Made by a program: the position numbers and the translations under genes. 38,048 bases of DNA from Verrucomicrobiota bacterium (GTDB taxonomy: Bacteria > Verrucomicrobiota > Verrucomicrobiia > Palsa-1439). Every line of letters begins with the position of its first letter. Position 1 is the first letter of the stretch. This document shows, piece by piece, positions 1 to 38,048 of the stretch. The stretch spans positions 1-38,048 of the forward strand of contig VHCW01000044.1 in NCBI GenBank assembly GCA_016871575.1. The letters are read 5' to 3'. The notes beneath the pieces were generated by a model. The model ran no database searches, had not been told where the DNA came from, and saw only the letters and a list, made by a program, of their open reading frames with translations.

Positions 1-1470
1 GCCGCGAGGGCGCTCCCCCCCCGCCGCTGGAATAAGGTGTTGCTTTGCCTTGATTCCAATCGCGGGGCTGCCTTCCTCTTTCGGGTGCTTGCCTGCCATT
101 ACTTCCTCGAATGCCTTTCTCAGAATCGGGCGTGCATAGGCCGCGCGACCGGAGAGTTTCTTCACCTGCAACGTCTCGGCCAGAACCGTTTCGCGTGAGA
201 GCGGCTTGTCTTTCTTGCGACCTTTTCCTGCACCCTTGTCGAGAACTTGCTGCACCGCTGCATCGAATGCCGCGACGCCTTGGCCAAGCTCACCAAGTAT
301 CAGGCGTTTGCCGCGCCGCAACTGGCCGCGTCTCCGTTTCTGAATCTGTTCCGGCAAGGTTGGGAACAAGTTCGCAGCGTGACCGGATGTAAGTTCCTTT
401 TGCACGGGGTCGAGGATGAGGGCTTCCTTCTGGTTCACTTCCATGAACATCGTGGCGAGATTGTCGCGGATCGCGCTGGACACATCGCGCACGGCATCCT
501 TGAACTGCTTCTCGGTCATGCTGCCGACAGCCCGCATTCGTTTGTCGAGTTCCTTGCGTTCCTCGACGGTTAGCGGCATCAACTCCTTATCGGCCATCCG
601 CGCAACGCGGACGTTTGCCAGCAACATGCCCCAACGGAAATTGAGAAACTCAGGCGTGTTTCGTGACGGCACCTTCTGTCCAGTAACGGGGCACTTAGAG
701 ATGATGCGGTTGTCGAAGCGTGGAACAAGTTGCCCGAACAACAAGCCGCCCTGATAACGCAACGGCAGTTTGATGGCGGGGCATGGGACGGCTTTCCAAT
801 TGCTGAACATCGCCGTTGCGAATTTCTCATCCATGCCCTTCAACTTGCCGAAGTGCGCTTGAAGAATCCGCGCAACTTCCGCCGTGATGTTGTCGCGCGG
901 AAACGCGGCGTTCAATCCCTTGAAGCGAATAATGGAAGATGACTTCTTGCCGAGCGGGTCAACGCCAAGTTCCTTGCAAAAGGTCTCCGCCATCGTCTTG
1001 ACACCGTGCTTTTCCAACAATGTGTATGCGTTTTGAACCTTCTCTTGATCTTCCTTTTCTTCCTCGGCTTCACCCCCGCTCCAACGGCGGTTGCCATCGT
1101 AACCGCGATTGTGGGCGTACCAGCGGAGCACGTCCCAAAGCTCCGTCCATGTCAGCAGTTTGCCCCCAACGAGTACTTGCGCCGCCAGCTTCCACGGCCA
1201 CGCGCAGCCCGGTTTGTCCAGTTGCGTTTGCGTCAGCACGCCAAGATGCAGTAACAACGCCTTCATCCTTCGGATGCGCTGGCGTGTGCTGCGGATGTGA
1301 CGCCGCTGACGCCGATATTGTCGTCGCGTGCTGGCGAGGCAATCATCAGCGCGGAAGATGACGGCACCGCAGCCTTTGAGTTCGAGTTGGGGGGTGTTCT
1401 GTAGGACGGCCCAGCCGATAGAGCTGTGTCCAACATCAAAGGCCAATTCCAAATCCGCGCGCTTTTCCAT
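1..1470 (-). CDS. cas9: Type II-C Cas9, N-terminal 490 codons (runs off left edge)
   Basis: RNA-guided DNA endonuclease. I translated the reverse strand from the ATG at 1470 and found 490 codons with no stop, so the gene is open at the window edge. RuvC-I is FDVGHSSIGWAVL with predicted catalytic Asp12. An arginine-rich bridge helix follows at about residues 47-70 (STRRQYRRQRRHIRSTRQRI). Then come LRWYAHNRGYDGNRRW (115-130) and LLFGQLVPRFDNRIISKCPV (243-262), REC-lobe stretches that I recall in very similar form from Akkermansia muciniphila type II-C Cas9, a protein of about 1,100 residues. HNH, RuvC-II/III and the PAM-interacting domain would lie beyond the left edge, where cas1, cas2 and the array may also be. 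The start is fixed by a purine-rich AGAGGAGA about 6 bases upstream. A run of eight C at 15-22 is the only spot where a frame error could hide. Confidence 0.92.
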   Translation of the reverse strand, partial: MEKRADLELAFDVGHSSIGWAVLQNTPQLELKGCGAVIFRADDCLASTRRQYRRQRRHIRSTRQRIRRMKALLLHLGVLTQTQLDKPGCAWPWKLAAQVLVGGKLLTWTELWDVLRWYAHNRGYDGNRRWSGGEAEEEKEDQEKVQNAYTLLEKHGVKTMAETFCKELGVDPLGKKSSSIIRFKGLNAAFPRDNITAEVARILQAHFGKLKGMDEKFATAMFSNWKAVPCPAIKLPLRYQGGLLFGQLVPRFDNRIISKCPVTGQKVPSRNTPEFLNFRWGMLLANVRVARMADKELMPLTVEERKELDKRMRAVGSMTEKQFKDAVRDVSSAIRDNLATMFMEVNQKEALILDPVQKELTSGHAANLFPTLPEQIQKRRRGQLRRGKRLILGELGQGVAAFDAAVQQVLDKGAGKGRKKDKPLSRETVLAETLQVKKLSGRAAYARPILRKAFEEVMAGKHPKEEGSPAIGIKAKQHLIPAAGGERPRG

Positions 1471-1484
1471 AGCCAATTCTCCTC

Positions 1485-1512
1485 TTGCGTTTTCGCTGAT
1501 TTTGCCTATCAT
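1485..1512 (+). promoter_or_regulatory. Candidate promoter for the tracrRNA-like transcript
   Basis: TTGCGT (1485-1490) and TATCAT (1507-1512) are separated by 16 bases, which would start transcription near 1519 and away from cas9. The match to a sigma-70 promoter is only moderate. It is mainly supported by its position ahead of a structured stretch that ends in a strong terminator. Confidence 0.3.
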
Positions 1513-1518
1513 GGCGAC

Positions 1519-1655
1519 GGAATCAAGACAAAGTTAGATAGCGCAGACTGGTTTGGGGGCAACCCCTAGTAAAATCTATCCGCTACGCGGATACACCTGT
1601 TCAAAAGCGTTTCTAATTCCGAAAGGCGGGAACACGTTTCCCGCCTTTCATTTTT
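1519..1655 (+). ncRNA. Candidate tracrRNA divergent from cas9
   Basis: About 137 nt lie between the predicted start and the terminator, with no convincing ORF. Seen in sequence: a GGGG-CAA-CCCC hairpin (1556-1566), a perfect 7-bp stem TATCCGC-TAC-GCGGATA (1577-1593), a single-stranded stretch, then a 12-bp terminator stem. Anti-repeat, nexus-like hairpin and Rho-independent terminator, next to and divergent from cas9, is the usual plan of type II tracrRNAs. The 5' half (about 1525-1576) would be the anti-repeat. No CRISPR array lies in the window, so repeat complementarity, the decisive proof, cannot be shown. It could instead be a cas9 leader structure or an unrelated small RNA. Confidence 0.5.
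1621..1655 (+). terminator. Rho-independent terminator
   Basis: GAAAGGCGGGAA (1621-1632) pairs perfectly with TTCCCGCCTTTC (1638-1649) around a 5-nt loop and is followed by ATTTTT. The T-run exists only on the plus strand. The transcript it ends therefore starts in the cas9 upstream region, which supports the small RNA call. Confidence 0.85.
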
Positions 1656-1778
1656 ACCATTTTCTTTGCGCCCTCTTGCGCCTTTTTGCGGCCAACATCG
1701 CTTCCGACTTTCTGAGTCTTTGCTATTCCCTCCTCAATGTCTGGGCCGGAAGATTTTTGAAAACATTCCCTCCCGAAA

Positions 1779-1967
1779 CTACAGGCTGGAGGCAGTGAAG
1801 TATCTGGTGGAATGGCAAAACTATAGGCTGGGGGTGCGAAAATATGGGTTGGAATGCTTTCAGCCTATAGTGCGAGGTGCAAAAGATAGGCCGGAATCGT
1901 GGCGGTATAGGCTGGAGACAGGAAAAGATAGGCTGAAGGCGCGTCAACCTTGATATGGAGGGCCATG
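1779..1967. repeat. Degenerate 21-bp-period tandem array 1
   Basis: Roughly eight diverged units of about 21 bp built on an AGGCTGGAG...AAAGAT/TAC core. On the plus strand the period is seven codons and reads as YRLE-type heptads in one open frame to a TGA at 1951-1953. The array ends in GTCAACCTTGATATGGAGGG, which recurs at the end of array 2. A 7-bp hairpin GGACGCG/CGCGTCC (2004-2023) lies between the arrays. I see no convincing gene start, so I call it a minisatellite rather than a gene. Confidence 0.75.
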
Positions 1968-2071
1968 CTCTGTCGTGGCCGCTTTCTGGTAATTCCTGCA
2001 AACGGACGCGACTGAGCGCGTCCCTCCAATGACCATTGAAAAGGGCTTTGACACGGTATTGGACGCGAAGA

Positions 2072-2345
2072 AGTAGAGGCTGGAGCCGCAAAAGTACAGA
2101 CTGGAGCGGCTAGACTTTGTACCGGAGCGGCAAAAGTACAGACTGGAGCGGCTCAATCCTAGACTGGAACGGCTCAATCCTAGGCTGAAGGCGCAAAAAG
2201 ACAGGCTGGAGCCACGAAAAAGAGAGGCTGGATCCGTGGAAGATGGGCTGGAACGGATCAAGTATAGGCTGGGGCCGCTCAGGTATGTACTGGAGCCGCG
2301 AAAAGATAGGCTGGAGCCACGTCAACCCTGATATGGAGGGACATG
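2072..2345. repeat. Degenerate 21-bp-period tandem array 2
   Basis: About twelve units related to array 1 (for example AGACTGGAGCGGCTCAATCCT beside near copies). The plus frame stays open for about 90 codons in heptads of RLEPxKY type and ends at the same GTCAACCCTGATATGGAGGG boundary as array 1. Upstream in that frame a short ORF starts at ATG 2030 and is stopped by TAG at 2074-2076, exactly where other units have TAC or TAT. That leaves open a decayed repeat protein. The alternative is non-coding satellite DNA. Confidence 0.75.
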
Positions 2346-2444
2346 TTTACCCGTCGTAGGCGGCACGAAAGGCGCGCCAAGATAACATCATGCCTCTGCG
2401 ACCTCTGCGTCTCTGCGGTGAAAACATCGCGTCTGGAGGTCGCT

Positions 2445-2513
2445 CAATGTGGAGCAGGTTTGCAACCTGCTTTTCCATGACAAGAAGGCAGGTTGCAAAC
2501 CTGCCCCACATTG
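2445..2513. repeat. Large palindromic element, copy A
   Basis: Two 26-bp arms (2445-2470 and 2488-2513) are inverted copies with one mismatch, containing GCAGGTTTGCAACCTGC, around a 17-nt loop. A closely related element lies at 12151-12215 and a decayed one near 31424-31469, so this is a dispersed non-coding family. Just before it, 2393-2424 carries the CTCTGCG-type repeat, a reverse form of the GCAGAGACGCAGAGG family seen elsewhere in the window. Confidence 0.85.
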
Positions 2514-2580
2514 CAGACAGTAGGCGGAACATTTCTTGAATTCAATCGAAGTCGGGGATAATCTCTGCGTCCATCTTTCC

Positions 2581-3798
2581 ATGCCAACCTTTCAATACAA
2601 GGCGCGCACGCGCAACGGGGAATTGGTCAGCGGCAACGTCGAGGCGACCGATCGCCGGCTCGCGCTGGCGGAACTGGGGCGTCTCGGCTATTTCCCGTTG
2701 TCGGTGGACGCGGCCACGCAGAAGCCATCGCTGCAGACCTCGGTGCAAGGGTTGCGGTCCGGGTTGTCACGACGGGACGTGATGATGATCACGCAGCAAC
2801 TGGCGAGTTTGTTGCGCTCCGGCATGGCGTTGACGCAGGCGCTGGAGGTGCTCGGACGGCGCGCGCAAAAGCCGGCGGCGCGCGGCGTGCTCGGCGCGCT
2901 GTACAACGACGTGCTGCAGGGCGCGTCCCTGTCCGAGGCGATGTCACGTCATCCGAAGGTGTTCCCCGGTTTCTATGTGAATCTGATCAAGGCGGGCGAG
3001 GCCAGCGGCGGACTCGAACAGGTGCTCGACCGGTTGCGCCAACATTACGAGAGGGTGGGGGACATCCGGGAGAAGATCGTCGGCGCGTTGTTGTATCCGC
3101 TGATCGTGGTGCTGGCCGGCATCGGGACCATGATTTTCTTCATGACGTTCATGGTGCCGCGGTTTGCGCAGATGTTCAAAGAGATGCGGCGCGCGATGCC
3201 GTTGCCGACGCAAATCCTGATCAGCACCAGCGATATTGTGTCGGCTTATTGGTGGGTGGCCGTGGTGGCGCTGGTGCTGGCGGTGATTTGGTATCGGCGC
3301 ACGGTGCGCACGCCCGGCGGACGGCTGATGCTGGACCGTTGGAAACTGCGGGTGCCGATCATCGGCGCGATTGTGAAGGCGGGGTCTTTCGCGCAGTTCG
3401 CCCGGACGCTGGCGACGTTGTTGGAGAACGGCGTGCCGGTGTTGACGGCGCTGCACATCGTCGAGGGGACGATGACCAACAAGGTGATTGCCAATGAATT
3501 GCGCGAGGCGCGGACGCGGGTGACCGATGGCACGAGCATCACCCAACCGTTGGCGAAGGGCAAAGTGTTTCCGCCGCTGTTGCTGGACATGCTGGCGGTG
3601 GGCGAGGAAAGCGGCGAAGTCGTGCCGGCGCTGACGAATATCGCGGACACCTACGAGCAGGAACTCGAACACCGGCTGCGCGTGTTCACCACGTTGTTGG
3701 AACCGATCATCATTTTGGCGATGGCCTTGGTGGTCGGGTCGGTGGTGGTGAGCATCTTGTTGGCGGTGTTCGACCTGACATCAGGCATCGGAAAATAA
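2581..3798 (+). CDS. gspF: Type II secretion inner-membrane platform protein GspF
   Basis: Polytopic inner-membrane protein that forms the assembly platform for the pseudopilus and contacts the GspE ATPase. The 405 residues carry two GspF domains (about 65-190 and 268-392), the second containing the conserved GEESGEV (341-347). Membrane segments lie near 171-192, 223-238 and 374-397. The start at ATG 2581 (MPTFQYKARTRNG) matches the usual family N-terminus; a TTG at 2536 would add 15 unconserved residues. No good Shine-Dalgarno is visible. It is the first gene of a long same-strand secretion operon. The gspE that normally precedes it is replaced by repeat DNA, so the ATPase must be encoded elsewhere. 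Confidence 0.95.
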   Translation: MPTFQYKARTRNGELVSGNVEATDRRLALAELGRLGYFPLSVDAATQKPSLQTSVQGLRSGLSRRDVMMITQQLASLLRSGMALTQALEVLGRRAQKPAARGVLGALYNDVLQGASLSEAMSRHPKVFPGFYVNLIKAGEASGGLEQVLDRLRQHYERVGDIREKIVGALLYPLIVVLAGIGTMIFFMTFMVPRFAQMFKEMRRAMPLPTQILISTSDIVSAYWWVAVVALVLAVIWYRRTVRTPGGRLMLDRWKLRVPIIGAIVKAGSFAQFARTLATLLENGVPVLTALHIVEGTMTNKVIANELREARTRVTDGTSITQPLAKGKVFPPLLLDMLAVGEESGEVVPALTNIADTYEQELEHRLRVFTTLLEPIIILAMALVVGSVVVSILLAVFDLTSGIGK

Positions 3799-3817
3799 AA
3801 CTGTCGAAGGAGATTAT

Positions 3818-4252
3818 ATGAAACGAAACAGACGCAACTTGCAATCGGGCTTCACGCTCTTGGAAATCCTGCTGGTCGTGGTCATCATCGGCTTGTTGGT
3901 CGGCGTGGCCGTCGTGCGGCTCGGCGCGCGTTCGGGCGAGGCCAAGAAGGTCGCGGCCGCCCGGCAGATTGACGCGTACAAGACCGCGCTTGGACTGTAC
4001 GAGTTGGACAACGGTTTTTACCCGACCAGCGAACAGGGGTTGCAATCGTTGATCGTGCTGCCGACCTCGACGCCGGTGCCGAACAACTGGAAGGGGCCGT
4101 ACCTGGATCCGCCGGTGTTGCGGAAGGACCCGTGGGGCAACGACTACATCTACGCGTACCCCGGAACGCGCAACCCGGTCGGCTACGACCTGTTCTCCCC
4201 CGGCATCAACGGGGTGGAAGGCGATGACGACGATATTGGCAACTGGCAATAA
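3818..4252 (+). CDS. gspG: Major pseudopilin GspG
   Basis: Main subunit of the type II secretion pseudopilus. The 144-residue protein has a class III leader cut at SG|FTLLE (after Gly11) with the conserved Glu at mature position 5, a hydrophobic helix through about residue 32, and the GspG C-terminal signature with DNGFYPTSEQGLQSL, DPWGNDYIY and an acidic end (GDDDD) that probably binds calcium. AAGGAG sits 5 bases before the ATG. It follows gspF by 19 bases and overlaps gspH. Confidence 0.96.
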   Translation: MKRNRRNLQSGFTLLEILLVVVIIGLLVGVAVVRLGARSGEAKKVAAARQIDAYKTALGLYELDNGFYPTSEQGLQSLIVLPTSTPVPNNWKGPYLDPPVLRKDPWGNDYIYAYPGTRNPVGYDLFSPGINGVEGDDDDIGNWQ

Positions 4253-4763
4253 ACGATCGCAGGTTCCTGCCGGGTTCACGCTGATTGAACTGAGCCTGGT
4301 GGTGATGATCTTGGCGCTCGTGATGGCGCTGGCCGCGCCGAGTTTTGTGCGCTCGTTTCGCAGCGCGCTGCTCGGCGAATCGGCGCGCAACTTTGCCACG
4401 ACATGCCAACTGGCACGGTTGCAGGCCGTGTCGCAACAAATCAATTCCACGCTCCACCTCGACCTCGAACAACAGGTCTATTGGCTCAGCCAGCTTTCGA
4501 CGAACCTGACCGGCGACACGCCGGAACCAATGACGATCAAATGGGTGGAGTTGGATCCGCGCGTCAGGATTGCGTCCGCGACGCTTGCCGACGGCACCAC
4601 CGGCAGCGGCGCGGGGCAGATTGTCGAAATCAATTTTTACCCGAACGGCACCTGTGACGGCGGCGAGGTGATTTTCCGTTCGCACGATGAGAGCGACGCC
4701 ATCACGATGTTGCTGGATCCCATCACCGCCCGCGCGACGGTGCAACTTCCCACGCAACCATGA
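4224..4763 (+). CDS. gspH: Minor pseudopilin GspH
   Basis: 179 residues with a prepilin leader PAG|FTLIE (cleavage after Gly17, Glu22 at mature position 5), a hydrophobic helix to about residue 40 and a beta-rich globular domain that fits the GspH/FimT family. It overlaps the end of gspG by 29 bases and its stop overlaps the gspI start (ATGA), so translation is probably coupled. A TTG at 4236 is an alternative start. Identity as H rests on order and fold, since sequence similarity among minor pseudopilins is low. Confidence 0.85.
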   Translation: MTTILATGNKRSQVPAGFTLIELSLVVMILALVMALAAPSFVRSFRSALLGESARNFATTCQLARLQAVSQQINSTLHLDLEQQVYWLSQLSTNLTGDTPEPMTIKWVELDPRVRIASATLADGTTGSGAGQIVEINFYPNGTCDGGEVIFRSHDESDAITMLLDPITARATVQLPTQP

Positions 4764-5134
4764 ACAAGTCGTCATCGAACGGATACGTCTTGTTGGAGGT
4801 CGTGCTCGCCGTGGCGCTTGTTGCCGTGGCCCTGGGGGTGTTGATCGAAAGCCTTGGCCGGTGCCTTGCGGCGGCGCGCAGCGTGCAAAACTATGCGATG
4901 GCGCAGACGTTGCTGGCCAACAAGAGCACCGAGTTTCGCACCGAACTGGCCGCGGACACGTCCGACCAACAAGGCACGTTCGAGGAGTATCCGCTGTTCG
5001 AGTGGTCGCGCACATTGGAGCCTACTGAGGTCGAGCAGCTTTGGAAACAGACCATTACAATCACATGGGACGAACGAGGAAGGCCGAGTTCGGATTCCGC
5101 CGTGGAGTACCGCTATCTGGCGGACAAAGAGTGA
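4760..5134 (+). CDS. gspI: Minor pseudopilin GspI-like
   Basis: 124 residues with a short prepilin leader cut at NG|YVLLE (mature Tyr1, Glu5), where Phe is usual, followed by a hydrophobic helix and a small globular domain. Its start overlaps the gspH stop (ATGA) and its stop overlaps the gspJ start (TGATG). Size and place between H and J support GspI, which helps seed the pseudopilus tip with J and K. Confidence 0.8.
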   Translation: MNKSSSNGYVLLEVVLAVALVAVALGVLIESLGRCLAAARSVQNYAMAQTLLANKSTEFRTELAADTSDQQGTFEEYPLFEWSRTLEPTEVEQLWKQTITITWDERGRPSSDSAVEYRYLADKE

Positions 5135-5886
5135 TGAGAACCGAAGCAAGCAAACCGACGATCACCGCTCCCGGAGCGTTCTCGCTCTTGGAAGTGTTGC
5201 TGGCGATGACGATCCTTTCGCTGCTCGTGTTGGCCGTCGGCGTCACGTGGTCGTCCGGGCTGCGCGGCTGGCGACGCGGCGGCAATGTGGCCGATTCCGT
5301 CCAGCGCCAGCGAATCGTGACGGAGACGATCGCGGAATTGACCCGGTCGTTGTTTTACCTTTCCACGGACCGGGAGACGGCGTTGCGGGGCACGCACGAT
5401 GAGGCGGAGGGTGACACCGTGAGTTTCATCACCAACTCGGATCTGTTGCTGCCGTTGGAGATGCAGGCAGTGGGCGGGATGCGGCGGGTGACGATCGGGT
5501 TGCAACACGACGACCAAGGGCGCGCGTATTTGGGCATTCAGGACAGCCTGGCGCTCGCGCCCGATGAATCGCAGGCGGGCACCAACCAATGGCGCGTCTT
5601 GTCGGCGGACGTCAGTGGATTTGTCGTCCGGTATTATGACTGGCGGCTCGGTGAATGGAGCGACGATTGGACGCCGACGCGGATACTGGCGTCGCAATTG
5701 GAATACACGATCACGTTTGGCGGACAGAGTGAGGAATCGCCGCCGGTGGTGGTGCAGCGGCAGGTGGAATTGCCGTTGATGCAAAGCTGGAAGGCAGTGA
5801 TTCCGCCCTCGAAGACCAGCACGAACAAAACGTCATCAAAGAAGACCGCGTCGAAGAAGACCGTCTCGAAGAAGGGGAGGCGTTGA
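5134..5886 (+). CDS. gspJ: Minor pseudopilin GspJ-like
   Basis: 250 residues from the ATG at 5134, which overlaps the gspI stop by one base; the in-frame ATG at 5041 lies inside gspI and is rejected. The prepilin motif is GA|FSLLE, with Ala rather than Gly at the cleavage site, a less common but tolerated residue. A hydrophobic helix and a beta-rich domain follow. The C-terminal 25 or so residues are a lysine/serine/threonine tail made of repeated SKKT-like words, which is odd for a pseudopilin and probably disordered. Confidence 0.82.
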   Translation: MRTEASKPTITAPGAFSLLEVLLAMTILSLLVLAVGVTWSSGLRGWRRGGNVADSVQRQRIVTETIAELTRSLFYLSTDRETALRGTHDEAEGDTVSFITNSDLLLPLEMQAVGGMRRVTIGLQHDDQGRAYLGIQDSLALAPDESQAGTNQWRVLSADVSGFVVRYYDWRLGEWSDDWTPTRILASQLEYTITFGGQSEESPPVVVQRQVELPLMQSWKAVIPPSKTSTNKTSSKKTASKKTVSKKGRR

Positions 5887-6852
5887 ATGAGGGCGGAGCG
5901 CGGCGTGGCCTTGGTCGTGGTGTTGTGGGTCATCGTAATGTTGTCCTTGCTCATCGGCGGGTTTGCCTTCACAATGCACGTCGAAACCCAAGTCGCGTCG
6001 TTCAGCCGCAAGGAACTGCGGGCGGAGATGCTGGCGAGGTCGGGTGTGGAGTTGGTGCGGCGGCAGTTGCATGCGCGAACGCCCTGGGAAAAAGCAACCG
6101 AGGCGCTCAACCAGACGTGGCGCGCCAATGCGGAGTTGTACGCAGAACACGAATTGGGTGATGGAACATTTACCGTGAGTGTCATTGACGAAGAAAGCTT
6201 GTTGCCGATCAACCGCCTGAGTGACGGGCGGTTGAAACGGCTGTTGCAATTGCTGGAGGTGGACCCGACGCAGGTGGACATCATTGCCGACTCGATTATT
6301 GATTGGATTGACGGCAATGATCTCAGCCGGTTGAACGGCGCCGAAAGCGATTATTACATGACCTTGAATCCTCCCTATCGGGCCAAGAACGCCCCGATCC
6401 ATCGTCCGCAGGAGTTGCTCATGATCCGCGGCGTCACCCGCGAACTCTACCAAGGCACACCCGATCGTCCCGGCCTGAAAGATCTCGTGGTGCCGTTCAC
6501 CCAGCAGGTCAATATCAACACCGCTTCGCCGCTTGTCCTGCAAGTCATCCTCTATTTGGATGAAGCCACGCTCCACCCGCTGCTGCGACGGCGGGATGGA
6601 CCGGATGAAATACCGGGGACTGATGACGATCGCCCGTTTCGCAACGTGCAGGAAGCCATTAGGGAGTTTTGTCCCCGCGACGATGCTTCGCGCAAACGAT
6701 GGGAAACGTACCTGACAACGAACTCCAATGGGTTTCGCGTGATCTCCACCGGTGACGTCGGCGGCGTTCGACGGACCATCATCACCACGTTGCAGTACAT
6801 TCGAGGCGATTATTATCCGGTTGTCTGGACTTGCCAGCGAGATGGCCCGTGA
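5887..6852 (+). CDS. gspK: Pseudopilin-tip protein GspK
   Basis: 321 residues. It starts with MRAERG|VALVVVLWVIV, the prepilin-like N-terminus typical of GspK, which lacks Glu5. It then has the large helical domain with helix-hairpin-helix-like parts, one around LLPINRLSDGRLKRLLQLLE (about 105-124) and a second around VNINTASPLVLQVIL. In the family it caps the pseudopilus as a complex with I and J. It begins directly after the gspJ stop. Confidence 0.92.
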   Translation: MRAERGVALVVVLWVIVMLSLLIGGFAFTMHVETQVASFSRKELRAEMLARSGVELVRRQLHARTPWEKATEALNQTWRANAELYAEHELGDGTFTVSVIDEESLLPINRLSDGRLKRLLQLLEVDPTQVDIIADSIIDWIDGNDLSRLNGAESDYYMTLNPPYRAKNAPIHRPQELLMIRGVTRELYQGTPDRPGLKDLVVPFTQQVNINTASPLVLQVILYLDEATLHPLLRRRDGPDEIPGTDDDRPFRNVQEAIREFCPRDDASRKRWETYLTTNSNGFRVISTGDVGGVRRTIITTLQYIRGDYYPVVWTCQRDGP

Positions 6853-8129
6853 CAACACGATCGAATGGTTCCCATTCCGCTTATGCTGCAGTTGTCTGGC
6901 GCGCGTCGCGCGTGGACGCCGTGCTCCGCAACTCCGGACGTTGCCTCAGTGCCGCCACCTTGGATGAATTGCTTTCGCAAGCCGAACTCCGCAGCAGCCG
7001 CGCCGTCATCGCCATGTCCGGCACGGAGACGTGGTGCCAGACCTTGTCGCTGCCGACGACGGAGGCGTCGGAGTTGGAGACGATGCTGGAGTTGAAACTG
7101 GACACCGTGGCGCCGTTGCCCGCCGAAGAAGTCGCTTACGGGTACGTGCCGCTGGAAAAGACGGAAAACGAGACGCGACTGTTGCTCGTGGTTTCCCCGA
7201 AGGCGCTGGTCAATGAGCGCGTCGGGGCGCTCGATGCCGCCAAGATCACGGCGGAGACCGTGACGGTGGATGCGCTGGCGTTGTTTCACTGGCTGGCGAA
7301 CCGTCAACGCCTTCCCAACGACGAGAAACTTCACGCGCTGCTCCACGTCACGGAAGGCGCCGTCAACCTTGTCTTCCACACACGCGCACAGCCGGTGGCC
7401 GTCCGTTCCATGGCGTGCGATGGTGAAGCTGGCCGGGACGCGGTGCTGGAGGAATTGCGACGAAGCTGGTTGGCTACCGAGTTTCAGCACGACAACAACG
7501 GGCGTGGCCGTCTGATGGTTGTGGCCGACACGGTAGGGTTGCGTCCCTTGGCCGGACAGTTCCGCGATGCATGGGGGCCGGAGGCGGAATGTCTCGTGGA
7601 AGAATCGGAAGCGCCCTTGTCCGCGCTGGCGGCCAGCGCGCCGAGCGTCAGCACATTGAATTTGCTGCCGAAAGAATGGAAGCAAAAACGGCGAAGCGCC
7701 TTCTTGCGGCGGCGCCTGATCCGGACTTCGATTGCGCTGGGCGCGCTGTATCTGCTCGGCGTGGCCGTGTTTGCGGCCGGGCTGGCCATGGAACGCGCTG
7801 AACAGCGGCGCTTGGCGGCGGAAGCCGCGCGGTTGCAGCCGCCGTATATTGCGGCGCGCAAGTTGCGCGACACGCTCTCCGCAATGCAGGCGCAACTGGA
7901 CGTGAAATTCTCGGCGATCGAAGTGTTGCGGGAAATCAGTTCGCTGATGCCGGACAGCCTGAAGCTGACCGATTTTCTGTTCCTCAAGAACCAGCAAGTC
8001 ACCTTGCGCGGAATGACATCCGCCCCGGAACAAGCGACGGAATTCATCGCGCGTCTGGAAAACAGTCCGCTCTTTTCCAAGGTCAAGACCGTTTCGATGC
8101 CGTTTCGATGCCGACCCAACGCGGATTGA
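6849..8129 (+). CDS. gspL: GspL/PilM-PilN-like secretion protein with frameshifted C-terminus
   Basis: Inner-membrane linker between the cytoplasmic ATPase and the periplasm. I choose GTG 6849, overlapping the gspK stop as GTGA. The 426 residues show an actin-like cytoplasmic part (about 10-240, PilM/GspL-like), one membrane helix (292-314), a coiled coil (315-365) and a PilN-like fold with LMPDSLKLTDF (367-377) and LRGMTSAPEQATEFI. An 11-bp tandem duplication at 8090-8111 changes the frame, so the protein ends MPFRCRPNAD. With one copy removed, the frame would continue through GLTRFDLICTLQSV to a TGA at 8195-8197 that overlaps the gspM ATG. The present gene has therefore lost its last beta strand, unless this is a sequencing error. 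Confidence 0.85.
   Translation: MTTRSNGSHSAYAAVVWRASRVDAVLRNSGRCLSAATLDELLSQAELRSSRAVIAMSGTETWCQTLSLPTTEASELETMLELKLDTVAPLPAEEVAYGYVPLEKTENETRLLLVVSPKALVNERVGALDAAKITAETVTVDALALFHWLANRQRLPNDEKLHALLHVTEGAVNLVFHTRAQPVAVRSMACDGEAGRDAVLEELRRSWLATEFQHDNNGRGRLMVVADTVGLRPLAGQFRDAWGPEAECLVEESEAPLSALAASAPSVSTLNLLPKEWKQKRRSAFLRRRLIRTSIALGALYLLGVAVFAAGLAMERAEQRRLAAEAARLQPPYIAARKLRDTLSAMQAQLDVKFSAIEVLREISSLMPDSLKLTDFLFLKNQQVTLRGMTSAPEQATEFIARLENSPLFSKVKTVSMPFRCRPNAD
8090..8111 (+). repeat. 11-bp tandem duplication causing frameshift in gspL
   Basis: CGTTTCGATGC occurs twice back to back (8090-8100, 8101-8111). Eleven bases are not a multiple of three. The alternative frame downstream stays open for 30 codons and ends exactly on the gspM start, which marks the single-copy form as ancestral. 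Confidence 0.9.
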
Positions 8130-8193
8130 CGCGGTTTGACCTGATTTGCACGCTGCAATCGGTTTCCGGTGCAACAACGACGGGGGCCAAGCG

Positions 8194-8733
8194 ATGACAG
8201 TCAACTCACGCGAACGAACACTGGTCGTTCTCACGGTATTGGTGGTCGCGTTCATCGGCACGTATGTGTTCGGCGACTGGCTATTCCAGAGTTACCAGGG
8301 CGCCCGCCGCAAGACCGGAATGCAGGGGCGCGAACTCGAAGGGATGCGCGCCACCATCGCGCGCCACCCGGAATGGCAACAGCAATACGATCAACTATCG
8401 CAGCGCCTTGGCAAAAGCGCGGAACAGTTCGAACAGACTTCGGATGTGTTGAAGAAGATCGAGGAGATGAGCGCCCAGTCCGGCATCATCATCAGCGCCC
8501 GAAAACCGCTCCCGGTCAACGACCGCGACCTCTACCGCGAGTTGCCCGTTGAATGCTCATTTGAAGCCGGCCTGGAGCCGCTTGTCCGCTTCCTGATTGC
8601 GTTGCGCAGCAGTGCGAACCTCATGAGCGTTCAGCAACTCCGCATCGCGCCGCGCCTGGACAAACCCGCCATCCTGCGTTGCGAAATCCAAATCCGCGCG
8701 CTCACCGGTAAATCGGAGAAACGCCCGTCATGA
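8194..8733 (+). CDS. gspM: GspM/PilO-like secretion protein
   Basis: 179 residues from ATG 8194: a short cytoplasmic N-terminus, one membrane helix (about 10-30), a coiled coil (about 35-85) and a small ferredoxin-like periplasmic domain, the GspM/PilO plan. Earlier in-frame starts would sit inside the original gspL C-terminus. The start overlaps the presumed ancestral gspL stop (ATGA) and the end overlaps the next gene (ATGA at 8730). Assigned by architecture and position more than by sequence. Confidence 0.78.
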   Translation: MTVNSRERTLVVLTVLVVAFIGTYVFGDWLFQSYQGARRKTGMQGRELEGMRATIARHPEWQQQYDQLSQRLGKSAEQFEQTSDVLKKIEEMSAQSGIIISARKPLPVNDRDLYRELPVECSFEAGLEPLVRFLIALRSSANLMSVQQLRIAPRLDKPAILRCEIQIRALTGKSEKRPS

Positions 8734-9347
8734 AAAGGCAATCACTGCTCCTTTTGTTGTTTGCGTTTTTGTTCGCGTTTTCCGTGCGCGCACAAACCAA
8801 CGAGGATTTCACGGCCCGCTATCAGGTCATTCTCGACCGCATTCCGTTTGGCATCGTGCCGCCCAGCAAGATGGGGCAGGGGGCGCTCGGCTTCGGTCGC
8901 TATGCCTTTGTGGGCCTTGTCTCACCCGATGGGATGAGCGACAATTCCAACCGCGTTGCCGTCATTCACGACCGTCTGACGAGCCATTACTACTTCAAGG
9001 CGGAAGGCGAGCAGATTGAGGATGTGAAAGTCCTGCGTGTCGAAAACGCGCCCACGGGACGCAAACTGCTCCTCCAGCGCGGAGGCGACATCATGACGCT
9101 GACGTACGCACAACCTGTTACTCCAGACGGTGTGGCCCCGCCCAATCCATTTGGACGGGTGAAAACTGCTGATCCTTTCGGCCCGGCGCCGCAGGTTGTG
9201 ACGACCATCATCCCATCCGCCGTTGATAAACAGGCGCTTCGCGACCAAAAGGAAGCTGCCAAACGCACGAACGACAATTCCAAACGCAACAATAACCCTC
9301 CCGATCGCAAGAAAGAAAAACCAACAAAAGTTCCCGCTAAAAGATAG
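8730..9347 (+). CDS. Secreted GspC/PilP-like periplasmic protein
   Basis: 205 residues with a clear signal peptide (MKRQSLLLLLFAFLFAFSVRA, probable cut after Ala21), then YQVILDRIPFG, which recalls the N-F-G-like segment before the HR domain of GspC, and a small beta domain with VKVLRVENAPTGRKLLLQRG that resembles the HR/PilP fold. The last 50 residues are Lys/Arg/Asn/Pro-rich and likely disordered. It lies between gspM and gspD, where a protein bridging the inner-membrane complex and the secretin is expected. It lacks the membrane anchor of classical GspC. Function is inferred. Confidence 0.65.
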   Translation: MKRQSLLLLLFAFLFAFSVRAQTNEDFTARYQVILDRIPFGIVPPSKMGQGALGFGRYAFVGLVSPDGMSDNSNRVAVIHDRLTSHYYFKAEGEQIEDVKVLRVENAPTGRKLLLQRGGDIMTLTYAQPVTPDGVAPPNPFGRVKTADPFGPAPQVVTTIIPSAVDKQALRDQKEAAKRTNDNSKRNNNPPDRKKEKPTKVPAKR

Positions 9348-9349
9348 CC

Positions 9350-11701
9350 ATGAAATCCATCCATCTGTTGCATATGATCGTTGTACTTAGTCTCGCGGCC
9401 TCTCACCTCTTCGGCAGCGAGACCGGCACGATGCGCGTTCCTCCGATTCCCGGCGCCAATACCAACGAACTGCCGGTCATCGAGTTTGTCGAGGCTCCCA
9501 TCCAGGCCGTTCTCGACTACTACGGGCGTTTGACCGGACGCTCCATTGTCGCGGCGACCAATGTTGTCGGCGTTGTCAACTTCCGCAGCCAGGCGGTGCT
9601 CACTCGCGAGGAGACCATTCAAGCGCTCGACAGCGTTCTGACAGTCAATGGCTACATTGCCATGCCCGTTGGGGACAAACTCCTGAAGGTCGTTCCATTC
9701 TACGCCGCGAAGCAGGAGGCGCCACAGGTCGGCGTTGGCACCACCGATCCTCTTGTTCCCTCTGACCAGCTTGTCACCCGGATTGTGCCGCTGCAAATGG
9801 CCGACGTCGGCGACGTCATCAGCGCCCTCCAGCCTTACATTCACTCCTACGGACAATTGGTCGCGCTTCCCAAGTCCAACAGCATTCTCGTGACCGACTC
9901 CGCCAACAACGTCGCGCGCATTCTCGAAATACTCGCGGTTCTTGACCGCTCCTCGCGCCGTTCGATGGAAACGAAAGTCTATGCCCTCAAACACGCGCGC
10001 GCCGTGGATGTGCTGCCGCGACTGCAAGCCATCGTTGCGGACACAGCAGCCAGTGGCAGTGCGCGGACGCCCACTCCTGTAACGCCTGCGAGTACGCCGG
10101 TGATTCCGACATCATCGCGCACTACCACGGCACCCGGTGCACCGGGAGTGCCATCCTATGGATCGGTGGTGATTGCCCGCCCCAGCACGAGCGGCGAAGA
10201 AACAGCCATCGAGGGCAAGGTCATCATTACCTCCGATGACCGCACCAACAAGATCATCGTTCACACCCGTTCTGTAAACTTCACGCTCTTGGACAAGATG
10301 ATTGAGGAACTTGATGCGCTCGTCGAACCGGAAATCATCACCAAGGTCTTTCCCCTCCAAAATGGCGAAGCGCCGGAAGTGGCGCAAATGCTGACCATGC
10401 TGATCTCCGGCATCCAATTCATGCCCACCACCCGCACCACCTCCGGCGGACGAACCACTTCGTCATTTCAACCGCTCAGCATGGGCGGCATGGGCGGTTT
10501 CGGGGGAATGGGTGGGTTTGGCGGGTTTGGCGGCTCCAGTGCCGCCGGCGGCAGCGCTGCGATGTTGAGCGCGTTGCAGGCGAAGCTACAGGCCAGCGGC
10601 TTCATGAAAAATCCGGAGAGCGTTCGCATTCTTCCCGACACTCGCACCAATGCGTTGCTCATCATGGCCAGCCGGGAAGACATGACGCGCCTCGACGAAC
10701 TCATCAAACAACTCGACGCCCAGCTTCCCCAAGTCCTTATCGAAGTCATCATCGGCGAAGTCACCCTCACCGACGAACGTGAAGTCGGCGTGGACATCGT
10801 GCAGCGCGTCCTGCGGAGCGGCCAGATGAAGACCTATGGTGGCACCCGCACCGGCACCGAAGGGCCGCCGGCCGCCGCCCGTCCCGTGGACCTTACCGCA
10901 CTTGCCGCCGGCGCCACGCCGGCGGGCGCGGCGGTCTCCAGCGCGTTGACGTACTTCGCCACGTTCCAGGGATTGCGTCTCGACCTCGCCTTGCGCCTGT
11001 TGGCCAGCGACCGGAAATTCCGCGTCCTCTCGACACCGATTATCCAGACGTTGCACAACCAGCAGGGCAGCATCGTCGTCGGTGAATCACGCCCGGTCAT
11101 CACCGCCACGCTTTCCAGCGTCTCCAGCGTTTCCTCGACAAACCAGACGGCCAACGCCCTCCAATCCAACGTCGAGTTCAAGGACATCGCCATCGAACTC
11201 ATCGTCACCCCGCGCGTCAATCCCGACGGTTACGTCACGATGGACATTGACCAGCGCGTCAACGACCTCAGTGGCACCGTCAACATCAGCGGTTCCAATC
11301 TGCCCGTCATTTCCAAGCGCGAGGCCAAGTCCACCGTCATGGTCAAAGACCAGAACACCATCATTCTTGGCGGCCTGATCAAACAGAACAAGCAACTCGA
11401 AGCCACCAAGGTTCCGTTCCTTGGCGATGTCCCGTTTTTCGGCGCGCTTTTCCGCGACAAACGGACCGTGGACGTCCGCAGCGAACTCATCGTCTTCATC
11501 CGCCCGACGGTCCTGCGCGATGATGCTGCCGCCGGTGCCGAGGCCCGTCGCCGGACCGAACTGCTCGATGCCGGCAAGGAACTCGATCTCCACAAGAAGT
11601 TCCTCGACCCCGCTGCCACGAACGCGCCCCCCGCGCCGGCGCCGGCACCGGAGTCGAAACGCGCGCCGAGTTCCAACTTCGGCACGTCCCGTTCACGCTG
11701 A
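9350..11701 (+). CDS. gspD: Type II secretion secretin GspD
   Basis: Outer-membrane channel of 783 residues. It has a signal peptide (about 1-22), an N0 domain (about 42-118), N1 with a TRIVPLQMADVGDVISALQP start, an N2-like domain with an Ala/Thr/Pro-rich linker, and N3 interrupted by a glycine-rich loop with GGMGGFGGMGGFGGFGG. The secretin core has VGESRPVI, TPRVNPDGYVTMDIDQRV and the signature VPFLGDVPFFGALFR. The C-terminus is Pro/Ala-rich. No pilotin gene is seen nearby. It is the last gene of the operon. Confidence 0.96.
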   Translation: MKSIHLLHMIVVLSLAASHLFGSETGTMRVPPIPGANTNELPVIEFVEAPIQAVLDYYGRLTGRSIVAATNVVGVVNFRSQAVLTREETIQALDSVLTVNGYIAMPVGDKLLKVVPFYAAKQEAPQVGVGTTDPLVPSDQLVTRIVPLQMADVGDVISALQPYIHSYGQLVALPKSNSILVTDSANNVARILEILAVLDRSSRRSMETKVYALKHARAVDVLPRLQAIVADTAASGSARTPTPVTPASTPVIPTSSRTTTAPGAPGVPSYGSVVIARPSTSGEETAIEGKVIITSDDRTNKIIVHTRSVNFTLLDKMIEELDALVEPEIITKVFPLQNGEAPEVAQMLTMLISGIQFMPTTRTTSGGRTTSSFQPLSMGGMGGFGGMGGFGGFGGSSAAGGSAAMLSALQAKLQASGFMKNPESVRILPDTRTNALLIMASREDMTRLDELIKQLDAQLPQVLIEVIIGEVTLTDEREVGVDIVQRVLRSGQMKTYGGTRTGTEGPPAAARPVDLTALAAGATPAGAAVSSALTYFATFQGLRLDLALRLLASDRKFRVLSTPIIQTLHNQQGSIVVGESRPVITATLSSVSSVSSTNQTANALQSNVEFKDIAIELIVTPRVNPDGYVTMDIDQRVNDLSGTVNISGSNLPVISKREAKSTVMVKDQNTIILGGLIKQNKQLEATKVPFLGDVPFFGALFRDKRTVDVRSELIVFIRPTVLRDDAAAGAEARRRTELLDAGKELDLHKKFLDPAATNAPPAPAPAPESKRAPSSNFGTSRSR

Positions 11702-11762
11702 CCATCAATGAACACCTGTTGTTCGGCGACGGTCTCCTGACCGCGCCGTGCCCACTGACCGT

Positions 11763-11890
11763 AAGGTCTCCCCGACCGCAAACAACGGGGACCTTCAGGT
11801 GGCTAGTTGTAGGCCACGCTTGTCCGCCTCAGGCGCATAAACCCCATGTCGCGAATCCCCAACGCCGCGTGAGGTCTCGCGGCCTACAAC
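11763..11890. repeat. Post-gspD hairpin and REP-like palindrome
   Basis: Imperfect hairpin AAGGTCTCCCCG/CGGGGACCTT (11763-11795), without a T-run, lies 61 bases after gspD. It is followed by an element bounded by GTTGTAGGCC (11806) and GGCCTACAAC (to 11890). The same GTTGTAGGCC ends recur at 17146, 21250, 21532, 22394, 22506 and 31368. The rest of the 585-base gap before the next gene shows only repeat-like GC-rich DNA and the palindrome at 12151. Confidence 0.7.
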
Positions 11891-12150
11891 ACCCTTTCAA
11901 TGAAGGTTGACGGGGTACTGGTGCTCCGTTCGTAGTCAGCCACGCAGCGAAGCGAAGTGGCGTTGGGAGAGTTCGTTGCAAGCTGAACGGTCCACACTCC
12001 GTCCCGAAACGACACGGGACTGCGTGCGTTACTACAAACGATCCCTGTCATTCAAGGCGTTGGGGATTCGCCATGTGGTATCACGTGGCACGGTCTGGAG
12101 ACCGGCCACAACAAAGAAAGCCTAACGCGGCGGAACGGCGCGTGGCCTCC

Positions 12151-12215
12151 ATGTGGAGCAGTTTTGCAACCTGCTCTTCGATAACCAGCAGGCAGGTTGC
12201 AAACCTGCCCCACAT
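12151..12215. repeat. Large palindromic element, copy B
   Basis: Arms 12151-12174 and 12192-12215 are inverted copies with two mismatches around a 17-nt loop, and match copy A at 2445-2513. It lies 72 bases before the CPBP gene and may act as a transcript end or simply be a dispersed element. Confidence 0.8.
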
Positions 12216-12286
12216 TCCTGCCTTCATGAATTGTCGTTCAGAATCTGCTGGTCGTTTGGCGGCGCGACTACTATCCTGCGTCCCCA

Positions 12287-13093
12287 ATGAGGATCGGAAA
12301 GGCAATCACATTGTATGCCCTGGCGGTGTTCGCGCTGAGCGCCCTGGTTGCGCCGTGGATTTTCTGGGCGGTGGTTTCGGTGGGCGACTGGCCCTTCCGT
12401 CGTGTTTTCAACCGGGTGATGCTCCTTGTGGCGCTGGCCGGGCTTTGGCCGCTGTTGCGCGCCGCCAAGATCCGGTCGTGGCGCGATGTCGGGTTCGTGC
12501 GGGACTCGCATTGGCTGCGGCAGTGGGCGGCTGGGTTTGCCGTTGGCCTTGTCTCGTGCGGAATTGGGGTTTTTTGGGGCACGGCGGCGTTGCAACCCGG
12601 CGACAACCCGTGGAAGCTTCCCGGTTTTCTCCTGACCGGCATTGTGGTGGGACTGATCGAAGAAACGTTTTTTCGCGGCGGCCTGCAAAATGTGTTGCAG
12701 CGGCGAATACGCCCCTGGGTTGCGGTGTTCTTCGTCAGTGGTCTTTATTCGGTGGTGCACTTCCTGAAGCCAGCCGGGGCGCATATTCCCCACGAAGCCG
12801 TGTGGTGGTGCAGCGGCTTTGAATTTCTCGGCGGCGTGGCGGCCTGTTTCTTTCTCGATCCGGACATCTGGCGGAGCGTCATCTCGCTGTGGCTGGTGGG
12901 AATCGTGCTGGGATGGGCGTTCGTGCGGACGCAGCGATTGTATCTGAGCATGGGTCTTCATGCGGGCTGGGTGTTTGCGCTGAAGACCCTGGCATGGTTC
13001 GGCGGCGGCTCGTTGCTCAGCAATCCGCTGATCTGGCCGGTTCTCCTGATTGTGCTGGGAGGTGTCGAATGCTGGTCGCGGCGAAAGAATTGA
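12287..13093 (+). CDS. CPBP-family intramembrane metalloprotease
   Basis: 268 residues, highly hydrophobic with about eight membrane segments. It carries the CPBP (CAAX protease/bacteriocin-processing, Abi) motifs: EETFFRGGLQ (motif 1, Glu-Glu and Arg), the His of VVHFLKP (motif 2) and HAGW (motif 3), all predicted metal or catalytic residues facing the membrane interior. The substrate is unknown; family members include Rce1-type prenyl proteases and bacteriocin-immunity proteins. The end overlaps comF by 25 bases. Confidence 0.88.
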   Translation: MRIGKAITLYALAVFALSALVAPWIFWAVVSVGDWPFRRVFNRVMLLVALAGLWPLLRAAKIRSWRDVGFVRDSHWLRQWAAGFAVGLVSCGIGVFWGTAALQPGDNPWKLPGFLLTGIVVGLIEETFFRGGLQNVLQRRIRPWVAVFFVSGLYSVVHFLKPAGAHIPHEAVWWCSGFEFLGGVAACFFLDPDIWRSVISLWLVGIVLGWAFVRTQRLYLSMGLHAGWVFALKTLAWFGGGSLLSNPLIWPVLLIVLGGVECWSRRKN

Positions 13094-13809
13094 TCCACGC
13101 GGCGGCCGACCTGTTGTACCCCCGCAACTGCCAATGTTGCTCCCAGCCGCTGGCAAAACACGAGAAGGGCGTCATCTGCGCGGCCTGCCTGGAAACGGTG
13201 CGATGGATCGAGCCGCCGTGTTGTTCGCGGTGCGCGCTGCCGTTTGCCGGCGCGGTGGAGGACGCTTTCGAGTGCGGGCACTGCCGGGAATTGGAACTGC
13301 ATTTCCAACGGGGCGTTGCCGCCTGCCTGGCGCGCGGGATCGTGCGCGACGCGATTCTCGAATTCAAATATCACCGGAAACTCTATTTCGGGCCGCATCT
13401 GGCCGAGTGGATGTTGACGGCGGGACGGGAGCGTGTGGACTGGAGCCGCGTGGACGCCATCGTGCCGGTGCCGTTGCACCCGCGCAAGCAGCGGGAGCGG
13501 GAGTTCAACCAGGCCGAGTATCTCGCCGATGCAGCAGGGCAGGCTTTCCGTAAACCGGTTTGGAAAGGGGAACTGCGACGGGTCCGCGACACGCCCACAC
13601 AAACGCGCCTGAGCCGGGAAGAGCGGATGGCGAACCTCCGCAACGCATTCGTCGTGCGCGACGCGGCGCGGTGGAAGGGGCGTTGTGCGCTTTTGGTGGA
13701 CGATGTGTTTACCACTGGCGCAACGCTGGACGCCTGTGCTAGAGTTTTGCGCAAAGCGGGAACGGCAGAGGTGTGGGTGCTGACGGTCGCCCGCGGAGCC
13801 TACGTGTAA
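13069..13809 (+). CDS. comF: ComF family amidophosphoribosyltransferase-like protein
   Basis: 246 residues from ATG 13069, chosen because GGGAGGTG lies a few bases upstream and because the N-terminus then begins with the double zinc-ribbon (CQCC...CAAC, CSRC...CGHC). The C-terminal phosphoribosyltransferase fold has VPVPLHPRKQREREFNQAE and the PRPP loop ALLVDDVFTTGATL. ComF proteins assist DNA uptake and have been linked to helicase loading in some species. No other competence gene is nearby. It overlaps the CPBP gene and is followed at once by accD. Confidence 0.92.
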   Translation: MLVAAKELIHAAADLLYPRNCQCCSQPLAKHEKGVICAACLETVRWIEPPCCSRCALPFAGAVEDAFECGHCRELELHFQRGVAACLARGIVRDAILEFKYHRKLYFGPHLAEWMLTAGRERVDWSRVDAIVPVPLHPRKQREREFNQAEYLADAAGQAFRKPVWKGELRRVRDTPTQTRLSREERMANLRNAFVVRDAARWKGRCALLVDDVFTTGATLDACARVLRKAGTAEVWVLTVARGAYV

Positions 13810-13811
13810 TC

Positions 13812-14675
13812 ATGTTCGAGAAAAAACCAAAGCTGACGTCAACAAAAACCAAGAAGCGCGACATCCCCAGCGGTCTCTGGGTGAAGTGCGACGATTGCGA
13901 TGAGATGATTTACAATCAGGAACTCATCGCCAATCTGAAGGTCTGTCCGAAGTGCGACCGGCATTTTCCGATGACCGCGCGCGAGCGGATCAGCGCGCTG
14001 GCTGACATGGGCACCTTTCAGGAAACCAACGCCAACATGACGAGCGTGGACATGTTGAAGTTCACCGGCATGGCCGCGTACACGGAACGGCTCAAAACCT
14101 ACCAACGCCAGACCCAACTGAACGATGCCGTGATCACCGGCCTTTGCCAGATCCGGGGGCATCCTGTCACGTTGGGCGTCATGGATTTCACGTTTCTCGG
14201 CGCCAGCATGGGGTCGGTTGTCGGCGAAAAGATTACCGCTGTGATTGAGAGCGCCACGGAGCGCGCCATCCCGTCCATCATCGTGGCGGCCTCCGGCGGC
14301 GCCCGGATGTACGAAGGCATTCTCAGCCTGATGCAAATGGCCAAGACCAGCGCCGCGCTTGCCCGACACGCCAAGGAACGGCTTCCCTATATCGCCGTCC
14401 TGACGCACCCGACCACGGCCGGCGTCATGGCCAGCTTTGCGTCGCTGGGCGACGTCATCATGGCGGAGCCGAAGGCGCTGATCGGGTTCGCCGGGCCGCG
14501 CGTCATCAAGGAGACAACGCAACAGGAATTGCCGGACGGATTCCAGACCAGCGAGTTCATGCTCGAACACGGCCTGATTGACATCATCGTTCACCGCAAG
14601 GAACTGCGGGACGCGATCAGCAAGACACTCCAGTACTTCGCCGCCAATGGCGGACGCAAGTCCAAGGCTGCGTGA
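13812..14675 (+). CDS. accD: Acetyl-CoA carboxylase carboxyltransferase subunit beta
   Basis: Transfers the carboxyl group from carboxybiotin to acetyl-CoA, making malonyl-CoA for fatty acid synthesis. The 287 residues from ATG 13812 include the N-terminal zinc ribbon (Cys26, Cys29, Cys45, Cys48) and the crotonase-fold core with DFTFLGASMGSVVGEKI and ASGGARMYEGILSLMQM. The upstream in-frame ATG at 13773 lies inside comF and adds nothing conserved. The stop overlaps the folC GTG (GTGA), giving the accD-folC order common in many bacteria. Confidence 0.97.
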   Translation: MFEKKPKLTSTKTKKRDIPSGLWVKCDDCDEMIYNQELIANLKVCPKCDRHFPMTARERISALADMGTFQETNANMTSVDMLKFTGMAAYTERLKTYQRQTQLNDAVITGLCQIRGHPVTLGVMDFTFLGASMGSVVGEKITAVIESATERAIPSIIVAASGGARMYEGILSLMQMAKTSAALARHAKERLPYIAVLTHPTTAGVMASFASLGDVIMAEPKALIGFAGPRVIKETTQQELPDGFQTSEFMLEHGLIDIIVHRKELRDAISKTLQYFAANGGRKSKAA

Positions 14676-15874
14676 CGTACCGCGACGCGATCCAATTCCT
14701 CTCGGCTCTCCGGGTCTTCGGCCAGCAACTCGGTCTCGACACGATGCGCGATCTCCTGGCGCGCATGGGAAACCCGCACCACCATCTCCGGTTTCTCCAC
14801 ATCGCCGGCACAAACGGGAAGGGGAGTGTCGCCGCGATGTGCCAGGCCGCCCTCACCACCGCGGGGCATCGCACCGGGCTTTACACGTCGCCGCACCTGA
14901 TTTCCTTCTGTGAACGCATTCAGATGGATGGCCGGCGGATCGCCGAAGCCGACCTCGCGCGCATCCTCGGTGAGATTCGTCCGTTGCTCGATGCCGCGCC
15001 GCGTCACCCGACGCTTTTTGAGGTCGCCACGGCCATTGCGCTCCAGTATTTCCACGAACAACAGGCTGACATCGTTGTCTTGGAAACCGGTCTTGGCGGA
15101 CGCCTCGATGCCACCAATGTCGTCACGCCGCTGGTCAGCATCATCACCAACATCGGGCTGGACCACACGCAATACCTTGGCGATACGCCTGCCAAAATCG
15201 CCGCTGAAAAAGCCGGCATCATCAAACCGGGAATACCCGTTGTGACGGCGGCGCACGGTGAAGCGCTCGATGTGATTCGCCGTGTCTGCGCCGGGCAGGA
15301 CGCGCCGTTGACGGTCGTGACGAACGGAATCAACCGCACGCCGCTGGTGGGCGCGCACCAGGCGATCAATTGTGCCGTGGCGGAAGCCGCCTTGCGCGCC
15401 AGCGGCCTGAAGATGACCGACCGGCAAATGCAGGACGGGCTTGCCCGAACACGGTGGCCGGGTCGCTTCGACATTCTCCGCCGCGATCCGCTGCTGGTCC
15501 TGGACGGCGCGCACAATCCGCCCGGCGCACAAGCCCTGGCCGATACGGTGCGCGAACAATTGGCGGGGAAAGAACTTGCGCTGATTCTCGGACTTCTCCG
15601 CGACAAGGATTACCAGTCGGTTTGTCGTATTCTGGCGCCATTGGCGAAGCGGATAGTTTGCGTGCCCGTCGCCAGTGAGCGAAGCGCAACCGCCGAGGAG
15701 ATCGCGCGCGCCTGTCAGCCGGCGAACGCGGAGATTTGCGCCCGCGTGGCCGAGGCTCTTGAAAAAACCTCCGGCCAACACGTGCTGGTCGCCGGTTCGT
15801 TGTATCTGGTCGGCGAAGCCATGGCCTGTTGGCAAGGCTCATCGGCCACGGAAGAAGAACGCCGCACCCAATAG
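14672..15874 (+). CDS. folC: Folylpolyglutamate/dihydrofolate synthase
   Basis: Adds glutamate to folates (and to dihydropteroate in bifunctional forms). 400 residues starting at GTG 14672. P-loop IAGTNGKGSVAAM (about 43-55), YTSPHL, ETGLGGRLDATNVV, the IGLDHTQYLG metal region and LDGAHNPPGA of the C-terminal domain match Mur-ligase-like FolC. Translationally coupled to accD. A purine-rich AAGGAGGA just after its end serves the next gene. Confidence 0.96.
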   Translation: MTYRDAIQFLSALRVFGQQLGLDTMRDLLARMGNPHHHLRFLHIAGTNGKGSVAAMCQAALTTAGHRTGLYTSPHLISFCERIQMDGRRIAEADLARILGEIRPLLDAAPRHPTLFEVATAIALQYFHEQQADIVVLETGLGGRLDATNVVTPLVSIITNIGLDHTQYLGDTPAKIAAEKAGIIKPGIPVVTAAHGEALDVIRRVCAGQDAPLTVVTNGINRTPLVGAHQAINCAVAEAALRASGLKMTDRQMQDGLARTRWPGRFDILRRDPLLVLDGAHNPPGAQALADTVREQLAGKELALILGLLRDKDYQSVCRILAPLAKRIVCVPVASERSATAEEIARACQPANAEICARVAEALEKTSGQHVLVAGSLYLVGEAMACWQGSSATEEERRTQ

Positions 15875-15889
15875 GACAAGGAGGATCAC

Positions 15890-17095
15890 GTGCCTCTTGA
15901 TATCAAAGTAACGCGGGATGTTTTGTTTGCGCCCAGCCGGCACTTGACGTATTGGGCGTTGAATCCGACCCACACAGCGGGGACCGGTGGCGAGATGCTC
16001 ATGACCGTGACCGAGACGGACGGGCTTGGGCTTGGCGCCAATCGTTACATGGAATGGGAACTCACCTCGCAGCGTTTTCGTTCTGTGGATGGCGGCCTGA
16101 CGTGGAAACCGAGGGGCGAACGGCTGTTGCACTGGATCACGGCGCAACGAAAGAAATCGCACGTCGGCTACGGCGGCATGTGGGCCTACTGGCGGGAACC
16201 CCAGTCTGGCCGGCTCATTTCGTTCCGGTCAACGCCCAGCTTTTCTGACGACTTCACAAAGACCTGGTCGAAGTTCTACTACGAGGTCGCTGACACATCG
16301 CGCCAGATCATCCACGAAGGCAGTGACGCGCGGCAATGGATACCGGGATTCGAGATCGAGAAGCACGCCGCAGGATTCGATCAACCGCACCCCATCACAC
16401 TCGATGACGGCACGTTGCTGTTCGGCTTCACCGTCAGGACGCCGCGTTACCTGACGCGTTTCTTCCGTGGCCGGTGGAATGAACGCGAGGAACGCATGAC
16501 TTGGGAATCGAGTGCGCCGATCTCAGTAGCGGGCGGAGTCTCCTCGAACGGCCCGTGCGAGCCGGATTTGTTGTCGCTCGGAGGCCGCCGCGTTTTCACC
16601 ACGATGCGGACACAAGGCATCCCATCCAAACAGGTTCCCACGACGCGGCAATGCGCTGTCTCCGAAGACGGCGGTCGCACATGGAGCAAACCCGAACCTT
16701 TGAAATACGATGATGGGACGCCGGTTTGGGTGCCGGCTGCGATTGCCGCGTTTGAACGCGATCCCGCGACGGGACGCGTCTTCTGGTTTGCCAATATCCA
16801 ACCGGAACCTGTCTATGGCCAGATTCCCCGCTATCCGTTGACGATGGCAGAGTTTGATACGAAACGACTCTGTATTCTCAAGGACAGCGTAACTGTGGTT
16901 CAAGCATTACCGGTAGGTGCCCCGCGTGCCGGCGACCCAAAGAAGGGCGAACTTGGCCGTCGATACAGTAACTTTGGTCATTATGTGGATCGAAAGACGG
17001 GCGAGTTTGTGCTGTTCGTTGCCGAGGAACCCCGTGTTACGTGGGACGATTACTGGTCTGACACGATCCGCTTCCGAATCAAGCTCCGGGGGTGA
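15890..17095 (+). CDS. BNR/Asp-box beta-propeller protein (sialidase-like fold)
   Basis: 401 residues from GTG 15890, with AAGGAGG 5-6 bases upstream. Two Asp-box motifs are visible, SVDGGLTWKP (about 64-73) and SEDGGRTWSKP, and the protein has the spaced beta pattern of a six-bladed propeller. There is no signal peptide or membrane helix, so it appears cytoplasmic. Catalytic residues of true sialidases (Arg triad, Tyr/Glu pair) cannot be assigned with certainty; the substrate is unknown. It sits only 15 bases after folC but is functionally unrelated to it. Confidence 0.75.
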   Translation: MPLDIKVTRDVLFAPSRHLTYWALNPTHTAGTGGEMLMTVTETDGLGLGANRYMEWELTSQRFRSVDGGLTWKPRGERLLHWITAQRKKSHVGYGGMWAYWREPQSGRLISFRSTPSFSDDFTKTWSKFYYEVADTSRQIIHEGSDARQWIPGFEIEKHAAGFDQPHPITLDDGTLLFGFTVRTPRYLTRFFRGRWNEREERMTWESSAPISVAGGVSSNGPCEPDLLSLGGRRVFTTMRTQGIPSKQVPTTRQCAVSEDGGRTWSKPEPLKYDDGTPVWVPAAIAAFERDPATGRVFWFANIQPEPVYGQIPRYPLTMAEFDTKRLCILKDSVTVVQALPVGAPRAGDPKKGELGRRYSNFGHYVDRKTGEFVLFVAEEPRVTWDDYWSDTIRFRIKLRG

Positions 17096-17145
17096 TTCGA
17101 TGGCGCTGGGGCATCTTGACACTGCCACCATGAGATGGATGCCGC

Positions 17146-17219
17146 TGTAGGCCGCTTCTGTGAAGCGGCGATGGTTCCGGTAGCACCGGCAGCGCCGACA
17201 CACAGTGTCGGCCTACAAC
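17146..17219. repeat. REP-like element of three consecutive hairpins
   Basis: Outer arms TGTAGGCC/GGCCTACA enclose three perfect small hairpins: GCCGCTT/AAGCGGC (17151-17169), CCGGT/ACCGG (17177-17189) and GCCGACA/TGTCGGC (17194-17212). The rest of the gap 17096-17294 holds nothing gene-like. Confidence 0.75.
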
Positions 17220-17294
17220 TGCCAAACGGACGGTGTGCGGGGCAGGGTGGCAGTATCAGATGCGCCCATGTCCCTTTTTCGCCACAAGTAGTTC

Positions 17295-17323
17295 TTGCCA
17301 TTTTGGGGAGGGTATCGTATAGA
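17295..17323 (+). promoter_or_regulatory. Sigma-70-type promoter of the RRM gene
   Basis: TTGCCA (17295-17300), 17-base spacer, TATAGA (17318-17323). The predicted start near 17330 gives a leader of about 137 nt that contains the stem-loop at 17388-17433. Confidence 0.6.
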
Positions 17324-17387
17324 TACGGCCGCTCGCAGACGGAAGCAGTCCGCAGTGAGATTGGTAGATTGTCAAGTGGCCTAGTCG

Positions 17388-17440
17388 CTCAGTGACAGTC
17401 CGAAACCCGAATGGTTCGGGAACAGTCACTGAGACCTCCT
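17388..17440 (+). promoter_or_regulatory. Structured mRNA leader with anti-SD-like ACCTCCT
   Basis: Outer 9-bp stem CTCAGTGAC (17388-17396)/GTCACTGAG (17425-17433) encloses an inner perfect 6-bp hairpin CCCGAA-TGG-TTCGGG (17406-17420). Directly after it, 17434-17440 reads ACCTCCT, the same as the 16S rRNA anti-Shine-Dalgarno core. The RRM start codon is 27 bases further on with only a weak AGAAAG before it. Confidence 0.6.
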
Positions 17441-17466
17441 AAACGCAGCAGAAAGAAAAACACAAC

Positions 17467-17805
17467 ATGCCTACCAAGCTATTCGTAGGAAACCTATCGT
17501 TCAACACCACCGAAGGCGACGTGCTCGAACTGTTCAAACAGGCCGGCAAAGTCACCTCATGCGAACTGATCGTGGACAAGTTCACCAGCAAGTCCCGCGG
17601 ATTCGCCTTCGTGCAGATGGAGTCGCAGGAAGAAGCCAACAAGGCCATCGCCGAGTTCAACGGCAAGGAACTCGATGGCCGCGCCCTCACCGTCAATGAA
17701 GCCCGTCCCCGTGAAGATCGTCCCCGTGGCGACTTCGGCGGCGGCCGCGGCGGTGGCGGCGGTGGCGGTCGGCGTGGTGGTGGCGGCGGTCGCGGTCGGT
17801 ACTAA
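17467..17805 (+). CDS. Glycine-rich RRM RNA-binding protein
   Basis: 112 residues: one RNA-recognition motif (1-81) with RNP2 LFVGNL (5-10) and RNP1 RGFAFVQM (44-51), then a flexible Arg/Gly-rich tail. This plan is shared with cyanobacterial Rbp and plant glycine-rich proteins that are often induced by cold. It is a single-gene transcript with its own promoter, a structured leader and a strong terminator. RNA targets cannot be read from sequence. Confidence 0.95.
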   Translation: MPTKLFVGNLSFNTTEGDVLELFKQAGKVTSCELIVDKFTSKSRGFAFVQMESQEEANKAIAEFNGKELDGRALTVNEARPREDRPRGDFGGGRGGGGGGGRRGGGGGRGRY

Positions 17806-17833
17806 TCATCTCGACGTCGTACTTTCAAACGAC

Positions 17834-17870
17834 AAGGCGTCCCGCGCAAGCGGGACGCCTTTGTTGTTTT
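17834..17870 (+). terminator. Rho-independent terminator after the RRM gene
   Basis: AAGGCGTCCCGC (17834-17845) and GCGGGACGCCTT (17850-17861) form a perfect 12-bp stem with a GCAA tetraloop, followed by TGTTGTTTT. It lies 7 bases from the end of the convergent methyltransferase gene and may serve both strands. Confidence 0.9.
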
Positions 17871-17876
17871 CTGCGC

Positions 17877-18755
17877 TCACCGTTCCAGACGGAACCAAGT
17901 CAACTCATGCCGGTTGTGGTGGAGGTGGAGCAACTCCGCGCCGGGAATCGCCGCCAATTGGCGGACCACGGCGTGGTCGGTCTTCCCTTGGAACTTCACC
18001 GTGCAAACCATGTTGCGGGACAGCGGCAGCCATCGCCTCACCAATTCCAGCAATCGCGATGGATAACAGATCACATCGCTGAACAACCAGTCCGCGGGCG
18101 TCGGATCCAAGCCGAAGGCGCTTTCGGAACGGAACTCGATGCCGGGCAACTGGGCGATCCGGGGCGCCAGCGGCGACTTGTCCACTGCCAGCACCGTTGC
18201 GCCGAGTTGTTGCAGCACCCACGTCCACCCGCCGGGGGACGCGCCGAGGTCAACGCAGCGGTCACCGGGCCGCGGGCAGCGGCGCACCCGCGAGAAAAAC
18301 TCCCAGAGCTTCAAATACGCCCGGCTCGGCGGCGCGTCGTGGTCCTCAATGAATTCGATCTCGCCGTTCGGCCACGGCGACGAACAATGCGTGGAGGCGA
18401 GTATCGTGTGCTCGTCCAATAACGTCCACGAACCGGGCGGCCGAGCGGGAATGGGGGCGGGGAAGGGGGATGGTTTCGTGGTTACTGGCGGCAAGAGGCT
18501 GGCGATCAGGTGCGCCCTGCGATGAAGATGAAAGGAGTACGCCGCCCAATCGCGCTGGATTGTTCGCAGCGTGCGCGCTGCGTCGGCGATGGAGGTGAAA
18601 CGGATGCGCGCCGGATCGAACCAGGCGTTTGCGGCCCAGGCGGCAGGACGCGGCGGTCCCTCCGTGAGCACGAGCCGCCCGTGAACAGCAGCGACATCGC
18701 CGAGTTCAGCCACCAGCTCGTCCACGAAACCTTCCGGTGCAAGATAGGCAGTCAT
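17877..18755 (-). CDS. rlmM: RlmM-like 23S rRNA 2'-O-ribose methyltransferase
   Basis: SAM-dependent methyltransferase of FtsJ/RrmJ type, by homology acting at 23S rRNA C2498. 292 residues, shorter than the E. coli enzyme (366). The SAM site is CVDLGASPGGWTWVL with AVDKSPL after it; DWLFSDVICYP carries the catalytic Asp region; CTVKFQGK and HHNRHELTWF fit the later motifs of RlmM. The N-terminal part is short for a THUMP-like domain. Convergent with the RRM gene and divergent from the tRNA. Confidence 0.82.
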   Translation of the reverse strand: MTAYLAPEGFVDELVAELGDVAAVHGRLVLTEGPPRPAAWAANAWFDPARIRFTSIADAARTLRTIQRDWAAYSFHLHRRAHLIASLLPPVTTKPSPFPAPIPARPPGSWTLLDEHTILASTHCSSPWPNGEIEFIEDHDAPPSRAYLKLWEFFSRVRRCPRPGDRCVDLGASPGGWTWVLQQLGATVLAVDKSPLAPRIAQLPGIEFRSESAFGLDPTPADWLFSDVICYPSRLLELVRRWLPLSRNMVCTVKFQGKTDHAVVRQLAAIPGAELLHLHHNRHELTWFRLER

Positions 18756-18785
18756 CGGCGCACATCGTAAGCTGCAAGCTGGTGC

Positions 18786-18813
18786 TTGCCAAGCGGCGAA
18801 GTCGTGGCATAAT
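18786..18813 (+). promoter_or_regulatory. Promoter of tRNA-Thr
   Basis: TTGCCA (18786-18791), 16-base spacer, CATAAT (18808-18813); the start would be about 13 bases before the mature tRNA. Confidence 0.5.
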
Positions 18814-18832
18814 GCGGCGCGTTGATTTCGTG

Positions 18833-18908
18833 GCCAACGTAGCTCAGCCGGTAGAGCAGCGGTTTCGTAAACCGCAGGTCGTCGGTTCGAACCCGACCGT
18901 TGGCTCCA
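18833..18908 (+). tRNA. tRNA-Thr, anticodon CGT
   Basis: Full cloverleaf: acceptor GCCAACG/CGTTGGC, D arm GCTC/GAGC, anticodon stem GCGGT/ACCGC with loop TTCGTAA (anticodon CGT, reads ACG), T arm GTCGG-TTCGAAC-CCGAC. CCA is encoded. A T-run follows directly. Confidence 0.97.
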
Positions 18909-18922
18909 GTTTTTTTACATTT

Positions 18923-19191
18923 GGTCGTGCTACGCGGGGAGTTAGCGGTTCCCTGTACCAGCAACCCGCTCTAGCTGGGCGGAATCCCCTGACGCGGCGG
19001 CTGCGTGGGCGAGCAACGGCGGGGCGGCGTTGAACATTGGGTCCGATGCAATGGTTGCCTGCCAACCCCGCCAGGGTCGGAAGACAGCAACGGTACGCTG
19101 GATGTTCCATGTGCCGTCGGGGCGCCTGATGGGAGCTTTAACCGCCGCGCGCAAACCGGCGCAGCTTGTCAACTCGGGGGTGCACGGCCTG
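18923..19191 (+). ncRNA. ffs: Signal recognition particle RNA, large (Alu-containing) type
   Basis: The conserved domain IV tip GCCAGGGTCGGAAGACAGCA (19070-19089), followed by ACGG, is unmistakable. Upstream, GGGGAGTTAGCGG and CCCTGTACC resemble the Alu domain of long bacterial SRP RNAs. The ends pair: GGTCGTGC (18923-18930) with GCACGGCC (19182-19189), and GCGGCGG near 18995 with CCGCCGC near 19142, giving a long rod of about 267 nt. TTTT follows. It is encoded just before dnaX, a common order. A caller using the small-SRP model may report only about 19037-19125. Confidence 0.85.
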
Positions 19192-19210
19192 CTTTTGAAG
19201 TCAGAAGGGG

Positions 19211-19248
19211 GAATTAAGAAGGAAGAAGAAAATCATCCTTCTTAATTC
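19211..19248. terminator. 13-bp hairpin between SRP RNA and dnaX
   Basis: GAATTAAGAAGGA (19211-19223) pairs perfectly with TCCTTCTTAATTC (19236-19248) around a 12-nt purine-rich loop. It has no clean T-run, so it may be a transcript end, a processing signal or a dispersed hairpin. Confidence 0.5.
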
Positions 19249-19269
19249 TTACTTCATCCTTTTCCGCAT

Positions 19270-20892
19270 ATGGCAGAACAATACCAAGTGCTGGCGCGCA
19301 AGTGGCGCCCCAAACAGTTCGATGAGGTGGTGGGACAACAACATGTCACCGCCACGCTCAGCAATGCCATTGAACAAAACCGCCTCGCCCACGCTTATCT
19401 CTTCGTCGGCCCGCGCGGCATCGGCAAAACCACCATCGCCCGCATCTTTGCAAAAGCACTCAATTGCGCCAAAGGCCCCACGGCCACGCCCTGCGACAAG
19501 TGCGATTCCTGCAAGGAGATCGCCGAAAGCCGGGCGCTCGACGTGCTCGAAATTGACGGCGCCTCCAACAACGGCGTTGATCAGGTCCGCGATCTGCGCG
19601 AAACCTGCCGCTACTCGCCCGCCCACGGCAAGTTCAAGATCTACATCATTGACGAAGTCCACATGCTCAGCCCCGCCGCGTTCAACGCGCTGCTGAAGAC
19701 GCTCGAAGAACCCCCACCGCACGTCAAGTTCATCTTCGCCACTACCGAACCCCAGAAGATTCTCGCCACGATCCTCTCGCGCTGCCAGCGGTTTGACCTC
19801 CGTCGAATCTCCTCCGCCCTGATCGTGAAGCATCTCAAGACAATCGCCCAGGGCGAGAAGGCCAAGGCCGACGACGCGGCGCTCTCGGCCATCGCCCGCG
19901 GCGCGGAAGGCGGAATGCGCGATGCCGAAGGCGCGCTCGACCAGTTGATTTCGTTTTGCGGAAACAAGATCGAGGAACAAGACGTCCTCCAGGTGTTCGG
20001 CCTGGTCGCCCACGAGAAACTCGCCGCGCTGACCAATGCGCTGATTGACGGCGACAGCAACGCCGCGCTGCGCCTCATCAAGGAACTGGACGACGCCGGC
20101 AAGGATTTGCAGCGGCTCTTGATGGATGTCCTGGATCACCTGCGCAACCTGCTGGTCATGACCCTCGGCGCAGAAGCCGCCGGGCTGGTCGAGGCGCCCG
20201 AGACGGAACTGGCCCTGCTCAACGCCCAGGCGAAACGCATTGATGCCGACGCTGTCTTGCGCATGATGGACGCATTGAGCGCGGCGGAAGGACGGCTCCG
20301 ATATGCGCTCGCGAAACGCGTCCTGTTGGAAGTGGCGGTCGTTCGCGCCATCAAGGCCCGCGAGATGGTCGGGATTGATGCCGTGCTCAAGAAACTCAAC
20401 GAGTTGAAAGGTCATCTCGGCAGCAGTGTAGCAGCCGCCGTCCCGGCGGCTCCCGGTGCGGCGCGACCGGTTACCCAAGCCGCCGGGACGGCGGCCACTA
20501 CAACGGCGGCCTCCATTGAGGAGGCGTGGGCGTATGCGCTGGAACAACTCGGGAAAACAACGCCGCTGGCCAAGGCGCATCTGGTGGGCGCCAGGCTTTT
20601 GGGATGGAACAACGGCGTGCTCACCATCGGATTCGACCCGCAGTTTGCGGCGCGCCGGGAATTTGTGGACACCCCGCGCAACCACGAATTGCTCCGGACC
20701 CGGTTGAGGGACAAGTTGCATTGCGACGTCACGTTACGATTTCAAATTGTTGAGGCGGGCGTGGCCGCCGCGCCCAGGCCGGTCAAGAACGAACCGGCGC
20801 CGGCGGCGGAACCGTCGGACTATCGGAATGACCCGTTGATCAAGAAAGCAATGGACGTGTTCAAAGGAACCATCGTGGAGGTTAGAAAATAA
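19270..20892 (+). CDS. dnaX: DNA polymerase III subunit gamma/tau
   Basis: Clamp-loader ATPase. 540 residues: Walker A GPRGIGKTTIARIF (about 48-61), the zinc module with CDKCDSCKE, Walker B YIIDEVHMLS, sensor 1 TTEPQKI, and the SRC-type arginine motif LSRCQRFDL. Domain III runs to about residue 385. A repeat-derived Ala/Pro/Thr linker (about 386-418) joins it to a tau-specific C-terminus. No A6G-type slippery site is visible for making gamma by frameshift. It is followed two bases later by ybaB. Confidence 0.97.
   Translation: MAEQYQVLARKWRPKQFDEVVGQQHVTATLSNAIEQNRLAHAYLFVGPRGIGKTTIARIFAKALNCAKGPTATPCDKCDSCKEIAESRALDVLEIDGASNNGVDQVRDLRETCRYSPAHGKFKIYIIDEVHMLSPAAFNALLKTLEEPPPHVKFIFATTEPQKILATILSRCQRFDLRRISSALIVKHLKTIAQGEKAKADDAALSAIARGAEGGMRDAEGALDQLISFCGNKIEEQDVLQVFGLVAHEKLAALTNALIDGDSNAALRLIKELDDAGKDLQRLLMDVLDHLRNLLVMTLGAEAAGLVEAPETELALLNAQAKRIDADAVLRMMDALSAAEGRLRYALAKRVLLEVAVVRAIKAREMVGIDAVLKKLNELKGHLGSSVAAAVPAAPGAARPVTQAAGTAATTTAASIEEAWAYALEQLGKTTPLAKAHLVGARLLGWNNGVLTIGFDPQFAARREFVDTPRNHELLRTRLRDKLHCDVTLRFQIVEAGVAAAPRPVKNEPAPAAEPSDYRNDPLIKKAMDVFKGTIVEVRK
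20426..20502. repeat. REP-like palindrome embedded in dnaX coding sequence
   Basis: GTGTAGCAGCCGCCGTCCCG (20426-20445, continuing to 20451) is the inverse of 20478-20503, 23 of 26 bases matching, with an 18-base perfect inner part. The outer GTTGTAG/CTACAAC ends are those of the intergenic REP-like family. It is read in frame as the Ala/Pro-rich linker of tau. Confidence 0.75.
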
Positions 20893-20894
20893 TC

Positions 20895-21212
20895 ATGGCC
20901 GGACTAGGCAAGTTTTTGAAACAGGCGCAGCGAATGCAGGAACAAATGCAGAAGGTGCAGGAGGAACTCGCCCAGCGCGAAGTCGAGGCAACCTCCGGGG
21001 GCGGCGCCATCACGGCAACCGCCAAGTGCGACGGCACCATCGCGCGCATCAAGATAGACCCGAAAGTCGTTGACCCCAACGACGTCGAGATGCTCGAAGA
21101 CCTCATCGTCAGCGCCGTGTCCAACGCCCTTGAGTTGGCCAAGAAGACCCAGAACGATGAGATGGGCAAGCTCACCGCCGGCATGAATCTGCCGCCCGGA
21201 TTGAGTTTGTAG
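20895..21212 (+). CDS. ybaB: YbaB/EbfC nucleoid-associated protein
   Basis: 105 residues, a dimeric DNA-binding protein of the YbaB/EbfC family: helical N-terminus LKQAQRMQEQMQKVQEEL, central GGGAITATAKCDG, then EDLIVSAVSNAL. Same strand and 2 bases after dnaX, as in many genomes; the usual third gene recR does not follow here, because repeat DNA begins instead. Confidence 0.95.
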   Translation: MAGLGKFLKQAQRMQEQMQKVQEELAQREVEATSGGGAITATAKCDGTIARIKIDPKVVDPNDVEMLEDLIVSAVSNALELAKKTQNDEMGKLTAGMNLPPGLSL

Positions 21213-21652
21213 CGAGCGTACCGGCGATACGCAAAGGCGGGGAGACCAAGTTGTAGGCCGCGTTTGCCGCCCTCGCCCTCGGCGTTTGCCACGGGAATAC
21301 TGCGTGTGGCGTCTCATCTGATTCGGCTCCGTCGGACTCGGCTCCTGACGCGGCGGGGAAAACCGGGGCGCGGATGGGACGAACAGCGAAGGCGCGAAGG
21401 CGCGGAAGAAGACTCAGGACTCCGGAAGGGGATGTTCACCACGAAGGGCACGAAGCACACGAAGGAGGACTTGTCCGCCATAGCTTTAGCGAAGGCGGAA
21501 CCACGAAGGACACGAAGAACGCGAAGACGAAGTTGTAGGCCGTAAGCCGAGTTCGACGAGACGCGGTTCTCCGCAAACCTCACGCGGCGGGGAACACAGG
21601 GGAGTCGGAACAAACTTGCCGAATCAATAGAGACCGGCTATTGTGGCGGCGT
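21213..21652. repeat. Mosaic of dispersed repeats after ybaB
   Basis: No gene is evident. Seen: GTTGTAGGCCGCG REP-like ends (21251, 21532), CACGAAGGGCACGAAG-type words (21440-21515), the block CTTGTCCGCCATAGCTTTAG (21470-21489) that recurs at about 23258, 23361, 23456 and reversed near 30424-30471, and an 81-bp block described separately. Confidence 0.75.
21263..21343 (-). repeat. 81-bp dispersed repeat, copy 1 (inverted)
   Basis: Nearly identical to the reverse complement of 23536-23617, including GCGTGTGGCGTCTCATCTGA. The two copies face each other across hicBA and the 149-aa gene. Confidence 0.9.
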
Positions 21653-21862
21653 ATGAATGAGCTTGTCTTTCAAGTCACGCAGGAATCCGACGGTGGATTC
21701 GTGGCCGAATGTTTATCCGAGGACATCTTTACACAGGGCGACACGTGGGATGAATTGCGCCGTAACGTAAAGGAAGCTGTCACGGGATATTTCTTTGACC
21801 AACCGCAGTCCCGCGCCATCCGTCTCCATCTGGTGCGCGACGAAGTTCTTGCCATCGCATGA
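21653..21862 (+). CDS. hicB: HicB-like antitoxin (short form)
   Basis: 69 residues with the partial RNase-H-like fold of HicB/DUF1902 proteins: LVFQVTQESDGGFVAECLSE, then GDTWDELRRNVKEAV and YFFDQP. It has no separate C-terminal DNA-binding domain. The ATG at 21653 is preferred over an upstream TTG-type start at 21641. Its stop overlaps the hicA start (ATGA), and the antitoxin-first order is seen in many hicBA pairs. Confidence 0.85.
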   Translation: MNELVFQVTQESDGGFVAECLSEDIFTQGDTWDELRRNVKEAVTGYFFDQPQSRAIRLHLVRDEVLAIA

Positions 21863-22101
21863 AACTGCCGCGCGACCTGAGTGGCCAAGAGCTTGCCAAG
21901 ATTTTGTGCCGCCGCTGGGACTACCGAATCGTCCATCAAATCGGCAGCCACATCATTTTGCAGACAGAGACGCCGTCCCATCACCGGATATCTGTTCCCG
22001 CCCACGCGACCTTGCGGATTGGGACACTCAACGCCATTGTCCGTTCCGTCAGCACCCACAAGAGCGTCGGACGCGATCAACTCCTTGAATCGCTGACGTA
22101 A
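21859..22101 (+). CDS. hicA: HicA-like mRNA interferase toxin
   Basis: 80 residues of double-stranded RNA-binding-like fold: LSGQELAKIL, then QIGSHIIL with the predicted catalytic His31, ISVPAHATLRIGTLNAIV. HicA cleaves mRNA and is neutralised by HicB. Coupled to hicB by an ATGA overlap. All expected residues are present, so the pair looks intact although it sits in repeat-rich DNA. Confidence 0.9.
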   Translation: MKLPRDLSGQELAKILCRRWDYRIVHQIGSHIILQTETPSHHRISVPAHATLRIGTLNAIVRSVSTHKSVGRDQLLESLT

Positions 22102-22610
22102 AATGCCTTTTACTCGCCTTGGCGGATAAACCCTGTTGTTGTAGCGGCGCTTGTGTCAAGCGCCCCTCCAACCGTCAACGATGGCGATGTTCACCACGAA
22201 GGGCACGAAGGCAATTAGCCACAAGAACCACGAAAGCACACGAAAAACGGAAACATCCTTTTTGTGGATTGTGGTGTTTCTAGTGGCCAACAAGCGATAG
22301 TGTGACGTCACACGGCGGGGAAAAATCAGGGCGCGGACCGGGAAGGGGATTCACCACGGAGGCACGGAGACAAAGCGAGAGGAAAGCGGAACGTTGTAGG
22401 CCGTGTGCCCTCACGCGGCGGGGGAAAACCAGGGCGCCGATGGGACGAACAGCGAAGGCGCGAAGGCGCGAAGGAGCGCAGGCGAAGCGAGGGAAGGGCG
22501 ATAGTTGTAGGCCGCGTCACCCGACGCGGCGGGGAAAATCAAGAGCGCTGACGGGGAAGGGGATTCACCACGAAGAGCACGAAGAACACAAAGGAAACGC
22601 ATGACAACAT
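22102..22610. repeat. Repeat-rich gap between hicA and the 149-aa gene
   Basis: GTTGTAGCGGCG and GTTGTAGGCCG REP-like ends (22138, 22394, 22506), repeated ACGCGGCGGGGAAAA words, CACGAAG/CACGGAG strings (22195-22245, 22349-22375, 22566-22595) and GAACAGCGAAGGCGCGAAGG (22447-22466). No gene seen. Confidence 0.7.
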
Positions 22611-22625
22611 AAGGAGATAATGACC

Positions 22626-23075
22626 ATGGCAAAACTAAAGGTTGCAGGCAAACTGACAGTAAGAGCAAAGAAGAAACCGACGCGCTTCAAGACCGTAGAG
22701 GCTGAGGCTTTCGTTCTGGTTACGGCCAAGGGAGAGAAGCGGGCCGAGTTGTCCTTCTCGAAGACGGGCGAGCCTCAGTTGATCTTCTGGGGCGGAAAGG
22801 ATAAGCGCCGCATGGAACTTTCACTGTTCAAGGACGAGGAAAATCGTCACTTACCCAAAATTGTTCTTTACGATGAGCATAAACAAGAGCGTGTCTCCAT
22901 GTGCGTATACCACTACTCAACGCCAGAGGCTCGCGTGACCCTATCCGACGGGCACTCCCATGGCGGGAGACTCGAGATGGCTTTTCCTGAAGTCGGCGCG
23001 CCGAAAATTCTAGGTACGGACAGTCATGGGGCTGTTACGTTTCACCTCAAGAAGAAGAAGAAAAGGAACGGCTAA
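22626..23075 (+). CDS. Hypothetical beta-repeat protein, 149 aa
   Basis: I do not recognise a named family. ATG 22626 is chosen because AAGGAG ends 9 bases before it; ATG 22620 would leave only 3. After a basic N-terminus (KLTVRAKKKPTRFK) come four or five loosely repeated beta units of about 22 residues with the pattern GxxRxxLxxxxxGxPxL (GEKRAELSFSKTGEPQL, KRRMELSLF, ERVSMCVY, GRLEMAFPEVGAPKI), ending in a KKKKKR tail. No signal peptide or membrane segment. It looks like a small cytosolic beta-sheet protein. It stands alone between repeat blocks. Confidence 0.75.
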   Translation: MAKLKVAGKLTVRAKKKPTRFKTVEAEAFVLVTAKGEKRAELSFSKTGEPQLIFWGGKDKRRMELSLFKDEENRHLPKIVLYDEHKQERVSMCVYHYSTPEARVTLSDGHSHGGRLEMAFPEVGAPKILGTDSHGAVTFHLKKKKKRNG

Positions 23076-23092
23076 GAGTACATCTGTTTCCT

Positions 23093-23530
23093 GCTGCTGA
23101 GAACGTTTCGCCCCGACGCGGTGGGGAAAACCGGAGCCGGATGGGGAAGGGGATTCACCACAGAGACGCGGAGACAACTTGATCCCCAGATACTCGCGCA
23201 TTACGCAGATCGCGGAAGGAAATTCACCACGAAGGGCACGAAGCACACGAAGGAGGACTTGTCCGCCATAGCTTTAGCGAAGGCGGAACCACGAAGGACA
23301 CGGAATACACGGAAAGGATGAACAGCGAAGTCGCGAAGTCGCGAAGCACACGAAGGAGGACTTGTCCGCCATAGCTTTAGCGAAGGCGGAACCACGGAAG
23401 ACACGGAATACACGGAAAGGACGAACAGCGAAGTCGCGAAGAACGCGAAGGTGGGCTTGTCGGCCATAGCTTTAGCGAAGGCGGAACCACGGAAGACACA
23501 GAATACACGGATTGGATGGCCGCAATAACG
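23093..23530. repeat. Clustered CACGAAG-type repeats
   Basis: Three near-identical units of roughly 100 bp: CTTGTCCGCCATAGCTTTAG (or a CGGCC variant) followed by CGAAGGCGGAACCACGAAG or CACGGAAGACACGGAATACA, then GAACAGCGAAGTCGCGAAG. The inner TCCGCC/GGCGGA can form a hairpin. No gene in this stretch. Confidence 0.8.
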
Positions 23531-23535
23531 CGCAA

Positions 23536-23617
23536 AGCCGAGTCCGACGGAGCCGAATCAGATGAGACGCCACACGCAGTATTCCCGTGGCAAACGCCGA
23601 GGGGGCAGGGCGGCAAA
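23536..23617 (+). repeat. 81-bp dispersed repeat, copy 2
   Basis: Reverse-complement partner of 21263-21343. Its AGCCGAG...GAGACGCC part also resembles two short in-frame insertions in hsdM. Confidence 0.9.
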
Positions 23618-23732
23618 AACGCAAAGGTTCCGGTGCTGACCGCTTCCCGCTTCCGCTTTCTTTCTGCTGACTACGTACATTCCCTGATTGCTGGGTGATG
23701 GGAGAGCGGAACATTGTTTCAGTGGCGGCGGT

Positions 23733-25688
23733 TTATCCTGCCCAGTCGGCACAGAGGAGTTCGGCTTGCTGGAGAACGGTCGCGGTTGCCTTCTCCTGCT
23801 TGTCGGGCGGGTAGCCGTACTTGCGAAGGATGCGTTTCACCAGCACCCGAATCTTCGCCCGTGCGCCCTCGCGTTCCGTCCAATCCGTACTCGTGTTGTT
23901 ACGAACCGATTGAACCAGTTCGCGGGCGATGGTTTTCAGTGTCGGCTCGCCTAAAACTTTGACCGCACTATCGTTGACCTCCAGCGAATCGTAGAACGCA
24001 ACTTCGGCATCGCTCAGTCCCAACTTCTCGCCGCGCTTACCGGCTTCCCGCATCTCTTTCGCCAACTCGATCAACTCTTGAATCACGGCGGCGGCTTCGA
24101 TGGCGCGGTTCTGGTACTTCAGGACGGATTGCTCCAGCATCTCGGCGAAGGAACGCGACTGGATGAGAAATTTCTTCTGCCGCATCTTTAATTCGTCGTT
24201 CAACAGTTTGCGCAGCAACTCGACGGCAAGATTCTTCTGCGGCATGTCGCGTACTTCGGCAAGGAACTGGTCGTCAAGAATGGAGATGTCGGGGTGTTTG
24301 AGACCGGCCGCCGCGAAAATGTCCACGACTTCATCGGACGCCACCGCACGGGAAATGATCTGGCGAATCGCTGAATCAATTTCCTCCGGTGACTTCGGCT
24401 TGCCCGTCGTGCTTTTCATCAGCGCGGCGCGCACGGCTTGGAAGAAGCCAATATCGTCCCGAATCTCGATGGCCTTTTCATGCGGCACGGCGAGCGCAAA
24501 CGCCGCTGACAAGTCGCGCACGGCTTTCAGGAACTTCTGCTTGTACTCGTCCGGCTTCTTCTCGGCCGCCGCTTTCGCCAGCACATGCTCTTGCGCGACC
24601 GGCAACAGCCCCAGTTTCTGCGCCGGCGTACCGGCCTCCCACGCCGACCAATCCAACCCGTGCATGAAATCGCAGCAGCGCTCGTATTCCCGCTGCATGA
24701 CCTCGACAGCCTTGGCTTGGTCAACCGTCGGCTCGCCTTTGCCCTGGCTTTCGGTGTACACGGCCAGCGCTTCTTTCAGTTCGGGCGCAAGGCCGAGGTA
24801 ATCCACCACCAAGCCGCCGGGCTTGTCCTTGAACACGCGGTTCACGCGGGCGATGGCCTGCATCAACGCGTGACCGCGCATCGGTTTGTCCACGTACATC
24901 GTCGTCAGGCACGGCACATCGAACCCGGTCAGCCACATGTCGCGCACCAACACGATCTGGAACGGCGCTTTCGGGTCTTTGAACTGGTTGGCAATCTTCT
25001 CGCGGCGATCCTTCGACCGGATATGGCCCTGCCACTCGACCGGATCATCCGCCGAGCCGGTCATGACGACTTTCATCACGCCCTGCTTGTCATCGTCGCT
25101 GTGCCAGTCCGGCTTCAACTTCCGAATCTGTTCGTACAGTTCCACGCAAATCCGCCGGCTCATGCACACGACCATCGCCTTGCCGCCGTAGGGCACTTGC
25201 GTCTCCATCGCTTCCACCCGCGCTTCCCAATGCTTCACCAAATCCGCCGCGATCAGCTTGAGCCGGTTCTCCGAGCCGACAATCTTCTCCAACGCCGCCC
25301 ACTTGGATTTGAGTTGTTCCTTGTGTTGAAGTTCCTCGCCTTCGGTCGCTTCCTCGAAATCCGGGTCAATCCGGGGCCGTTCTTCCGGCTTCAACTGGAG
25401 TTTGGCCAACCGGCCTTCGTAGTAAATCGGCACGGTCGCCTTGTCTTCCACGGCGCGCAGGATGTCGTACACGCTGATGTACTCGCCGAACACCGCCCGC
25501 GTGTTCGCGTCGGTCTTCTCGACCGGCGTGCCGGTGAACGCGATGCAGGACGCATTCGGCAGGGCGTCCCGCATGTACTTCGCAAACCCGTACCAGACCT
25601 CGCCGGTCGCTTTGTCCAACTTCGCCGCAAACCCGTACTGGCTCCGGTGCGCCTCGTCGGCCATGACGACGATGTTGCGCCGCTCATC
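23733..25688 (-). pseudogene. hsdR: Type I restriction subunit HsdR, N-terminally deleted
   Basis: About 651 codons of clear HsdR sequence, from just before the DEAH box ([11 protein letters not shown]) through [43 protein letters not shown] and [10 protein letters not shown] of the helicase, to the C-terminal region (DUF3387-like) ending CADWAG. The nuclease domain (PD-(D/E)xK) and the Walker A half of the motor are absent: homology begins at 25688, directly where the neighbouring ORF ends with TGA 25684-25686. The frame continues upstream to 25964 only as a shadow of that ORF. Translocation and cleavage cannot be expected. Confidence 0.9.
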
Positions 25689-27105
25689 CCCAATGCATCT
25701 TGTCCATTGGAACATTAAGCACGTTTTCCAATGACAAGCCCAGAAAGCAGCCGGCTTTGTCGAGATTTGAGGGGCGCGGACTGCAAAACAGATGATTGCA
25801 CGATACCTGGGCTGTCGGGCAGCTTCTGAGTTGGAGTACCGGACAGGCGAATGCCTTTCGGTCCGGACCAGCCCACGCCAATGCGGGAAGTAATGAGCGC
25901 CAGAGTCGCATCTGTTCAAATTCGCGAAAGAACTCGTCCGGGTATTGATGAACGTTGTAGCCATATCTCTCGTTCACCGGCTTTCCTTCGTACTCGACGA
26001 GCCAAATCGGAAAATCGCGAAACGGTGTCCGGGCAAGATCCTCGTCTAACAATGATGCGGCTGCCGGCCACAGTATGTGCGATACGATCGATTCCTTTGA
26101 CTCAGCCCAACGGAGAACGTCGAGCGCGAGTCTGATCTCTGGAAAGACAGTAACTGCTTTGCCTTCTCCTTCCACGTCTTGTATCGCCGCCTTTATGCAT
26201 TCCCTTGGGCGCTCGTACCCAGCCAGATCGCAAAGCCGCGATTCAAGTTCATCAAGTTTGAGCCAGTCGCGTGCATCCTGAAAAGTAGGTAAGGACTCCT
26301 TAGGCATCTTCATCGCAGCATCGACCAACACCACCACGCGTTGTGCAAGCCACCGCCAATCATCTTGTTGCGACCTCAACGGAGGATTGAACGCTATCCA
26401 ATAAATGAAGGGCGCTAGAAAATCCCTGCCACTACCGGCGAGCATGTGATTGATGAATGTGTAATCGGGACTGCGTTTCGCGACGTATTCCTCGTAGAGA
26501 ACTGCCCGTATCTCAGCGGGGAGTGACGGGGCAGATATGAGGAGATGCTGATTCCATGTCGCCCAATTCTCCATGGCTACCATGCCCGACAACGGGAAAT
26601 GTGCGCTGGCGCTCGATACGAAGATCCCAGGATCCGGCAAAGCATCAACGCGTTCTCCCTTCGCCCATGCTCTACGTTGTGGTGACCCTGCAATTAGTTG
26701 GTTGGTTTCCTGAGCAATGCACCGGGCTGTCATTACCGCCTCATATTCATCGGGTGACCAAGATTTGATGTTCACATGGTCAACGAACGGCAACTCATAA
26801 TCGCCACGAGATAGGTTCTTCCGGAGGAGACGAGCCAATAGCAGGGTCTCTTGGGCGCGGGCCAGTTGATACTTTAGCCCGAAAATCGTGCCGCTGAACT
26901 GAAGGTAATGCGTAAGCTCATGTACAAAGTTTGAAAAAGCGCGGACGTTTTGCTGATTCAGCTTCAACCGAACGTCGGGCCAATGATCTACGTCGGGTGA
27001 ATACTTTGTCTTGATAGTAAACGTCGAAGGACTGAAGTAACCCAGTACCTCCGGGATGATCAAGGCGTCAGCTACTGAAGCCGTATCCGGGGGTTCTGGT
27101 TTCAT
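25684..27105 (-). CDS. HExxH-containing putative metallopeptidase
   Basis: 473 residues from ATG 27105 (a TTG at 27114 is possible). [11 protein letters not shown] has the HExxH zinc-peptidase motif (His62, Glu63, His66), followed by a long helix. A second metal ligand is not certain; the Glu of [10 protein letters not shown] is a candidate. No signal peptide or membrane segment. The middle is rich in Trp and aromatic residues. The final 35 or so residues run into the hsdR junction and may not be native. It begins 51 bases after the HEPN gene on the same strand, probably one transcript. Lower GC than the neighbours suggests transfer. Function unknown. Confidence 0.75.
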
Positions 27106-27156
27106 GCATTTCAAGACTGCTTTTGGGCGAATCTGCCTCAGTCCCTTTTACCGGTG

Positions 27157-29100
27157 TCATGGTGGCGAGGGTTGGGCCGCTGGATTCGGGAGCGGCGAAG
27201 ATGAACCGGCAGCAGGTGTGGCGGGCCGGCTCTTTAACTGGGCGTCGATGCTCTGGACGAATAACTCAATTGCGGCGAACAATGCTTCGATTTCGGATAG
27301 TGAAAAGCGGTGAAGACTACCGGCCTTCGTCCTGCCATTGCGATGAACCAAGTCGTGGCGGATGGCGACTGCCCGGTGTACAGCAGCCGCGTCAGTCGGG
27401 AATTTCACGCCCAAGACGGTCTCGTACATGGCGCGCACCTTGGCCAAGTTGTGCCACACGATGTCAAACAGGTATTCGGTCACCTTCTGTTTGGTTGCCT
27501 TGTGCCAGCCGACAACTTCGGTCAGTGTGTATTTTCGCTCGGCAAAATCCGGTGTCGTCAGGATCAGGTGTTCGATCAACACGTCGTCCTTGATGACCGT
27601 CTGGTAGAAAGCGTCGGATAAGTAAGTCTCCATCACCGTGATGGCTGAGGAGTAGAGCATCCGGTAGAAGGGCTGCTTCAAGTGCAGGTATTCAGGGAAT
27701 TCGCGTTTCGCCAGAGCGCGGAGAGCACGCATGCTACTGGTGAATGTCTGAAGAAAGTTGGTGTTCGATCCGGCGGACTCAGCAAGCACGTCTTGAAGAC
27801 GGCGAACTCGGTTGTCCGCTTCGCAGAGCGGGCATCCGCTGCCCAAGACCGTTCGATTCTTGATCTGCGACTGCCATTCGTGAGCTGGGTTCGTCGGGCA
27901 CTGCCACCAGACCTTCCTGCCACTAGCCCGTTTCACCTTTTCGGCGGTCAGCGCGCCATTCTTCGACGGATGCCATTGCTTGGCTATGTCAGGGTGCTGA
28001 GTGGCTAAAGAATTTGCTGTTGTAACGCGGAAACCCGAACAGAATGGGCAGAGAGCCTTCGAGCGTTTGCTGGTTCGCGACATCACCGTCGCTTGCCACT
28101 CATGCGACGGGTCTTTGAGACATTGCCACCAGACGCGTTGAGCGCTGCCCGGAGTGACACTTGCCGGCTTCAACTCTCCATTCTTTGCGGAATGCCACTG
28201 CGCAGCGATCTTGGGGAAACGTTCTGCGAGAGACTTGCCGGGACCAGCGAACTTGCTCCGACGCGCACAGTAGGGACATCCCGTGTGCAGCTTGGCCCGG
28301 TTTCGAATCGCAGCTTTCCAAGCGTGTTCAGGATTGACCGGGCAAAGCCACCAAACCTGCCTTGTCGATCCCACGGACACATCCGAAGGTTTCAAGCCTG
28401 AGTTCTTCGTGGGATGCCATTGACCGGCCAATTTCCGTGAAAACACATCGAGCGTCGGCTGCGGGATGTTGCCCGCTGCTTTGACGCAGAACGGACAGCC
28501 GGATTTTGCCCGGATGCGGCCATCGATTCTTGCTTGCCATTCATGCGCTGGAACTTTTGCACATCGCCACCAGACGACTTCCCTCGACCCGGCAGAAATG
28601 TCATCGGCTGTTCTTCCGTCGTTCTTCGTGGGATGCCATTCACGCGCAATCTCCGGATAGGCTTTACTGAATGGATTCCGGGTTCTGTTGCATTGACGGC
28701 AACCCGACATGTAGCGAACACGGGTATGGATTGAACCATTCCACACGTGCTTCGGGTTCTTGCGGCACTGCCACCAAATACGTTTGTTACTTTGCGGCCC
28801 GAGCGTCCATGGATCGAGTGAGCCGTTGCGCGTTGGATGCCAATCTGCGGCAATTGTTGGGAAAAGTGCCGCAAAGGATTCCTCACGCAGCACTTTGAGG
28901 TGAGAGCAATACGGGCAGCCGTTCTTATCTATTGCCCGTCTTCGGACGTCCGCTTGCCATTCGTGTTTCGGATTCTTTTTGCACAGCCACCAAACCTTTG
29001 TCTTGGTCTTCGTCCGTAATTCGTCGAAGCTGACGCCTTCGTTCCGCGATGGATGCCACTCTTGTCGCAATTCGGGATGAGTATCTTTGACGAGGCTCAT
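27157..29100 (-). CDS. Six zinc-ribbon repeats fused to a HEPN-like RNase domain
   Basis: 647 residues from ATG 29100, which overlaps the hsdM remnant stop (ATGA). Residues 5-430 are six repeats of about 65-75 residues, each with a WHPTKN-like start, WWxC, HxW and CPYC-type knuckle (Cys40/Cys62-Cys65; 112/134-137; 180/202-205; 253/275-278; 327/351-354; 401/423-426). They match the zinc-ribbon family usually listed as DUF4379. Residues 450-625 form a helical domain ending in [11 protein letters not shown], with R581-x4-H586, the catalytic motif of HEPN ribonucleases. The tail is Pro/Ser/Ala-rich. Zinc-ribbon arrays of this kind are known with nuclease partners; a HEPN partner is unusual. Placement between hsdM and hsdR suggests an anti-phage RNase. 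Codon track before 29100 belongs to hsdM. Confidence 0.85.
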
Positions 29101-29327
29101 GAGGATACGGAGACTTGCGCCGAGTAGAAAAGTTGGCCGGGGAGCGCGACCATGCAGTCCACGAGGTCGGCTTCGATGATGGCTTTGCGAATCTCGCCTT
29201 CGCCGCCGGTGTTGGAGGACATCGAGCCGTTGGCGAGGACGAAGCCCGCCATGCCGGTCGGGGCGAGATGATGGATGAAGTGTTGCACCCACGCAAAGTT
29301 GGCGTTGCCGGCGGGCGGGACGCCGTA

Positions 29328-29387
29328 TTGCTTCGCTGCGCTCACCCTTCGGGCACGCCTGCGGCGTGGCGTCTCGCTGGTGCTCGG
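29328..29387 (-). repeat. 60-bp repeat-derived insertion in hsdM
   Basis: The family sequence [16 protein letters not shown] is split here by exactly 20 codons ([20 protein letters not shown]). The plus-strand GGCGTGGCGTCTCGC...CTCGGCTT resembles the 81-bp repeat at 21263 (GTGTGGCGTCTC...CTCGGCT). The frame is kept. Confidence 0.65.
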
Positions 29388-29857
29388 CTTCCAGCGGACA
29401 TCGTCGCGCACCTTGTCGCCGCCCCAGTCGCTCATGTTGAACGGCGGGTTGGCGAGAATCCAATCGGCCTTGAGGGACTTGTGCAGGTCGCGCAGGAAAC
29501 TGTCGGCGTTTGCTGCCCATGACCCCTCAGCCTGTTCCAGTTCTCGCTCTGCACGAACATGCCGCCCGTGCCGCAGCAGGGATCGAACACGCGGCCTTTG
29601 AACGGCGCGAGTACCGCGACGAGCAGTTGGACGACGCATTGCGGTGTCCAGAACTGGCCGCCCTTGCGGCCTTCCGCGGCGGCGAATTCGCGGAGGAAAG
29701 CCGAGCGTCGTTTGCGAGACATCGAGTGTCGTTTACGAGAATCCATATAGACCTGCCCCAACACATCCTTGCTGCGGTTGGCCTTGTCGCCGAGGCCGAT
29801 GGTGGAGATGAGGTCAACCAGTTCGCCAAGCCGCTGTTTGTCGAGACCCTGCCGGGC

Positions 29858-29915
29858 GAAGCCGAGTCGGACGAGACGCCGCTGTCGTGTGCGGCAATCG
29901 ATGCGTTTGCGGCCT
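29858..29915 (-). repeat. Second repeat-derived insertion in hsdM
   Basis: Extra residues [20 protein letters not shown] lie between VLK and [10 protein letters not shown], where family members have about 7. The plus strand reads GCCGAGTCGGACGAGACGCC, close to GCCGAGTTCGACGAGACGC at 21545 and to the 81-bp repeat. Boundaries are approximate. A third insertion near 29698-29747 has a 21-bp tandem duplication (CTCGTAAACGACACTCGATG, then CTCGCAAACGACGCTCGGCT). Confidence 0.55.
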
Positions 29916-30423
29916 TGCTTGAGCACCGGGTTGTCGCGCTCGATGGCGATCATCGCGTCATCAATGAACTTGCCGATGGTCGGTTGTTTCGCCTTGGCCT
30001 TGAGAAACGACCAGCGCGCCTCGACCGGCACCCAGAAACAGTTCACGGCGAGATATTCGTCGCGATCTTCCGGATTGGCGTCCTTCTCGGCGGCGAGTTT
30101 GGCGTGCTGTTCCTCGAACGCGTCGGAGATGTATTTCAGGAACATCAGCCCAAGCACGACGTGCTTGTACTCCGCCGCGTCCATATTGTTCCGCATCTTG
30201 TCCGCAGCAGCCCAAAGCGTCGCCTCAAACCCAAGATTTGCGCCACCGTTTTTAGCTGTTGATTGTCGCGGCATGTGCCATGTCCCTTGTTGGCGGAGTT
30301 ATACCGCAGGGGGAGGGGACTTGGGCAACCTTTTTTTGTGCTCTTTGCGTCTTCGCGTCTTCGCTGTTCATCCCATCTGTCTCCTTCGTGTCTTCGTGGT
30401 GAATCTTTTTCTTCCGTGTCTTC

Positions 30424-30471
30424 TGTGTCTTCCGTGGTTTCCACCTTCGCTGAAGCTATGGCGGACAAGTC
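30424..30471 (-). repeat. CACGAAG-type dispersed repeat, reversed copy
   Basis: Reverse complement of the CTTGTCCGCCATAGCTTTAG...GGCGGAACCACG unit seen four times between 21470 and 23500; flanked by TCTTCGTGGTGAA strings (30330-30420). Nothing else is visible between hsdM and 30562. Confidence 0.8.
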
Positions 30472-30561
30472 CTCTTCCGCGCATCCGTACATGTTCTTGC
30501 CCTCAAATCTTCTTGCCGTCATGCCTCCGTCGTTAAGGCCAAACAGTCGCTCACTTCGGAC

Positions 30562-30774
30562 TTGAATTCCGGGGGCGGGAAGGGCGATACCGGTGACAAA
30601 GGCGACCCCGTCGAAGTGTCCGAGCAACAACTCAACGACGCCATCGCCGGCACGGCGAACAATCCCGGCGCTGTTGATACGCTGGACATCAGCGTGAGCG
30701 ATCCGCCTACGCAATCAGAAGTGCAAGACATCCTGAACAAGCTCAATGAACTGATCAACGCGTTGAAGCGGTAG
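30562..30774 (+). CDS. Small collagen-like ORF or gene remnant, 70 aa
   Basis: TTG 30562 opens a 70-residue frame: NSGGGKGDTGDKGDPVEV with collagen-type Gly-x-y steps, then an acidic stretch and a heptad-like helix (VQDILNKLNELINALKR). Composition and codon use look coding, but there is no ATG or Shine-Dalgarno and the frame stays open upstream to about 30440. It could be the 3' remnant of a larger fibre-like protein. Function unknown. Confidence 0.4.
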   Translation: MNSGGGKGDTGDKGDPVEVSEQQLNDAIAGTANNPGAVDTLDISVSDPPTQSEVQDILNKLNELINALKR

Positions 30775-30912
30775 TCGTCGGCAAAGTGCTCCTCACGCTC
30801 CGCGTAAGGTTCATGCCCGCCAACATCACGCGGAGCGTGATGAATACCTTCACTTGGTTCGGCGCCAATCCCGTGCGGGGTCGGGATCCCCTCGCACAAC
30901 TCGGGTAGGCGA

Positions 30913-31011
30913 TTAGGTGCTGCTCCCGGAAAGAATCGTGACCTCGGTGACTTCCACGAGATCGTCGCGCTTTTCCAGTGTCGGCTCGGCGTATGTTTTC
31001 TTGGTGTCCAT
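30913..31011 (-). CDS. Candidate RiPP precursor 1 with lasso-type leader, 32 aa
   Basis: Translated by hand from ATG 31011: MDTKKTYAEPTLEKRDDLVE followed by VTE and VTILSGSST, stop TAA at 30913. The leader has KKTYxxPxL plus a Thr near the expected -2 position, the pattern bound by the recognition element (RRE) in lasso-peptide synthesis. The C-terminal nine residues lack the Asp/Glu a classical lasso ring needs. The first 23 residues equal those of the second peptide. No maturation enzymes are in the window. It could also be a stand-alone leader-like peptide of unknown use. Confidence 0.65.
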   Translation of the reverse strand: MDTKKTYAEPTLEKRDDLVEVTEVTILSGSST

Positions 31012-31125
31012 GCCGAGAGAATAGCAAGAGAACGGATTGCAGTGCAATCACAATACCACGGATTGCAGGCCGCGTGCCCCCACGCGGCGTTGGACAGATC
31101 CGCCACGTCGGGTGACGCGGCCTAC
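30944..31125. repeat. 182-bp tandem duplication, unit 1
   Basis: Matches 31187-31368 at a fixed 243-base offset with no gaps and about five mismatches. It covers the shared leader codons, the upstream region and a REP-like palindrome (GCAGGCCGCGTG...GACGCGGCCTAC). It ends precisely at the leader/core border of the peptide. Confidence 0.95.
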
Positions 31126-31149
31126 TGTGCGCGGAATATCTTTCGCGGG

Positions 31150-31254
31150 TTACTTGGGCTTGAGGCCGGAGATCGGCGCTCCCATTTCGGTGACTTCCAC
31201 GAGATCGTCGCGCTTTTCCAGTGTCGGCTCGGCGTATGTTTTCTTGGTGTCCAT
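31150..31254 (-). CDS. Candidate RiPP precursor 2 with lasso-type leader, 34 aa
   Basis: ATG 31254 to TAA at 31150. The leader is identical to peptide 1 through VTE, then a different tail, MGAPISGLKPK. Again the tail has no acidic residue at positions 7-9. Its gene lies upstream of peptide 1 on the same strand, 138 bases away, within a 182-bp tandem duplication. No Shine-Dalgarno is evident (CTCTCGGC precedes both starts). Confidence 0.65.
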   Translation of the reverse strand: MDTKKTYAEPTLEKRDDLVEVTEMGAPISGLKPK

Positions 31255-31368
31255 GCCGAGAGAATAGCAAGGAGACGGATTGCAGTGCAATCATAATACC
31301 ACGGATTGCAGGCCGCGTGCCCCCACGCGGCGTTGGACAGATCCGCCGCGTCGGGTGACGCGGCCTAC
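31187..31368. repeat. 182-bp tandem duplication, unit 2
   Basis: Second unit; see unit 1. The palindrome at its end is followed by AACAC, restoring the GTTGTAGGCCGC end typical of the REP-like family. Confidence 0.95.
31278..31298 (-). promoter_or_regulatory. Palindrome and -10-like box upstream of peptide 2
   Basis: GATTGCA-G-TGCAATC (31278-31292) is a perfect 15-bp palindrome beginning 24 bases before the start codon, next to TATTAT (31298-31293, minus). Unit 1 has the same palindrome at 31035-31049 with TATTGT. It may be an operator at the transcription start; no clear -35 is seen. Confidence 0.35.
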
Positions 31369-31423
31369 AACACTCTGAAGCGGGTGTCGGGTTGTCGGAC
31401 GAGGGGCAGGACACGTTCGGCGC

Positions 31424-31469
31424 GCGCTTTTTCATGATCAGGAGGCAGATTGCACACCTGCCGCACATT
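31424..31469. repeat. Decayed copy of the large palindromic element
   Basis: The right arm (31444-31469, GCAGATTGCACACCTGCCGC...) matches the arms at 2488 and 12192 with a few changes; the loop TTTTTCATGATCAGGAG also matches, but the left arm is degraded. Confidence 0.5.
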
Positions 31470-31554
31470 GCTTGCAGGCGTTTTTATGATTTCTGGAAAA
31501 AGTGGGGAAGGGGACTACACAAATGAGGGAAAGACTGCTACAGTGCGCCGCCTT

Positions 31555-33351
<1,797 letters not shown>

Positions 33352-33358
33352 GGGACAG

Positions 33359-34417
33359 ATGACAATCATTGCTTGGTGGAAACGATACCAATCACGGAAA
33401 CAGGCGCGCGAACTGGTCAAGAACACGCGGAAACTGTTGCGCATGCATCGCGACATCATCGATGCCAAACAGTTGAAGTACTTGAAAGATGTTTGCGATG
33501 ACTTGAAACGGAGAGCCATCGGCGAAGATCGCCCACACTTGATCGTGGAACTGTCGGAGGAGTTGGAGAAGGGACTCGCGAAGACTTTCCCACACGCGCC
33601 CGGAGCGTCGTTGCGCGAGAACGTCGAAGTCTTTCTCGTCGCCGCCATCGTGGCCATGGCGATTCGCAGCTTCTTCATTCAACCATTCAAAATCCCAACG
33701 GGATCCATGCAGCCAACGCTCTATGGCCTGCACGAAGCGCAAGAAGATGGCCGCGGGGCATCCTTGCCGAAACGGATTTTTGACTGCATGGCTTACGGCA
33801 AGTGGCCAACCAATGCCGAATCACGCATGCCGAACTCGCTGTTGAACTTTATTAGCTGGATTGGCATCGGGAAATGGCCCTTTGGCGCGGCCTACACGTT
33901 GCGCGGCGACCATATCTTCGTGGACCGCTTTACGTATCACTTCCGCAAGCCCCAACGCGGCGAAATAATCGTATTCGAGACGAACGATATTTACACGGAC
34001 CTCATCAGCAAGTTCCGCTTCAGCGAGTACGAACGCGAACAACTCAAGGAGAAGGTCTGGAATAAATTCTACATCAAACGGCTGGTGGGTATTGGCGGCG
34101 ACCGCGTTCAGATCGAGCCGCCACACCTGATCCTCAACGGCAAGATCGCAGATGATCACATCGGATTTCGACGAATGCACTCAGGGCGGGATGGCTATCA
34201 GGGTTATGTGACCACCGGCCCATTGCCTCCGCCGTGCTTTTTGGGAACGCCTGCGGACGTGTTCGAAGTACCCAACAACTATTACTTCGTGTTAGGCGAC
34301 AACAGCCGGAGCAGCTTTGACGGGCGATTTTGGGGCGGCTTTCCCAGACAGGCACTAATTGGACGAGCCGTATTAGTGTATTGGCCTTTCACAAGGCGTT
34401 TCGGGTTCATTCAGTAA
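33359..34417 (+). CDS. lepB: Signal peptidase I
   Basis: Membrane serine protease that removes Sec/Tat signal peptides. 352 residues with a long charged N-terminal part (1-88), one membrane helix (about 88-105), catalytic Ser in PTGSMQPTL, catalytic Lys in YIKRLVGIGGD and box E LGDNSRSSFDGRFWG. A large insert lies between the Ser and Lys boxes. It could process the secreted GspD and GspC-like proteins of this window. GGGGACAG precedes the ATG. Confidence 0.95.
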   Translation: MTIIAWWKRYQSRKQARELVKNTRKLLRMHRDIIDAKQLKYLKDVCDDLKRRAIGEDRPHLIVELSEELEKGLAKTFPHAPGASLRENVEVFLVAAIVAMAIRSFFIQPFKIPTGSMQPTLYGLHEAQEDGRGASLPKRIFDCMAYGKWPTNAESRMPNSLLNFISWIGIGKWPFGAAYTLRGDHIFVDRFTYHFRKPQRGEIIVFETNDIYTDLISKFRFSEYEREQLKEKVWNKFYIKRLVGIGGDRVQIEPPHLILNGKIADDHIGFRRMHSGRDGYQGYVTTGPLPPPCFLGTPADVFEVPNNYYFVLGDNSRSSFDGRFWGGFPRQALIGRAVLVYWPFTRRFGFIQ

Positions 34418-34577
34418 AGTGGGGAGCACCTCCGCCGCGTTTCCACCTGGATCATCCAGATCGCACCTTATTGCAATAAAAGCGCATCAGAACTAGTGTC
34501 GCACAAGATGCGTTATGTCCTATCGCGTTCGTTAATCGTAGTGGAATTGTTTGGAATTTGCGGTCGCTGATGGTCTT

Positions 34578-36731
34578 CTAAACGTGCCAGCTTGCCTGCT
34601 CAAACTCGTTGTTTGGCACCCTGAAAGAAATCGCAGTGCCATCAGGGTGACGTTCTAGATCGGTCTCGCCAACCTGTATTTCAAGGAAGAAACCCGCCTG
34701 CTGCCCCGGTTGCCATCCAAGATCCGCGAATGGAATGCGCGCTTCAAGTATCTCTCGGAATGACGCCTCTCCCGATTCTCGCTGTTGACCCAGACTCCCA
34801 GATTCCAGCACATCGCACAGCGTTACCTGACAGATGGCTGAATCCTGCGGGGATATTGTCACGAGCCGGGCAATTGGGCGCAGGAAATGCACCTTCAAAA
34901 TGGCATTTCCTGCCAACTTGAATCCATGAGTAAAGTCCACCCGGAGGTAAAAGTTTGTCAGATCAAAACCAAAATACAGGGACTCAATCACGCGCTGACT
35001 TCGATACATGGCGGTCATGCCTTGTGATGTCTCGTACAATCCCGCTCCCTCCCACTCGTAAAAGGAAGTGGCCATGCCGTCTATGGATGGCGTAATCAAC
35101 CCTGACGGCGACCGGACGGATCGTTGTAGTTCTGAGCGGCAGATGGGAGTTTTCAGGGAGGCTGGAACCGGTGCGCCCAGGAGGTGGTAAACATTCTGAA
35201 GATGCAGGCGGAACAATTCATCAAACAAGAGATCATCCTCTGTGGCGAACTGGTCGCCATACCACCAAAACCAGTCGCTGCCTTCAGCCGCGTAGATCTC
35301 ATCCATCGCTTTTCGTTTGAGTTCCGGAGTCACCGCTTGTGCCTGGAGAAAGGAACGGGTTTCGCCCAGCAACTGCCAACCGCGATTGTCCTCAAGATCG
35401 CCAATCCACACGTGAAAGTCCGCGTTGATCCATGAGCCGGTGTACAAGTTGCGGAGCGTGTTTTGCGGCGGATGCGATTGGAGGCATTGATGAAACGTCT
35501 TGGGATGAAGATGGGGATGCGCGATGAGGCGTTCGTAGAAAGCCCTCAGAAAGGTCTCGCCGCCGTCTGGAAAATGTTCCCATGCATTTTCGCCGTCCAA
35601 GATGATCGGACAGAAAGCGTTCATTGAATGGGATCCCATGTCGCGGACAATCTTTTCGATTTGTCCGACCAAAAGGTCGGCGGCCTGCCGCGGCGGGTTG
35701 CGTGCCGCAACGAAACCGATAAAATCGCTGAGTGAACGGTCGCGAAACACCGCATTGACCTTGGATGTCCCCCACTCCACTTGAAACCCTTGATAAAGAA
35801 ACTCGCGGCTAGGGTTTGTTCCGTCAGGGAGACTGCGCCAGAGGATTTCTTCATCGGTGGCGAACCACTTGAAGCCGAGTTCGTCGAGCATGGGAACCAG
35901 TTCCGGGGACACGGAACCTTCCGATGGCCAGAGGCCGCGTGGCGGTTGGCCGAACAGTCGCGCATGGGTTTCGCAAGCCAGTTGCAGTTGGGTATGGGCA
36001 TCTTCCGGGTTTGCAAATGGCGGCGGCAACCGGCAACCGGGCATGGAACGGCGGGCAAACTCATTATTGCACAGCAGCGGCAAAATCGGATGGTAGAAGG
36101 GCGAAGTGGTGATTTCAACCTGCCCGCGTTCCAAGGCTGATTTGTACCGCCCAGCAAGAGTCCGCAGCACGTCCTGCTGGCAGGTAAAAAGTGCCTGCTT
36201 GTCCTGCTCGGTAAAATCCCGCCCCTTCTGTTTGAGCGCAACAATATCGGGATAAAGCTTCACGGCGGCATACCCGAACCAAGCCAGATGAAACCACACT
36301 TGTAAATCGCGCCACTCTTGCTCCGAAAAGTTTCCAGCGATTTGGGAGAGGTTGGTCCGTTCAATTCGTTGGCCGCGCTTTTGCAGCAGCGACCAGTAGC
36401 GTGCATGCGGCCTGACCATGTTGTCCCAGTTCGCCTTGAAGTAGTGCTCCAGCAGGGCGCACTGTTGCTCTACAGACAGGTCGGCGGCGGGGGTGATGGC
36501 CAGTTCCAGCCATAAATCGCGGACTTCGTTGTTGGCAAGTTGCTCGATCTGCCGAAGGAGCACGGGGGTGAGGTTAAACGAGCAGCACAACTCGGGGTAC
36601 TGTTCCACAAGCCAGATCATGTCGAGGTATCCCTTCGTCGCGTGCAGGCGAACCCAAGGCATCAACGCGACACCCCGCATCCTATCCACATAATGCGGCT
36701 GGTGCATGTGCCACAATAAAGCAACATCCAT
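34578..36731 (-). CDS. Glycoside hydrolase family 57 alpha-amylase/glucanotransferase
   Basis: 717 residues. N-terminal GH57 signature LLWHMHQPHY, nucleophile Glu in GLWPSEGSVSPEL, acid Asp in PIILDGENAWEHF, and WFWWYGDQF of the helical bundle, then a C-terminal beta domain. No signal peptide, so it probably acts on intracellular alpha-glucan such as glycogen. GGAGAGA lies about 12 bases before ATG 36731. It follows galT by 26 bases on the same strand, which links glucan breakdown with sugar-nucleotide turnover. The 160 bases between its end and lepB hold no evident terminator. Confidence 0.93.
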   Translation of the reverse strand: MDVALLWHMHQPHYVDRMRGVALMPWVRLHATKGYLDMIWLVEQYPELCCSFNLTPVLLRQIEQLANNEVRDLWLELAITPAADLSVEQQCALLEHYFKANWDNMVRPHARYWSLLQKRGQRIERTNLSQIAGNFSEQEWRDLQVWFHLAWFGYAAVKLYPDIVALKQKGRDFTEQDKQALFTCQQDVLRTLAGRYKSALERGQVEITTSPFYHPILPLLCNNEFARRSMPGCRLPPPFANPEDAHTQLQLACETHARLFGQPPRGLWPSEGSVSPELVPMLDELGFKWFATDEEILWRSLPDGTNPSREFLYQGFQVEWGTSKVNAVFRDRSLSDFIGFVAARNPPRQAADLLVGQIEKIVRDMGSHSMNAFCPIILDGENAWEHFPDGGETFLRAFYERLIAHPHLHPKTFHQCLQSHPPQNTLRNLYTGSWINADFHVWIGDLEDNRGWQLLGETRSFLQAQAVTPELKRKAMDEIYAAEGSDWFWWYGDQFATEDDLLFDELFRLHLQNVYHLLGAPVPASLKTPICRSELQRSVRSPSGLITPSIDGMATSFYEWEGAGLYETSQGMTAMYRSQRVIESLYFGFDLTNFYLRVDFTHGFKLAGNAILKVHFLRPIARLVTISPQDSAICQVTLCDVLESGSLGQQRESGEASFREILEARIPFADLGWQPGQQAGFFLEIQVGETDLERHPDGTAISFRVPNNEFEQASWHV

Positions 36732-36757
36732 GAAAATCGAATCTCTCCGTGTTCGGC

Positions 36758-37780
36758 TTATACTGTGATTTCGCGCAGATACTTCGCCGCTTCCTCCGGC
36801 GGCGTGGGATTGATATAAAAACCGGATCCCACCTCAAAACCAGCGATCAATGTTAGTCGCGGTAAGATTTCGATGTGCCAACGAAAATCCAAGTCAATCG
36901 TTGTCCAATATCCCTGTCGGGGGCGGCGGACTGGGCCGGTGTGAATAATGTAGTTGTACTGGGGTTGGTTCAGCGCTTTGCTGAGTTTTTGCAGGGTAAC
37001 CCTCATCGCATCGGCCAAGAATGGCATTTCCTCCGGCTGAATGGCGTGATAGTCCGGCGATTGCCGTCGCGGCATGACCGTCACCTCAAACGGGAACCGC
37101 GATGCAAACGGACAGAATGCAACGAACCCGTCGTTTTCATACACGAGGCGCAATCCCTCGCGCGTCTCCTGGCGCAGGATATCCTCAAAAATGGACCGGT
37201 CCTTGTAGGCAAAGTAGCGGGTAGCGCCCTCCAGTTTCTCCTTTACGTGATTTGGCGTTACCGGCGTGGCGATTAGTTGCGAGTGCGGGTGCGGCAGCGT
37301 TGCCCCGGCCTGCCTGCCGTGGTTCTTGAAGATGAGGATATAGCGGAACCGTTGATCCCGCAGCAAGTCTGCCATGCGCACCCGATAGGCCTCGAAAACC
37401 CGGGCGATTCCATCCACCGGTTGCTGTTCCAACGGCAAGTTCGGGTCTGGCGTCTCAATGATGACCTCGTGCGCGCCGATGGCATTCATTCGATCGTAGA
37501 TGCCGCAGGGTTCCTTGTCCAACTCCCCTTCAATTCGCAACGCTGGAAACCGATTGGGCACAACCCGCACCTGCCACCCCGGACCATTGGGTTTGCTGCC
37601 CGGTTTGCGCTGTGCATACACCTCCGACGGGGTCAGATGTTCGTTCCCCTCGGCGAACGGATCTTTGGACGGATCAACCACTTCCACCGGGTTCGGCAAA
37701 AACTCACTGGGCCGTTTCCCGCGCTCTGTCGCCACAATCACCCACCGCCCCACAATCGGGTCTTTCCGTAATTCAGGCAT
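36758..37780 (-). CDS. galT: Galactose-1-phosphate uridylyltransferase
   Basis: Leloir-pathway enzyme exchanging UMP between UDP-glucose and galactose-1-phosphate. 340 residues with the HIT-like active site [18 protein letters not shown] before it, VVPNRFPAL and the second-domain WHIEILPR. An AAGGAG box stands about 11 bases before ATG 37780. Related ADP-sugar phosphorylases (ADP-glucose type) share the fold, and the GH57 neighbour leaves a glycogen-related variant possible. Confidence 0.93.
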
Positions 37781-37811
37781 GTTGTTGTTTTCTCCTTGTT
37801 AAGTGCGCTCA

Positions 37812-37840
37812 CTAATAACAGCGCACACTGCTGCGGTCAA
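37812..37840 (-). promoter_or_regulatory. Sigma-70 promoter of galT
   Basis: On the minus strand TTGACC (37840-37835), 17-base spacer, TATTAG (37817-37812); the start would lie near 37805, giving a leader of about 25 nt with AAGGAG. Confidence 0.75.
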
Positions 37841-37852
37841 GAAATCGGGCGC

Positions 37853-37881
37853 TTGTGTTTTTCCAACCTGCCTTCTACACT
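37853..37881 (+). promoter_or_regulatory. Promoter of rsmI, implying a leaderless mRNA
   Basis: TTGTGT (37853-37858), 17 bases, TACACT (37876-37881). Transcription would begin at about 37888-37889, at the rsmI ATG itself. Confidence 0.5.
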
Positions 37882-37888
37882 GCGCCGC

Positions 37889-38048
37889 ATGACGGGCACC
37901 GGCAAACTCTTTCTCGTGGCCACGCCAATCGGCAACTTGGAGGACATCACGCTTCGCGCGTTGCGCATCTTGCGCGACGTTGACCTCATTGCCGCCGAGG
38001 ACACACGGCGCACTGCCACCCTTTTGGCACGCTACGAGATCCACAAGC
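37889..38048 (+). CDS. rsmI: 16S rRNA C1402 2'-O-methyltransferase RsmI, N-terminus (runs off right edge)
   Basis: 53 codons are in the window: [20 protein letters not shown], then TLRALRIL and [12 protein letters not shown], the diagnostic N-terminal motifs of RsmI (tetrapyrrole-methylase fold, SAM-dependent). The gene is open at the right edge. No Shine-Dalgarno precedes the ATG, in line with the leaderless promoter call. Confidence 0.95.

Follow-up and report, generated by a model that had tools for sequence, protein, structure and literature searches.

Two very short open reading frames on the minus strand of a Verrucomicrobiota contig specify peptides that share one leader and differ entirely in their tails, which raises the question of whether they are genes and, if so, what their product is. 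The window that we analyzed is a stretch of 38,048 nucleotides that makes up the whole of this contig (C44) of its genome. The original prediction took the twins for precursors of a leader/core family with swapped cores, and held that their leader is of lasso type while their product may be something else. We consider it likely that they are two of nine dispersed RiPP precursors, matured in trans by a locus on a second contig (C55) into linear peptides with a phosphate-based modification on Ser/Thr. The features on which this reading draws are collected in Table 1.

Table 1. Features of the twin precursor locus (window) and of the predicted maturation locus on contig C55.
Feature	Location	Strand	Basis or remark
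Precursor C44a, 34 aa, MDTKKTYAEPTLEKRDDLVEVTEMGAPISGLKPK	window 31150–31254	−	ORF, family profile match, coding score
Precursor C44b, 32 aa, MDTKKTYAEPTLEKRDDLVEVTEVTILSGSST	window 30913–31011	−	ORF, family profile match, coding score
Leader of C44a, 23 codons	window 31186–31254	−	Y−17, P−14, L−12, T−2 relative to predicted cut
Leader of C44b	window 30943–31011	−	protein identical to C44a leader
Predicted core of C44a	window 31153–31185	−	Ser6 is the predicted modified residue
Predicted core of C44b	window 30916–30942	−	Ser5 is the predicted modified residue
Direct repeat copy 1, 182 nt	window 30944–31125	.	upstream region and leader
Direct repeat copy 2, 182 nt	window 31187–31368	.	upstream region and leader
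3' flank of C44b	window 30780–30912	.	near-identical to C35 precursor flank; contains dispersed palindrome 30782–30854
Dispersed palindromic repeat, ~65 bp	window 31305–31371; second copy 31062–31128	.	outer end of duplication
B1 (stand-alone RRE)	C55 4594–4878	+	PF05402, E=1.5e-12
B2 cysteine protease	C55 4871–5272	+	NF033537, 50.9 bits (cut-off 33)
HprK-like kinase	C55 ~7063–8049	+	
NTP_transf_5	C55 from 8050	+	E=1.1e-34
B12-binding radical SAM	C55		frame changes near 9590
Radical SAM	L013 (C55) 5406–6782	−	converging, between both C55 precursors

Both twin ORFs are present as described, with the identical leader MDTKKTYAEPTLEKRDDLVEVTE followed by MGAPISGLKPK in C44a and by VTILSGSST in C44b. 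The duplication on which they lie is indeed nearly perfect and ends where the tails start: the two copies of the direct repeat are 97% identical, each of the five mismatches precedes the ATG, 68 nt of leader DNA match exactly, and the repeat stops within codon 23 at a synonymous difference (GAA/GAG). The twins thus have the upstream region and leader in common and nothing past the leader, the identity of their core DNA (0.49) being no higher than that of shuffled sequence (0.47 ± 0.05). A perfect inverted repeat, GATTGCACTGCAATC, lies upstream of the twin ORFs (window 31014–31049 and 31257–31292; exact in C44b) and may be an operator.

The genome contains nine such precursor ORFs on six contigs (two each on C44, C93 and C55, and one each on C35, C75 and C17), which match the family profile with E-values down to 8e-20 and have no internal stop. 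The seven tails beyond those of the twins are MAKPISADPF, SGPPISGPPVPS, GDMVIISGVDR, QKPPLSAAD, QAPTISQVPGPV, GAPLPISLVEV and GLVPVSVLP. From KK to E the leader spans 20 codons in all nine copies, with zero indels, and for the nine copies pooled we obtained a pS of 0.62 and a pN of 0.15. The resulting pN/pS of 0.24, together with the fixed length, indicates that the leader is under purifying selection as a protein. Random changes in the leader codons, named beforehand as grounds for dropping the idea of a leader/core family, are not what we see; nine ORFs with one leader and differing tails form just such a family.

Leaders of lasso peptides carry YxxPxL at positions −17 to −12 and Thr at −2 (PMC10368454), and the family consensus, KKxYxEPTLEKRExLxEVTE, places the same residues at the same positions, so that the leader was rightly called lasso-type. 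In all 23 precursors from this genome and its relatives, Tyr sits exactly 17 residues ahead of the predicted cut, and Thr is penultimate in eight of the nine own precursors, the ninth having VAE; several precursors of one related locus (L094) have Ala or Ser there. Scans of the precursors against Pfam, PHROGs and Rfam gave zero matches, NCBIfam returned only a sub-threshold match to lasso_cyano (E=0.19) and nothing for four other precursors, and no relatives were found in viral contigs.

Comparison of the twins with the C35 precursor provides direct evidence for the swapping of cores. The leaders of C35 and C44b are 93% identical at the DNA level, and past the stop codon the two are near-identical over ~130 bp that reach into the 3' end of a collagen-like gene. 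Between these shared parts lie 27–30 nt of core DNA that are unrelated in the two precursors (identity 0.48, as in shuffles), and ahead of the ATG there is again no homology; the core has been exchanged while the leader and the 3' flank on either side of it stayed conserved. The cores of C44a and C35 show a trace of likeness (0.58, reached by 6 of 300 shuffles, versus 0.48). Two families of intergenic palindromic repeats (~65–70 bp, with many copies genome-wide) border the C44 precursor locus, one forming the outer end of the twin duplication and the other lying in the 3' flank. This mosaic is consistent with recombination at the palindromes and the leader, and new variants would arise when a leader segment is duplicated and then joined to a different core. 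The collagen-like gene is itself repeated: its 3' ends converge on the C44 and C35 precursors (window 30562–30774; L010 18207–18419), a C18 copy of the 3' end (L051) has no adjoining precursor, and a longer collagen-like gene lies upstream of the C55 cluster (L013 3–1301).

The position of the twins on a repeat and beside dispersed palindromes might suggest that the ORFs are chance frames within a mobile element rather than genes. Such frames would hardly yield nine diverged in-frame copies with a pN/pS of 0.24 or homologues that adjoin B1 and B2 genes in other genomes, and the palindromes occur many times with no precursor ORF; the ORFs themselves match nothing in Rfam or PHROGs. These observations in effect already refute the chance-frame reading, which we regard as almost certainly wrong, and confirm that the twins are members of a real family, above what chance would provide.

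We saw none of the C55-type maturation genes in the window, and the twins would therefore be processed in trans. A genome-wide check for RRE/PqqD-like, B1/B2 and cyclase genes, proposed at the outset, led to C55 for the first two (RRE/B1 and B2); the cyclase is absent from that cluster. The gene order is B1, B2, precursor, converging radical SAM, second precursor, HprK-like kinase, NTP_transf_5 and B12-binding radical SAM, and C55 holds the only match over the cut-off to PF13471 in the genome. The six best PDB matches to the predicted structure of B1 are lasso RREs solved with leader peptides (best, TbiB1, E=8.6e-5, TM 0.79); the B1 of 6jx3 is also among these six. B2 exceeds the NF033537 cut-off both here and in a related locus (L029). 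Elsewhere in the genome, a further B12-binding radical SAM gene from this family comes after the orphan precursor of C75; the contig ends within it, and it shares 58% identity with its counterpart in L093. We left the converging radical SAM of C55 out of the pathway since it was unseen near the other clusters read and no RiPP maturase model scored it over the cut-off; it bears a weak likeness to viperins.

A scan of 84,980 species genomes revealed two further carriers, a Planctomycetota bacterium and a Phycisphaerae bacterium; a sample of 397 genomes from that class yielded three more, and 392 from the phylum yielded one (G953). The related clusters thus come from six genomes sampled around two Planctomycetota MAGs; no other carriers were found in the window's own phylum among 56 relatives or 387 phylum members. 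As foreseen, the relatives contain further YxxPxL mini-ORFs with variable tails beside B1/B2 genes. With A denoting the precursor, the order is B1-B2-A-HprK-NTP_transf_5-B12 radical SAM in L029; the same genes are divided between two contigs of one genome in L028 (B1-B2-A) and L093 (HprK-NTP_transf_5-B12 radical SAM). L045 (B1-B2-A-HprK-NTP_transf_5) and L047 (A-HprK-NTP_transf_5-B1-B2) have no B12 radical SAM nearby, and L046 reads B1-B2-A-A-A up to the contig end. Genes in relatives were called by eye and with a codon model for which the window served as training sequence, and some small genes may have escaped notice. In L094 (G953:C585), which also encodes HprK, B1-B2 are followed by at least seven tandem precursors (860–2518, minus strand), three of them with longer cores and D/E at positions 7–9; some L094 products could in principle be cyclised. 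We discarded as chance a match in G822 (E=8e-4, inside a 734-aa frame), and excluded from the count G243, which has a weak kinase paralogue and a YxxPxV mini-ORF and looks like a different cyclase-less cluster. Its locus (L097, G243:C31, 1840–7225) encodes B1, B2, an HprK-like kinase, a 640-aa radical SAM and an AMP-binding-like protein, with the mini-ORF MKEYQAPEVIEYPALTDVTGGSPLD and no cyclase seen, and adjoins a flippase-like gene.

Given a lasso-type leader together with B1 and B2, the peptides could be true lasso peptides closed in trans by an asparagine-synthetase-type cyclase, for which the Asn-synthase gene that converges on the C17 precursor would be a candidate. Two full Asn-synthase genes occur genome-wide. 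The C17 protein, however, scores as an ordinary AsnB (TIGR01536, 334 bits, cut-off 267) and falls far short of the lasso cyclase model (187, cut-off 525); because of these scores and the absence of such a gene from the clusters we rejected it as a lasso cyclase. As read, C55, L029, L045, L047 and L093 contain no macrolactam cyclase, and no Asn-synthetase-type cyclase was seen in any related cluster read. In addition, none of the nine own cores combines lasso core length with Gly, Ala, Ser or Cys at position 1 and Asp/Glu at 7–9, a combination found in 3 of 23 cores overall, all from L094. We accordingly do not class the family with lasso peptides in spite of its leader, B1 and B2, and find cyclisation in trans very improbable. 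The early suspicion of a non-lasso product is supported by a cluster that lacks a cyclase and by own cores that are too short or have no ring acid. With no macrolactam cyclase, the core would stay linear.

What nearly all cores do share is a hydroxyl residue. With the cores aligned on the predicted cut site, a Ser or Thr at +5 to +8 preceded by I, L or V occurs in 21 of 23, including all nine own cores; 5000 rounds of shuffling gave a mean of 3.7 and a maximum of 13 such cores, a comparison that is descriptive because the pattern was noticed and tested on the same sequences. HprK-like kinases of phosphorylated lasso peptides use one fixed core residue, the C-terminal Ser in paeninodin and Ser3 in Bsf, Ser3 also being the site in the linear polyphosphorylated peptides (LPP) discussed below. 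The kinase encoded by our cluster has H/G/G/G/K/T/D/D at near-identical positions to the conserved residues of BsfK (H, three G, K, S, D, D), with T in place of S. We therefore propose that the conserved Ser/Thr is the likely target of the kinase, and its predicted phosphorylation is the best-supported step of the pathway.

The homology of this kinase to HprK lies below curated cut-offs: against TIGR04352 (NCBIfam HPr-rel-A system, cut-off 200) the C55 and L029 proteins score 42.8 and 29.1 bits, and phmmer found no match in the PDB. The best PDB matches to its structural model are PEP carboxykinases, P-loop enzymes that are structurally related to HprK. In the class sample of 397 genomes the kinase profile hit only G058, G556, G057 and G639, all of them precursor carriers. 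The profile was itself built from three of the four, which leaves G057 and the silence of 393 others as the independent evidence. The kinase was not found in G607, which has precursors, and in the window's own phylum the profile hit only the window's own genome and, weakly, the G243 paralogue.

The NTP_transf_5 enzyme would attach a further group to the Ser/Thr phosphate. In pseudomycoidin the nucleotidyltransferase has been linked to addition of a hexose to the phosphate; deletion of lppN, in the LPP system, had no visible effect. The reaction of the B12 radical SAM, such as C-methylation, might instead be the main modification, with kinase and nucleotidyltransferase as accessories, and a B12-binding radical SAM gene is indeed found in C55, L029 and L093 as well as next to the orphan precursor of C75. 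Against this, L045 and L047 have kinase and NTP_transf_5 with no B12 radical SAM nearby, and the sole near-invariant core residue carries a hydroxyl, as fits a kinase; we think this order of importance rather improbable. Under the phosphorylation pathway that we favor, the YxxPxL leader would bind the stand-alone RRE protein B1, the kinase, aided by B1, would phosphorylate the core Ser/Thr, and the B12-binding radical SAM, where present, may add a mark such as a C-methyl, which we guess from the two domains that it combines. The B2 cysteine protease would then cut after Thr(−2)-x(−1) and free a core of 7–17 residues.

A further possibility is that only the C55 pair functions and that the twins, like the other orphan precursors, are copies in decay or without expression. 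The machinery is on C55 only, and C44a, C44b and C35 are surrounded by dispersed repeats and have no Shine-Dalgarno sequence ahead of them, one that several other precursors do have; no consensus promoter was found. Both twins carry a TATTCT 6 nt ahead of the start codon, which would, speculatively, permit a leaderless transcript. Decay is nevertheless hard to reconcile with leader codons intact in all nine copies under the selection described above, or with an aliphatic-Ser in nine of nine cores and no internal stop, and scattered precursors served by one enzyme set have a precedent in the prochlorosins. We judge decay unlikely, if worth bearing in mind, and favor precursors that are presumably expressed and processed in trans.

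The precedent is that of procA genes at scattered genomic positions that share one promiscuous enzyme, ProcM (PMC10783134). Prochlorosins resemble the present family in their conserved leader, unrelated cores, genome-scattered precursors and single enzyme, and differ in lanthipeptide chemistry, Nif11 leaders, cleavage at GG and unrelated enzymes. Closer in content are the phosphorylated lasso peptides (paeninodin, pseudomycoidin and Bsf), which share YxxPxL at −17 to −12, B1, B2 and an HprK-like kinase with the same conserved residues, as well as, in pseudomycoidin, a nucleotidyltransferase. They differ from our clusters in possessing both a ring acid and a macrolactam cyclase, and in being modified at a C-terminal Ser or Ser3 rather than at the predicted +5 to +8.

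The published account of LPP (PMC13381572, Nat Commun 2026) confines them to Bacillota. Their clusters, like ours, combine a stand-alone RRE, an HprK-like kinase and an NTP transferase with absence of a cyclase, and their precursors have a conserved leader with a Y/W-xxP motif and variable C termini. LPP systems, however, use a SipW-like signal peptidase, LppS, where we find a B2 cysteine protease, and an MsbA-like exporter; neither a SipW-like peptidase nor, by inspection, such an exporter is among the genes read around C55, L029, L045 and L047. Their leader, YxxPxVLxHQxIxFETxxS, is not the one seen here, and their precursors are 35–200 aa long with one to three per cluster, as opposed to cores of 7–17 aa, nine dispersed precursors and an optional B12 radical SAM. 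We do not class the family as LPP because of the mismatch in peptidase, exporter and leader motif. A signal peptidase I in the window (33359–34417) was also considered as an LPP-type peptidase and set aside, as we take it to be the usual lepA-lepB neighbor. By analogy, the system may work like a cross between LPP-like chemistry and lasso-type cutting.

Overall, the original prediction stands in part: it anticipated neither the machinery on C55, the nine precursors, the aliphatic-Ser kept in the tails and the lack of a cyclase, nor the chemistry that now seems likely (kinase and nucleotidyltransferase, with B12 radical SAM). Whether these peptides constitute a distinct RiPP family is, in our estimate, evenly balanced. 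Such a family would be defined by lasso-type B1/B2 machinery after loss of the cyclase, very short linear peptides, and a phosphate-based conjugate (plus a C-methyl or similar mark where the B12 radical SAM is present) at a conserved Ser/Thr region; in the window's genome, a single locus would mature the products of nine dispersed precursor genes, with core exchange between conserved leader and 3' flank. We found no description of such a system in Planctomycetota or Verrucomicrobiota in the open-access literature. If our reading is right, the B1/B2 pair can function without ring closure, and cyclase-less, kinase-equipped peptides with lasso-type leaders extend beyond one phylum, from Bacillota to other bacteria that use a B2 protease. 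Nine precursors with one leader, different cores and one locus would make a compact natural library with which to probe the core tolerance of the enzymes, and the C44/C35 trio is a direct DNA-level example of core exchange. Thanks to the near-invariant core Ser/Thr, what the uncharacterised NTP_transf_5 family does could likewise be tested with very short peptides.

Two other features of the window deserve mention. The minus strand of positions 1–1470 encodes a Cas9-like protein of which the contig end leaves only the N-terminal part (best E=9.4e-19 against the PADLOC Cas9 models). A type I restriction locus on the same strand (23733–30274) looks broken: HsdR (23733–25715) is without its N-terminal part, HsdM is present as two overlapping frames (29432–30274 and 29097–29639), and between them lie a 473-aa ORF that matches nothing in Pfam and another that specifies six treble-clef zinc-finger repeats (DUF4379).
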